From positions 248,001 through 312,000 of the forward strand of contig NZ_SLXD01000002.1 of NCBI RefSeq assembly GCF_004340905.1: a stretch of DNA of 64,000 nt. The letters run 5' to 3'. Under the pieces are notes generated by a model, which saw only the letters and a list, made by a program, of their open reading frames with translations, was not told where the DNA came from and searched no databases. The DNA is from Rubrivivax gelatinosus (lineage in GTDB: Bacteria; Pseudomonadota; Gammaproteobacteria; Burkholderiales; Burkholderiaceae_C). Shown piece after piece: positions 1 through 64,000 of the stretch. How positions within the stretch are numbered: the stretch's first letter is position 1; every line of letters begins with the position of its first letter. Made by a program: the position numbers and the translations under genes.

Positions 1-2946
<2,946 letters not shown>

Positions 2947-2961
2947 GACCCGAAGATCCCC

Positions 2962-3675
2962 ATGGACGCCATCGAACACGCCCCCGGCCTGCACATCCGC
3001 GGCTTCCAGCCGCCGCTGCGGCTCTCCGACTTCCGGCTGGTGGCTTTCGACATGGACTCGACGCTGATCAACATCGAGTGCGTCGACGAGATCGCACGGG
3101 CCGCCGGGCGCTACGACGAGGTCGCGGCGATCACCGAGGCGGCGATGCGCGGCGAGATCAGCGACTACAAGGAGAGCCTGCGCCGGCGCATGGCGCTGCT
3201 GGCCGGCGTGCCCGAGGCGGCGCTGCACCAGGTCGCCGAGCAGCGGCTGCAGCTCAACCCCGGCGTCGAGGCCTTCGTCGCCGCCTGCCAGGCCGCCGGG
3301 CTGAAGACGATGCTCGTCTCCGGCGGCTTCAGCTTCTTCAGCGAACGCGTGCGCCGGCGCCTGAAGCTGGACTTCGCACGCGCCAACACGCTGGGCATCG
3401 CGCACGGCAAGCTCACCGGCACGCTGCTGCAGCGGCCCTGGGGCGACATCGTCGACGGCGCCGAGAAGCGCCGCGTACTGCTCGAGGTGGCCGAGCTGAT
3501 GGGCATCGAACCCTCGCAGGCCATCGCCGTCGGCGACGGCGCCAACGACCTGCCGATGATGGCCGCCGCCGGCCTGTCGATCGCCTACCACCCGAAACCC
3601 GCCGTCGCCGCCGAGGCGATGATCGCGATCACCTCTGGCGGCCTGGACCGCGCGCTCGAGGTGCTGCAGGCCTGA
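2962..3675 (+). CDS. serB: Phosphoserine phosphatase SerB
   Basis: Hydrolyses L-phosphoserine to serine, the last step of the phosphorylated serine pathway, in the cytoplasm. The 237-residue protein has the HAD-family DxDxT motif (DMDST, D30 and D32) and the late GDGAND metal-binding motif near residue 191. The SGGF segment fits the motif II serine region. It lacks the N-terminal ACT-like extension of the longer SerB proteins, so it is the short form. The ATG at 2962 is the only reasonable start after mfd. The 95 bp to the next gene hold a short GC-rich hairpin. Confidence 0.95.
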   Translation: MDAIEHAPGLHIRGFQPPLRLSDFRLVAFDMDSTLINIECVDEIARAAGRYDEVAAITEAAMRGEISDYKESLRRRMALLAGVPEAALHQVAEQRLQLNPGVEAFVAACQAAGLKTMLVSGGFSFFSERVRRRLKLDFARANTLGIAHGKLTGTLLQRPWGDIVDGAEKRRVLLEVAELMGIEPSQAIAVGDGANDLPMMAAAGLSIAYHPKPAVAAEAMIAITSGGLDRALEVLQA

Positions 3676-3719
3676 TCCCGCGAGGCGACTGACCGACGTC
3701 AAGACTCGGCCGGCCGGTC

Positions 3720-3734
3720 GCGGCGGACCGCCGC
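3720..3734 (+). terminator. Weak candidate terminator hairpin after serB
   Basis: GCGGCG and CGCCGC flank a 3-nt loop, 45 bp after the serB stop. There is no T-run behind it, so it may be only a GC-rich palindrome. It is the only structure I see between serB and the trpB-like gene. Confidence 0.25.
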
Positions 3735-3770
3735 CCCGATGACAGAATTCCGCGTCCCCCAGGAGATGCG

Positions 3771-5129
3771 ATGACGACGAAGTTCCTGCTCGAAGAAAGC
3801 CGCATGCCGCGGCACTGGTACAACATCGTGGCCGACCTGCCGGTGCCGCCGGCGCCGCCGCTGCACCCGGTCACCAAGCAGCCCGTCGCGCCGGCCGACC
3901 TGGAGCCGCTGTTCACGCGCTCTCTGATCGAGCAGGAGATGGCGACCGAACGCGAGATCGAGATCCCCGAGCCGATCCGCGAAGTCTTCCGCCTCTGGCG
4001 CCCGGCGCCGCTGATCCGCGCCCGCCGCCTGGAGCAGGCGCTGCAGACGCCGGCCAAGATCTTCTTCAAGTACGAAGGCGTTTCGCCGGCGGGCAGCCAC
4101 AAGCCCAACAGCGCCGTGCCGCAGGCCTGGTACAACGCCCAGGCCGGCATCCGCAAGCTGAGCACCGAGACCGGCGCCGGCCAGTGGGGTTCGTCGCTGG
4201 CCTTCGCAGGCTCCTTGTTCGGGCTGGAGGTCAAGGTCTTCCAGGTGCGCGTGTCCTACGACCAGAAGCCGTACCGCCGCGCGCTGATGGAGACCTACGG
4301 CGCGACCTGCATCCCCTCGCCCTCGCCCGAGACCGCCGCCGGCCGCGCGGTGCTCGCCGAGCACCCGGAGCACCGCGGCTCGCTGGGCCTGGCGATCAGC
4401 GAAGCCGTCGAGGTGGCGGCGACGAACGACGACACCAAGTACGCGCTCGGCTCGGTGCTCAACCACGTGCTGCTGCACCAGACCATCATCGGTCAGGAGG
4501 CGATGCTGCAGATGGAGATGGCCGATGCCGACCCGGACATCGTCATCGCCTGCACCGGCGGCGGCAGCAACTTCGCCGGCCTCGCCTTCCCCTACGTCGG
4601 CCAGACGCTGCGCGGCGGCCGCAAGCGCCGCATCGTCGCCATCGAACCGGTCGCCTGCCCGAGCCTGACGCGCGGCAGGTTCGCCTACGACTACGGCGAC
4701 ACCGCGCACCTGACGCCGCTGACCAAGATGCACACGCTGGGCAGCAGCTTCACGCCGCCGGGGTTCCACGCCGGCGGCCTGCGCTACCACGGCATGGCAC
4801 CGCTGGTCAGCCACCTGCTGGAGCTCGGCCTGATCGAGGCCCAGGCGCACACCCAGAACGACTGCTTCGCCGCGGCGGTGCTGTTCGCGCGCTGCGAAGG
4901 CATCGTGCCGGCGCCCGAAGCCAGCCACGCGATCCAGGGCGCGGTCGCCGAGGCGCTGCGCTGCAAGGCCGAAGGCAAGGCCGAGACCATCCTCTTCGGC
5001 CTGAGCGGCCACGGCCACTTCGACATGGCCGCCTACACCAACTACCTCGGCGGCAAGCTGGTCGACGCCAGCTACGACGAGGCCGAGCTGGCGATGGCGC
5101 TGTCGGGGCTGCCGTCGATTCCGGCCTGA
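3771..5129 (+). CDS. trpB2: TrpB2-type tryptophan synthase beta chain-like protein
   Basis: PLP-dependent fold-type II enzyme that joins indole and serine to make tryptophan. The 452-residue length and the N-terminal extension (PRHWYNIVADLP, PPAPPLHPVT) match the TrpB2 class rather than the shorter TrpB1 that pairs with TrpA. The PLP-binding lysine is K111 in SPAGSHKPNSA, and the phosphate-binding loop CTGGGSN lies near residue 261. No trpA, trpF or other trp gene is nearby, which fits the stand-alone habit of TrpB2. An RBS-like GGAGATG precedes the ATG at 3771. The exact physiological substrate of such orphan forms is less certain than the fold. Confidence 0.9.
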   Translation: MTTKFLLEESRMPRHWYNIVADLPVPPAPPLHPVTKQPVAPADLEPLFTRSLIEQEMATEREIEIPEPIREVFRLWRPAPLIRARRLEQALQTPAKIFFKYEGVSPAGSHKPNSAVPQAWYNAQAGIRKLSTETGAGQWGSSLAFAGSLFGLEVKVFQVRVSYDQKPYRRALMETYGATCIPSPSPETAAGRAVLAEHPEHRGSLGLAISEAVEVAATNDDTKYALGSVLNHVLLHQTIIGQEAMLQMEMADADPDIVIACTGGGSNFAGLAFPYVGQTLRGGRKRRIVAIEPVACPSLTRGRFAYDYGDTAHLTPLTKMHTLGSSFTPPGFHAGGLRYHGMAPLVSHLLELGLIEAQAHTQNDCFAAAVLFARCEGIVPAPEASHAIQGAVAEALRCKAEGKAETILFGLSGHGHFDMAAYTNYLGGKLVDASYDEAELAMALSGLPSIPA

Positions 5130-5143
5130 CGAAGCCGAGTGCC

Positions 5144-5169
5144 TGGGCTCAGCCAGAGAGCTGAGCCCA
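5144..5169. terminator. Bidirectional hairpin between convergent trpB2 and hrpA
   Basis: A perfect 10-bp stem (TGGGCTCAGC / GCTGAGCCCA) with loop CAGAGA sits where the two genes converge. It overlaps the last codons and stop of hrpA. On the + strand it is followed by AGCTTTG. It probably terminates both transcripts, although neither side has a strong T-run. Confidence 0.55.
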
Positions 5170-8100
5170 AGCTTTGTCCAGGCGCTTGACGCTGACCGGC
5201 TGCGGCGTGCGCAGCTCCTGGGCGAACAGGCTGACGCGCAGTTCCTCCAGCAGCCAGCGGTACTCGTCCATCCGCGCGTGCTGCGCGCCCTTCAGCTCGG
5301 CGACACGGCGCCAGTAGCGCTGCTCCAGCGGGCGCAGCTCGGCCAGGCGCGTGGCGTCGCGCGCCGGGTCGGCGCGCAGCTTGTCCAGGCGCAGCGTCAC
5401 GGCTTTCAGATAACGCGGGAAGTGGGCCAGCGCCGCCCAGTCGGTGTTCGCCAGGAAACGTTTGGGCACCAGGCGCTGCAGCTGCTGCGCGACGTCGTCG
5501 GCGACGTCCTTGGGCGGGCGGCTGTCCTTGAGCTTGCGCGCCGCGACCGCGTACTCGGCCAGCACGACGCCGGCCAGCCGCGCCACCTCCTGGGCGATCA
5601 GGTTCAGCCTCGTGCGTCCTTCGTCGACACGGGCCTTGAAGCTGCGTTCGTCGCTCGGCAGCGGCTCGGCCAGGAAGGCGCGGTCGACGGCGACGTCGAC
5701 GATCTGCTGGCGCAGCTCCTCGACGGTGCCGCCCATCGCCATGAAGGCCACGCCCATCTTCTGCAGGTCGGGGATGTTCTTCTCGAGGTACTTCAGCGGC
5801 TCGCGGATCTGCAGCGCGACCAGCCGGCGCAGGCCGACGCGGTGTTTGGCGGCGGCCACCTCGGGCTCGTCGAAGACCTCGATCTCGACGTGCGTGCCGC
5901 CGTCGACCAGCGCCGGGAAGCCGATCAGCGTCTGCGCGCCCTTGCGGATCTCCATCAGCTCGGGCAGCTCGCCGAAGGTCCAGGCGGTGTGGCGCTGTGG
6001 AACGGCCGGCGGCGGCGCTGCGGCAACCTCGGCGACGACACCGCGGCCCTGCCCCCTCTCCCGCCCCGCGGGAGAGGGATGGGGTGAGGGTGGTGGCGTG
6101 GATCTGCCCTCACCCCCCGCCCTCTCCCGCTGCGCGGGCGAGGGAGCCTGAATCTTCAGCGCCGCCAGCGCCTGGAACGCGCTGCGCGCCTGGCCGCCGA
6201 GCTCGGCCTTCAGCCCGGCGAGGTCGCGCCCCATCGCGAGCTGGCGGCCGTGCTCGTCGACGACGCGGAAGTTCATGAACAGGTGCGGCGGCAGCTGTTC
6301 GAGCTTGAAGTCATTGCGCTGCACCGCGAGCTGGGTGCGCTCGCGCACCGCCTTCAACAGCGCGTCGACCAGCTCGCCCTGGGCGAAGGGCGCGGTGGCG
6401 CAGAACTCGGCGGCGAACTCGGGCAGCGGCACCAGGCGCGAGCGCGGGCGCTGGTGCAGGCTCTTGCACAGCGCCTGCACCTTGTCGCGCAGCATGCCGG
6501 GCACCAGCCACTGGCAGCGTTCCTCGCTGGCCTGGTTGAGCGCGTAGATCGGCAGCGTGACGGTGATGCCGTCCTTCGCGTCGCCGGGCTCGTGCAGGTA
6601 GCTGGCGGCGCAGTCGATGCCGCCCAGGCGCACGGTCTTCGGGAAGGCGTCGGTCGTGATGCCGGCGGCCTCGTGGCGCATCAGCTCGTCGCGCGTCAGC
6701 TGCAGCAGCTTGGGGCTCTTCTTGACCTCCTCTCGGAACCACTTCTCCAGCGTCGCGCCCGAGCAGACCTCGGGCGGCAGCTGCTGGTCGTAGAAGGCGA
6801 AGATCAGCTCGTCGTCGACCAGCACGTCCTGGCGGCGCGACTTGTGCTCCAGCTCCTCGACCTGGGCGACGAGCTTGCGGTTGTGCGCCAGGAACGGCAG
6901 CCGCGACTCCCAGTCGCCGTTGACCAGCGCCTCGCGAATGAAGATCTCGCGCGCCGCCTTGGCGTCGACACGGCCGTAGTTGACGCGGCGGTTGTTGTAG
7001 ACGACCAGCCCGTACAGCGTCGCGCGCTCCAGCGCGATGACCTCGGCGGCCTTCTTCTCCCAGTGCGGCTCGAGCAGCTGGGTCTTCAGCAGATGGCCGG
7101 CCACCGCCGGGATCCAGCCCGGCTCGATGGCGGCGATGCCGCGGCCGAAGAGCCGCGTCGTTTCCACCAGCTCGGCGACGACGATCCAGCGCCCCGGCTT
7201 CTTGCTCAGGTGCGCGCCCGGGTGACGCCAGAACTTGATGCCGCGTGCGCCCAGGTACCAGTCGTCGTCGTCGGACTTGCAGCCGATGTTGCCCAGCAGG
7301 CCGGCGAGCATCGACAGGTGCAGCTGCTCGTAGGTCGCGGGCGCGGTGTTCAGCCGCCAGCCGTGTTCGGCGACGACGGTCAGCAGCTGCGAGTGGATGT
7401 CGCGCCACTCGCGCACGCGCCGCGGGTTGACGAAGCTCTCGCGCAGGCGCTGCTCCTGCTGGCGGTTGCTGAGTTTGTGGGTCGCTTCGCTCCCTCTCCC
7501 GCCTGCGGGAGAGGGTGGGGGTGAGGGTAGTGGCGCGGCACGGCCCCTCACCCCCACCCTCTCCCCGCTCGCGGGGAGAGGGAGTCCTCCGGCGTGCCCG
7601 TGCCCGCGCCCCTCCTCGATCCAGTTCCACAGCTTCAGGTAGCCGACGAACTCGCTCTTCTCGTCGTCGAACTTGCGGTGTTTCTCGTCGGCGGCCTGCT
7701 GCTGTTCCAGCGGCCGGTCGCGCACGTCCTGCACCGACAGCGCCGAGGCGATGACCAGCACCTCCGACAGCGCGTGGCGGTCGCGCGCCTCGATGATCAT
7801 GCGGCCGACGCGCGGGTCCAGCGGCAGCTTGGCGAGTTCGCGGCCGATCTTGGTCAGATCGCCCTGCTCGTCGATCGCGTCGAGTTCGTCGAGCAGCGCA
7901 TAGCCGTCGGCGATGGCCTTCTTCGGCGGCGGCTCCAGGAACGGGAAGTCCTCGACCGTGCCCAGGCGCAGCGCCTTCATGCGCAGGATGACGCCGGCCA
8001 GCGACGAACGCAGGATCTCGGGGTCGGTGAAACGCGCGCGCTGGTTGAAATCGGCCTCGTCGTAGAGGCGGATGCAGACGCCGTTGGCGACACGGCCGCA

Positions 8101-9165
8101 GCGGCCGGCACGCTGGTTGGCCGCGGCCTGGCTGACTGGCTCGACCTGCAACTGCTCGACCTTGTTGCGGTAGCTGTAGCGCTTGACCCGCGCCAGCCCC
8201 GAGTCGACGACGTAGCGGATGCCCGGCACCGTCAGCGAGGTCTCGGCGACGTTGGTCGCGAGCACGATGCGCCGGCCGTTGCCGGCTTCGAAGACACGGT
8301 CCTGCTCGGCCTGCGACAGGCGCGCGAACAGCGGCAGGATCTCCGGCTGCGGCCCACCGCGTGCGGTGCTGGCCAGGTGCTTGCGCAGATGGTCGGCGGT
8401 CTCGCGGATCTCGCGTTCGCCGGGCAGGAAGACGAGGATGTCGCCGGAGCCGCCGCGCCAGAGCTCGTCGACGGCGTCGGCGATCGCGTCGCCCAGGTCC
8501 CAGTCCTTCTTCTCCTCGAACGGGCGCCAGCGCTGCTCGACCGGGTACAGCCGGCCCGAGACCATGATCACCGGCGCCGGGCCGGCCGCGGACTCGAAGT
8601 GCCTGGCGAAGCGGTCGGCGTCGATCGTCGCCGAGGTGACGACGATCTTCAGGTCGGGCCGGCGCGGCAGCAGCTGGCGCAGGTAGCCGAGCAGGAAATC
8701 GATGTTGAGGCTGCGCTCGTGCGCCTCGTCGATGATCAGCGTGTCGTAGGCCTTGAGCAGCGGGTCGGTCTGCGTCTCGGCCAGCAGGATGCCGTCGGTC
8801 ATCAGCTTGACCGAAGCGCCCGGCTGCAGCCGGTCCTGGAAGCGCACCTTGTAGCCGACGACCTCGCCCAGCGGCGAGTTCAGCTCCTCGGCGATGCGCT
8901 TGGCGACGCTGGAGGCGGCGATGCGCCGCGGCTGCGTGTGGCCGATCAGGCCGCGGCCGCCGGCGCCCAGGCCACGGCCCAGCTCCAGCGCGATCTTCGG
9001 CAGCTGCGTCGTCTTGCCCGAGCCGGTCTCGCCGCAGACGATGATGACCTGGTGCTCGGAAAGCGCACGCGCGATCTCGTCTCGGCGCGCCGAGACGGGC
9101 AGCGATTCGGGATAGGTGATCGGCGGAACCGGGTTGGCCGGCCGCCCGGGGCAAGTGTCGGACAC
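5149..9165 (-). CDS. hrpA: ATP-dependent RNA helicase HrpA
   Basis: DEAH-box RNA helicase of the HrpA/HrpB type, linked in other bacteria to mRNA processing and to rescue of stalled or collided ribosomes. The 1338-residue protein has Walker A GETGSGKT (K51), DEAH at about 146-149, the SATID motif, a QRAGRCGR motif VI, and the HA2, OB-fold and DUF3418 C-terminal regions. It is near the usual length of about 1300 residues. The start is a GTG at 9165, and an in-frame ATG start is not available. Two arginine/proline/serine-rich inserts at about residues 528-559 and 1007-1038 are encoded by palindromic repeats (separate features) and look like passengers in flexible loops. The VOC gene lies 30 bp upstream on the same strand. 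Confidence 0.95.
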   Translation of the reverse strand: MSDTCPGRPANPVPPITYPESLPVSARRDEIARALSEHQVIIVCGETGSGKTTQLPKIALELGRGLGAGGRGLIGHTQPRRIAASSVAKRIAEELNSPLGEVVGYKVRFQDRLQPGASVKLMTDGILLAETQTDPLLKAYDTLIIDEAHERSLNIDFLLGYLRQLLPRRPDLKIVVTSATIDADRFARHFESAAGPAPVIMVSGRLYPVEQRWRPFEEKKDWDLGDAIADAVDELWRGGSGDILVFLPGEREIRETADHLRKHLASTARGGPQPEILPLFARLSQAEQDRVFEAGNGRRIVLATNVAETSLTVPGIRYVVDSGLARVKRYSYRNKVEQLQVEPVSQAAANQRAGRCGRVANGVCIRLYDEADFNQRARFTDPEILRSSLAGVILRMKALRLGTVEDFPFLEPPPKKAIADGYALLDELDAIDEQGDLTKIGRELAKLPLDPRVGRMIIEARDRHALSEVLVIASALSVQDVRDRPLEQQQAADEKHRKFDDEKSEFVGYLKLWNWIEEGRGHGHAGGLPLPASGERVGVRGRAAPLPSPPPSPAGGRGSEATHKLSNRQQEQRLRESFVNPRRVREWRDIHSQLLTVVAEHGWRLNTAPATYEQLHLSMLAGLLGNIGCKSDDDDWYLGARGIKFWRHPGAHLSKKPGRWIVVAELVETTRLFGRGIAAIEPGWIPAVAGHLLKTQLLEPHWEKKAAEVIALERATLYGLVVYNNRRVNYGRVDAKAAREIFIREALVNGDWESRLPFLAHNRKLVAQVEELEHKSRRQDVLVDDELIFAFYDQQLPPEVCSGATLEKWFREEVKKSPKLLQLTRDELMRHEAAGITTDAFPKTVRLGGIDCAASYLHEPGDAKDGITVTLPIYALNQASEERCQWLVPGMLRDKVQALCKSLHQRPRSRLVPLPEFAAEFCATAPFAQGELVDALLKAVRERTQLAVQRNDFKLEQLPPHLFMNFRVVDEHGRQLAMGRDLAGLKAELGGQARSAFQALAALKIQAPSPAQRERAGGEGRSTPPPSPHPSPAGRERGQGRGVVAEVAAAPPPAVPQRHTAWTFGELPELMEIRKGAQTLIGFPALVDGGTHVEIEVFDEPEVAAAKHRVGLRRLVALQIREPLKYLEKNIPDLQKMGVAFMAMGGTVEELRQQIVDVAVDRAFLAEPLPSDERSFKARVDEGRTRLNLIAQEVARLAGVVLAEYAVAARKLKDSRPPKDVADDVAQQLQRLVPKRFLANTDWAALAHFPRYLKAVTLRLDKLRADPARDATRLAELRPLEQRYWRRVAELKGAQHARMDEYRWLLEELRVSLFAQELRTPQPVSVKRLDKAWAQLSG
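6053..6145. repeat. Palindromic repeat element, copy 1, inside hrpA
   Basis: Two inward-facing hairpins: CCCTCTCCCGC / GCGGGAGAGGG at the left, and CCCTCTCCCGC / GCGGGCGAGGG at the right with one mismatch. They are joined by a longer inverted pair (GGGGTGAGGG / CCCTCACCCC). The layout is that of REP/BIME-type or MITE-like dispersed repeats. It is translated in frame as part of HrpA (about residues 1007-1038) without breaking the gene. Confidence 0.8.
7491..7583. repeat. Palindromic repeat element, copy 2, inside hrpA
   Basis: Same architecture as the copy at 6053-6145. The left hairpin is CCCTCTCCC / GGGAGAGGG and the right hairpin is CCCTCTCCCCGC / GCGGGGAGAGGG. The connecting stem GGGTGGGGGTGAGGG / CCCTCACCCCCACCC is a perfect 15 bp. 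The roughly 92-bp unit can fold as a cruciform. It is translated in frame at about residues 528-559 of HrpA, in the linker before the VNPRRVREWRDIHSQL segment. Confidence 0.85.
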
Positions 9166-9195
9166 GGGGCGCGGATTATGGCCGCGCCCGCGTGA

Positions 9196-9588
9196 TCACA
9201 TCGCTTCGTAGCGGATGACGTTGATCGCCGCGCCGGTCGGGTCGCGCAGCACGGCCATGCGGCCGACGCCGGGCACGTCCATCGCCGGCACCAGCACGCT
9301 GCCGCCGAGTTCGACCGCCTTGGCGATCGTGTCGTCCACCGAGTCGACCGTGACGTAGCCGGCCCAGTGCGGCGGCACTTCCTTGGGCGTGTCGGGCGGG
9401 AAGGCCATGATGCCGCCGACCGCGGTGCCGTCCGGCGTCTTGGCGACGCGGTAGGTGCCGACCCCGTCGTACTCCTGCTGGTCGAAGCTCCAGCCGAACA
9501 GCTCGCCGTAGAACGCGGCGGCGCGCTCGGGATCGGCAGTCAGCAGTTCGTTCCAGCTGAACGCGCCGTGAGTCTTGAAGACGTCCAT
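9196..9588 (-). CDS. VOC-family (glyoxalase-like) protein
   Basis: A 130-residue protein with the two-part beta-alpha-beta-beta-beta fold typical of vicinal-oxygen-chelate proteins. The visible pattern is AFSWNELLTADPERAAAFYGELFGW, then VGGIMAFP and PPHWAGYVTVDSVD, then a closing DPTGAAINVIRY. This subgroup is often annotated as glyoxalase/bleomycin-resistance protein, but the substrate cannot be read from sequence. The ATG at 9588 is chosen because AGGAGA lies just upstream on the minus strand. The same frame stays open far upstream only because of base composition. It is divergent from argA (54 bp apart) and lies 30 bp ahead of hrpA. Confidence 0.85.
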   Translation of the reverse strand: MDVFKTHGAFSWNELLTADPERAAAFYGELFGWSFDQQEYDGVGTYRVAKTPDGTAVGGIMAFPPDTPKEVPPHWAGYVTVDSVDDTIAKAVELGGSVLVPAMDVPGVGRMAVLRDPTGAAINVIRYEAM

Positions 9589-9642
9589 GCGATCTCCTGT
9601 TTCGTGGAGCGCCGATGATGCTGCGGCACAATCGCCCGCGCC

Positions 9643-10983
9643 ATGAGCGTCGTCTTCCCGCACACCTTCGTCCCCTGGTTCCGGGCGGTCGCCCCCTACC
9701 TGCATGCCTACCGGGGCAAGACCTTCGTCGTTGCGGTGACCGGGGAGATGATCGCCGCCGGCAAGCTCAATGCCTTCGTGCAGGATCTGTCGATCCTGCA
9801 CGCGATGGGGCTGAAGATCGTGCTCGTGCACGGCTTCCGGCCGCAGGTCAACGAGCAGCTCGCCGCCAAGGGCCACGTCTCGCGCTTCAGCCACGGCCGC
9901 CGCATCACCGATCCGGTGGCGCTGGACGCGGCGCAGGAAGCCGCCGGCCAGCTGCGCTTCGAGATCGAGGCCGCGTTCTCGCAAGGCCTGCCGAACACGC
10001 CGATGGCCAACGCCACGGTGCGCGTGGTCTCGGGCAACTTCCTCACCGCGCGCCCGGTCGGCATCGTCGACGGCGTCGACTTCCAGTCCAGCGGCCTGGT
10101 GCGGCGCGTCGACCACGGCGCGATCCGGCGCGCCATCGACATCGGCGCGCTGGTGCTGCTGTCGCCGTTCGGCTTCTCGCCCACCGGCGAAGCCTTCAAC
10201 CTGTCGATGGAGGACGTGGCGACGTCCACCGCGATCGCGCTGCAGGCCGACAAGCTCGTCTTCATGACCGAGGTGCCGGGCATCCGCGAGAACCCCGACG
10301 ACGCGGACAGTCCGATCGACACCGAGCTGGCGCTGGCCGACGCACGCCGTCTGCTCGCTTCCTGGCCCGCCCCGGCCAAACCCACCGACCCGGCCTTCTA
10401 CCTGCAGTACTGCGTGAAGGCCTGCGAGCACGGAGTCGAACGCTCGCACATCCTGCCCTTCGCCGCCGACGGCTCGCTGCTGCTGGAAGTCTTCACCCAC
10501 GACGGCATCGGCACGATGGTCGTCGACGAGAAGCTCGAGAGCCTGCGCGAAGCGACGCCCGACGACGTCGGCGGCATCTTGCAGCTGATCGAACCCTTCG
10601 AACGCGACGGCACGCTGGTGCGCCGCGAACGCACCGAGATCGAACGCGATGTCTCGGCCTACACCGTCATCGAGCACGACGGCATCATCTTCGGCTGCGC
10701 GGCGCTCTACCCCTATCCCGAGGCGCGCACCGCCGAGATGGCGGCGCTGACCGTCTCGCCGCTGGCCCAGGGCCAGGGCGACGGCGAGCGCATCCTCAAG
10801 CACATCGAGCACCGCGCCAAGGCGATGGGGCTGGAGAGCGTGTTCGTGCTGACCACGCGCACGATGCACTGGTTCATCAAGCGCGGGTTCGCCCAGGTCG
10901 ACCCCGACTGGCTGCCCGAGGCGCGCAAGCGCAAGTACAACTGGGACCGGCGCTCGCAAGTGCTGGTCAAACGACTGTTCTGA
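9643..10983 (+). CDS. argA: Amino-acid N-acetyltransferase (N-acetylglutamate synthase) ArgA
   Basis: Catalyses acetyl-CoA + glutamate to N-acetylglutamate, the first step of arginine synthesis. The 446-residue protein has the classical ArgA layout. An N-terminal amino-acid-kinase-like domain (about residues 20-270, with [15 protein letters not shown]) binds the arginine feedback inhibitor, and a C-terminal GNAT acetyltransferase domain follows (about 300-440, with [21 protein letters not shown]). The ATG at 9643 gives [30 protein letters not shown], a typical ArgA start. The YggX gene follows after 16 bp and may share the transcript. Confidence 0.95.
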
Positions 10984-10999
10984 ACAACTGGAGACCCCG

Positions 11000-11272
11000 A
11001 TGGCCCGCATGGTGAACTGCGTCTACCTGAAGAAGGAAGCCGAAGGCCTGTCCTTCGCGCCCTACCCCGGCGAGCTCGGCAAGCGCATCTACGACAACGT
11101 CTCGAAGGAGGCCTTCGAGCACTGGAAGCGCCACCAGACGATGCTCGTCAACGAGAACCGCCTGAACCTGGCCGACGCCCGCGCCCGCCAATACCTCGCC
11201 CGCCAGATGGAGCAGTTCTTCTTCGGCGGCGGAGCCGACGCGCCGGCGGGCTACGTCCCGCCGGCGGCCTGA
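11000..11272 (+). CDS. Fe(2+)-trafficking / oxidative damage protection protein (YggX family)
   Basis: A 90-residue cytoplasmic protein of the YggX family, which is linked to protection of iron-sulfur clusters and iron trafficking under oxidative stress. It begins [19 protein letters not shown] with the conserved cysteine at position 7, and contains [30 protein letters not shown], the core of the family. Length is normal. It lies 16 bp after argA with GGAGA before its ATG. An iron-binding substrate protein gene follows downstream, but a strong hairpin separates them. Confidence 0.95.
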
Positions 11273-11300
11273 GCGAAGCTCGGGCATGAAGAACTGCGGG

Positions 11301-11337
11301 GTGCAACTCATCTGCGCGCAGCGCAGGTGAGGTGCAC
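11301..11337. terminator. Strong hairpin after the YggX gene
   Basis: A 17-bp stem with a 3-nt loop: GTGCAACTCATCTGCGC pairs with GCGCAGGTGAGGTGCAC, with one A:G mismatch and one G:U pair. It begins 28 bp after the yggX-type stop. No T-run follows, so it could be a Rho-assisted terminator, an mRNA 3'-end stabiliser or a palindromic repeat. Confidence 0.5.
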
Positions 11338-11388
11338 ACCAACGGTGCCGCGGGCGCCGGCGTATAACCTGACGCAAGTCCAGAAAAC

Positions 11389-11406
11389 GCAAATGATTCG
11401 CATTGC
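11389..11406. promoter_or_regulatory. Candidate Fur box upstream of the iron-binding protein gene
   Basis: GCAAATGATTCGCATTGC is an imperfect palindrome resembling the AATGATAATCATT core recognised by the ferric uptake regulator. It lies about 40 bp before the ATG of a predicted Fe(III) substrate-binding protein, which is the context expected for iron repression. The match is by eye only. Confidence 0.55.
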
Positions 11407-11446
11407 GGGCTAGACTCCGGGCTCCTTTTACCCCGGAGTTCCTCCA

Positions 11447-12490
11447 ATGCAGCGTCCGTCGTTCGTCCGCTTTGCCGCGATCGCCCTTGCCGCCGTGTTC
11501 GCGACGGCAGCGCAGGCGCAGGCTCCCGTGCTGAATCTCTACTCGGCCCGTCACTATCAGACCGACGAAGCCCTTTACGACAATTTCACGAAGGCCACCG
11601 GGATCCGGATCAACCGCGTCGACGCCGACGACGCCGGTGTCGTGACGCGCCTGCAGAGCGAAGGCCAAAACAGCCCGGCCGACGTCGTGCTGCTCGTCGA
11701 TGCCGCCCGTCTGTGGCGTGCCGAAAACCAGGGGCTGTTCCAGCCGGTGAAGAGCCGCGTGCTCGACGAGCGCATTCCCGCCACCTTGCGCAGCGACGAC
11801 GCCGGCCAGGGCTCGCAATGGTTCGGTTTCTCCACCCGGGCGCGCGTCGTGGTCTATGACAAGACCCGCGTGCAGCGCACCGACGTCGACACCTACGAGA
11901 AACTCGCGGATCCGGTGAACAAGGGCCGCGTCTGCACCCGCTCGGGCTCGCACCCCTACAACCTGTCGCTCTTCGGCGCGATGCTCGAACACCTCGGTCC
12001 GCAGAAGACCGAGGTCTGGCTGCGCGGCATCGTCGACAACATGGCTCGCCCGCCCAAGGGTGGCGACACCGACCAGATCAAGGCCGTCGCCAGCGGCGAA
12101 TGCGCGGTGGCGCTGACCAACAGCTACTACCTGGCGCGCCTGATGCGCTCGCAGAACCCGGCTGACCAGCAGGTCGTCGAGCGCATCGCCGTGGTCTTCC
12201 CGAACCAGGCCACGACAGGCACCCACGTCAATATCGCGGGCGGCGCCGTGGCGCGCCACGCGAAGAACCGCGAAGCCGCCGTGCGATTCCTCGAATACCT
12301 TGCCAGCGCCGAAGCACAGTCGTATTTTGCCAACGGCAACAACGAATGGCCGGCGGTCCCCGGGGTGAAGCCGGGCAATCCCGCCCTGGAGAGCTTCGGC
12401 AGCTTCAAGGCGGAATCCGTGCCGGTATCGGCGATCGGCCGCAATCAAGTGCAGGTGCAACAGATGCTGGACCGCGTCGGTTACCGCTGA
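11447..12490 (+). CDS. Fe(3+) ABC transporter substrate-binding protein (FbpA/FutA family)
   Basis: Periplasmic ferric-ion binding protein of a class that delivers iron to an ABC permease. The 347-residue protein starts with a signal peptide (MQRPSFVRFAAIALAAVF, with a likely cleavage after an AQA near residue 24). The mature start NLYSARHYQTDEALY is diagnostic of FbpA/FutA. The paired tyrosines Y227-Y228 (NSYYLARL) are in the position of the iron-coordinating tyrosines of the family. No permease or ATPase gene adjoins it, so it must work with partners encoded elsewhere. A Fur-box-like palindrome precedes it, and the H-NS-like gene follows beyond a hairpin. Confidence 0.92.
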   Translation: MQRPSFVRFAAIALAAVFATAAQAQAPVLNLYSARHYQTDEALYDNFTKATGIRINRVDADDAGVVTRLQSEGQNSPADVVLLVDAARLWRAENQGLFQPVKSRVLDERIPATLRSDDAGQGSQWFGFSTRARVVVYDKTRVQRTDVDTYEKLADPVNKGRVCTRSGSHPYNLSLFGAMLEHLGPQKTEVWLRGIVDNMARPPKGGDTDQIKAVASGECAVALTNSYYLARLMRSQNPADQQVVERIAVVFPNQATTGTHVNIAGGAVARHAKNREAAVRFLEYLASAEAQSYFANGNNEWPAVPGVKPGNPALESFGSFKAESVPVSAIGRNQVQVQQMLDRVGYR

Positions 12491-12520
12491 TTTCGCCTCC
12501 GAGATTTTTCTGCGTCTCCC

Positions 12521-12553
12521 CGGGTGCCGCGGTGGTATATTCCGCGGCACCCG
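12521..12553. terminator. 12-bp perfect hairpin between the iron-binding protein gene and the H-NS gene
   Basis: CGGGTGCCGCGG and CCGCGGCACCCG enclose a 9-nt AT-rich loop (TGGTATATT). It lies 30 bp after the upstream stop and 12 bp before the AGGAGA ribosome-binding site of the H-NS gene. There is no T-run. It may be a terminator for the upstream gene or a leader structure of the H-NS mRNA. Confidence 0.5.
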
Positions 12554-12577
12554 TAGGATTCGACAGGAGATACCTTG

Positions 12578-12886
12578 ATGGCTACGTTGTCCGAATTGCT
12601 CGCACAGAAGGCTGCACTCGAGAAGCAGATCATCGAAACGCAGCGCGAGGAACGCGCCGCGGCGATCGCGCAGGTGAAGTCGCTGATGTCGCAGTACGGG
12701 CTGACGCTGGCCGACCTGAGCGCCAAGGGCGGAGCCGCGACGCCCCGCCGCGGCAGCACCGGCAAGGTTCCGGCGAAATACCGTGATCCGGACACTGGCG
12801 ACACCTGGTCCGGCCGCGGCCTGCAGCCCAAGTGGCTGAAGGCGGCACTGGCCAACGGCCGGTCGCTGTCCGATTTCTCCGTCTGA
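12578..12886 (+). CDS. H-NS family histone-like nucleoid protein
   Basis: A 102-residue DNA-binding protein of the H-NS/BpH3 type, which oligomerises on AT-rich DNA and silences transcription. The N-terminal half is a predicted coiled coil (LSELLAQKAALEKQIIETQREERAAAIAQVKSLM). The C-terminal half carries the DNA-binding motif YRDPDTGDTWSGRGLQPKWLKAAL. The ATG at 12578 is preferred over a TTG three bases upstream because AGGAGA at 12565-12570 is well placed for it. It appears monocistronic. Confidence 0.93.
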   Translation: MATLSELLAQKAALEKQIIETQREERAAAIAQVKSLMSQYGLTLADLSAKGGAATPRRGSTGKVPAKYRDPDTGDTWSGRGLQPKWLKAALANGRSLSDFSV

Positions 12887-12985
12887 AGAGGGCCACCCCA
12901 ATTCGGGGTCGCGCCCGGGCCAGGACCCGAGGTCGGCGGTAGCATGCTGCGGAACCCTTCCGCCGCCGCCGACATCTCTTGACGC

Positions 12986-15900
12986 GTGACCCCTTCCGAT
13001 AGCCGCCGACTGCTGCCTCGCCTGTTGGCGGACGGGCTGACCACCGGCCCCGCACGTGCCGTCGGCGCTTTTGCCGCGGCACTGGGCTGCCTGCTCGCCG
13101 GGCTGCTCGGCGGGTTCTCCCTGAGCGAGATGCCGTGGAGCACGATGGGCCCGGCGGCCGGCGTCGTGCTCGCCTGCAGCCTTCGCTGGGGCCCGGGCGC
13201 CGGCGCAGGCGCCGCGCTCGGTGCGGCGCTGGCATTGCTGGCACAGCCGTTGCCGCCCCTGGACATCGCCGCCGCGCTCGTCGCCCTCGCCTGCGGGCTG
13301 ACCCTCGCATGGCGCCTGCTGCGCCAGGTCGGCTTCGAACGCCGGCTCGAGCGTGCACGCGACGTCGGCTGGCTTGCCGTCGCGACGGTCGCCGTGTTCG
13401 CTCCGGTGACCGCAGTCGTCGCCGCCGGCGCCTTGCGCTGGACCCTGCTGTCGCCGCCCGTCGACCGCGCCGGGCCGCTGGTCGCCGCCTGGGCGACGGT
13501 GGGCATCGGAGCGCTCCTCACGGCGTTCCCGCTGCTGGCACTGGACCGGCGCGTCGCGGTGGTGCTCGAACGACCGACGCGGCTGGCGGGCGCGCTGCTG
13601 CTGATCGGTGCCGCAGTCGTCGCGACGCTGCTGCTGTGTGCACCGTCCAACCGCATCGGCGGGCTCGGCACCCTGCTTCCCTACGTGACGCCTTTGCTGC
13701 TGGTCGCGCTCGCCGTGCGCCACGGCGCGCCGCTCGCCGCAGCCGCGCTGCTGCTGTGCACGACTGCCGCAGCGCTCGTCACCGCGTCGGGCCCGCCCTG
13801 GTGGGCCGCAGCGATCCAGCCCGCCCCGCTGGCCACCGGCGCCTGGCTGGCAACGCAGGCGGCGATGCTGCTGCTGCTGCACGCCGGCGCGGTCGAGGCT
13901 CGCTGGCGCGAGCAGCGCTGGGAGTGGGCACTGGACGGCTCGCGGATCGGTGTCGCCGACTGGCACGTGCACCGCGGCGAAGGCTTCGCCTCCACCGCCT
14001 GGCGCGCGCTGGCGCCCGGCCAGGAACCGGGCTGGACGCCCGCGGCCTGGCTGGGACAGGTGCATGCCGAAGACCGGGCCGGCCTGGAGGCCGCGATCGC
14101 GCTGATCGACTCGGGCCAGTCCGGCCGCCAGCAGCTGGAACTGCGCATGCGCCACGACGAGACCTGGCGCTGGCGCCAGGCGACGCTGCTGGTCATCGAA
14201 CGCGCACCCGACAGCCGCCCGGCCCGCATCCTCGCCACGCTGGCCGATGTCGAGGAACGCCACGAGGCACTGGAGCGCCAGCGCCTGTCGGCCAGCCTGT
14301 TCCAGCACCTGCACGAAGGCCTGCTCGTCACCGACGCCGAACTCCACGTGCTGGAGGCCAACCCGGCCTACAGCGAGATCCTCGGCGTGCCGCGCGAGCG
14401 CCTGATCGGCACCGTGCCTTCGCTGCTCAGCCCGGCCCCCGATGACGCGCGTGCGCGCCAGCAGCGTGCCGAGATGTGGGGCGCGCTGCGCGAGCGCGGC
14501 AGCTGGCGCGGCGAACTCGACGAGCGCCGCGCCGACGGCCAGCTGCGCACGCTGCAGGCGACGATCTCGACGGTGCCCGGCGCCGAACGGCGCACCCGCC
14601 ACCATGTGCTCGTCATCTCCGACATCACCGAGCAGCGCCGCCAGCGCGAGCTGCTCGAACGTCAGGCGCTCTACGACGAACTGACGCGCCTGCCCAACCG
14701 AGCCCAGCTGTCGACGCTGCTCGCCGAGGCGATGACGGTGGCCGACCGCGACGGCTTCCTCATCGCCGTCTGCTACCTGGACCTGGACCATTTCAAGCCG
14801 GTCAACGACCGTTACGGGCACGCCGCAGGCGACCGCCTCCTGGTCGAGCTCGCCAGCCGGCTGCGCAACACGCTGCGCCGGCGCGAGCGCTGGGCCGACG
14901 TGGCCGCCCGCCTGCACGGCGACGAGTTCGTGCTGCTGCTGCGTGCCGGCTCGATCGACGAGGCGCGGCGTGCCATCGTGCGCGTGCTGCGCGTGCTGTC
15001 GCAGCCCTATCTCGTCGATCCGGCGTCCGACCCGGTGCCGATCACGACCAGCCTGGGCGCCACGCTGTATCCGCTGGACCGCCAGGATCCCGAGACCCTG
15101 CTGCGCCATGCCGACCACGCGATGTACGAGGCCAAGCAGTCCGGCCGCAACGGCTACGTGCTGTTCGACCCCGCCAGCCGCCAGGAACGCGAAGCGCTGG
15201 CGATGGCTCAGAGCGAGATCGAGCAGGGGCTCGACCGCGGCGAGCTGATGCTGCGCTACCAGCCCAAGGTCGACATGCGCAGCGGCCGGGTCGTCGGCTT
15301 CGAGGCCCTGCTGCGCTGGGAACACCCGATCAAGGGCGAACTCGCGCCGCACGCCTTCCTGCCCTGCATCGAAGACGACGGGCTGCTGGTGCGCGTCGGC
15401 GACTGGGTGCTGTCGCAGGCGCTGGAGCATCTGGCGCAGTGGCGCCGCGACGGGCTCGATTTCGCCGTCGGCGTCAACGTCTCGTCGCGCCACCTGCGCC
15501 GCGCCGACTTCGCCGCCCAGCTCGCGGCGCTCATCGCGCGCCACGGCCACGACCTCGCCCCCTACCTGGAACTCGAGGTCGTCGAGACCGCCGCGATCGC
15601 CGCCGAGGACAGCCCGACGACCTCGGCGCAGATGAAGCAGTGCCGCGAGCTCGGCGTGCGTTTCGCGCTCGACGACTTCGGCACCGGCTACTCGCCCTTG
15701 CGCTACCTGAAGGACCTGCCCGCGGACACGCTGAAGATCGACCGCGGGTTCGTGCACAACATGCTCGACGACGCCCAGGACCGCGGCATCGTCGAGGGCA
15801 TCATCAGCCTGGCGCGCACCTTCGGCTGCAGCGTCGTCGCCGAGGGCGTGGAGACGCCCGCACAGGCACGCATGCTGCTGGACCTGGGCTGCGACATCGG

Positions 15901-16027
15901 CCAGGGCACCGGCATCGCCTCGCCGCTGCGCGCCGGCCAGGTGGCGCAGTGGGTGCGCGACTTCCGCGGCGTTTTTGTCATCGCGCCGGCGGGCGCCGCC
16001 GACGGCTTGGCTAGACTCGGCGGGTGA
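12986..16027 (+). CDS. Membrane c-di-GMP signalling protein: multi-TM sensor, PAS, GGDEF (HGDEF), EAL
   Basis: A 1013-residue bifunctional-type protein. Hydrophobic segments fill roughly residues 25-290 (MASE1-like by appearance). Two PAS/PAC regions follow, then a GGDEF domain and an EAL domain. The GGDEF signature reads HGDEF (H644-F648), preceded at the correct 5-residue distance by the RxxD inhibitory site RWAD (635-638). The EAL domain looks intact: EALLRW at 773, VNVSSRHL, the ELEVVE glutamate, DDFGTGYS at 896, KIDRGF and EGVET. I therefore expect phosphodiesterase activity and uncertain cyclase activity. The start is a GTG at 12986, since no better codon is available. Its TGA overlaps the GTG start of dnaG by 4 bp. 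Confidence 0.93.
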   Translation: MTPSDSRRLLPRLLADGLTTGPARAVGAFAAALGCLLAGLLGGFSLSEMPWSTMGPAAGVVLACSLRWGPGAGAGAALGAALALLAQPLPPLDIAAALVALACGLTLAWRLLRQVGFERRLERARDVGWLAVATVAVFAPVTAVVAAGALRWTLLSPPVDRAGPLVAAWATVGIGALLTAFPLLALDRRVAVVLERPTRLAGALLLIGAAVVATLLLCAPSNRIGGLGTLLPYVTPLLLVALAVRHGAPLAAAALLLCTTAAALVTASGPPWWAAAIQPAPLATGAWLATQAAMLLLLHAGAVEARWREQRWEWALDGSRIGVADWHVHRGEGFASTAWRALAPGQEPGWTPAAWLGQVHAEDRAGLEAAIALIDSGQSGRQQLELRMRHDETWRWRQATLLVIERAPDSRPARILATLADVEERHEALERQRLSASLFQHLHEGLLVTDAELHVLEANPAYSEILGVPRERLIGTVPSLLSPAPDDARARQQRAEMWGALRERGSWRGELDERRADGQLRTLQATISTVPGAERRTRHHVLVISDITEQRRQRELLERQALYDELTRLPNRAQLSTLLAEAMTVADRDGFLIAVCYLDLDHFKPVNDRYGHAAGDRLLVELASRLRNTLRRRERWADVAARLHGDEFVLLLRAGSIDEARRAIVRVLRVLSQPYLVDPASDPVPITTSLGATLYPLDRQDPETLLRHADHAMYEAKQSGRNGYVLFDPASRQEREALAMAQSEIEQGLDRGELMLRYQPKVDMRSGRVVGFEALLRWEHPIKGELAPHAFLPCIEDDGLLVRVGDWVLSQALEHLAQWRRDGLDFAVGVNVSSRHLRRADFAAQLAALIARHGHDLAPYLELEVVETAAIAAEDSPTTSAQMKQCRELGVRFALDDFGTGYSPLRYLKDLPADTLKIDRGFVHNMLDDAQDRGIVEGIISLARTFGCSVVAEGVETPAQARMLLDLGCDIGQGTGIASPLRAGQVAQWVRDFRGVFVIAPAGAADGLARLGG

Positions 16028-17787
16028 TTCCCGCCGGTTTTCTCCAGGATCTGCTGTCCCGCGTCGACATCGTCGACGTGGTCGGTCAGCACGTCGAGCT
16101 CAAGCGCGGCGGCGCCAACCTGATGGGCCTGTGCCCGTTCCACGCCGAGAAGTCGCCGAGCTTCTCGGTCAGCCCGAGCAAGCAGTTCTACTACTGCTTC
16201 GGCTGCGGCGCCTCGGGCGACGCGATCCGCTTCCTCACCGAACACCTGGGCCTGAGCTTCGTCGAGGCGGTGCGCGATCTGGCGCAGCGCGTGGGCATGC
16301 AGGTCCCCGAGGAGCAGCTGAGCGCCGAGGAACTGGTGCGCCGCGACAAGCTGCGCGAGCGCCGGCTGTCGATGGGCGAGGTGCTGGTGCGCGCCAACGA
16401 CTTCTACCGTGCCCAGCTCAAGGCCAGCCCGCGGGCGGTCGGCTACCTGAAGGCGCGCGGCCTGACCGGCGTCGTCGCCGCGCGTTTCGGCCTGGGCTAC
16501 GCGCCGCCGGGCTGGCGCACGCTGGCCGGCGTGTTCCCGCGCTACGACGACCCGCTGCTCGAGGAAGCCGGTCTGGTGCGCCACCGCGAGGCCGCCGACG
16601 GCGAGGCCGAGGACAGCGAGCGTGGCCGCTACGACTGGTTCCGCGACCGGGTGATGTTCCCGATCCGCAACGTCGCCGGCGAGGTCATCGGCTTCGGCGG
16701 CCGCGTGCTCGACGACAGCAAGCCCAAGTACATCAACTCGCCCGAGACGCCGCTGTTCAGCAAGGGCCGCGAGCTCTACGGCCTGTTCGAGGCCCGCCAG
16801 GCGCTGCGCGAACGCGGCTGCGCGATCGTCGTCGAGGGCTACATGGACGTCGTCGCGCTGGCCCAGCACGGCGTCAGCAACGCCGTCGCGACGCTGGGCA
16901 CGGCCTGCACCGCCGAACACGTGCAGAAGCTGTTCCGCTTCACCGACGCGATCGTCTTCTCGTTCGACGGCGACGCCGCCGGCCGGCGCGCGGCCGCGCG
17001 TGCACTCGAGGCCGCGCTGCCGCACGCGAGCGACCTGCGAAGCGTCAAGTTCCTCTTCCTGCCGCCCGAACACGACCCCGACAGCTACGTGCGTGAACTG
17101 GGCGTCGAGGCCTTCGAACAGGCGCTGGCTGCCGCGGTGCCACTGTCGCGCCAGCTCGTCGAACTGGCCGCCGAGGACGCCGACCTCGACACCGCCGAAG
17201 GCCGTGCCAGGCTGGCGGCACAAGCGCGGCCCCTGTGGTCGGCGCTGCCCGAGGGCAGCCTGAAGGACCAGCTGCTCGGCGAGATCGCCGAACGCGCCCG
17301 GCTGCCCCGCGAGGACCTGGCGCGGCGCTGGGGCCTGCGTGCCGGCGAGGCCCCTCGTGTCGCCCCCGAGACGCCACCGGAGCGCCCCGCCTACGGCGCT
17401 CGCCGGGGGTCGCCAGCGCCCCGGCGCGGCGGAGCGCGCGTGTCGGTGCGCCAGCCACAGGACCAGGCGGTGCGCCTGCTGTTGCTGCGCGCCGGCTGGT
17501 GGCTGGAGCTGACCGACGCCGACCACGAGGCGCTGACCGGCGTGCCCGACTGGCACGCGGAGTGTTTCCGCTGGATCGAGCGCTGGCTGGCCGAGCACGG
17601 CGACACACCCTGGCCCACGCTTCGCGAGCAGATCGCCAGCGAGCCCTGGGGCGAGCAGGCCGTCGAACTGGTCGATGCCGCCGAGGTGCCGATCGAGCCG
17701 CTGCTGGAGGACCTGCGCACCGCGGTCGCCCAGACCGTGCGCGCCCAGGCGCTGCGCCAGGCGATGGCGGTTCTGGGTCGGCGGTGA
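16024..17787 (+). CDS. dnaG: DNA primase DnaG
   Basis: Makes the RNA primers for chromosome replication, working with the DnaB helicase (also encoded in this window at 30.3 kb). The 587-residue protein has the N-terminal zinc-binding domain (C37, H40, C58, C61), then the RNA-polymerase/TOPRIM core (IVVEGYMDVVALAQHG, then FSFDGDAAGRRAA). A C-terminal helicase-interaction region follows a charged linker. The start is a GTG overlapping the stop of the upstream GGDEF/EAL gene (GTGA), so the two are probably translationally coupled. rpoD follows after about 300 bp with its own promoter. Confidence 0.97.
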   Translation: MIPAGFLQDLLSRVDIVDVVGQHVELKRGGANLMGLCPFHAEKSPSFSVSPSKQFYYCFGCGASGDAIRFLTEHLGLSFVEAVRDLAQRVGMQVPEEQLSAEELVRRDKLRERRLSMGEVLVRANDFYRAQLKASPRAVGYLKARGLTGVVAARFGLGYAPPGWRTLAGVFPRYDDPLLEEAGLVRHREAADGEAEDSERGRYDWFRDRVMFPIRNVAGEVIGFGGRVLDDSKPKYINSPETPLFSKGRELYGLFEARQALRERGCAIVVEGYMDVVALAQHGVSNAVATLGTACTAEHVQKLFRFTDAIVFSFDGDAAGRRAAARALEAALPHASDLRSVKFLFLPPEHDPDSYVRELGVEAFEQALAAAVPLSRQLVELAAEDADLDTAEGRARLAAQARPLWSALPEGSLKDQLLGEIAERARLPREDLARRWGLRAGEAPRVAPETPPERPAYGARRGSPAPRRGGARVSVRQPQDQAVRLLLLRAGWWLELTDADHEALTGVPDWHAECFRWIERWLAEHGDTPWPTLREQIASEPWGEQAVELVDAAEVPIEPLLEDLRTAVAQTVRAQALRQAMAVLGRR

Positions 17788-17827
17788 CGCACTCGGGCCT
17801 GCCGCTTGCCCCGATGCTCGCAAATTT

Positions 17828-17856
17828 TTGACGAACCAGAGATCGTCGCCGATAAT
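17828..17856 (+). promoter_or_regulatory. Near-consensus sigma-70 promoter for rpoD
   Basis: TTGACG at 17828-17833 and GATAAT at 17851-17856 are separated by exactly 17 bp. This is the clearest housekeeping promoter in the window. It lies 40 bp after dnaG and implies an rpoD leader of about 230 nt. Apart from the two hairpins listed next, I see no gene in this roughly 300-bp gap. Confidence 0.8.
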
Positions 17857-18006
17857 GGCGGGTTTGTTGCAGCGGCAAGAGTGAGCAGCAGCACCTCCGG
17901 GCCCCGGCCACCCACGACACGGGTTTTAAAGGCCAACTTCACCCGCAAGGGCTGCGCATTCCGATGAGTTCACGCGAGCTTGCCCGTCTGGACGCGCCAC
18001 CCCAGG

Positions 18007-18057
18007 ACGCCGCACGTCGCGGCGTGACTCCCTACGCCTTGCGGCGAACGCAAGGCG
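18007..18057 (+). promoter_or_regulatory. Two stem-loops in the rpoD leader
   Basis: The first stem-loop is ACGCCGC / GCGGCGT with a 5-nt loop (18007-18025). The second is CGCCTTGCG / CGCAAGGCG with loop GCGAA (18035-18057). The second ends 34 nt before the rpoD ATG. Back-to-back stems this close to a start codon may affect translation or transcript stability. No known leader family was recognised. Confidence 0.45.
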
Positions 18058-18091
18058 GGGCGTGGCCGTGGAAACCTTCCCGAGGAACCGC

Positions 18092-20278
<2,187 letters not shown>

Positions 20279-20414
20279 TTGGCCAGATACCAAGCCGCCG
20301 CAGGCGGCCGCTCGCGACGGCGAGCGCGCAGCGGGCGGCGCAGCCACAAGCTGCGGACGTATCTGGACAATCTTTGATTGGCCAGGCAGGTCGCCGCCGC
20401 AGGCGGCCGCTGTC

Positions 20415-20475
20415 TGGGGTCCTCGGGATGCGGCGGCGCTCCGCCGCATCGCGCGCGTGCTTGGGCACGACCCCA
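20415..20475 (+). terminator. Nested hairpins after the rpoD duplication
   Basis: The inner stem GATGCGGCGG / CCGCCGCATC has a 4-nt loop (20427-20450). It sits inside an outer pair TGGGGTC (20415-20421) / GACCCCA (20469-20475). It probably marks the end of rpoD transcripts ahead of the cyclase gene. No T-run is present. Confidence 0.45.
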
Positions 20476-20532
20476 GAAGCGGCATCCCCACCCCCTGCGT
20501 CGGAAGGGGAAAGCGATAAAATTGCGCGCTGA

Positions 20533-21489
20533 ATGACGCAGATCTCCGACCTCACCGTGCTGTTCGCCGATCTTCGGGGCAGCACCGCGCTGTACGAGAC
20601 GCTCGGCAATGCCGAGGCCACGTCGGTGGTGACGCATTGCGTCGGTTCGCTGACGCGTCCGGTGTCCGATTTCGGCGGCCATGTCGTCAAGACGCTGGGT
20701 GACGGCCTGATGGCCGTCTTCCCGAGGCCGACGAGCGCGCTGCAGGCCGCGGCGGTGATACACGAGGTTCTCGACGCCATCACCAGCCGGGGCCACCAGC
20801 ACGGCGCGTCCACCGGCTTGCGCGACCTGAAGCTGCAGATCGCGATGGCCCGCGGCGAAGTCGTGGAGATGGCCGGCGACTGCTACGGCGACGCCGTCAA
20901 CGTCGCCGCCCGGCTGCTCGACCACGCGGGCGACAACGAGACGCTCGTCACCGCCGAGGTCCTGCAGGGCCTGCCCGAGCAGACACGCTCGCGCTTTCGC
21001 TGCCTGGACCGCATGGTGCTGCGCGGCCGAGTCGAACCGGTGCAGGTGTTCGTGCTCGGCGGCCGCCCCGGCACCGACCTGCCGCCGACGCAGTTCGCCG
21101 GCGACTCCGCGCCCGTGTCCGAGCCCGACGGACTGCGGCTGGAATGGGTCGACCACCACGACATCTTCGCCAGCCGGCAGATGCCGGTGGTGCTCGGGCG
21201 CGGCCCGCAGTCCGAGTTCCGCGTCGACGACTCGCGTGTCTCGCGCTCGCACGCGCGCGTCGACTGGCACGGTGGCGCCTTCCAGCTCACCGACCTCAGC
21301 TACAACGGCACCTACGTGCGCTTTGCCGATGGCGAGATCGTCAGCCTTCGCCGCGGCAGTTGCACGCTGCACGGCAGCGGCGAGATCGGCCTGGGTGGCT
21401 CGCCCGGCGACCCGGCTGCGACCTGCGTGCTGTTCGACGTCCTCCGTTTCGGCGACACCCAGCCGCTGCTCGCAGCGGACCTGCTCTAG
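20533..21489 (+). CDS. Class III adenylate cyclase with C-terminal FHA domain
   Basis: A 318-residue soluble signalling protein. The N-terminal half is a class III nucleotide cyclase domain with both metal aspartates (D13 in LFADLRGST, D57 in TLGDGLMAVF). It has the adenine-type lysine and aspartate (K53, D120) and the transition-state residues N123 and R127 (GDAVNVAAR), so ATP to cAMP activity is predicted. The C-terminal half (about 215-290) is an FHA phosphothreonine-binding domain (VVLGRGPQSEFRVDDSRVSRSHARV, then DLSYNGTYV). The ATG at 20533 follows a TAAAAT -10-like sequence by only about 10 bp, so the mRNA may have almost no leader. A receiver gene and hemH follow closely. Confidence 0.9.
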   Translation: MTQISDLTVLFADLRGSTALYETLGNAEATSVVTHCVGSLTRPVSDFGGHVVKTLGDGLMAVFPRPTSALQAAAVIHEVLDAITSRGHQHGASTGLRDLKLQIAMARGEVVEMAGDCYGDAVNVAARLLDHAGDNETLVTAEVLQGLPEQTRSRFRCLDRMVLRGRVEPVQVFVLGGRPGTDLPPTQFAGDSAPVSEPDGLRLEWVDHHDIFASRQMPVVLGRGPQSEFRVDDSRVSRSHARVDWHGGAFQLTDLSYNGTYVRFADGEIVSLRRGSCTLHGSGEIGLGGSPGDPAATCVLFDVLRFGDTQPLLAADLL

Positions 21490-21506
21490 CATCCACGGCC
21501 CACGAC

Positions 21507-21881
21507 ATGCGCGTGCTGTACGTCGACGACGATCGGATCAACACCCTGCTCTTCGAGGAAACCTGCCGCTGCGCGGGCGACTTCGAGGTCGCCTGCGCCG
21601 GCACCGGTGCCGAAGCGCTGGAACTGGCGGCCGTGTTTGCCGCCGAGGCCCTGGTCATCGACCTCCACCTGCCCGACACCAATGGCTTCGAACTCCTGCC
21701 GGCACTGCGCCAGGCACTGGGTGGACGCCGTCTGCCGGCCTTCCTGTGCACCGCGGACGAACCGGCGCAGGTCGCCGAACGGGCCGCCGCGGCCGGGTTC
21801 GACGGTTGCTGGACCAAGCCGGTGACCGTCGAGGCGATGCTCGCCGAACTGCAGCGCGGCGAGCGCGGCCCGGCGGCATGA
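21507..21881 (+). CDS. Single-domain response regulator (CheY-like)
   Basis: A 124-residue stand-alone receiver with the full catalytic set: acidic pocket D7-D9, phospho-acceptor D52 (LVIDLHLPDTNGF), T82 and K104 (CWTKP). It has no output domain, so it should act by protein-protein contact or as a phosphate shuttle. It begins 17 bp after the cyclase/FHA gene, and its stop overlaps the ATG of hemH (ATGA), indicating one operon. No histidine kinase lies in the window, so its partner is encoded elsewhere. Confidence 0.9.
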   Translation: MRVLYVDDDRINTLLFEETCRCAGDFEVACAGTGAEALELAAVFAAEALVIDLHLPDTNGFELLPALRQALGGRRLPAFLCTADEPAQVAERAAAAGFDGCWTKPVTVEAMLAELQRGERGPAA

Positions 21882-22969
21882 CGCTGCGGCCCGAGCCTCC
21901 TCACCGCCACGGCGACGTCGAACGCGTCGGCGTGCTGCTGGTCAACCTGGGCACGCCGTCGGAGCCCACTCCGGCGGCACTGCGCCGCTATCTCGCCGAG
22001 TTCCTGTCGGATCCGCGGGTGGTCGAGATCCCGCGCATCCTGTGGCTGCCGATCCTCTACGGCATCGTGCTGAGCACACGCCCGGCCAAGTCGGCGGCCA
22101 AGTACGCGACGATCTGGACGCCCGAGGGCTCGCCGCTGGCCGTCTGGAGCGACCGCCAGGCCGTCGGGCTGTCGCAGGCGCTGCGGGCGCGCGGGCATCG
22201 TGTGCAGGTGCGCGTGGCGATGCGCTACGGCGAACCTTCGGTGGCGCGCGGCCTGGACGCGCTGCGCGCCGAGGGTGCCACACGCGTGCTGGTGCTGCCG
22301 CTGTACCCGCAGTACGCCAGCGCGACCACCGGCAGCGTCGCCGACGCCGTGATGGCCTGGAGCGTCGGCGCGCGCCGCATCCCGGAGTTCCGCTTCATCA
22401 ACGAGTACCACGACGACTCCGGCTACGTCGAGGCGCTGGCCGCACGCGTGCGTGCGCACTGGCGCGAGCACGGCCAGGGCGAGCGACTCCTGCTGAGCTT
22501 CCACGGCGTGCCGCACCGCACGCTGGTGCTCGGCGACCCCTACCACTGCCAGTGCCACAAGACCGCGCGCCTGCTGCGCGAATGCCTGGAGCTGCCGCCC
22601 GAGCGTGTCGTCGTCACCTTCCAGAGCCGCTTCGGCAACGCCAAGTGGCTGGAGCCCTATACCGAGCCGACGCTGCGGCGGCTGGCCGCCGAGGGCCTGC
22701 GCCGCGTCGACGTGATGTGCCCGGGCTTCGTTTCCGACTGCCTGGAGACGCTCGAGGAGATCAACGAGGAGGCTCGCGAGGCCTTCCTCGCCTGCGGCGG
22801 AGAACGGTTCGAGTACATCCCCTGCCTCAACGACCAGCCGGCGTGGATCGAAGCGCTGGCGACGGTCGCGGAGCGTCACATGGCAGGCTGGGACACGCGC
22901 GCCGGAGCCGATCCGGCGCAGGCAAGCGAGTCGCGCGAGCGCGCCATCGCGCTGGGCGCGACGATCTGA
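21878..22969 (+). CDS. hemH: Ferrochelatase HemH
   Basis: Inserts Fe(II) into protoporphyrin IX, the last step of protoheme synthesis. The 363-residue protein starts VGVLLVNLGTPSEPTPAALRRYLAEFLSDPRVVE, diagnostic of the family. The catalytic histidine is H209 (SFHGVPHRT) and the conserved glutamate is E290 (SDCLETLEEINEEA). The start ATG overlaps the preceding receiver gene by 4 bp, which fixes the start and suggests translational coupling. Placement just upstream of the grpE-dnaK region resembles other Burkholderiales, but there it more often adjoins hrcA, which is absent here. Confidence 0.96.
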   Translation: MTLRPEPPHRHGDVERVGVLLVNLGTPSEPTPAALRRYLAEFLSDPRVVEIPRILWLPILYGIVLSTRPAKSAAKYATIWTPEGSPLAVWSDRQAVGLSQALRARGHRVQVRVAMRYGEPSVARGLDALRAEGATRVLVLPLYPQYASATTGSVADAVMAWSVGARRIPEFRFINEYHDDSGYVEALAARVRAHWREHGQGERLLLSFHGVPHRTLVLGDPYHCQCHKTARLLRECLELPPERVVVTFQSRFGNAKWLEPYTEPTLRRLAAEGLRRVDVMCPGFVSDCLETLEEINEEAREAFLACGGERFEYIPCLNDQPAWIEALATVAERHMAGWDTRAGADPAQASESRERAIALGATI

Positions 22970-23024
22970 AGGCGGCACGAGGGGGCATGCACCCCGATCG
23001 GCCGCCATCCGGCCAGGAGATCCG

Positions 23025-23438
23025 ATGAACGACACCCGGGTGCGGCTGGACAAGTGGTTGTGGGCCGCCCGCTTCTACAAGACGCGAGCCATCGCCGCCG
23101 ACGAAGCCGACCGCGGCCGCGTGAGCGTCAACGGCCTGGTGGCCAAGCCGGCGCGGGAACTGCACCTGGGCGACCGCGTCACGCTGCGCCAGGGCGGCAT
23201 CGAACGTGTCGTCGACGTGCTGCTGCTGGGGACCGTGCGCGGCCCGGCGCCGGTCGCGCAGACGCTGTACCGCGAGACTGCCGACAGCATCGCCGCGCGC
23301 GAACGCGCCGCCGAGGCCCGCCGCCTGCAGCCCGAACCCGCCGCCACGATCGAACAGGGCCGTCCGACCAAACGCGACCGGCGCAAGCTGGCCGACTGGA
23401 ACCGCTGGAGCGCGAGCCTCGACGACACGAACTCTTGA
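23025..23438 (+). CDS. hslR: Heat shock protein 15 (S4-domain RNA-binding protein)
   Basis: A 137-residue protein with an N-terminal S4 RNA-binding domain ([32 protein letters not shown], then LHLGDRVTL) and a basic C-terminal tail, matching Hsp15/HslR. Hsp15 binds 50S subunits carrying nascent chains and helps recycle them. AGGAGATCC precedes the ATG at 23025. It lies between hemH and grpE, and its last codons contain the -35 element of the grpE heat-shock promoter. Confidence 0.93.
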
Positions 23439-23461
23439 AAGCCCGCCGCAAGGCCCCAACT
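23434..23461 (+). promoter_or_regulatory. Sigma-32 (RpoH) promoter for grpE
   Basis: CTTGAAA at 23434-23440, a 13-bp spacer, then CCCCAACT at 23454-23461. Compared with the RpoH consensus CTTGAAA-N11-16-CCCCATNT, there is one mismatch. It overlaps the stop codon of hslR and lies 26 bp before the grpE ATG. Confidence 0.85.
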
Positions 23462-23487
23462 GCGTCCGAGTTTTGCCAGAACCGCCC

Positions 23488-24027
23488 ATGAACGCGAATC
23501 CGTATACCCCCGACACCCCGTCCCCCGAGGCCGCCGAGGCGGCTGCCGCCGCGGCCGAGGCCGCGCCGAGCGCCGAGGCGCGCCTGGCCGAACTCGAGGC
23601 CAAACACGCCGAGGTCGCCGACGCCTACCTGCGTGCCAAGGCCGAGACCGAGAACATCCGCCGCCGCGCCGAAGAGGAACTGTCCAAGGCGCGCAAGTTC
23701 GCCGTCGAGGCTTTCGCCGAGAGCATGCTGCCGGTGAAGGACAGCCTCGAGGCCGCGATCGCGATCCAGAACGCGACGCCCGAGCAGCTGCTCGAAGGCA
23801 CGCACGCGACGCTGCGCCAGCTGACGCAGGCGCTGGAGCGCAACAAGGTCGTGCAGATCGCGCCACCGGCGGGCACGAAGTTCGACCCGCACCAGCATCA
23901 GGCGATCAGCGTGGTGCCGGCCGACCAGGAGGCGAACACCGTCGTCGCCGTGCTGCAGAAGGGCTACCTGATCGCCGACCGCGTGCTGCGCCCGGCGCTC
24001 GTCACGGTCGCCGCACCGAAGTCCTGA
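23488..24027 (+). CDS. grpE: Nucleotide exchange factor GrpE
   Basis: Releases ADP from DnaK in the Hsp70 cycle. The 179-residue protein has a low-complexity acidic/alanine N-terminus and a long helix ([33 protein letters not shown]). The C-terminal beta domain has [43 protein letters not shown], the family signature. The ATG at 23488 is downstream of a clear sigma-32 promoter. dnaK follows 85 bp later with a second such promoter. Confidence 0.97.
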
Positions 24028-24048
24028 CCACCGCTCGCGGGCGCCGGG

Positions 24049-24077
24049 CTTGAAAACGCCGCCCGGCAGCCACAACT
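24049..24077 (+). promoter_or_regulatory. Candidate sigma-32 promoter for dnaK
   Basis: A perfect -35 CTTGAAA (24049-24055) and, after 14 bp, CCACAACT (24070-24077), which differs at two positions from CCCCATNT. The dnaK ATG is 36 bp further on. This would let dnaK be boosted separately from grpE. Confidence 0.65.
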
Positions 24078-24112
24078 CCAAGACAACCGGATCCAGACAT
24101 CAGGAGAACACC

Positions 24113-26053
<1,941 letters not shown>

Positions 26054-26061
26054 TCTTCCTG

Positions 26062-26086
26062 CGGCCGGGCGCAGCGCGTCCGGCCG
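26062..26086 (+). terminator. Hairpin between dnaK and dnaJ
   Basis: CGGCCGG / CCGGCCG with an 11-nt loop begins 8 bp after the dnaK stop and is followed by TGATTTCCC. It may be an attenuating terminator that lowers dnaJ expression relative to dnaK. Confidence 0.45.
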
Positions 26087-26175
26087 TGATTTCCCGCCGC
26101 GTCCAGGCGTGCCGGCCCGTCCCGGCACCCCTGCGCGGCGTTTACGCTTGACGACTGGCTGTTCACGGCAACCCC

Positions 26176-27315
26176 ATGGCAAAGCGCGACTACTACGAAA
26201 TCCTCGGCGTGGCGAAGAACGCCTCGGACGACGACATCAAGAAGGCCTATCGCAAACTGGCCATGAAGTATCACCCTGACCGCAACCAGGGTGACGAGGC
26301 GAAGAAGGCGGAAGAGAAGTTCAAGGAGGTCAAGGAGGCCTACGAGATGCTCTCCGATGCGCAAAAGCGCGCCGCCTACGACCAGTACGGCCACGCCGGC
26401 GTCGACCCGAACATGGGCGGCCGCGGCGCCGGCCCCGAGGGCTTCGGCGGCTTCGCCGAGGCCTTCGGTGACATCTTCGGCGACATCTTCGGTGGCGCCG
26501 GCGGCAGCCGTCGCGGCGGCGGCCAGCAGGTCTACCGCGGCAGCGACCTCAGCTACGCGATGGAGATCACGCTGGAGGAAGCCGCCGCCGGCAAGGAGTC
26601 GCAGATCCGCATCCCGAGCTGGGAGGGCTGCGAGACCTGCCACGGCAGCGGCGCCAAGCCCGGCACCAGCCCCAAGACCTGCCCGACCTGCTCGGGTTCG
26701 GGCACGGTGCACCTGCGACAGGGTTTCTTCAGCATCCAGCAGACCTGCCCGCACTGCCACGGCAGCGGCAAGATCATTCCCGAGCCCTGCCCCAGCTGCG
26801 GCGGCGCCGGCAAGATCAAGCGCCAGAAGACGCTGGAGGTGAAGATCCCCGCCGGCATCAACGAAGGCATGCGCATCCGCTCGGCCGGCAACGGCGAGCC
26901 GGGCACCAACGGCGGGCCGCCGGGCGATCTCTACATCGAGATCCGCATCAAGCAGCACGAGATCTTCGAGCGCGACGGCGACGACCTGCACTGCACCGTG
27001 CCGGTCGGCATGACGACCGCGGCGCTCGGCGGCACGATCGAGGTGCCGACGCTGGGATCCAAGGCCGAGATCGAGCTGCCCGAGGGCACCCAGCACGGCA
27101 AGACCTTCCGCCTGCGCGGCAAGGGCATCAAGGGCATCCGCTCCAGCTACCCGGGCGATCTCTACGCGCACGTCACGGTGGAAACGCCGGTGAAGCTGAC
27201 GGAACATCAGCGCAAGCTGCTGCGTGAGCTCGACGAGTCCTTTCGCAAAGGCGGCGACCGCCACTCGCCCAACGCCAAGAGCTGGACGGATCGGGTGAAA
27301 GACCTGTTCAAGTAA
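26176..27315 (+). CDS. dnaJ: Chaperone protein DnaJ (Hsp40)
   Basis: Co-chaperone that delivers substrates to DnaK and stimulates its ATPase. The 379-residue protein has the J domain with HPD at 33-35, a Gly/Phe-rich linker, and four CxxCxGxG zinc-binding repeats ([32 protein letters not shown]). The C-terminal substrate-binding domains follow. Length is normal. A TTGACG element lies about 25 bp upstream, but no convincing separate promoter was found. Confidence 0.97.
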
Positions 27316-27319
27316 GGGT

Positions 27320-27347
27320 ATTCCCGCGAACCGGGGATTTCTTCCTC
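27320..27347 (+). terminator. Candidate terminator after dnaJ
   Basis: ATTCCCG / CGGGGAT (one G:U pair) with loop CGAAC is followed by TTCTTCC, 4 bp after the dnaJ stop. It is the likely end of the grpE-dnaK-dnaJ transcript. The stem is short. Confidence 0.5.
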
Positions 27348-27462
27348 AAGCGCGGAGGCGCGACGACCGACAAGGATCAGAAATGGTCGCCCTCGCCTTC
27401 GCCCGTCGCCCGCAGCCCTCGCGTTCCGTGGGCGGCGCACTTTCGCCCGGTGAGGTGCAGCG

Positions 27463-29142
27463 ATGATGCTCGACCGCGACATCCACCTGAGCAGGGCGCT
27501 GGTCATCGACTCGAATCCGACCTCGCGCAGCATCCTCGTGTCCCAGTTGCGCGACTTCGGCATCGGCACCGTCGCGCAATGCGGCCGGGTTGCCGACGCC
27601 CGCAGCCAGCTGGAGGCCAAGCCCTTCGACATCGTGCTGTGCGAGAACAACTTCGCCGGCAACGACGCCGCCGGGCAGCAACTGCTGGACGACCTGAGGC
27701 GCCACCAGCTGCTGCCGCTGTCGACGGTGTTCATCATGATCAGCGGCGAGGCCACCTACAACAAGGTGGCCGAGGCCGCCGAGTCGGCGCTGGACAGCTT
27801 CCTGATCAAGCCGCACACCGCGTCCGCGCTCGGCGACCGGCTGCTGCACGCGCGGCGGCGCAAGCGCGTGCTCAAGCAGATCTTCGAAGCCGTCGACGAG
27901 GGCCGCTTCGACGAAGCCGCGCAGCTGTGCGTCAAACGCTTCGAGGAGCGCGGCGAGTTCTGGTTGTTCGCCGCACGCATCGGCGCCGAGCTGCTGCTGT
28001 CCAGCGGCCGCCACCGCGAGGCCTGGGACCTGTACGAAGCCGTCATCAAGGCCCAGGCCCTGCCCTGGGCCCGGCTCGGCGTGGCGCGGGCCCAGGTCGA
28101 GAGCAACGAACCGAACAACGCGCTGTCGACGCTGGAGAGCCTGGTCGAGGACCAGCCCAGCTTCGTCGATGCGTACGACGTGATGGGCCGCATCCACCTC
28201 GACCAGGGCAATCTGGAGGAGGCGGCGGCGGTGCTGCTGCGTGCCGCGTCGCTGACACCGGACTCGGTCGGCCGGCTGCAGAAGCTCGGCATCCTGTCGT
28301 TCTATCTCGAGCGCTACGACGACGCGCTGCGCTCGCTCGAACGCGCCGTCAGCATCGGCATCACCTCGAAGATGTTCGATCCGCAGACGCTGGTGCTGCT
28401 GGCCTTCCTGCGCTGGCGCCAGTCCGACACCAAAGGCCTGCAGCGCTGCGCCGAGAACCTGGAGCACATCATTTCGCGCACCCCGGACAGCCAGCGACTG
28501 CTGCGCTTCGGCGCCGTGGTACGCGTACTGGAACTGGCGCTGCGCCTGCAGCACCACGACGCCCTGCAGGCCCTGGCCGACCTGGCACTCGAGGTCCGCG
28601 AAGCCTCCTTCGACCTGGAAGCCGCCGGCAACCTGCTCACGCTGCTGGCGCGCCTGGCCGACGCCGGCTACACGATCGAGCAGGCCGACGAATGGGTGGA
28701 CGCGATCGGGCTGCGCCACTGCACCGCGCGCGCCCTGACCGAGTTGCTGGCCCGCGCCGCCGGGCCGCATGCGCCGTTCGTCGAACGCATCCGCACCTGC
28801 CACCACCGGGTGCTCGAGGTATCGGAGGCGGCCATGGCCTTCAGCGTCGCCGGGGACCCTGGCTCCGCGGTGCGCACGCTGCTGGACAACGGCCGCGCCT
28901 CGCTCAACAGCAAGCTGATCGACACCGCACGCCTCGTGCTGCAGCGCCACCACGACAAGATCGAAGGCGCCGACGATCTGAAGGCGACGATCGAAGACCT
29001 GCGCCTGCGGTACTTCACGCAGTCGGGCAGGCTGCCGATCGGCGACGCTCCGGGGCGAAAGGCCGGTGGCCTGGCGCTGCGTGGCGCTGTCGCCAGCGCG
29101 CTGGGCGCCGAGCCCGAGCCGCCGGTCGCAGCCGCGGCCTGA
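27463..29142 (+). CDS. Pseudo-receiver / TPR-like regulator
   Basis: A 559-residue protein. Residues about 10-135 form a response-regulator receiver-like domain followed by a long helical region with TPR-like repeats (for example EFWLFAARIGAELLLSSGRHREAWDLYEAVIKAQ and DAYDVMGRIHLDQGNLEEAAAVLLRAASLTPD). The phospho-acceptor position is glutamate (IVLCENNF) and the acidic pocket keeps only one aspartate (LVIDSNP), while S (MISGEA) and K (FLIKP) remain. It is therefore probably locked or phosphorylation-independent. I recognise the architecture from proteobacterial receiver/TPR proteins but not a specific function. The first of two adjacent ATGs is used. Confidence 0.85.
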   Translation: MMLDRDIHLSRALVIDSNPTSRSILVSQLRDFGIGTVAQCGRVADARSQLEAKPFDIVLCENNFAGNDAAGQQLLDDLRRHQLLPLSTVFIMISGEATYNKVAEAAESALDSFLIKPHTASALGDRLLHARRRKRVLKQIFEAVDEGRFDEAAQLCVKRFEERGEFWLFAARIGAELLLSSGRHREAWDLYEAVIKAQALPWARLGVARAQVESNEPNNALSTLESLVEDQPSFVDAYDVMGRIHLDQGNLEEAAAVLLRAASLTPDSVGRLQKLGILSFYLERYDDALRSLERAVSIGITSKMFDPQTLVLLAFLRWRQSDTKGLQRCAENLEHIISRTPDSQRLLRFGAVVRVLELALRLQHHDALQALADLALEVREASFDLEAAGNLLTLLARLADAGYTIEQADEWVDAIGLRHCTARALTELLARAAGPHAPFVERIRTCHHRVLEVSEAAMAFSVAGDPGSAVRTLLDNGRASLNSKLIDTARLVLQRHHDKIEGADDLKATIEDLRLRYFTQSGRLPIGDAPGRKAGGLALRGAVASALGAEPEPPVAAAA

Positions 29143-29152
29143 GCGCGCGGCA

Positions 29153-30286
29153 TCAGAACAGGCGCTGCTGGGCGTCGGCGGCCGGGGCCGACGGCGGCAC
29201 GAACGCCGACCCGTCCAGCCGCTGGTGACGGTGCTGCAGGCCCAGGCGCTCGCAGGCCTTGCGCAGGCGCTGGCGCAGCAGTTCGGCCCAGACGCCCTCG
29301 CCGCGCATGCGGCTGCCGAAACGGGGTTCGTTGTCACGGCCGCCACGCATCTCCTGCACACGGGCCATGACGCGCGCGGCCCGGTCGGGGAAATGCTGCT
29401 CCAGCCAGTGGCGAAACAGCGGCGAGACCTCCGACGGCAGGCGCAGCACGATGGCGAAGGCGCGCACCGCGCCGGCCTGGTGCGCCGCCTCGAGCACACG
29501 CTCGAGCTCGGGCTCATTGACGAAAGGAATCAGCGGCGAGACGCTGACACCCACCGGCACGCCGGCGCTGGACAGCGCGCGGATCGTGCGCAGCCGGCGT
29601 TCGGGCGCCGCGGCACGCGGCTCCAGCCGGCGCGCCAACGCCGCGTCCAGCGTCGTCAGCGTGATGTCCACGCAGGCACGACCGGCGGCCGCCATCGGCG
29701 CGATCAGGTCCAGGTCGCGCTCGACCAGCGCCGACTTGGTGATCAGCGAGAACGGGTGCCGCGCCTCGTGCAGCACCTCCAGCACCGCGCGCGTGATGCC
29801 CAGGCGGCGTTCGATCGGCTGATAGGCGTCGGTGACGGTACCGATGGCGATCGGCCGCGGCCGGTAGCCGCGTGCACCGAGCGCGGCGCGAAGGCGTTCG
29901 GCGGCGTTGACCTTGGCCACCAGCCGGGTCTCGAAGTCCAGCCCCGGCGACCAGCCGAGATAGGCGTGCGACGGCCGCGCGTAGCAATAGATGCAGCCGT
30001 GCTCGCAGCCGCGGTAGGGGTTGAGGGAGACCTCGAAGCCGATGTCGGGCGAGTCGTTCTCGGACAGGATGCGGCCAGCGTGCTCCTCGAGGACCTGGGT
30101 CGGCAGCGGGCTCGGCAGCTCGCCGGCCGCGGCGTCCAGCGCACCCCAGCCGTCGTCGAAGACCTCCCGCTCGTCGCGCTCGAAGCGGTGGGCGATGGCC
30201 CAGGTCGTGCCGCGACCCTTCAGCGGGGCGTTCGCCGGCGTGGCCGGCGGCGGGACGGGCGGACGGAGGTTGCGGGGCGGTGACAT
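29153..30286 (-). CDS. Radical SAM protein, PA0069/SplB-like family
   Basis: A 377-residue radical S-adenosylmethionine protein. The cluster ligands are C94, C98 and C101 in RGCEHGCIYCYARPSHAY, followed by the TIM-barrel pattern AIGTVTDAYQPIERRLGITRAVLE, ITKSALVERDLDLI and VDITLTTLD. This family is related to spore photoproduct lyase, but its reaction in non-sporeformers is not established. The ATG at 30286 is the only available start. There is no Shine-Dalgarno sequence, and a TATAAA sits just upstream, so the mRNA may be leaderless. A LexA-type palindrome overlaps the start, pointing to SOS control. dnaB lies 37 bp upstream on the same strand. Confidence 0.9.
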   Translation of the reverse strand: MSPPRNLRPPVPPPATPANAPLKGRGTTWAIAHRFERDEREVFDDGWGALDAAAGELPSPLPTQVLEEHAGRILSENDSPDIGFEVSLNPYRGCEHGCIYCYARPSHAYLGWSPGLDFETRLVAKVNAAERLRAALGARGYRPRPIAIGTVTDAYQPIERRLGITRAVLEVLHEARHPFSLITKSALVERDLDLIAPMAAAGRACVDITLTTLDAALARRLEPRAAAPERRLRTIRALSSAGVPVGVSVSPLIPFVNEPELERVLEAAHQAGAVRAFAIVLRLPSEVSPLFRHWLEQHFPDRAARVMARVQEMRGGRDNEPRFGSRMRGEGVWAELLRQRLRKACERLGLQHRHQRLDGSAFVPPSAPAADAQQRLF

Positions 30287-30287
30287 G

Positions 30288-30303
30288 CTGTTGTTTTATA
30301 CAG
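30288..30303. promoter_or_regulatory. LexA-type SOS box at the start of the radical SAM gene
   Basis: CTGTTGTTTTATACAG fits CTGT-N8-ACAG, the proteobacterial LexA operator core. The symmetry extends outward to CATGCTGT / ACAGCATG (30284-30307). On the coding strand the box contains TATAAA about 6-12 bp before the ATG, so LexA would block both the -10 element and a leaderless start. Confidence 0.75.
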
Positions 30304-30323
30304 CATGCCGCACCCGCCCCGGT

Positions 30324-31727
30324 CTAGTAATCCGACATCGCGTCGGGGGCGAGGTTCTCGAACTTGGTCAGCGGCTTCAGGAAGGCCAGGCGCACGGTGC
30401 CGACCGGGCCGTTACGCTGCTTGCCGATGATGACTTCCGCGACGCCGGGGTCCTTGCTGTCCTTGTTGTAGTACTCGTCGCGGTAGATGAACATGATGAT
30501 GTCCGCGTCCTGCTCGATGGCGCCCGATTCGCGCAGGTCGCTCATCATCGGCCGCTTGTCGGTGCGCGTCTCGACCGAGCGGTTGAGCTGCGACAGCGCG
30601 ATCACCGGGCACTGCAGCTCCTTGGCCAGCGCCTTCAGGCCACGCGAGATCTCGCCGATCTCGGTGGCGCGGTTCTCGCCGTTGCTGGACGACGAGCCGC
30701 TCATCAGCTGCAGGTAGTCGATGACGATCAGCCCGAGCTGGCCGTACTGGCGCGCCATGCGCCGCGCCCGGGCACGCAGTTCAGGCGCGGTCAGCGCCGG
30801 CGTCTCGTCGATGAACAGCTGCACCTGACCGAGCTTGTCGACGGCCTCGGTCAGCCGCTCCCACTCCTCGGTGCGCAGGCGGCCGGTGCGCAGGTTCTGC
30901 TGGTCGATGCGGCCCAGCGAGCCGACCAGACGCAGCGCCAGCTGCGAGGCGCCCATTTCCATGGAATACACGAGCACCGGCAGCCCTTCGGCGACGGCGA
31001 CGTTCTCGGCGATGTTCAGCGCGAACGCGGTCTTGCCCATCGACGGGCGTGCCGCGAGGATGATCAGATCGCCCTTCTGCAGGCCCGCGGTCATGCGGTC
31101 CATGTCGTAGAAGCCGGTGCGCACGCCGGTCACTTCCTCGGCGCCGTTGTCGTGCAGCTCCTGCACGCGGTCGATCAGTTCGACGACCAGCTTGTCGATG
31201 CCCTGGAAACCCTGTTTCTGGCGCGAACCTTCTTCGCCGATCTTGAAGATGTTGCCTTCGGCCTCGTCCAGGATCGCCGTCACCGCCCGGCCCTGCGGGT
31301 TGAAGGCGTTGGTCGCGATCTCGTCGGCCGCGGCGATCAGCTTTCGCAGCACCGCGCGCTCGCGCACGATCTCCGCGTAGCGACGCATGTTCGCCGCGCT
31401 GGGCACGCTCTGCGCCAGCGCGTTCAGGTAGGCCAGGCCGCCGCAGTCCTCGGCCTTGCCCAGGCTCTGCAGCTGCTCGAAGACGGTGATCACGTCGGCC
31501 GGCTTGCTCTGGTTCACCAGGCCGGCGATGGCGGCGAAGATCAGCTTGTGTTCGTAACGGTAGAAGTCGCTGTCGGTGAGCAGGTCGGCGGCGCGGTCCC
31601 AGGACAGGTTGTCGATCAGCAGGCCGCCGAGCACGCTCTGCTCGGCTTCGTTCGAGTGAGGCGGCACGCGCAGCCGGGCGACCTCGTCGTCGGGAGCGGA
31701 ACTACGGGATTCGAACAGCGCGGACAT
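30324..31727 (-). CDS. dnaB: Replicative DNA helicase DnaB
   Basis: Hexameric 5'-3' helicase that unwinds the replication fork. The 467-residue protein has the N-terminal primase-binding domain (RVPPHSNEAEQSVLGGLLIDN), then the RecA-like domain with Walker A ARPSMGKTAFALN, Walker B LIVIDYLQLM and ALSQLNRSVE. The ATG at 31727 is chosen because MSALFESR leads directly into the conserved domain. The frame remains open a further 60 bases upstream. It is separated from rplI by a strong terminator, so it likely has its own promoter in the 31728-31804 gap, though none is obvious. Confidence 0.96.
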   Translation of the reverse strand: MSALFESRSSAPDDEVARLRVPPHSNEAEQSVLGGLLIDNLSWDRAADLLTDSDFYRYEHKLIFAAIAGLVNQSKPADVITVFEQLQSLGKAEDCGGLAYLNALAQSVPSAANMRRYAEIVRERAVLRKLIAAADEIATNAFNPQGRAVTAILDEAEGNIFKIGEEGSRQKQGFQGIDKLVVELIDRVQELHDNGAEEVTGVRTGFYDMDRMTAGLQKGDLIILAARPSMGKTAFALNIAENVAVAEGLPVLVYSMEMGASQLALRLVGSLGRIDQQNLRTGRLRTEEWERLTEAVDKLGQVQLFIDETPALTAPELRARARRMARQYGQLGLIVIDYLQLMSGSSSSNGENRATEIGEISRGLKALAKELQCPVIALSQLNRSVETRTDKRPMMSDLRESGAIEQDADIIMFIYRDEYYNKDSKDPGVAEVIIGKQRNGPVGTVRLAFLKPLTKFENLAPDAMSDY

Positions 31728-31804
31728 GGGATCTGTGGGCAAGTCTGTGGACAGCCTGGGAGCCGCCGGGGGACGGCCGGGGGACAACTGGTGAAGCCCA
31801 AAAC

Positions 31805-31835
31805 GAAGAAGGCCGGCGAAACGCCGGCCTTCTTC
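31805..31835 (-). terminator. Intrinsic terminator after rplI
   Basis: A perfect 14-bp stem (GAAGAAGGCCGGCG / CGCCGGCCTTCTTC) with a 3-nt loop. On the minus strand the stem ends in TTCTTC and is followed by GTTTT. It closes the rpsF-priB-rpsR-rplI operon ahead of dnaB. Confidence 0.85.
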
Positions 31836-31861
31836 AGAAGGGTGGACGAAGCGTAGGCGCT

Positions 31862-32314
31862 TCAGTCCGCCTGTGCAACCACTTGCACGGTGAGCTCGAC
31901 GACGACGTCGCCGTGCGGGGCGACGGCCACCGGGTGCTCGCCGACGGTCTTCAGCGGACCGTTGGGCAGGCGCACCTGCGACTTCTGCACCGCCTTGCCG
32001 GCTTGCGTCAGCGCGTCGGCGATGTCGGCGTTGGTCACCGAGCCGAACAGACGGCCGTCGACGCCGGCCTTCTGCACGATGCGCACGGTGGAGCCGGCGA
32101 GCTGCTCGCCCAGGGTCTGGGCGGCGGCGAGCTTGGCGGCGGCGACCTTCTCGAGTTCGGCGCGGCGCTCGGCGAACTCCTTGATCGCGGCGTCGGTCGC
32201 GCGGCGCGCGAGCTTGGTCGGGATCAGGAAGTTGCGGGCGTAGCCGTCCTTGACCTTGACGATGTCACCGAGGTTGCCGAGCTTGGCGACTTTTTCCAGC
32301 AGGATCACTTGCAT
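31862..32314 (-). CDS. rplI: 50S ribosomal protein L9
   Basis: 150-residue 23S rRNA-binding protein. It begins [32 protein letters not shown], the L9 signature, followed by the long connecting helix ([27 protein letters not shown]) and the C-terminal domain. It is last in the rpsF-priB-rpsR-rplI operon, 11 bp after rpsR, and is followed by a strong terminator. Confidence 0.97.
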
Positions 32315-32325
32315 GTCGTCGCTCC

Positions 32326-32616
32326 TCAGACCTTGTGCTGATCGGAGTACGGCAGCAGCGCGAGATAGCGGGCGCGCTTGATCGCCGTCGTCAGCTGGCG
32401 CTGGTAGTAGGCGCGCGTGCCGGTCAGACGAGCCGGCGTGATCTTGCCGTTCTCGCTGATGAAGTCACGCAGCGTGTCGATTTCCTTGTAGTCGATCTGT
32501 TCGACGCCGGCGACGGTGAAGCGGCAGAAGCGCTTGCGACGGAACAGGAGCGACTGGGTGTTGCGCTTCGGACGCTTGTCCTTCGAGAAGCGACCCTTGC
32601 CACGGGGGGGAGCCAT
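32326..32616 (-). CDS. rpsR: 30S ribosomal protein S18
   Basis: 96-residue protein with the S18 core [38 protein letters not shown] and the C-terminal [21 protein letters not shown] basic N-terminal extension ([19 protein letters not shown]) is longer than in E. coli but common in Betaproteobacteria. S18 pairs with S6, encoded two genes upstream. An AGGAGG-like sequence precedes the ATG. Confidence 0.97.
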
Positions 32617-32661
32617 AAGACCTCCTGGGAATGCTGAAAACTATCCGGAACAGTGGACCGG

Positions 32662-32955
32662 TCAGCCTACGGGGGCGACCGACGTGATGTGGAACCGCAT
32701 GCCGCGTCCGTTGCGCAGGGCTGCCAGGAAGCCGCCGAATTCGGCGTCGCTGCCCAGCGCCAGCGTGGTGAGCACCGCGGTGATGTCCGCCCCGATCGCC
32801 AGCGCCCGGATCTCCAGGGAGACCTTGCGAGGACTGCCGTTCTCGACGACCTCGGACTCGTGCTTCAAGCTCAGGTCCAGGGCCGGAAGGCCGGCAGGGG
32901 TGTACCGCAGCGCGCCCCGCTCCACCAGTTGCGCCGAGAGAACCAGCCGGTTCAT
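32662..32955 (-). CDS. priB: Primosomal replication protein N (PriB)
   Basis: 97-residue single-stranded-DNA-binding OB-fold protein that helps PriA reload the replisome at stalled forks. The visible core is MNRLVLSAQLVERGALRYTPAGLPALDLSLKHESEV and LEIRALAIGADI. The position between rpsF and rpsR is the conserved priB locus. I use the ATG at 32955, which has GGGGTG upstream. A GTG at 32961 is possible and would add two residues. Confidence 0.92.
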   Translation of the reverse strand: MNRLVLSAQLVERGALRYTPAGLPALDLSLKHESEVVENGSPRKVSLEIRALAIGADITAVLTTLALGSDAEFGGFLAALRNGRGMRFHITSVAPVG

Positions 32956-32989
32956 CGACACCCCGCGGTGGCAGGCGCAGACGTGTGCG

Positions 32990-33355
32990 TCAGGCCGCAG
33001 CCTCCTGCTGGCTGGCCTTGCGCGATTCTTCGCGCTCGACCGCCTTCATCATGATCGACGGCGTCGTCTCGGCCTTTTCCTTGCGCACCGTGAGGTGGCG
33101 CAGGACGGCGTCGTTGAAGCGGAAGCCGGTCTCCAGCTCCTCGAGCACAGGCTTGTCGCACTCGATGTTCAGGCACAGGTAGTGGGCCTTGGCGAGCTTC
33201 TGGATCATGTAGGCCAGCTGACGGCGGCCCCAATCCTCGACCCGATGGACCTTGCCGCCACCGGCGGTGACCAGGGTCTTGTAGCGTTCCAGCATGGCCG
33301 GAACCTGTTCGCTTTGATCCGGATGGATCAGCAGAACGATCTCGTAGTGACGCAT
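32990..33355 (-). CDS. rpsF: 30S ribosomal protein S6
   Basis: 121-residue protein, first gene of the operon. It begins [29 protein letters not shown] and contains [32 protein letters not shown], the S6 ferredoxin-like core, with a charged C-terminal tail. The frame is open far upstream, but the ATG at 33355 with GAGGAG just before it is clearly the start. The leader carries a consensus -10 and a 10-bp hairpin (separate entries). Confidence 0.97.
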
Positions 33356-33387
33356 TGAATCTCCTCGTGGGTTTCCCGTTTCGGAAA

Positions 33388-33420
33388 GCCGCCCCGTAGC
33401 GTCTGGTTCACGGGTGCGGC
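33388..33420 (-). promoter_or_regulatory. Leader hairpin of the rpsF operon
   Basis: GCCGC-CCCGT pairs with ACGGG-GCGGC as a 10-bp stem with one bulged base and a 12-nt loop. A smaller TTTCC / GGAAA stem lies between it and the start codon. The location suits an autoregulatory S6:S18-binding leader, but the family motif was not confirmed. Confidence 0.45.
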
Positions 33421-33437
33421 AAGGCGAAAAGCCGATG

Positions 33438-33443
33438 ATTATA
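33438..33443 (-). promoter_or_regulatory. Consensus -10 element of the rpsF operon
   Basis: The minus strand reads TATAAT, about 83 bp before the rpsF ATG. The -35 region at about 33461-33466 is a poor match. The implied leader is roughly 75 nt. Confidence 0.6.
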
Positions 33444-33474
33444 GCCCGGAAAGCGCGCCCCGGACAGCCGGCGG

Positions 33475-35586
33475 TCAGTGTTCGGGCCGGGGGTCGCGGA
33501 TGCGGTCGACCAGCGCGTCGCTGACCGGCCCGGGCCGCGGGGTCAGCAGGCTGACGATGACCATCGCCGCCAGGGCCGCCGGCACGCCGAACACGCCGGC
33601 GGCGATCGGCGCGATGCCGAACCACAGGCAGTCCTCGATCGGCCGCCAGACGCCGAACAGCCCGCGCAGCCAGGGCTGGGTCGTCGCCATGTAGTAGCTG
33701 GTGACGGCCAGCCCGAGCAGCATGCCGCTGACGCAGCCCCAGCGGTTGGCGCGTTTCCAGAACACGCCCAGCACCAGCGCCGGGAAGATCGACGAGGCCG
33801 CCAGCGAGAACGCCGCGGCGACGAGGAACAGGATGTCGGCCACGCGCATCGACGCGACGTAGGCCGCGGCCAGCGCCACGACGAGCAGCAGCACCTTGGA
33901 CACCGCGACGCGGCGCGAGCTCGGGCGGTTGGGGTCGATGACGCGGTAGTACAAGTCGTGCGACAGCGCGTTGGAGATCGTCAGCAGCAGTCCGTCGGCG
34001 GTGGACAGCGCCGCGGCCAGGCCGCCCACGGCGACCATCGCCGAGATCACGTACGGCAGCCCGGCGATCTCCGGCGCGGCCAGCGTCACCAGGTCGGCGC
34101 CGATGTGCAGCTCGCCGAGCTGCAGGATGCCGTCGCCGTTGACGTCGCTGACCTGCACCAGCGACGGGTCGACCTTGGCCCAGCTCGCGATCCACGCCGG
34201 CAGGCGGTCGAACGGCGTGCCGACGAGGCTGTTGAAGACCTCGTGCTTGACCAGCAGCGCCAGCGCGGGCGCCGTGAGGTAGAGCGCGCAGATGAACAGC
34301 AGCGTCCAGCCGACCGCCCGGCGCGACTCGCGCACCGAAGGCGTGGTGTAGAAGCGCGTCAGGATGTGCGGCAGCCCGGCGGTGCCCAGCATCAGGCAGA
34401 AGACCAGCGCCAGGAAGTTGCGCCGGGAGTGTTCGTCGCTGATGCGCGCCGCCGGGTCGTCGCCACGCGGGTTGGCCGCGAAGGCCCGGGCATGCGGCGG
34501 CATGCCGCCCAGCGGCTGCGACCAGGCCTCGGCCGCGGCCAGCTCGTCGGCGTAGCGCCGGCGCGCCTCGTCCTCGGTGCGCGGCAGCGCGGCGAGTTCA
34601 CGCCGTGCGGCCTGAACCTCGGCCAGCGGCGCCGCCGCCTCCATCAGTTGCTCGACGCGGCGCTGCGCCGCGGCCCGGTCGTCGGCCATCGCCGCCGGCA
34701 CGTCCAGCAGCTTGGCCCCGGCGACCGCCGCACGCTGGGCGTAGGCGGCCATGACGTCGCGCTCGGCGATGTCGGCGACGAGCTGCGCCTCGCGCTCGGT
34801 GACCGACTGCAGCACCTGCCCCATCGCCACCTGCGGCACGGGGTTGCCGGTGACCTTCAGCGACAGCCAGGCCACCGGCGCCAGGTAGGCGACGACGAGG
34901 ATGATGCACTGCGCGACCTGGGTCCAGGTGACGGCGCGCATGCCGCCCAGGAACGAGCAGACGAGCACGCCGCCCAGGCCGACGAAGATGCCGATCTCGA
35001 AGCCGAAGCCGGTGAAACGCGCGACGATCAGGCCAACGCCGTAGATCTGCGCGACGACGTAGACGAAGGAGACGACGACCGCGGCTACGATGCCGACCAG
35101 GCGCGGCATCGTGCCGCCGTAGCGTGCGCCGAGGAAGTCGGGGATCGTGTACTCGGCGAACTTGCGCAGGTACGGCGCGATCAGCAGCGCGACGAGGCAG
35201 AAACCACCGGTCCAGCCGATGACGAAGGCCAGCCCGTTGTAGCCGCTGAGGTACAGGGTGCCGGCCAGGCCGATGAACGAGGCGGCGCTCATCCAGTCGG
35301 CCGAGGTCGCCATGCCGTTGTAGAAGGCCGGCACGCGCCGGCCCGCGACGTAGTACTCGGCCGAGTCCGAGGTGCGGCAGCGCAGGCCGATGGCCGCGTA
35401 CAGCACGACGGTGCCCAGCAGCATCGTCAGCCCGATGAGGTTGCGGCCGAGCCCGAAACGCTCGGCTGCCGCCATCAGCCCGATGAAGCCGGCCAGCGCC
35501 AGCGTGTACAGCAGGTAGGCGCCGTGCAGGCGGCGGCGGAAACCCCGCGCGCCGCTGGCCGTCACCCCGCTGCCGACCGAGGACAT
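33475..35586 (-). CDS. Sodium:solute symporter, VC_2705/ActP-like subfamily
   Basis: A 703-residue polytopic inner-membrane transporter of the SSS family. About 13 hydrophobic segments are visible. The signature region [50 protein letters not shown] matches the VC_2705 subfamily, related to acetate/organic acid symporters. A hydrophilic insert of about 120 residues (roughly 265-385) lies between two membrane segments. The small DUF4212 partner often found with this subfamily is not adjacent. It lies 16 bp after ppsA, so the two are probably co-transcribed, which hints at uptake of a C2/C3 acid, but the substrate is not shown by sequence. Confidence 0.88.
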
Positions 35587-35602
35587 GCGGCCCGGCGCGG
35601 GG

Positions 35603-37999
<2,397 letters not shown>

Positions 38000-38153
38000 G
38001 GTGGGAAAGCTCCGTGATGTGAGAAAACCGGTGCTGCCGCAGGCACGCTCTGACCCCTCGCTCCAGCGCTTGTGGATTCTGTTTGTCGGCCGGGGGTGGT
38101 CACGTCGAGGTGAAGGCAGGATGCTTCGCAGGCATTCTACGGAACTCTTTCCC

Positions 38154-38159
38154 TATGAT
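38154..38159 (+). promoter_or_regulatory. Candidate -10 element for ppsR
   Basis: TATGAT lies 37 bp before the ppsR ATG. No good -35 sequence is present at normal spacing. Nothing else recognisable was seen in the 197-bp ppsA-ppsR gap. Confidence 0.35.
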
Positions 38160-38196
38160 GACCAGATACGGGGCACCGGCGCCCCAATCCGACCCC

Positions 38197-39021
38197 ATGA
38201 GCGAACGCAGCGTCTTCTTCGTGTCCGACGGCACCGGCATCACGGCCGAGACCTTCGGCAACTCCATCCTCAACCAGTTCCCGGTGAAGATGCGCCATGT
38301 GCGCCGCCCCTTCATCGACACGCTCGAGAAGGCCGACACCGTGGTCGCCGAGATCAACGAAGTCGCCGAACGCGAGGGCCGCCGGCCGGTGGTCTTCATC
38401 ACGCTCGTGGAGCCGCAGATCCGCGCCCGTGTCACCGGCCCGGGCGTCAACGGCATGGTGCTGGACATGTTCCGCACCTTCGTCGAGCCGCTGGAAGACG
38501 AGCTCGGCGTCAAGTCCAACCACCGCGTCGGCCGCTTCAACGACGCCAGCCAGAGCCAGGAGTACAACGACCGCATCGAGGCGATCAACTTCAGCCTCGC
38601 GCACGACGACGGTCAGAGCTCGCGCAACCTCGATCTCGCCGACGTCATCCTCGTCGGCGTCAGCCGCTGCGGCAAGACTCCGACCTCGCTGTATCTCGCG
38701 ATGCAGCACGGCGTGAAGGCGGCCAACTACCCGCTGATCCCGGAAGACTTCGAGCGCGGCAAGCTGCCGTCGATGCTGGCGCCGCACCGCAAGAAGTGTT
38801 TCGGCCTGACGATCGACCCGACGCGGCTGGCGCAGATCCGCAACGAACGCCGCCCGGGCAGCCGCTACGCGGCGATCGAGAACTGCCGCTACGAGGTCAG
38901 CGAAGCCGAGACGATGATGCGCCGCGACGGCATCCAGTGGCTGTCGTCGACGCACAAGTCGATCGAGGAGATCGCGACGACGATCCTGCGCGACATCCGC
39001 CCGGACCGGCTGATCTACTGA
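38197..39021 (+). CDS. ppsR: PEP synthase regulatory protein (bifunctional kinase/pyrophosphorylase)
   Basis: 274-residue DUF299-family protein that inactivates PEP synthase by ADP-dependent phosphorylation of a threonine and reactivates it by phosphorolysis. It starts RSVFFVSDGTGITAETFGNSILNQF and carries the P-loop-like GVSRCGKTPTSLYLA (from G154), both diagnostic. The ATG at 38197 is preferred over an in-frame upstream start at 38083 because the conserved domain begins immediately. The adjacent, divergent ppsA is its expected target. The 3' end overlaps the convergent SpoU gene by 7 bp. Confidence 0.95.
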   Translation: MSERSVFFVSDGTGITAETFGNSILNQFPVKMRHVRRPFIDTLEKADTVVAEINEVAEREGRRPVVFITLVEPQIRARVTGPGVNGMVLDMFRTFVEPLEDELGVKSNHRVGRFNDASQSQEYNDRIEAINFSLAHDDGQSSRNLDLADVILVGVSRCGKTPTSLYLAMQHGVKAANYPLIPEDFERGKLPSMLAPHRKKCFGLTIDPTRLAQIRNERRPGSRYAAIENCRYEVSEAETMMRRDGIQWLSSTHKSIEEIATTILRDIRPDRLIY

Positions 39022-39794
39022 GGCGCGCGCGCGGCCGACTCGTACAGGCAGATCGCCGCCGCGGCGGCGACGTTCAGCGACTCCTCGCCGCCGGGCTGCG
39101 GAATGCGCACCGCCAGCGTGCAGCGCGCCTGCAGCGTGGGCGACACGCCCTGCCCTTCGTGCCCCAGCACCCAGGCGCAGCGCGGCGGCAGCGCCGCCTC
39201 GCGCAGCGTCGCGCCGGCATGCGGCAGCGTCGCCACCAGAGGCACCGCCAGTGCTTCGAGCGCGGCCTCGTCCAGTCCTTCGACGAGGTTGAGCGCGAAA
39301 TGCGCGCCCATGCCGGCGCGCAGCACCTTGGGCGACCACAGCGAGGCCGTGCCTTTCAGCGCCAGCACCTGGGTCGCGCCCAGCGCCGCGGCGCTGCGCA
39401 GGATGCTGCCGACGTTGCCGGCGTCCTGCACGCGGTCGAGCACGACGCCGTGAGCGTCGGGCTGCACCGTGCCGCCGGCCGGCGCGTCGATCAGGAAACC
39501 GATCTTCGCCGGCGACTCCAGGCCGCTGGCGGCGGCCAACAGCGTGTCGTCGACCACCGCCACGGCCGGCGCCCAGCCGGCGAGATCACGCAGCGCGCCG
39601 CCCTGCTCCCAGGCGCTGGCGGCGACGAGCGCCTGCGCCGCCGGCCGGCCGCGCGCGCGCAGCGCCGAGCAGAGGTGGTCGCCCTCCAGCCAGACCTGGC
39701 CGGCACGGCGGTAGGCGTTGCCGTCCTGCGCCAGCCGGCGCACGCGCGCCAGCAGCGGGTTGTCGCGCGAACTGATGGCGCGCACGCTCGTCAT
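39015..39794 (-). CDS. TrmH/SpoU family RNA 2'-O-methyltransferase
   Basis: 259-residue SPOUT-fold methyltransferase acting on a ribose in rRNA or tRNA. There is an N-terminal substrate-binding domain ([35 protein letters not shown]). The three SpoU motifs follow: [32 protein letters not shown] and [22 protein letters not shown]. The RNA target cannot be read from sequence. The ATG overlaps the stop of rnhB (ATGA), so it ends the long minus-strand cluster. Its 3' end overlaps convergent ppsR. Confidence 0.93.
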
Positions 39795-40435
39795 GCCGGG
39801 CTCTTCTCGGCGGCCTCGAGCGCGGCACGCACCGGGGCGAAGCTGCGCCGGTGCTCGGGGCAGGCGCCCAGGCGGCGCAGCGCGTCCAGATGCACGCGCG
39901 TCGGGTAGCCCTTGTGGCCGTCGAAGCCGTAGTCGGGCCAGCGTGCGTGCAGCTCGGCGCAGAGCCGGTCGCGGTGCACCTTGGCGACGATGGACGCGGC
40001 CGAGATCGCCGGCACCTTGGCGTCGCCGCCGACCACGGCCTCGGCCGGGAAACGCAGCACCGGCAGCCGGTTGCCGTCGACCATCACGCGCTTGGGCAGC
40101 AGGCGCAGCGTCTCGACGGCACGCTTCATCGCCAGCAGCCGGGCATGCAGGATGTTCAGCGTGTCGATCTCCTCGACGCTGGCCAGCGCGATCGACACGC
40201 ACAGCGCACGCGCCTGGATCTCGTCGAACAGGCGCTCGCGCTGGCGGGCGCTCAGCACCTTGGAATCGGCCAGGCCCTCGATCGGCGCCTGGTCGTCGAG
40301 GATCACCGCGGCAGCAACCACCGGCCCGGCCAGCGGCCCGCAGCCGGCTTCGTCCACGCCGGCCACCAGGCCGGGCGGATGCCAGCCCAGGTCCAGCTGT
40401 TCAGGAGCGGCTTTCGAGGACTTGCGCGAGGGCAT
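39791..40435 (-). CDS. rnhB: Ribonuclease HII
   Basis: Cleaves RNA in RNA-DNA hybrids and removes single ribonucleotides from DNA. The 214-residue protein has the catalytic start [20 protein letters not shown] and the downstream [14 protein letters not shown] and [13 protein letters not shown] motifs. The ATG at 40435 is used, and a GTG at 40444 would add three residues. Either start lies inside the 3' end of lpxB (35-44 bp overlap), the usual tight lpxB-rnhB arrangement. Confidence 0.95.
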
Positions 40436-41537
40436 CGGTGGCACGGCGCGCGGTGTCGCGCTTGAGCAGATGATGCAGGTCGACGAAACGCGCCTGCAAG
40501 GCGCGAACGCGCGCTTCGTCGGCCAGCCAGGCCAGCGTCTCGCGGGCCAGGGCCTCGGGCTCGCAGCGATCCTGCAGCAGTTCGGGCACGACGAAGTCGC
40601 GTTCCAGGATGTTGGGCAGGCCGACCCAGGGCAGATAACCCATGCGGCGCATCAGCTGCCACGACAGCCAGGCCATGCGGTAGCCGATGACCATCGGGCG
40701 CTTGAACAGCGCCGCCTCCAGCGTCGCCGTGCCGCTGGCGATCAGCGTCACGTCGCAGGCGGCCAGCACCTCGTGCGAGCGGCCGTCGAGCAGTTGCACC
40801 GGCGCGTCGCCTGCGTGTGCGGCGACCAGCGGCTCGACCATCGAGCGCAGCCCCGGCGCCACCGGCAGCAGGAAACGCAGTTCCGGCCGCTGGTGGTGCA
40901 TCCGCGCGGCGGCCTGCAGGAAGGCCGGCGCGATGTGCTCGATCTCGCCGCGCCGGCTGCCCGGCAGCAGCGCGACGACCGGCTCGCCTTCGCCCAGCCC
41001 GAGCGCGGCGCGCGCGGCGGCACGCGGGGGCTCGACCGGAATCGCGTCGGCCAGCGGGTGGCCGACGTAGGTCGCGGCGACGCCGTGGCGCTGCAGCAGC
41101 TCGGGCTCGAACGGGAACAGGCACAGCACGTGGTCGCAGCTCGCCGCCATCTTCTTCGCCCGGCCGCCGCGCCAGGCCCAGATCGACGGACAGACGAAGT
41201 GCACCGACGGGATGCCGGCGGCCTTGAGCCGCTTCTCCAGCCCGAGGTTGAAGTCGGGCGCGTCGACGCCGACGAAGACCGCCGGCGGCTCGGCCAGCAG
41301 GCGCTCGCCGAGGCGATCGCGAATGCCCTTGATCTCGCGGTAGTGGCGCAGCGCGTCGGCGTAGCCGTGCACGGCCAGCCGGTCGCTGGGCCACCAGGCC
41401 TCGAAACCCTGAGCCGCCATCTTCGGGCCGCCGATGCCGGCGGCGGCGAGCGCCGGCCAGCGCTCGCGCAGTCCGCCCAGCAGCAGTCCGGCGAGCAGGT
41501 CGCCGGAAGCTTCGCCCGCGACCATCGCCAGTCGCAT
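40401..41537 (-). CDS. lpxB: Lipid-A-disaccharide synthase LpxB
   Basis: Membrane-associated glycosyltransferase that condenses UDP-2,3-diacylglucosamine with lipid X to form the lipid A disaccharide. The 378-residue protein begins [23 protein letters not shown] and contains [35 protein letters not shown] and [11 protein letters not shown], with [18 protein letters not shown] in the nucleotide-sugar-binding half. It lies 5 bp after lpxA, and rnhB starts within its 3' end. Confidence 0.97.
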
Positions 41538-41542
41538 GGGGT

Positions 41543-42331
41543 TCAGCGCGCGATGCCCCGCGTGGACGCGGCGAGGAAGTCCAGCACCAGCGCGACGTCG
41601 GCATCACCGCCGTCGACCTGGCCGGCGAGCGCGGCGATCGCCTCGCGCGCCTTGTCCAGCGTCAGCCCGTCGCGGTAGAGCAGACGGTGCATCTGCTTGA
41701 CCAGGCCGATGCGCTCGCGCGAGAAGCCGCGTCGGCGCAGGCCCTCGACGTTGAAGCCGTGCACGCCCAGCGGGTTGCCGCTGACCATCATGAACGGCGG
41801 CACGTCCTGCGAGACGTGGCTCTGGAAGCCGGTCATCGCGTGCGCGCCGACGTGGCAGAACTGGTGGATGCCGGTCAGGCCGCCGACGATGACCCAGTCG
41901 CCCACGTGCACGTGGCCGGCCAGCGTGGCGTTGTTGGCCAGGATGCAGCGGCTGCCCAGCTGCACGTCGTGCGCGATGTGCACGTAGGCCATGATCCAGT
42001 TGTCGTCGCCGATGCGCGTGACGCCGCCGTCCTGGGTCGTGCCGCGGTTGAAGTGGCAGAACTCGCGGATCGTGTTGCGCTCGCCGATGACGAGCTCGGT
42101 CGGCTCGCCGCGGTACTTCATGTCCTGCGGCGCGGTGCCAATCGCGGCATGGCCGTAGATCGTGTTGTCGCGGCCGATGGTGGTCGGCCCTTCGACGATG
42201 CAGTGCGGGCCGATCGAGCTGCCGGCGGCGATGCGCACGCCGGCGCCGATCACCGCGTAGGGACCGACGACGACCGATTCGTCGAGTTCGGCCTTCGGGT
42301 CGACGATGGCCGTCGGGTGGATCCGGGTCAT
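41543..42331 (-). CDS. lpxA: UDP-N-acetylglucosamine acyltransferase LpxA
   Basis: First step of lipid A synthesis: transfers a hydroxyacyl chain from ACP to UDP-GlcNAc. The 262-residue length is exactly that of the family. Left-handed beta-helix hexapeptide repeats run through the first two-thirds ([26 protein letters not shown]). The catalytic-histidine region FCHFNRGT and the H..GFQSHV region are present. The ATG at 42331 gives [10 protein letters not shown]. It lies 7 bp after fabZ. Confidence 0.97.
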
Positions 42332-42338
42332 GTCGGCC

Positions 42339-42791
42339 TCAGGCAATCTTCCGCATCGTGCACATCAGCTCGGCTTCGACCGCGGTCTCGCCGTCGACGC
42401 TGGCGCGTGTCTTGTACTTGTAGATGCCGCCCTTGGCGCGGTCGATCCAGGCCTCGAGCACGAGCTGGTCGCCGGGCTCGACGACACGCTTGAAGCGCGC
42501 ACCGTCGATGCCGACGAAGTAGACGACGGTGTCGTCGCCCGGCTCGGTGCCCATCGACTCGAAGGACAGCAGCGCCGCGCTCTGCGCCAGGGCCTCGAGC
42601 ATCATCACGCCCGGCATCACCGGGCGCGCCGGGAAGTGGCCCATGAAGAACGGCTCGTTGATCGTGACGTTCTTGATCGCCTTGATGCGCACGTTCTTCT
42701 CGAACTCGACGACACGGTCGACGAGCAGGATCGGATAACGGTGCGGCAGCTTCTTCAGGATCTTGTGGATGTCCAGCACCGGCTCGCTCAT
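42339..42791 (-). CDS. fabZ: 3-hydroxyacyl-ACP dehydratase FabZ
   Basis: Dehydrates 3-hydroxyacyl-ACP in fatty-acid elongation, competing with LpxA and LpxD for the same precursor. The 150-residue hot-dog-fold protein contains [13 protein letters not shown] and the catalytic region [22 protein letters not shown], with the essential histidine and glutamate. Its ATG overlaps the stop of lpxD (ATGA). Confidence 0.97.
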
Positions 42792-43813
42792 GATGTCTTC
42801 TTCTCCAGCGCCCGCAGGCGCTCACGCAGGGAATGCAGATGTTTCAGGGTCGCGGCGTTCTTCTCCCAGGACGCATGGTCGTCGCAGGGGAAGACGCCGG
42901 TGTAGTGGCCGGGCTTGCGGATCGAGGCCGTGACCAGCGTCGCGGCACTGATGTGCACGCCGTCGCAGATCTCCAGGTGGCCGACGATGTTGGCCGCCCC
43001 GCCGATCGTGCAATGGCGTCCGATGCGCGTGCTGCCTGCCACGGCCGAGCAGCCCGCGAACGCGGTGTGGGCGCCGATGCGCACGTTGTGCGCGATCTGC
43101 ACCAGGTTGTCGATCTTCACGCCGTCGTCGACGACGGTGTCGTCGAGCGCACCGCGGTCGATGCAGGTGTTGGCGCCGATCTCGACGTCGTCACCCAGGC
43201 GCACGGCGCCGAGCTGCTCGATCTTGGTCCAGCGCCCGGCTTCCGGCGCGAAGCCGAAGCCGTCGGCGCCGATCACCGCGCCGCCGTGCACGATGCCGCG
43301 CGCGCCGATGCGGCAGCCGAAGGCGAGCATCGAGCGCGGCTTGAGCACCGTGCCCTCGCCGACGAAGGCGCCCTCGCCGACGTGGGCCTGGGCCGAGACG
43401 ACGGCCCCGGCCTCGATGACCGCACCGGCACCGACGAAGGCCAGCGCGCCGACCGACGCCCCCGGCGCGACGATCGCGCCTTCCTCGACGACTGCGCCCG
43501 GGTGGATGCCGGGAGCCGGCCGCTCGCGCAGCCGGGCGGCCCACCACTGCGACAGCCGCGCGTAGGCCAGGTACGGGTCTGCGACGACGATCGCGGCGCC
43601 GCGCTCGGCGGCTGCCTCGCGCATCGCCGCCGAGACGATGACGCAGCCGGCGCGTGTCGTCGCCAGCTGGGCCTGGTAGCGGGGGTTGGCGAGGAAGCCG
43701 ATGGTGTCGGCCTCGGCACTCTCGAGCGTGCCGACGCGGACGACCGTGTGCTGCGGGTCTCCGATCAGCTCGCCGCCGAGCAGCGCGGCCAGGTCGCCGA
43801 TGCGCGCTTGCAC
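42788..43813 (-). CDS. lpxD: UDP-3-O-(3-hydroxyacyl)glucosamine N-acyltransferase LpxD
   Basis: Third step of lipid A synthesis. The 341-residue protein has an N-terminal uridine-binding domain ([31 protein letters not shown]) and a long left-handed beta-helix of hexapeptide repeats. The catalytic-site region [40 protein letters not shown] follows, then a C-terminal helical segment ([14 protein letters not shown]). It lies 16 bp after skp and overlaps fabZ by 4 bp. Confidence 0.97.
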
Positions 43814-43829
43814 GAGCGGGAGACCGGGT

Positions 43830-44351
43830 TCACTTGCCCGCGCCGGCGGGCGCGTTCAGGACCTTCAGCACCTTGTCGGTGATGTCCACGCGCGGACCGG
43901 CGAAGACCACCTCCTGCAGGACCAGGTCGTACTTCTCCTGATCGAAGATCTGCTTGATGACGCGGTTGGCACGTTCGACGACGCTGGCCAGTTCCTCGTT
44001 GCGGCGCTGGTTCAGGTCCTCCTGGAACTCGCGGCGCTTGCGCTGGAATTCGCGGTCCTGGTCGACGAGCTCTCGCTGCCGGCGGCTGCGCTCGCTCTCG
44101 CCGAGCGTGGGGCCGTCCTTCTCGAGCTTGTCGGCCGCGGCCTTGAGCTTGGCGGCCTGGTCCGACAGCTCCTTCTCGCGCTTGCTGAACTCCGCCTCGA
44201 GCTTGGCCTGGGCGGCCTTGGCCGGCGCGGCTTCGCGCAGCACGCGCTCGCTGTTGACGTAGCCGATCTTCAACTCCTGCGCACCGGCCAGGGGCGCCAG
44301 CGCCACCAGGGCGACCGCGGCAAGGAGGGATTTCATAGGCTGCATCTTCAT
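43830..44351 (-). CDS. skp: Periplasmic chaperone Skp/OmpH family
   Basis: 173-residue periplasmic holdase that escorts unfolded outer-membrane proteins to BamA. An N-terminal signal peptide ([19 protein letters not shown], cleaved before QELKIGYVN) is followed by the family start [14 protein letters not shown] long charged helical arm follows ([31 protein letters not shown]) and the protein closes with a beta strand. Three ATGs are available within 15 bases; the first, sharing one base with the bamA stop, is given. The third, at 44336, also gives a good signal peptide. Confidence 0.93.
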
Positions 44352-46654
44352 CAGAACGAGGTCCCGATCTGGAATTGGAAACGTTGGATTTTATCGTTGC
44401 GTTCGACACGCACCGGCACGGCATAGCTCAACTGCAGCGGCCCGACGGGTGAGACCCAGCTCAGGCCCAGGCCGGCGGAGGCCCGCAGCGTCGACAGGTC
44501 AACGGTCTCGCCGTCGCGCCAGACGTTGCCGGCGTCGCCGAAGGCGAACATGCGCAGCGTCTTGTCGTTGCCCGAGCCCGGCACGGGCAGGTACAGCGAG
44601 GCGTTCACGTTCAGCCGCTTGGCCCCGCCGATGTAGGCGCCGGTCGGATCGACGACACCCAGCGAGTTCTGTTCGAAACCACGCACCGTGCCCAGGCCGC
44701 CGCCGTAGAAGTTCTTGAAGATCGGATAAGGCTTGCTGCCCAGGCCCTCGCCCCAGCCGAGCTCGGTGTTCAGACCCAGCGTGGTCTTGAACGGCATCGC
44801 CCAGTACTCCTGGTACTGCAGGTTCGTGCGCAGGTAGCGCACGTCGCCGACGAGGCTCATCTCGGCGTTGATGCGCGTGTAGCGCCCGCGCGAGGGCACG
44901 AGGGCGCTGTCGCGCCGGTCGCGCTGCCAGCCCAGGGTCAGCGGCAGGGAGTAGCTGGTCTCGCCGTAGGTGGCGCGGTAGTTCAGGTACGACAGCGGGA
45001 TGCCGGAGGACGTGCCGATCTTGGTCATCTCGGCGCCGGCACCGAAGAACACCGTGTCGTACTCCGAGAACGGCACACCGAAGCGCACCGCGAAGCCCGG
45101 CGTCGCCAGGTCGTAGTTGTCGCCCAGGCTGTTGTAGGGCCGGGTCGTGCGGTAGTAGACATCGATCGCGCGCGACACGCCGTCCTGCGTGAAGTACGGG
45201 TCGGTGGTGCTCACCACCAGCGTGCGCTGCGACTTGCTGGTGTTGACCTGGATACCCAGGTAGTTGCCGGTACCGAAGACGTTGTCCTGCTGGATCGAGC
45301 CGCTCAGCGACAGGCGCTCGGCATTGGAGTAGCCCGCGCCCAGCATCAGGTTGCCGGTCGCCTTCTCCTCGACCTTCACCGTCAGGTCCACCTGGTCGGG
45401 CGCGCCCGGCACCTCGGTGGTGTCGACGGCGACATCGCTGAAGTAGCCCAGCCGGTCGACCCGGTCACGCGAGAGCTTGATGCGGTCGCCGTCGTACCAC
45501 GACGACTCGAACTGGCGGAACTCGCGCCGGATGACCTCGTCGCGCGTGCGCGAGTTGCCGGCGAGCTCGATGCGGCGCACATAGACCCGGCGCTGCGGCT
45601 CGGCGTTGAGCACCAGCGCGACCTGGCCCTTCTCACGGTCGATCTCGGGCCGCGGGTCCACGCGCGCAAAGGCGTAGCCGTAGAGCCCGAAGCGTTCGGT
45701 GATGCGGCGGCCGGTCTCGGCCACCGCGTCGCCGCTGTAGGGCGTCCCGGGCCGGATGCCGACGAGCGCGCGGAACTCGTCGTCCTTGCCGAGGTAGTCG
45801 CCCTCCAGGCGCACCGCCGTCACGGTGTAGGGCTGGCCTTCGTGGATCGAAACCGTGATCGCGATCGACTGCTTGTCCGGCGAGATCGTGACCTGCGTGG
45901 ACTCGACGTTGAACTCGAGGTAGCCGCGGTTGACGTACCAGGCGCGCAGCTTCTCGAGGTCGGCGTTGAGCTTGGTGCGCGAATAACGGTCGTTCTTCGT
46001 GTACCAGGTCAGCCAGCCGCTGGGCGTCAGGTCGAACAGGTCCAGCAGCGCCGACTCCTTGTAGGCCTGCGCGCCGACGATGCGGATATCGGAGATCTTG
46101 GCCGCCTCGCCCTCGTTCATCGTGAAGGTCACGCTGACGCGGTTGCGCTCCAGCGGGGTGACCGTGGTGACGACCTCCGCGCCGTAGAGGCTGCGCGTCA
46201 GGTACTGGCGCTTGATCTCCTGCTCGGCGCGGTCGACCAGCGCCTTGTCGAAGGGCAGGCCCTCGCCGATGCCCGCGTCGCGCAGCGACTTGACCAGCGG
46301 GTCGGAGTCGAACTCCTTCAGGCCGGCAAAGTTGACCGAGGCGACGACCGGACGTTCGTCGACGACGACGATCAGATCCTGCGCGTCGACCTCCAGGCGG
46401 ACGTCATTGAACAGGCCGGTGGAGAACAGCGCGCGCAGCGCGGCGGCGCCCTTCTCGTCGTTGTAGGTGTCGCCGATGCGGAACGGCAGCGCACCGAACA
46501 CCGTGCCGGGGTCGGTGCGCTGCAGGCCCTCGATGCGGATGTCCTGGAGGACGAAAGGCGTGACGGCGTGCGCGGCAGGGGCCACCACGGCGGCGGCGCT
46601 GGCGAGCAGGACGAAGGCCACGCGCTGCGGAGCGGTCGGAAGGACAGGAAGCAT
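44351..46654 (-). CDS. bamA: Outer membrane protein assembly factor BamA
   Basis: Central component of the beta-barrel assembly machine. The 767-residue protein has a signal peptide (hydrophobic AFVLLASAAAVVAPAAHA), five POTRA domains (about residues 32-430, starting FVLQDIRIEGLQRTDPGTVF) and a 16-strand barrel. The barrel contains GGGLGTVRGFEQNSLG, with the conserved RGF of loop 6. It ends in IQRFQFQIGTSF, with the terminal phenylalanine typical of outer-membrane barrels. The ATG at 46654 follows rseP by 5 bp. The frame is open further upstream only through composition. Confidence 0.97.
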   Translation of the reverse strand: MLPVLPTAPQRVAFVLLASAAAVVAPAAHAVTPFVLQDIRIEGLQRTDPGTVFGALPFRIGDTYNDEKGAAALRALFSTGLFNDVRLEVDAQDLIVVVDERPVVASVNFAGLKEFDSDPLVKSLRDAGIGEGLPFDKALVDRAEQEIKRQYLTRSLYGAEVVTTVTPLERNRVSVTFTMNEGEAAKISDIRIVGAQAYKESALLDLFDLTPSGWLTWYTKNDRYSRTKLNADLEKLRAWYVNRGYLEFNVESTQVTISPDKQSIAITVSIHEGQPYTVTAVRLEGDYLGKDDEFRALVGIRPGTPYSGDAVAETGRRITERFGLYGYAFARVDPRPEIDREKGQVALVLNAEPQRRVYVRRIELAGNSRTRDEVIRREFRQFESSWYDGDRIKLSRDRVDRLGYFSDVAVDTTEVPGAPDQVDLTVKVEEKATGNLMLGAGYSNAERLSLSGSIQQDNVFGTGNYLGIQVNTSKSQRTLVVSTTDPYFTQDGVSRAIDVYYRTTRPYNSLGDNYDLATPGFAVRFGVPFSEYDTVFFGAGAEMTKIGTSSGIPLSYLNYRATYGETSYSLPLTLGWQRDRRDSALVPSRGRYTRINAEMSLVGDVRYLRTNLQYQEYWAMPFKTTLGLNTELGWGEGLGSKPYPIFKNFYGGGLGTVRGFEQNSLGVVDPTGAYIGGAKRLNVNASLYLPVPGSGNDKTLRMFAFGDAGNVWRDGETVDLSTLRASAGLGLSWVSPVGPLQLSYAVPVRVERNDKIQRFQFQIGTSF

Positions 46655-46659
46655 GGGGT

Positions 46660-48030
46660 TCAGTGCAGGCCCAGCAGCCGGGCCACGTCGTTGAAGAGGG
46701 CGAGCGACATCATCATCAGCAGCACCGCGATCCCGCCGCGCTGCAGCCTCGCCAGCCACAGTTCGGAGACTGGCCGTCCGGTGACGGCTTCGAAAATGTA
46801 ATACATGAGGTGGCCACCATCGAGCATCGGCAGCGGCAGGAGGTTCAGCACGCCCAGGCTCACGCTGACGAGCGCGAGGAAACCGAGGTACACGGCAGCG
46901 CCGCGCTGCACCGACTGGCCGGCGTAGTCGGCGATCGTCAGCGGGCCGCTGAGGTTCTTCAGCGATGCCTCGCCGATCAGCATGTTGCCGATCATGCGCA
47001 CGGTCAGCGTGGAGACCTCCCAGGTGCGCGCGACGCCCTGCTCCAGGCCGTCGACGAAGCCGCGGCGCACGAGCGTGGTCTCGGGCATCGACCCGACCAC
47101 GGTGTCGATGCGCCCGACCCCCTGGCCATCGGCCTGCACGACGCGCGGCACGACGCTGACCTCGAGTTCGGCACCGCCGCGCTCGACGCGCCAGCGCATC
47201 GGTACGCCCTCGCCTTCGTGCACCGCGGCGCGCACGCGGCGCACCAGCGCCGTCGCGTCGGCCACCGGCTGACCGTCGACCATCAGCACGCGGTCGCCGG
47301 CCTGCAGGCCGGCCGCTGCGCCAGGGCTGCCAGCGCGCACCTCGCCGATGCGGGCCTCGCTGAACGGGGCGCCGAAACCGAGCTCCGAGACGAGACCCGA
47401 GTCGACGTCGCGCACCGAGTAGGCCGACAGGTCCAGGTGCAGCCTGCGGGTGCCGTGGCCGTCGCGGTTCGAAACCTCCAGGTCGAGCGAGCGCCCCTGC
47501 ATCGCCGCCTGCGTGACCTGCCAGCGCAGATCGGTCATCGATTCGACCTCGTCCCATGCCAGGCCGTCGCGCGAGACGGCGCGCACCCAGTCCCCGGCGC
47601 GCAGACCGGCAGACTCGACGACGCTTGCGGCGGGCGGCGTGCCGAGCACGGCCTTGGGCTCCTCGATGCCGATCCAGTGCGCTGCCGCGTACAGCAGGAC
47701 CGCCAGCAACAGGTTGGCCAGCGGCCCGGCCGAAACGATGGCAGCGCGGCGCGGCAGCGACTGGCGGTTGAACGCACGATGCTGCTCGTGCGGTGCCACC
47801 GGCTCCTCGCGCTCGTCGAGCATCTTCACGTAGCCGCCCAGCGGCAGCGCGCAGACGACGAACTCCGTGCGGTCGGCCCCGCGCACGCGGCTGAACAGCA
47901 CACGCCCGAAGCCGATCGAGAAGCGCTGCACGCGCACGCCGCAGGCCACGGCGACGCGGTAGTGCCCGTACTCGTGCACGACGATCAGCACGCCGAGCGT
48001 CAGCACGAAGGCAAGCGCGGTGACGATCAC
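46660..48030 (-). CDS. rseP: RIP metalloprotease RseP
   Basis: 456-residue inner-membrane zinc protease of the site-2 protease class. It cleaves anti-sigma factor RseA to release sigma-E when outer-membrane assembly fails. HExxH is at H19-H23 (VVHEYGHYR), two PDZ domains fill the periplasmic part, and the second metal-ligand motif is in [27 protein letters not shown]. The start is a GTG at 48030 overlapping the dxr stop (GTGA). Its position directly before bamA links the stress sensor to the assembly machine. Confidence 0.95.
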
Positions 48031-49211
48031 GCGGCGAGCGCTCCGATGAGGCTGCGTGCGGCGGCACGGGCCTGCTCGTCCAGCGCGATCAGGTCGTCGA
48101 TCGACGCGATCGCGCCCAGCGCGGGCACCAGGCGTTCGACGGTGGCGGCGTTGACGGCGTGGATCGCGGCAAAGCCGATGCGGCGGTCCAGGAAGGCGGC
48201 GACGGCCTCCTCGTTGGCGGCGTTCATCACCGCAGTGGCGCCCACCGGGCCACGCAGGGTCTCCCAGGCCAGCGCCAGGCCGGGGAATCGGCGCAGGTCG
48301 GGCTCCTCGAAGGTCAGCGCCGACAGCTGCAGGAAGTCCAGGCGCGAGGCGCCGCACTCGATGCGCTCGGGGAAAGCCAGGCCGTAGGCGATCGGCACGC
48401 GCATGTCGGGGGTGCCGAGCTGCGCCAGCACCGAGTTGTCGCGGCAGACGACCATCGAGTGGATGATGCTCTGCGGGTGGATGACGACCCGCACCTGCTC
48501 GGGCTCCAGGCCGAACAGCCAGCGCGCCTCGATGACCTCGAGCGCCTTGTTCATCATCGTCGCCGAGTCGACCGAGATCTTGCGGCCCATGACCCAGTTC
48601 GGGTGCGCCACGGCCTGCTCGGGCGTGACGTCGGCGAGCGTCGCCGGATCGCGGTGGCGGAACGGGCCGCCACTGGCCGTCAGCACGATGTGGTCGATGC
48701 GCTGACCCCAGACCCCACGATCCTCGGGCAGGCACTGGAAGATCGCCGAGTGCTCGCTGTCGATCGGCAGCAGCGTCGCGCCGCCGTCCTCGACCGCCTT
48801 CATGAACAGCGCGCCGCCGACGACCAGCGCCTCCTTGTTGGCCAGCAGCAGACGTTTGCCGGCACGCGCCGCGGCCATGCACGAGGGCAGGCCGGCCGAA
48901 CCGACGATGGCCGCCATGACGCTGTCGACCTCGGGCTCGGCGACCAGCTCGCAAAGCGCCTGGGCGCCGACGCGCACCTCGGTGCGCGTGCCGGCGAGCA
49001 ACGCACGCAGCGCCACCGCACGCTCCTCGGTCGGGACGACGGCCACGCGCGCACGGAACTGGCGGCATTGCGCGGCGAGTTCCTCGACGCGCTGGAACGC
49101 GCTGAGGCCGTAGACCTCGAAGCGCTCGGGATGGCGGGCCACCACGTCCAGCGTGCTGGTGCCAATGGAGCCCGTGGAGCCGAGGATGACCAGACGCTGG
49201 GGTGTGCTCAC
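48027..49211 (-). CDS. dxr: 1-deoxy-D-xylulose 5-phosphate reductoisomerase
   Basis: Second enzyme of the MEP isoprenoid pathway, NADPH-dependent. The 394-residue protein begins with the Rossmann motif [19 protein letters not shown] and contains [34 protein letters not shown] and [25 protein letters not shown], the metal- and substrate-binding blocks. The start is taken as the GTG at 49211, because it gives the standard N-terminus. Upstream in-frame ATGs would overlap cdsA and add an atypical tail. It couples to rseP by a 4-bp overlap. Confidence 0.95.
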
Positions 49212-49236
49212 GATGCGTGCAGGAAGAAGAGGAAGC

Positions 49237-50073
49237 TTAGACCCCGGCAAGCGCCAGGGCGATCGGGAAGACCGGAAGCAGCGCGTCGACACGGTCGAGC
49301 ACGCCGCCGTGGCCCGGCAGCAGGCGGCTGCTGTCCTTGGCGCCGGCAGCGCGCTTGACGAGCGACTCCACGAGATCGCCGACGACGCTCATCGCCACCA
49401 GCACCAGCAGCGCGGCGACGCCGACCGCCGGGCCCAGGGTGTCGAGCATGCGGCTGTACAGCCCCGGGCCGTCCAGACCCCAGCGGCCGTCGACGGCCAT
49501 CCAGGCGACGGCCAGCACCAGCACGCCCGCCAGGCCGCTCCACACGCCCGCCCAGCTCTTGCCCGGACTGATCGAGGGCGCGAGCTTGCGCCGGCCGAAG
49601 GCCCGGCCGCCGAAGTAGGCGCAGATGTCGGCCGCCCAGACTAGGCAGAAGACCGAGAACATGAAGTTCAGCCCGACGACGCGCGCATGGGCGATCGCCA
49701 GCCAGGCGGCCCACAGCATCACCAGGCCCAGGCCCCAGCGCGCGACCCGCGGCAGGCGTGGCCACGCGGCAGGCCCGGCATACAGCGCGACGGCGCTGCC
49801 CGGCACCCACAACGCGATGGCCAGCCACCAGACGATGGACGGCGCCCGATCCACCCATCCGGCGGCGAGCGACGCGCCGCAGGCAGCGGCCAGCACGGCC
49901 GCCATCGCGACGGCCGCACCCTGCCCGGCCTGGTTCAGTCGCGCCCATTCCCAGCCCGCCGCCGCCAGCAGCACCAGCGTGAGCAACGCGAACCAGCCGG
50001 GCCCGGGGGCCGCCAGCGACGCGATCAGGACGAGGAGCAGGACGACGGCCGTGATGACCCGCTGTCGCAGCAT
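49237..50073 (-). CDS. cdsA: Phosphatidate cytidylyltransferase CdsA
   Basis: 278-residue inner-membrane enzyme forming CDP-diacylglycerol from phosphatidate and CTP, the branch point of phospholipid synthesis. Several membrane helices occupy most of the protein. The C-terminal signature is clear: [16 protein letters not shown], then [37 protein letters not shown]. It begins 6 bp after uppS. Confidence 0.95.
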
Positions 50074-50079
50074 GGAACC

Positions 50080-50850
50080 TCAGGAACCGTCTGACGCCAC
50101 CTGCGCGGGACGGATGCCGCCGAAACGGCGGTCTCGCTGCGCGTAGGCGGTCAGCGCGGCGTCGATCTGGGCATCGCCGAAATCGGGCCACAGGCACTCG
50201 GTAAAGAACAGCTCCGAGTACGCCGCCTGCCACAGCAGGAAGTTGCTCATGCGCATCTCGCCGCCGGTGCGGATGAAAAGGTCCGGGTCGGGCGCGAAAG
50301 ACAGTGCCATGTGCCGCGACAGGTAGGACTCGTCGAAGTCCTCGGGCTTCACGCCGTCGGCCAGCGCCTGCCGGCAGGCCTGCACGACGTCCCAGCGGCC
50401 GCCGTAGTTGAAGGCCACCGACAGCGTGATGCGGCGGTTGTTGGCGGTCAGCGACTCGGCGCGGTCCCAGGCGTCGCGCAACTTGTCCGAGACGGCGGAG
50501 CGGTCGCCGATGATGCGGATGCGCACACCGTCGCCTGCCATCTTGGTCAGGTACTTGGAGACGGCCACGAGCACCAGCCCCATCAGGCCGGACACCTCGT
50601 CGGAAGGACGTTTCCAGTTCTCGGAAGAGAACGCGAACACCGTGAGGTACTCGACGCCACGCTCGGCAAAGGTGTTGACCGCACGCACCAACGTGTCGAC
50701 GCCCTGCTTGTGGCCGAAGAAACGCGGCATGTAGCGTTGGCGAGCCCAGCGCCCGTTGCCGTCCATCACGACGGCGACGTGGCGCGGAGTCGCGCGGTCG
50801 GGCGCCTTGCCGTTCGGCGCCAGGTTCTCGGTCAGCGGTAGATGGGTCAT
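50080..50850 (-). CDS. uppS: Undecaprenyl diphosphate synthase (cis-prenyltransferase)
   Basis: Makes the C55 lipid carrier for peptidoglycan and O-antigen from FPP and IPP. The 256-residue protein has the catalytic region VAVVMDGNGRWARQRYMPRFFGHKQG, FAFSSENWKRP, and the C-terminal DLFIRTGGEMRMSNFLLWQAAYSELFFTECLWPDF. The ATG at 50850 is used. It lies 17 bp after frr. Confidence 0.96.
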   Translation of the reverse strand: MTHLPLTENLAPNGKAPDRATPRHVAVVMDGNGRWARQRYMPRFFGHKQGVDTLVRAVNTFAERGVEYLTVFAFSSENWKRPSDEVSGLMGLVLVAVSKYLTKMAGDGVRIRIIGDRSAVSDKLRDAWDRAESLTANNRRITLSVAFNYGGRWDVVQACRQALADGVKPEDFDESYLSRHMALSFAPDPDLFIRTGGEMRMSNFLLWQAAYSELFFTECLWPDFGDAQIDAALTAYAQRDRRFGGIRPAQVASDGS

Positions 50851-50867
50851 CGGCGGCGCAGGGCGGC

Positions 50868-51428
50868 TCAGACGGCCATGACCTCCGCTTCCTTGGCTTG
50901 GACGAGCTTGTCGATCTCGGCGATCGTACGGTCCGTCAGGCGCTGGACTTCGTCCTGCCCGCGGCGCTCGTCGTCCTCGGAGACGAGTTTGTCCTTGACG
51001 AGCTTCTTCAGTTGCTCGTTGGCGTCGCGACGCACCGCACGCACGTGGATCTTGGCGTCCTCGCCGGTGTGGCGCACGACCTTGGTCAGCTCCTTGCGGC
51101 GCTCCTCGGTCAGCGCGGGCATCGGCACGCGCAGCAGGTCGCCCTGCGACGACGGGTTCAGGCCCAGGTCGGACTCGCGGATCGCCTTCTCGATCTTCTG
51201 GCCCATGCCCTTTTCCCAGGGCTGAACGCTGATCGTGCGGGCGTCGAGCAGCGAGACGTTGGCGACCTGGCTGATCGGCAGCATCGAGCCGTAGTAGTCG
51301 ACGTGCACCTGGTCGAGGATGCCCGGGTGGGCACGGCCGGTGCGGATCTTGTGCAGTTCGTTCTTGAACGCCTCGACGGACTTCGCCATCTTCTCGGCGG
51401 CCGTCTTCTGGATGTCTGCGGTGGTCAT
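50868..51428 (-). CDS. frr: Ribosome recycling factor
   Basis: Splits post-termination ribosomes together with EF-G. The 186-residue protein is of normal length. It has the two-domain L-shape signature: a three-helix bundle ([27 protein letters not shown] and the long C-terminal helices) and the small domain ([39 protein letters not shown]). It lies 15 bp after pyrH. Confidence 0.97.
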
Positions 51429-51443
51429 GTGATGGGGGCCTCG

Positions 51444-52154
51444 TCAAACGTGCACGAGCGTGCCTTCGTCCTCGCCCAGCACGACGCGCTTCAAGGCGCC
51501 GGGCTTGTTGATGCTGAAGACCCGGATCGGCAGCTTCTGGTCGCGGCACAGCGCGAAGGCGGTGGCGTCCATCACCTGCAGGTTCCTCGCGATGGCTTCA
51601 TCGAAGCCGATCGTCGAGTAGCGCGTCGCGGTCGGGTCCTTGTTGGGGTCGGCGGAGTAGACGCCGTCGACCTTGGTTGCCTTGAGCACCACCTCGGCGC
51701 CGATCTCGGCGCCACGCAGCGCGGCGGCGGTGTCGGTGGTGAAGAACGGGTTGCCGGTGCCGGCGGCGAAGACGACGATCTTGTCTTCCTCGAGGTACTG
51801 CAGCGCCTTCGGGCGCACGTAGGGCTCGACGACCTGCTCGATCGAGATCGCCGACATGACACGCGCGGTCATGCCTTCCTGGCGCATCGTGTCGGCGAGC
51901 GCGAGGGAATTCATCACCGTGGCGAGCATGCCCATGTAGTCGGCCGTGGCACGGTCCATGCCCACCGAGCCGCCGGCGACGCCGCGGAAGATGTTGCCGC
52001 CGCCGATGACGACGGCGACCTGGCAGCCCAGGCTGGTGATTTCCTGGACCTCGCGCACCATGCGCACGATGGTGGCGCGGTTGATGCCGTACGAGTCCTC
52101 TCCCATCAGCGCCTCGCCCGACAGTTTGAGCAGAATGCGCTTGTATGCCGCCAT
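51444..52154 (-). CDS. pyrH: UMP kinase
   Basis: Phosphorylates UMP to UDP; bacterial-type hexameric enzyme of the amino-acid-kinase fold. The 236-residue protein starts [19 protein letters not shown] and contains [34 protein letters not shown] and [16 protein letters not shown]. The ATG at 52154 with AGGAG upstream is the standard start. An attenuator-like hairpin separates it from tsf. Confidence 0.97.
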
Positions 52155-52195
52155 GCGGGAGACTCCTGATTCGATGGTGATGCGAGAGCGAGTGT

Positions 52196-52216
52196 AAGGG
52201 GGCACGAGGCCCCCTT
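52196..52216 (-). terminator. Hairpin between tsf and pyrH
   Basis: AAGGGGGC / GCCCCCTT, an 8-bp stem with a 5-nt loop, 16 bp after the tsf stop and just before pyrH. On the minus strand it is followed by ACACTCGC, a poor U-tract. It is probably a partial terminator lowering downstream expression. Confidence 0.5.
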
Positions 52217-52232
52217 GATTGACGGACCTAGC

Positions 52233-53153
52233 TTATTGGCCCTTGGCGGCAGCGACCTGCGCGGCCACTTCGGCGGCGAAGTCGTCGACCTTCTTCTCGA
52301 TGCCTTCGCCGACCACGTACAGGGTGAAGCCCTTCACCGTGGTGCCGGCGGCCTTGAGCATCTGCTCGACGGTCTGCTTGTCGTTCTTGACGAAGGCCTG
52401 GTTCAGCAGCGAGACCTCCTTCAGGAACTTCTGCACCGAACCCTCGACGCGCTTGGCGACGATCTCCGGCGACTGCACCGGCTTGCCGGCGGCGGTGGCG
52501 GCGGCGGCATCCTCGGCCGCCTTCTCGGCGGCGATGCGGCGCTCGGACTCGACCAGCTCGGCCGGGACTTCGCTGGCGGCCAGCGCCTTGGGCTTCATCG
52601 CGGCGACGTGCATCGCGACGTCCTTGGCGGCGACGGCGTCACCTTCGAATTCGACGACCACACCGATGCGCGTGCCGTGCAGGTAGCTGGCGAGCTGGCC
52701 GCCGCCGGCGTAGCGCTTGAAGCGGCGGATCGACATGTTCTCGCCGATCTTGCCGATCAGGCCCTTGCGCACGTCCTCGAGCGTCGGGCCGAAGCCGTCC
52801 TGCTCGTAGGCCAGCGCGCCGAGCGCGGCCACGTCGGCCGGGTTCTTCTCGGCGACGAGCTGGGCCGTGGCCTTGGCGAAAGCCAGGAACGAGTCGTTCT
52901 TCGAGACGAAGTCGGTTTCGCAGTTGATCTCGACGAGCGCGCCGGTGGCGCCGTCGACGGCGGCAGCGACCACGCCTTCGGCGGTCACGCGGCTGGCGGC
53001 CTTGCCGGCCTTGTTGCCGAGCTTGACGCGCAGGATCTCCTCGGCGCGGGCGATGTCGCCGTCGGCCTCGGTGAGCGCCTTCTTGCACTCCATCATCGGC
53101 GCGTCGGTCTTGGCGCGCAGTTCGGCGACCATGCTGGCGGTGATTGCGGGCAT
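52233..53153 (-). CDS. tsf: Elongation factor Ts
   Basis: Guanine-nucleotide exchange factor for EF-Tu. The 306-residue protein begins [42 protein letters not shown], the EF-Ts UBA-like domain and signature. The core follows ([25 protein letters not shown]), with a coiled segment ([13 protein letters not shown]) and a C-terminal module. The ATG at 53153 has GGAG upstream. It lies 101 bp after rpsB, beyond an attenuator hairpin. Confidence 0.97.
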
Positions 53154-53228
53154 CTCTCTACTCCATTCGGATGGCAGGAAACCGCCGCAGCGCGTCGTGT
53201 GCGCCGGCGGCGGACTCACGGATTCGGG

Positions 53229-53249
53229 GCGGGGCCGCGTGGGCCCCGC
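53229..53249 (-). terminator. Attenuator hairpin between rpsB and tsf
   Basis: GCGGGGCC / GGCCCCGC with a 5-nt loop starts 5 bp after the rpsB stop. No T-run follows. A partial terminator at this place is known in the rpsB-tsf operon of E. coli, so the context supports the same role here. Confidence 0.55.
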
Positions 53250-53254
53250 ACGGA

Positions 53255-53998
53255 TCAGGCCTCTTCGCGGACCTCGACGAACTCGTCGGCGCCGGCGGCG
53301 GCTTGCACGACCTCGTTGGTCGCGCTGGCCTTGCCTTCGAGCACCGCGTCGGCGACGGCGCGCGCGTACAGCGCGACGGCCTTGGCCGAGTCGTCGTTGC
53401 CGGGGATGACGTAGTCGATGCCCACCGGCGAGTGGTTGGTGTCGACGACGCCGATCACCGGGATGCCGAGCTTCTTGGCTTCGGCGACGGCGATCTTGTG
53501 GTAGCCGACGTCGATGACGAACATGGCGTCAGGCAGCGCGCCCATGTCCTGGATGCCGCCGATGTCCTTCTCGAGCTTGACCAGCTCGCGATCGAACAGC
53601 AGCGCTTCCTTCTTGATCATCGCCTCCGTGCCGGCCTCCTTGGTGGCCTGCATGTCCTTGAGCTTCTTCAGCGAACCCTTGACCGTCTTGAAGTTGGTCA
53701 GCATGCCGCCGAGCCAGCGCTGGTCGACGTAGGGCATGCCGCAGCGCTGGGCTTCCATCGCGATCACTTCGCGCGCCTGGCGCTTGGTGCCGATCATCAG
53801 GATCGTGCCGCGGCGCGCGCTCAGCTGGCGCACGAACTTCATCGCGTCCTCGAAGAGCGGCTGCGTCTTCTCGAGGTTGATGATGTGGATCTTGTTGCGA
53901 TGGCCGTAGATGTACGGGGCCATCTTGGGGTTCCAGAAGCGCGTTTGGTGCCCGAAATGGACGCCGGCTTCCAGCATTTCACGCATGGAGACAGTCAT
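53255..53998 (-). CDS. rpsB: 30S ribosomal protein S2
   Basis: 247-residue protein, first gene of the large minus-strand cluster. It contains [78 protein letters not shown] and [48 protein letters not shown], all S2 signatures. The 198-bp gap upstream is shared with the divergent amidase gene and contains two 5-bp hairpins (GCGGA / TCCGC near 54129 and AGTCG / CGACT near 54066). No convincing promoter was seen there. Confidence 0.97.
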
Positions 53999-54196
53999 GG
54001 AGACTCCGAAGGTTGGATCTAGAATCCCGGCGCTTGATCGTTGCCGAAGGTGACGGATCGGCTCGAGTCGTGAACGACTGAAGAGCCCTCCTGCCTCCCC
54101 GCCAGCGACACCTCAGGTGCCCGGGTTCGCGGATTTGTCCGCCTCGAATTGCCGGCGCATGAGCGATCAGCCCGCACCCGCCCCGAGACAAACCCG

Positions 54197-55570
54197 ATGA
54201 GTCTACCACGCCGCGGCGCCCCCGATCTGGGCGACGCCCGGAACCGCATCGTGTCCGGCGCTTCCAGCGCCGTCGCGATGCTCGAAGAATCCCTCGCCGC
54301 GGCCGACGCGGCGCCCTGCCGGCACGCCTTCGTGCGCCGCTTCGACGCCCAGGCTCGCGCGAGCGCCGCGGCGGTCGACGCACTGCATGCCTCCGGTGCC
54401 CCGCTGCCGCCGCTGGCCGGCCTCGCGGTATCGGTCAAGGACCTGTTCGACGTCGCCGGCCAGCCGACGAGCGGCGCTTCGGCGGCGCTGGCCGACGCCG
54501 CGCCGGCGGCGGGCGACTGCCCGGCCGTCGCCCGGCTGCGCGGCGCGGGCGCGGCGCTGGTGGGCCACACCAACCTGTCGGAGTTCGCGTTCTCCGGCCT
54601 GGGGCTGAACCCGCACCACGGCACGCCCGTCAATCCGGCGACGGCGCTGCTGGACGCGACGCCGCGCGCGCCCGGCGGCTCCACCTCGGGCGGGGCGGTC
54701 AGCGTCGCCACCGGCGCGGCCTGGGCGGCGCTGGGCTCGGACACCGGCGGCTCGATCCGCATTCCGGCCGCGTTGCAGGGCCTGGTCGGCTTCAAGAGCA
54801 CGCAGGCGCTGGTGCCGCTGGACGGCTGCATCCCGCTGTCGACCTCGCTGGACACGGCCTGCGCGATCACGCGCTCGGTGGCCGACGCGGTGCGCCTGCA
54901 CGGCATCCTCGCGGCACGCACGCCGCGGCCGGCCGCGCGCCCGCTCGACGGGCTGCGTTTTGCCGTGCCGCGCACGCTGATGCTCGACGGCCTGGACGAC
55001 ACCGTCGCGGCGGCCTTCGACGCCGCGCTGGCGACGCTGTCGGCCGGCGGCGCACGCATCGTCGAGATCGCGCTGCCCGAACTGGGCGAGCTTGCCGCCA
55101 TCAACGCCGCCGGCGGCTTACCGGCCGCCGAGTCCTGGGCGTGGCACCGCCGGCGCCTGGCCGAGCGCGGCGATCGTTACGACCCGCGTGTTGCCACCCG
55201 CATCCGCCGCGGCGAGACGATGTCGGCCGCCGACTACCTGGACCTGCAGCGCACGCGCCGCGACTGGATCACGCGTGTGCAGACGGCACTCGCAGGCTTC
55301 GACGCCGCGCTGTCGCCCACGGTGCCGATCGTCGCACCGCCGCTGGCGCCGCTGGAGGCCGACGACACCGTCTTCTTCGCCACCAACGCCCTGGTGCTGC
55401 GCAACCCGGCGGCGGTCAACCTCCTCGACGGCTGCGCGCTGTCGCTGCCCTGCCAGGCGCCGGGCGTGCTGCCGGTCGGCCTGATGCTCTGGGCGCCGGC
55501 CTTCGCCGACGACACCGTGCTCGGCGCCGCGCTGCAGGTCGAAGGCGCGCTTGCCGCGCGGGAGGGCTGA
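54197..55570 (+). CDS. Amidase (amidase signature family)
   Basis: 457-residue hydrolase of the amidase-signature superfamily. The Ser-cisSer-Lys triad is complete: K81 (AVSVKDLFD), S162 (GGSTSGG) and S186 (GSDTGGSIRIPAA), with family-typical spacing. It is not GatA by context, because no gatB or gatC is nearby. The substrate is unknown, though acyl amides or similar compounds are plausible. The ATG at 54197 is chosen over an upstream in-frame start that would run into the rpsB leader. It lies 2 bp before the D-amino-acid dehydrogenase gene, so the two likely form an operon acting on nitrogen compounds. Confidence 0.9.
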   Translation: MSLPRRGAPDLGDARNRIVSGASSAVAMLEESLAAADAAPCRHAFVRRFDAQARASAAAVDALHASGAPLPPLAGLAVSVKDLFDVAGQPTSGASAALADAAPAAGDCPAVARLRGAGAALVGHTNLSEFAFSGLGLNPHHGTPVNPATALLDATPRAPGGSTSGGAVSVATGAAWAALGSDTGGSIRIPAALQGLVGFKSTQALVPLDGCIPLSTSLDTACAITRSVADAVRLHGILAARTPRPAARPLDGLRFAVPRTLMLDGLDDTVAAAFDAALATLSAGGARIVEIALPELGELAAINAAGGLPAAESWAWHRRRLAERGDRYDPRVATRIRRGETMSAADYLDLQRTRRDWITRVQTALAGFDAALSPTVPIVAPPLAPLEADDTVFFATNALVLRNPAAVNLLDGCALSLPCQAPGVLPVGLMLWAPAFADDTVLGAALQVEGALAAREG

Positions 55571-55572
55571 GC

Positions 55573-56826
55573 ATGCGTGTCGCCGTCATCGGCGCCGGCA
55601 TCGTCGGCGTCACCACCGCGTTCGAACTCGCTGCCGACGGGCACGAGGTCGTGGTCTACGAACGCCGCGGCAGCGTTGCCGCCGAAACCAGCTTCGCCAA
55701 CGCCGGCGTGCTGGCCCCGGGCTACGTGATGCCCTCGGCCGCGCCGGGCATGCCGTTGAAGCTGATGCTGCAGCTCTTGCGCCGCGAAGGCGCGCTGACG
55801 CTGGACGGCCTGGGCGTCTGGGGCCAGATGCCCTGGCTGTGGCGCTGGTGGCGCGCCTGCCGCCCCGGCGTGCACGCGACCAACCGCGCCGCGATGCTGC
55901 GCCTGGCGCGCCTGAGCCAGGAGCGCCTGGCGACGCTGACGCGCACGCTGCGCCTGGACTACGAGCACAGCCGCGGCTACACGGTGCTGCTGCGCAGCGA
56001 GCGCGAACTCAAGCGCTCGCGCCAGGGACTGAAGCTGCTCGCCGAGCTCGGCGTGCCCTTCGAGCTGCTCGACGCCGGGCGTGCACGCCAGGTCGAGCCC
56101 GGCCTGAACCCCGAGACGGCACTGCGCGCCGCGGTGCACCTGCCGCAGGATGGTGTGGGCAACTGCCGCCAGTTCGCGCAGCAGCTGAAGACCGAGACCG
56201 TGCAACGGGGAGCCGACTTCCGCTTCGGCGTCGAGGTCGAGCGCATCGGCGCCGGCGGCACGCCCAGCGTCGTCGCCAGCGGCAGCGAGGAACGCTTCGA
56301 CGCCGTCGTCCTGTGCAGCGGCGCGGCTTCGGCACCGCTGCTGCAGTCGCTGCGGCTGAAGCTGCCGCTGGCGCCGGTCTGGGGCTACGCGGTTACGGCG
56401 CCGCTGCGTCAGCTCGAGGGTTACCCGGACCTCGGCCCGCGCTCGGCGGTCTTCGACGAGCGTTACCGCGTCACCGTGTCGCGGCTGGGGCAGCGGGTGC
56501 GCGTGGCCGGCAGCAGCGAGATCGGCGGCCGCGCCGACCGCTACGACGAACGTGCGCTGGGCATGCTGTACCGCGTCCTCGAGGACTGGTTTCCGGGCGC
56601 TTTCGTGCCCACCCAGGCCCAGCGCTGGAAGGGCGCACGCCCCAGCCTGCCCGACGGCCCGCCGGTGCTGGGCGCCAGCGGCCTGCCCGGCGTCTGGCTC
56701 AACCTCGGCCACGGCGCCAGTGGCTGGGCGCTGGCCTGCGGCTCGGCGCGTGTGCTCGCCGAGCAGGTGGCCGGGCGCGCCGCGCCGCTGGACATGACGG
56801 CGCTCGGCCTGGAGCGCCTGCGCTGA
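55573..56826 (+). CDS. dadA: D-amino-acid dehydrogenase (DadA family)
   Basis: 417-residue FAD-dependent oxidoreductase that deaminates D-amino acids and passes electrons to the respiratory chain. The N-terminal dinucleotide-binding motif is VAVIGAGIVGVTTAFELAADGHEVVVYER, followed by AAETSFANAGVLAPGYVMPSAAPGMP, typical of DadA. The C-terminal part has GARPSLPDGPPVLGAS and NLGHGASGWALACGSARVLAE. No alanine racemase gene (dadX) is adjacent. The start follows the amidase stop by 2 bp, and the NAD(P)HX repair gene is 23 bp downstream. Confidence 0.9.
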   Translation: MRVAVIGAGIVGVTTAFELAADGHEVVVYERRGSVAAETSFANAGVLAPGYVMPSAAPGMPLKLMLQLLRREGALTLDGLGVWGQMPWLWRWWRACRPGVHATNRAAMLRLARLSQERLATLTRTLRLDYEHSRGYTVLLRSERELKRSRQGLKLLAELGVPFELLDAGRARQVEPGLNPETALRAAVHLPQDGVGNCRQFAQQLKTETVQRGADFRFGVEVERIGAGGTPSVVASGSEERFDAVVLCSGAASAPLLQSLRLKLPLAPVWGYAVTAPLRQLEGYPDLGPRSAVFDERYRVTVSRLGQRVRVAGSSEIGGRADRYDERALGMLYRVLEDWFPGAFVPTQAQRWKGARPSLPDGPPVLGASGLPGVWLNLGHGASGWALACGSARVLAEQVAGRAAPLDMTALGLERLR

Positions 56827-56849
56827 AGCGGCGGGCCGACAATGGCGGC

Positions 56850-58316
56850 ATGAGCCCCGTCTTCGTCGCCCCCGAAACCGGCTGGCCGCTGCACCACGCA
56901 GCCGCCTCCCGTGCCGCCGAGGCGGCCGCGCTGGCCGGCACGCCGCCGCACACGCTGATGCGGCGCGCCGGGCTTGGCGTCGCGCGGCTGGCGCTGGCGC
57001 TGGCGCCGCATGCACGTTCGGTCGCTGTGCTCGCCGGGCCAGGCAACAACGGTGGCGACGGACTCGTCGCCGCGTGCCATCTGCACGCCGCAGGCAAGGC
57101 CGTGCGCGTGGTGCTTGCCGGCGATGTCGCCCGGCTGCCGGCCGACGCCGCCGACGCGCTGACGGCGGCGCGAGCCGCCGGCGTACCGATCGCCGAGGCG
57201 CTGGACGAAGACCCTGCCGACCTGGTCGTCGACGCCCTGCTCGGCCTGGGCACGCGCCGCGCGCCCGAAGGCCGCATCGCCGCGGCCATCGCCTGGGCCG
57301 CGGCACGCCGCACGCCGGTGCTGGCGGTCGACCTGCCCTCGGGCCTGCACCCGGACACCGGCCAGCCGCTGGGTGAGGCCTGCATTCGCGCCGATGCCAC
57401 GCTGGCGCTGCTGAAGCTCAAGCCGGGGCTGTTCACCGGCCAAGGACGCGACCACGCCGGCCAGATCTGGTTCGACGACCTCGGCGTCGCGGCCGGAGGC
57501 GAGACCGCGCGTCTGGCCGGCGCGCCGGCCGGCAAGGTGCGCTGCCACGCCCAACACAAAGGCAGCTTCGGCGACGTCGCCGTCGTCGGCGGCGCGCCCG
57601 GCATGGCCGGCGCGGCGTGGCTGGCGGCCCGCGCGGCACTGGCCGCCGGCGCCGGCCGCGTCTACTGCTGCCCGCTGGACGCGGGGGCGCTGCTGCTGGA
57701 CCCGGCACGCCCGGAACTGATGGGCCGCACCGCCTGGTGGCGCTCGCCAGCGGCGACGCTGGCCGCGGCCACGGTCGTCGCCGGCTGCGGCGGCGGGCAG
57801 GCCGTGCGCGAAGCGTTGCCGGCGCTGCTGGCGCACGCCGGCCGGCTGGTGCTGGACGCCGACGCGCTCAACGTGCTGGCCGCGGATCCGTCGCTGCAGC
57901 GGCTGCTGGCCCGACGTTCGCGGCCGACGGTGCTGACACCGCACCCGCTGGAAGCGGCGCGGCTGCTCGCCACCACGCCCGCCGAGGTCCAGGCCGACCG
58001 TCTGGGCGCGGCGCAGCGCCTGGCCGATCGCCTGGGCTGCGTCGTCGTGCTGAAGGGCTCGGGCAGCGTCGTCGCGGCCCCAGGCGCCCCGCCCTCGCTG
58101 AACCCGACCGGCAACGCGCTGCTGGCCACCGCCGGCACCGGCGACGTGCTCGCCGGCTGGCTGGGCGGGCTGTGGTCGGCGGGTGGCGAGGCCTTCGCCA
58201 CCGCGGCGGCGGCCGTGTGGCAGCACGGGCACGCTGCCGACCGCGCGCTGGCAGCCGGCGCCGGCGGGCCGCTGCGCGCCGCCGACCTGGTCGACGCGCT
58301 GCACGCGGCCGCCTGA
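56850..58316 (+). CDS. nnr: Bifunctional NAD(P)H-hydrate epimerase / ADP-dependent dehydratase
   Basis: 488-residue metabolite-repair enzyme that reconverts hydrated NADH and NADPH. The N-terminal YjeF_N epimerase half has LMRRAGLGVARLALAL and VLAGPGNNGGDGLVAACHL. The C-terminal carbohydrate-kinase-like dehydratase half has HKGSFGDVAVVGGAPGMAGAA, LDADALNVLA, VLTPHPLEAARLL and TGNALLATAGTGDVLAGWLGGL. The ATG at 56850 gives the natural N-terminus. It converges on rnr with only 7 bp between stops and no hairpin between them. Confidence 0.95.
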   Translation: MSPVFVAPETGWPLHHAAASRAAEAAALAGTPPHTLMRRAGLGVARLALALAPHARSVAVLAGPGNNGGDGLVAACHLHAAGKAVRVVLAGDVARLPADAADALTAARAAGVPIAEALDEDPADLVVDALLGLGTRRAPEGRIAAAIAWAAARRTPVLAVDLPSGLHPDTGQPLGEACIRADATLALLKLKPGLFTGQGRDHAGQIWFDDLGVAAGGETARLAGAPAGKVRCHAQHKGSFGDVAVVGGAPGMAGAAWLAARAALAAGAGRVYCCPLDAGALLLDPARPELMGRTAWWRSPAATLAAATVVAGCGGGQAVREALPALLAHAGRLVLDADALNVLAADPSLQRLLARRSRPTVLTPHPLEAARLLATTPAEVQADRLGAAQRLADRLGCVVVLKGSGSVVAAPGAPPSLNPTGNALLATAGTGDVLAGWLGGLWSAGGEAFATAAAAVWQHGHAADRALAAGAGGPLRAADLVDALHAAA

Positions 58317-58323
58317 ACAGGCC

Positions 58324-60585
58324 TCAGCGTCGCGCTCTCGCCTTGCCGGCCGTCTTGCGCGCGCCGCTCTTGCGCGGCGCCGTCGAGGCCTTGCGCGCCT
58401 TGGAGGCTGCCTTGGCCACCCGGTCCGCGGCGCGCAGCGCGGCGAGTTCCTCGGTTGCCGAACCCGGCTTGTCGGCGCGCTCGGGTGCGTTGCGACCACG
58501 GGAGAGCAGGCGCTCGGCCTCGCCGTCGCGCACCATGCGGAAGTCGATGCGGCGGCCGTCCAGGTCGACGCGGCTGACCTGCACCTGCACGCGCGTGCCG
58601 ATGACGTAGCGCACGCCGGTGCGTTCGCCGCGCAGTTCCTGGCGGACCTCGTCGTGGCGGAAATACTCGCCGCCGAGCTCGGTGATGTGCACCAGGCCTT
58701 CGACGTAGAGCGCGTCCAGCGTGACGAACAGGCCGAACGGCGTCACCGCGCTGACGGTGCCGGCGTACTCCTCGCCGAGGTGCTCGCGCATGTAGCGGCA
58801 CTTCAGCCAGGCCTCGACGTCACGCGAAGCCTCGTCGGCGCGGCGCTCGTTGGCGCTGCAGTGCGCGCCGGCGGCTTCCCAGGCCTCCATCTCCTGGGAC
58901 ATCGGCTTCGCCGGCTTGGCTGGCTTGCCGCCCCGGGCGCCGCGGCGCACCTCGGGCACACGGGTCTTCGGGCTGGGCACGAGGTGGTAGCGGCGCGCGC
59001 CGAGCAGCGCCTTGATGACGCGGTGCACCAGCAGGTCCGGGTAGCGCCGGATCGGGCTGGTGAAGTGCGTGTAGGCGCCGTAGGCCAGGCCGAAGTGGCC
59101 GGCGTTGCTGGCGGTGTAGATCGCCTGCTGCATCGAGCGCAGCAGCATGGTCTGGATCTGCTGCGCGTCGGGGCGGCCCTGCACGGCCTGCGAGATCGCC
59201 TGCATCTCCGCGGGCGTCGGCTCCTCGCTCAGGTGCAGCCCCAGGCCGAGCGCCTTCAGGTAGGACTGCAGCGCGGCGCGCTTCTCGGGCGTCGGCCCCT
59301 CGTGCACGCGGTACAGCGACGGGTGCTCGCCATGGGCGATGAAGTCGGCGGCGCAGACGTTGGCCGCGAGCATCGCCTCCTCGATCAGCCGGTGGGCGTC
59401 GTTGCGCACGCGCGGCACGATCTTCTCGATGCGGCCGTTGTCGTCGCAGACGATCTGCGTCTCGACGGTGTCAAAGTCGACTGCGCCGCGCTGCGCACGC
59501 TGCTTGAGCAGCGCCCGGAAGACCTCGTGCAGGTGCACGAGCTGCGGCACCAGGTCGGCGCGGCGCTGGGCCTCGGGGCCACGCGTGTTCTGCAGCACCG
59601 CGGCGACCTCGGTGTAGGTCAGCCGCGCGTGCGAGCAGATCACCGCCGGGTAGAACTGGTAGGCCTCGAGCGCACCTTCGGTGGACACCAGCATGTCGCA
59701 GACCATCGCCAGCCGGTCCTGCTCGGGGTTCAGCGAGCACAGGCCATTGGACAGCTTCTCCGGCAGCATCGGGATCACGCGGCGCGGGAAGTAGACCGAG
59801 GTCGCACGTTCGTAGGCGTCCTCGTCCAGCGGCTCGCCGGGCTTGACGTAGTGGCTGACGTCGGCGATCGCGACGAGCAGGCGCCAGCCCTCGAACAGCG
59901 TCTTGCCTCGGCCGCGGCGGAAGGGCTCGCAATAGACCGCGTCGTCGAAGTCGCGTGCGTCCTCGCCGTCGATCGTCACCAGCGGCACGTCGGTGAGGTC
60001 GACGCGGTTCTTGCGGTCGGAGGCGCGCAGCTTCTCGGGCAGCGCCGCGGCCTGGGCCAGCGTCTCGGGCGAGAAGCGGTGCGGCACCTCGTACTTGCGC
60101 ACCGCGATCTCGATCTCCATGCCCGGGTCGTCGATCTCGCCGAGCACCTCGGCGACGCGGCCGACCGGCTTGGAGTGCAGCGACGGCGGTTCGGTCAGCT
60201 CGACCGAGACCACCTGGCCGACCGCGGCACTGGCGGTGGCGTTCTTCGGGATCAGGATGTCCTGGCCGTAGCGGCGGTCCTCGGGCGCGACGACCCAATG
60301 CCCGCCTTCGTGCAGCAGGCGGCCGATGATCGGCGTCTTGCGGCGCTCGAGAATGTCGAGCACACGCCCCTCGGGCCGGCCCTTGCGGTCGAAGCGCACG
60401 ATGCGCACGCGGACACGGTCGCGGTGCAGCACCGCGCGCATCTCCTGCGACGAGAGATAGATCCAGGTGTCGCCTTCGTCGGGCACGACGAAAACGTGTC
60501 CGTCACGATGGCCTTCGACACGGCCGTCGACTTCGCCCATCAGGCCGGCAGCAGAAAAATTTGCGGGGGGGCTTGCAGAGTCCAT
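58324..60585 (-). CDS. rnr: Ribonuclease R (RNB family, S1 domain)
   Basis: 753-residue processive 3'-5' exoribonuclease that degrades structured RNA. Cold-shock-type domains (GRVEGHRDGHVFVVPDEGDTWIYLSSQEM) are followed by the RNB catalytic core (DLTDVPLVTIDGEDARDFDDAVYCEP, with the metal aspartates), an S1 domain (GTVSAVTPFGLFVTLDALYVEGLVHITEL) and a lysine/arginine-rich C-terminal tail. The N-terminal winged-helix region of longer RNase R proteins is missing, since only about 18 residues precede the first cold-shock domain. The ATG at 60585 lies inside the tRNA-Leu promoter; M16 is an alternative start. Confidence 0.93.
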   Translation of the reverse strand: MDSASPPANFSAAGLMGEVDGRVEGHRDGHVFVVPDEGDTWIYLSSQEMRAVLHRDRVRVRIVRFDRKGRPEGRVLDILERRKTPIIGRLLHEGGHWVVAPEDRRYGQDILIPKNATASAAVGQVVSVELTEPPSLHSKPVGRVAEVLGEIDDPGMEIEIAVRKYEVPHRFSPETLAQAAALPEKLRASDRKNRVDLTDVPLVTIDGEDARDFDDAVYCEPFRRGRGKTLFEGWRLLVAIADVSHYVKPGEPLDEDAYERATSVYFPRRVIPMLPEKLSNGLCSLNPEQDRLAMVCDMLVSTEGALEAYQFYPAVICSHARLTYTEVAAVLQNTRGPEAQRRADLVPQLVHLHEVFRALLKQRAQRGAVDFDTVETQIVCDDNGRIEKIVPRVRNDAHRLIEEAMLAANVCAADFIAHGEHPSLYRVHEGPTPEKRAALQSYLKALGLGLHLSEEPTPAEMQAISQAVQGRPDAQQIQTMLLRSMQQAIYTASNAGHFGLAYGAYTHFTSPIRRYPDLLVHRVIKALLGARRYHLVPSPKTRVPEVRRGARGGKPAKPAKPMSQEMEAWEAAGAHCSANERRADEASRDVEAWLKCRYMREHLGEEYAGTVSAVTPFGLFVTLDALYVEGLVHITELGGEYFRHDEVRQELRGERTGVRYVIGTRVQVQVSRVDLDGRRIDFRMVRDGEAERLLSRGRNAPERADKPGSATEELAALRAADRVAKAASKARKASTAPRKSGARKTAGKARARR

Positions 60586-60601
60586 ATTCCGATGCTATAG
60601 T
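60573..60601 (+). promoter_or_regulatory. Promoter of tRNA-Leu
   Basis: TTGCAG (60573-60578) and TATAGT (60596-60601) are separated by exactly 17 bp, and the mature tRNA begins 17 bp later. The -35 element lies inside the first codons of divergent rnr. Confidence 0.75.
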
Positions 60602-60618
60602 TCTTTTCTTCCTGAGAC

Positions 60619-60703
<85 letters not shown>

Positions 60704-60710
60704 AACAACG

Positions 60711-60744
60711 ACGGGGTTTCGGAAATTATCTTCCGAAACCCCGT
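60711..60744 (+). terminator. Intrinsic terminator of tRNA-Leu
   Basis: A perfect 14-bp stem (ACGGGGTTTCGGAA / TTCCGAAACCCCGT) with loop ATTATC, followed by TGGCTTTT. It begins 7 bp after the tRNA 3' end. Confidence 0.88.
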
Positions 60745-60769
60745 TGGCTTTTCCGGAGCACGGAAAATA

Positions 60770-60798
60770 AAAAAGGCCAGCTGCATGCTGGCCTTTTT
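60770..60798. terminator. Bidirectional intrinsic terminator
   Basis: AAAAAGGCCAGC / GCTGGCCTTTTT with a 5-nt loop has runs of A and T on its two sides, so it can terminate transcripts from both directions. It serves the purA-phosphoribosyltransferase transcript on the minus strand and backs up the tRNA-Leu terminator on the plus strand. Confidence 0.88.
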
Positions 60799-60807
60799 GC
60801 TGGGCGG

Positions 60808-61329
60808 TCAAACCGCGAACTTGCGGGCGAGACCGTCGGGACGCAGGTTGTCGTACTCCTCGAACGGCTGGTGGATCCACGGGCTCGTCGGCAGGACCTC
60901 GCAGTAGTAGTCGGGCACGTAGCTCGACACACCCTTCACCCACAGCACGGCGGCACGCAGCTCGGAGATCGACGGCATGCCACGCAGGCGGTCGACCACC
61001 GCGCGCAGCGTCACGCCGGTGTCGGCCAGGTCATCGACCAGCAGCACGCGCCCGGCAAGTTCACCCTTGGGCATGGTGATGTATTTGGCCATGTCCAGAC
61101 GCCCCTGGATGGTGCCGGCGTCGGAGCGGTAGGAACTCGTCGACATGATCGCGAGCGGCTTGTCGAATACCCGCGACATGACGTCGCCGGGACGCATGCC
61201 GCCGCGCGCCAGGCACAGGATCTGGTCGAACTCCCAACCCGAAGCATGCACCTTGAGCGCCAGGCGCTCGATCAGCAGGTGGTATTCGTCCCAGGATACG
61301 TAGAGGTGCTTGCCGTCGTCGGTGAGCAT
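60808..61329 (-). CDS. Phosphoribosyltransferase (type I PRTase, hypoxanthine/guanine-like)
   Basis: 173-residue PRPP-dependent transferase. The PRPP-binding loop is VLLVDDLADTGVTLRAVVDRL and the pyrophosphate-loop region is LCLARGGMRPGDVMSRVFDKPLAIMSTSSYRS. It resembles the xanthine/hypoxanthine-guanine salvage group, and its position 30 bp after purA supports a purine role. The base specificity is inferred. It is the last gene of the hisZ-purA transcript and is followed by a bidirectional terminator. Confidence 0.85.
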   Translation of the reverse strand: MLTDDGKHLYVSWDEYHLLIERLALKVHASGWEFDQILCLARGGMRPGDVMSRVFDKPLAIMSTSSYRSDAGTIQGRLDMAKYITMPKGELAGRVLLVDDLADTGVTLRAVVDRLRGMPSISELRAAVLWVKGVSSYVPDYYCEVLPTSPWIHQPFEEYDNLRPDGLARKFAV

Positions 61330-61359
61330 GGATTCTCCTTCTCGCTCTTTCGTCTTGAT

Positions 61360-62712
<1,353 letters not shown>

Positions 62713-62720
62713 TTAGGGAT

Positions 62721-63884
62721 TCAGCAGGCGCGCAGCTGCCACTGGCCGTCCAGCAGCACGAGCTCGCGGTCGCATTCGAAAGCCTGGGTCTCGACTTCGT
62801 GACCCGGCAGCGCGGCGATGACGGTCTCGCCGGCCTCGCGCAGCCGGCGCACGGCGGCCCGCAGCGCGGCGTCCTCGCCCCAGGGGGCACGGATCGCACG
62901 GCCGGCGCCGACGGCGGGCGCCAGATCGGCCAGCGCCTTCAGGTCCAGGCTGAAGCCGACGGCCGGCCGGTTGCGGCCGAAGACCGCGCCGACCTCGTCG
63001 TAGCGGCCGCCGCGCGCCAGCGCGTCGGCGCTGCCGGCGCCGTAGACGGCAAAACGCAGGCCGCTGTAGTAGGCGTAGCCGCTCATGTCCGACAGGTCGA
63101 AACCGATCGACAGCCCCGGGAACGCGGCGCGCAGGTGGCGCGCGGTCCATTCGAGCTGCTCGACGGCGGCGGTGATGAGGCTGCGCTGCGGCAGTTCGGT
63201 GCGCGCCGCGGCCAGCACCTCGTCGCCGCCGTACAGCCGCAGCAGCGCACGCAGGCCGCGGCGGGTCTCGTCGGGCAGGCAGGAGGCCAGCGACTCGAGC
63301 GCCGACGCATCCTTCTCGGACAGCGCAGCGACGACGTCCTGCAAGCGCGCCGCGTCCACCGGCGCACCGGCAAGCACGCCGCGCAGGATGCGCGCGTCGG
63401 CCAGATCGATCGTCAGCTCGGACAGGCGCGCCGCGTGCAGGCAGTCCAGCGCCAGCTCGGCGACCTCGAGGTCGGCCTCGAGCCCGGCGTGGCCGAAGAT
63501 CTCCGCGCCGAACTGCAGCGGCTCGCGTGTCGAGTTCAGTCCCGAAGGCCGCGTGTGCAGCACCGGGCCGCAGTAGCACAGCCGGGTGACGCCTTCGCGG
63601 TTGAGCAGGTGCGCGTCGATGCGCGCGGCTTGCGGCGTCGTGTCGGCGCGCAGGCCGAGCGTGCGGCCGCTCAGCTGATCGACGAGCTTGAAGGTCTTGA
63701 GGTCGAGTTCACGGCCCGTACCCGACAGCAGCGACTCGAGATGTTCGAGCAGCGGCGGCATCACGAGCTCGAAGCCGTAGCCGCGGGCGCGGTCCAGAAG
63801 GCGCCGCCTCAGCTCCTCGATGCGTCGGGCGTCGGCGGGCAGGACGTCGGCGATATGCTCGGGCAAGAGCCAAGCTGACAACAT
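62721..63884 (-). CDS. hisZ: ATP phosphoribosyltransferase regulatory subunit HisZ
   Basis: 387-residue paralogue of histidyl-tRNA synthetase that lacks aminoacylation activity and activates the short form of HisG at the entry to histidine synthesis. It begins [48 protein letters not shown] and contains [24 protein letters not shown] and [14 protein letters not shown] C-terminal blocks. hisG is not in the window. The DUF2065-like gene upstream and purA downstream match the conserved Burkholderiales hflC-DUF2065-hisZ-purA order. Confidence 0.93.
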
Positions 63885-63972
63885 TCGAAAAGGCCTGCAG
63901 CGCTTAAAAAGGGGATTGTACGCGGCGATGCACGCCCGGCCGCCGATCGGCCGAGCGCACCGCGGGGGCAGC

Positions 63973-64000
63973 TCAGTGCCAGAGCGCCAGCAGCACCAGG
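63973..64000 (-). CDS. C-terminal end of a DUF2065-like membrane protein (partial)
   Basis: The minus strand encodes a hydrophobic tail LVLLALWH followed by TGA (63975-63973); the gene continues beyond the window. A small DUF2065 membrane protein usually sits between hflC and hisZ in this order of bacteria, and this tail fits it. With eight residues visible the assignment rests on context. The 88 bp to hisZ contain a CGGCCG / CGGCCG hairpin at 63937-63953 and a TACAAT that could be a hisZ -10 element. Confidence 0.45.

Follow-up and report, generated by a model that had tools for sequence, protein, structure and literature searches.

LexA/SOS control of the gene group considered here is already known, a prediction of 2012 having been followed by a further report in 2021. 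Sanchez-Alberola et al. (2012) predicted that splB is under LexA control in Alpha- and Betaproteobacteria, through two different motifs, and the available text of that paper states that the trait was not seen in Gammaproteobacteria (PMC3323433). The Bacteroidetes SOS network, in the accessible part of its description, takes in SplB/COG1533 and COG1573-COG4277 (PMC8565304), and excerpts of another study link SplB-like genes with ImuB-C and DUF4130 (PMC3765255). In the LexA regulon of Streptomyces venezuelae, as far as the accessible sections go, the radical SAM gene vnz_31145 has a relative fold change of 19.97 in RNA-seq on mitomycin C as well as a LexA ChIP-seq peak, and is likened to UV-lesion repair enzymes (PMC9380542). 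Two further reports, available as partial text, concern a spore photoproduct lyase (SPL)-family gene, with the family unassigned, that is up after UV-C in a non-sporeforming Curtobacterium (PMC12029717), and a Pseudomonas 'SplB' that is up with polyphenol, which is weak support at best (PMC5435343). Given the published predictions, the regulatory claim made here is a confirmation and an extension, and the parts that look new are a fused, probably leaderless start and a missing catalytic Cys. PA0069 itself is said to have been placed in the P. aeruginosa SOS regulon by Cirz in 2006; no paper on PA0069 together with LexA was found in the open-access literature, nor any description of a start codon-fused LexA operator in open-access titles and abstract openings.

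The locus lies in a 64-kb window, the whole stretch of DNA that was analysed. A gene on the minus strand (29153..30286) encodes a PA0069-family radical SAM protein of 377 aa, recognised by NF033668, PF04055 and alignment. Its ATG start codon (30284..30286, minus strand), read from the sequence and from orthologue frames, is 1 base past a LexA operator core CTGT-N8-ACAG (30288..30303, minus strand; coding strand CTGTATAAAACAACAG), which is identified by pattern, orthologue conservation and matrix score. The core is embedded in an extended palindrome, CATGCTGT-N8-ACAGCATG (30284..30307), that carries the ATG in one arm and that would, by prediction, fold across the start codon of a read-through RNA. 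TATAAA within the operator (30295..30300, minus strand) is a candidate -10, with 30293-30298 as an alternative. On re-reading the sequence, the palindrome, TATAAA and ATG described in an earlier, sequence-only reading were all found in place, but TATAAA (30300-30295) is 8 bases from the ATG and not the roughly 10 bp given there. The lack of a Shine-Dalgarno noted in the same reading also holds, in that none is visible before the ATG and the stretch where it would sit is the operator itself. No -35-like hexamer was found at matching spacing to TATAAA in the window copy, a sigma-70 consensus scan gave no promoter at the operator site, and neither a terminator-like nor a promoter-like site was detected in a scan of 29900-31900.

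The bare core pattern occurs once in the window against 0.53 expected, is present at least once in 41 of 100 shuffles of the window, and, over the genome of 5.08 Mb, is found 11 times where the reversed control pattern is found 8 times; as a measure of SOS box rarity it was set aside as uninformative. It is the comparative evidence (matrix, orthologues, other boxes) that places the operator above chance. A weight matrix built on 76 orthologue boxes, with the window left out, scores the site at 23.5 and the next best place in the 64 kb at -2.3. Of 120 genomes searched in the GTDB family, 86 were above cut-off, and 85 upstream regions were analysed (a partial match, G057, was not used), the box being sought up to 250 bases upstream of the conserved KGRG. 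The box is exact in 62 of these 85 orthologues (Markov control 0.1) and present at ≤1 mismatch in 77 (control 4.7), with G079 and G081, whose matches start inside the profile and whose anchors are approximate, counted as lacking it. Search intervals moved 300 to 1200 bases upstream gave 0–2 exact boxes and 3–7 at ≤1 mismatch (n = 84). A lack of the box before orthologues, which the sequence-only reading had named as grounds for its own rejection, was looked for in this way and is not what these regions show.

As for the host genome, lexA gives a single match, and one-mismatch boxes are found before lexA (CTGGATGAAAATACAG) and upstream of recA (CTGTACGAATATCCAG); exact boxes also precede imuA, dnaE2 and another repair-type gene. 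From these comparisons, LexA control of the radical SAM gene in the window is very likely. Two other LexA-type boxes were seen in the same genome, an excellent one (G000:C4:222595-222610, L005), which departs from TACTGTATN4ATACAGTA by 1 mismatch and lies some 110 bases upstream of a frame for a GNAT acetyltransferase, and a near-perfect one (G000:C2:196933-196948, L002) between MarR-type regulator and DUF6513/dihydropteroate-synthase-like frames.

In a sample of the phylum, 111 of 299 genomes were above the NF033668 cut-off, and 70 upstream stretches were analysed, of which 30 are best-scoring loci and not a random draw; 11 further upstream anchors are approximate. Of 26 loci belonging to other orders of the class (presumably GTDB Gammaproteobacteria), 17 have an exact CTGTN8ACAG and the other 9 gave no CTGT box; among 39 loci of other classes, 31 carry an exact GTTCN7GTTC, which we take to be the LexA motif of Alphaproteobacteria. 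Among the best 80 of 597 matching stretches, 79 of which were used (the upstream region of L235 is too short), GTTCN7GTTC is exact in 9 of 10 named Alphaproteobacteria, CTGTN8ACAG is exact in 45 of 63 other named loci, mostly Burkholderiales, and the CTGT box is found in none of the 6 named Lysobacteraceae/Rhodanobacteraceae orthologues. The consensus assumed in the orthologue scan for the Xanthomonas-type LexA motif matched only 1 of 12 loci hand-picked as possibly of that type, and none of 3 further loci scanned, window included. The single match, TTAGTAATAATACTAATTA in L144 (G208), has 1 mismatch and is situated 60 bases before the KGRG codons of a PA0069-family gene. The LexA operator proposed from the window is kept in orthologues with a motif that varies: outside the order, the LexA motif upstream of PA0069-family genes follows the host class, and the family is predicted to stand under two, perhaps three, different LexA motifs.

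The position of the start codon relative to the box divides the 85 family orthologues into 39 with an in-frame ATG or GTG 1 or 2 bases past the box, 38 in which the box is farther from the start, and 8 without a box at ≤1 mismatch. Counting the window, an ATG or GTG at exactly +1 is in frame in 32 orthologues and out of frame in 1, which argues that this codon is very likely the real start. A Shine-Dalgarno triplet precedes just 2 of the 39 starts at +1/+2; a Shine-Dalgarno baseline from genes of the window was dropped, because in G+C-rich DNA the longest frames are frequently spurious, with doubtful starts (12 of 32). TTG occurs at -20 to -17 in 16 of the 39 fused genes (mean 2.2 and maximum 4 at 33 other places) and in 19 of 77 overall, hence by subtraction in 3 of the 38 non-fused boxed orthologues; these offsets were picked after an earlier shuffle test, in which the best single offset was equalled in 37 of 200 shuffles, and is not significant, and the range in 0 of 200. 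This spacing, together with a -10 at box position 6, would have transcription begin on the A of the ATG. The leaderless start suggested by the sequence-only reading is therefore upheld in part: the in-frame ATG at +1, the spaced -35-like TTG in other fused orthologues and the lack of a Shine-Dalgarno agree with it, but the window's own -35 is unrecognisable. Judged on this sequence evidence, the radical SAM gene probably has a leaderless start. LexA control alone does not impose the fusion, since imuA, in 30 loci returned from 42 genomes above cut-off among 60, has a box at ≤1 mismatch in 28 and a start codon at +1/+2 in none.

A second radical SAM gene of the same genome (G000:C13:145961-147139, L010/L259; TIGR03916 rSAM_link_UDG, 530.8 bits) has an exact LexA box 2 bases before its ATG. 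TIGR03916 is present in 9 of 60 genomes of the family; the start is fused to the box in 6 of the 9 loci, and in 5 loci a GTG start takes the last G of the operator.

In read-through RNA from dnaB, the ATG is predicted to be paired by the palindrome with a probability of 0.999, compared with 0.42 when the upstream sequence is shuffled and 0.06 if the RNA starts at the ATG. Across the 39 fused genes the effect is small (0.70 vs 0.54, higher in 30). Our hypothesis is that the operator hairpin may hide the ATG of read-through RNA and so serve as a second lock.

The upstream neighbour is the replicative helicase gene dnaB (30324..31787, minus strand; PF03796, PF00772; longest frame, start uncertain), whose stop codon lies 20 bases from the box. 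On the other side, a response-regulator/TPR gene (27463..29142, plus strand; open frame and Pfam scan) is convergent, so that nothing co-directed immediately follows the radical SAM gene. The position after dnaB, earlier thought suggestive, carries little meaning: by tblastn, dnaB is in the upstream flank of 24 of 85 family loci and 7 of 149 others, adjacency was rejected as a functional clue, and the neighbour is a lineage trait. In these 24 family loci the dnaB stop precedes the box by 19–142 bases in 20, by 391–832 in 3, and is unplaced in 1 (L077). All 24 orthologues with dnaB upstream are fused, and 15 more are fused without it.

A quick protein tree of 127 rows requires 10 changes of the fused label, 6 of them forced by well-supported branches; an earlier, smaller tree of 107 rows, restricted to loci with whole genes, requires 3. 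The larger tree consists of these 107 rows and 20 more genes, 18 of which were chosen for being fused; 35 family loci are absent from it, and L223 and L239 are omitted from both trees. One clade of the 127-row tree has 41 of 43 rows fused, window included, and this mostly fused clade also has named Rubrivivax, Roseateles, Rhizobacter, Aquincola and Azohydromonas (Sphaerotilaceae). Outside the main clade are 8 fused rows, 4 of which, all at +2, are inside a Comamonadaceae-like clade. A contig titled Myxococcales (DDTA01000205.1, L178) has a fused PA0069 gene of Sphaerotilaceae-like type, preceded by dnaB, and is probably misbinned or transferred. The sole same-genus genome searched (G094), rated 100% complete, gave no PA0069-family match, so members of the genus can lose the gene.

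As the best explanation of the whole, we consider it probable, well short of assured, that 30284-30307 is a working LexA operator that merges the -10 and the translation start of the PA0069-family gene. LexA would cover the -10 and the start point in undamaged cells; on damage and cleavage of LexA, RNA polymerase would start at the ATG or no more than a few bases away, and the product of the gene's own promoter would be a leaderless or nearly leaderless mRNA. Read-through RNA from dnaB would have no Shine-Dalgarno and would have the palindrome folded over the ATG, so that good translation would be expected only from the gene's own SOS promoter. A rather unlikely, though credible, alternative is an ordinary SOS gene that is transcribed from a start tens of bases upstream or by read-through from dnaB, its ATG adjoining the box as a mere by-product of the ACAGTA at the end of the LexA consensus. 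The 38 orthologues with the start farther from the box are compatible with this, as are the missing -35 of the window and the finding of no terminator-like or promoter-like site in 29900-31900; it accords poorly, however, with the 32:1 frame bias at +1, with the excess of TTG at -20 to -17 in fused over other boxed genes (16/39 against 3/38), and with the short gap without a Shine-Dalgarno. The probability that the palindrome arose by chance and regulates nothing is negligible: the bare 8-letter pattern is common enough (0.53 expected per window; 11 vs 8 genome-wide), but chance would not account for a box kept in this position by 77 of 85 orthologues or for a score far above all other places in the window.

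With respect to the enzyme, membership of the PA0069 family is clear from NF033668 (457.8 bits; curated cut-off 360). The protein has the radical SAM motif CxxxCxxC of SPL as CxxxCxYC at residues 94–101, with Cys 94, 98 and 101 invariant in the family alignment. A sequence search of solved structures gave no match for the single protein, and with the alignment only a weak match to SkfB (E 0.0059). A true SPL that repairs 5-thyminyl-5,6-dihydrothymine in a non-sporeformer would agree with SPL being the best fold match, with the CxxxCxYC, Thr-Asp pair and one Lys common to both families, and with a profile match to SPL of 93.8% probability over 162 columns. The group is also named SplB in the accessible parts of SOS papers (PMC3323433, PMC8565304), and there is the induced, family-unassigned SPL-family gene of Curtobacterium (PMC12029717). 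We nevertheless find this reading improbable. The fold alignments have 10–12% identity, Phe follows the third Cys in 10 of 20, and the SPL domain PF20903 was not detected by the Pfam scan at E ≤ 0.001, the whole genome giving no match to it either. Where SPL has its hydrogen-donor Cys, which we take to be C140 or C141, the residue (Thr150 in the window protein) is T, S or A in 20 of 20 in the pooled alignment, and a motif search found the Cys in none of the 132 readable among 139 members (7 lack the motif). SPL-type photoproduct repair, as put forward in the sequence-only reading, is accordingly unsupported, because the donor position is never Cys and no Pfam SPL match exists. At residue 154 of the window protein, just past the Thr-Asp pair, 61 of the 139 members have Ala, 49 have Pro and 17 have Cys, so that a Cys is present in some members at a distance of four residues from where SPL carries its own. 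With what looks like an SPL-type fold that lacks the hydrogen-donor Cys of SPL, the enzyme probably acts on damaged nucleic acid by a radical route other than that of SPL.

A joint reading of all these elements is tentative, and on balance doubtful. It would hold that operator, -10 and start codon have come to form one module, both in the Sphaerotilaceae-like clade and on several other occasions in the order, that damage yields leaderless mRNA while read-through stays silent (no Shine-Dalgarno, AUG in the operator hairpin), that the product is a widespread, uncharacterised DNA-lesion radical enzyme without the Cys of SPL, and that TIGR03916 is fused in a like manner. If the start is leaderless, one 24-base element would put both transcription and translation under damage control. 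The placing of a large radical SAM family, present in 111 of 299 genomes across the phylum, in the predicted SOS regulon of Proteobacteria is supported, from which it follows that the substrate should be a DNA-damage product; the missing Cys suggests that it is probably not the one that the name implies.

In comparison with SPL (4FHC group; TIGR04070, PF20903), the PA0069-family protein is alike in radical SAM cluster motif and apparently in overall fold, but SPL has a catalytic Cys where the PA0069-family protein has none at the matching position, and identity is about 10%. The splB of PMC3323433, which we infer from the available text to be the PA0069 family, is an SPL homologue with predicted LexA sites of differing motifs in two classes, and the same pattern is seen here in many more genomes. 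In that text, however, the protein is treated as a photoreactivation enzyme, the fusion of start codon and operator is unmentioned, and the trait is said not to have been observed in Gammaproteobacteria, whereas here 17 of the 26 loci belonging to other orders of the class, if this is GTDB Gammaproteobacteria, have an exact box. The Bacteroidetes SOS network uses other LexA-like regulators and motifs, and its accessible description makes no mention of the fused architecture (PMC8565304). The vnz_31145 gene, which is compared as a radical SAM gene that may be of PA0069 or Rv2578c type, has an actinobacterial box with its first base 61 bases before the start, according to the accessible sections of PMC9380542, unlike the operator described here, which adjoins the start codon.
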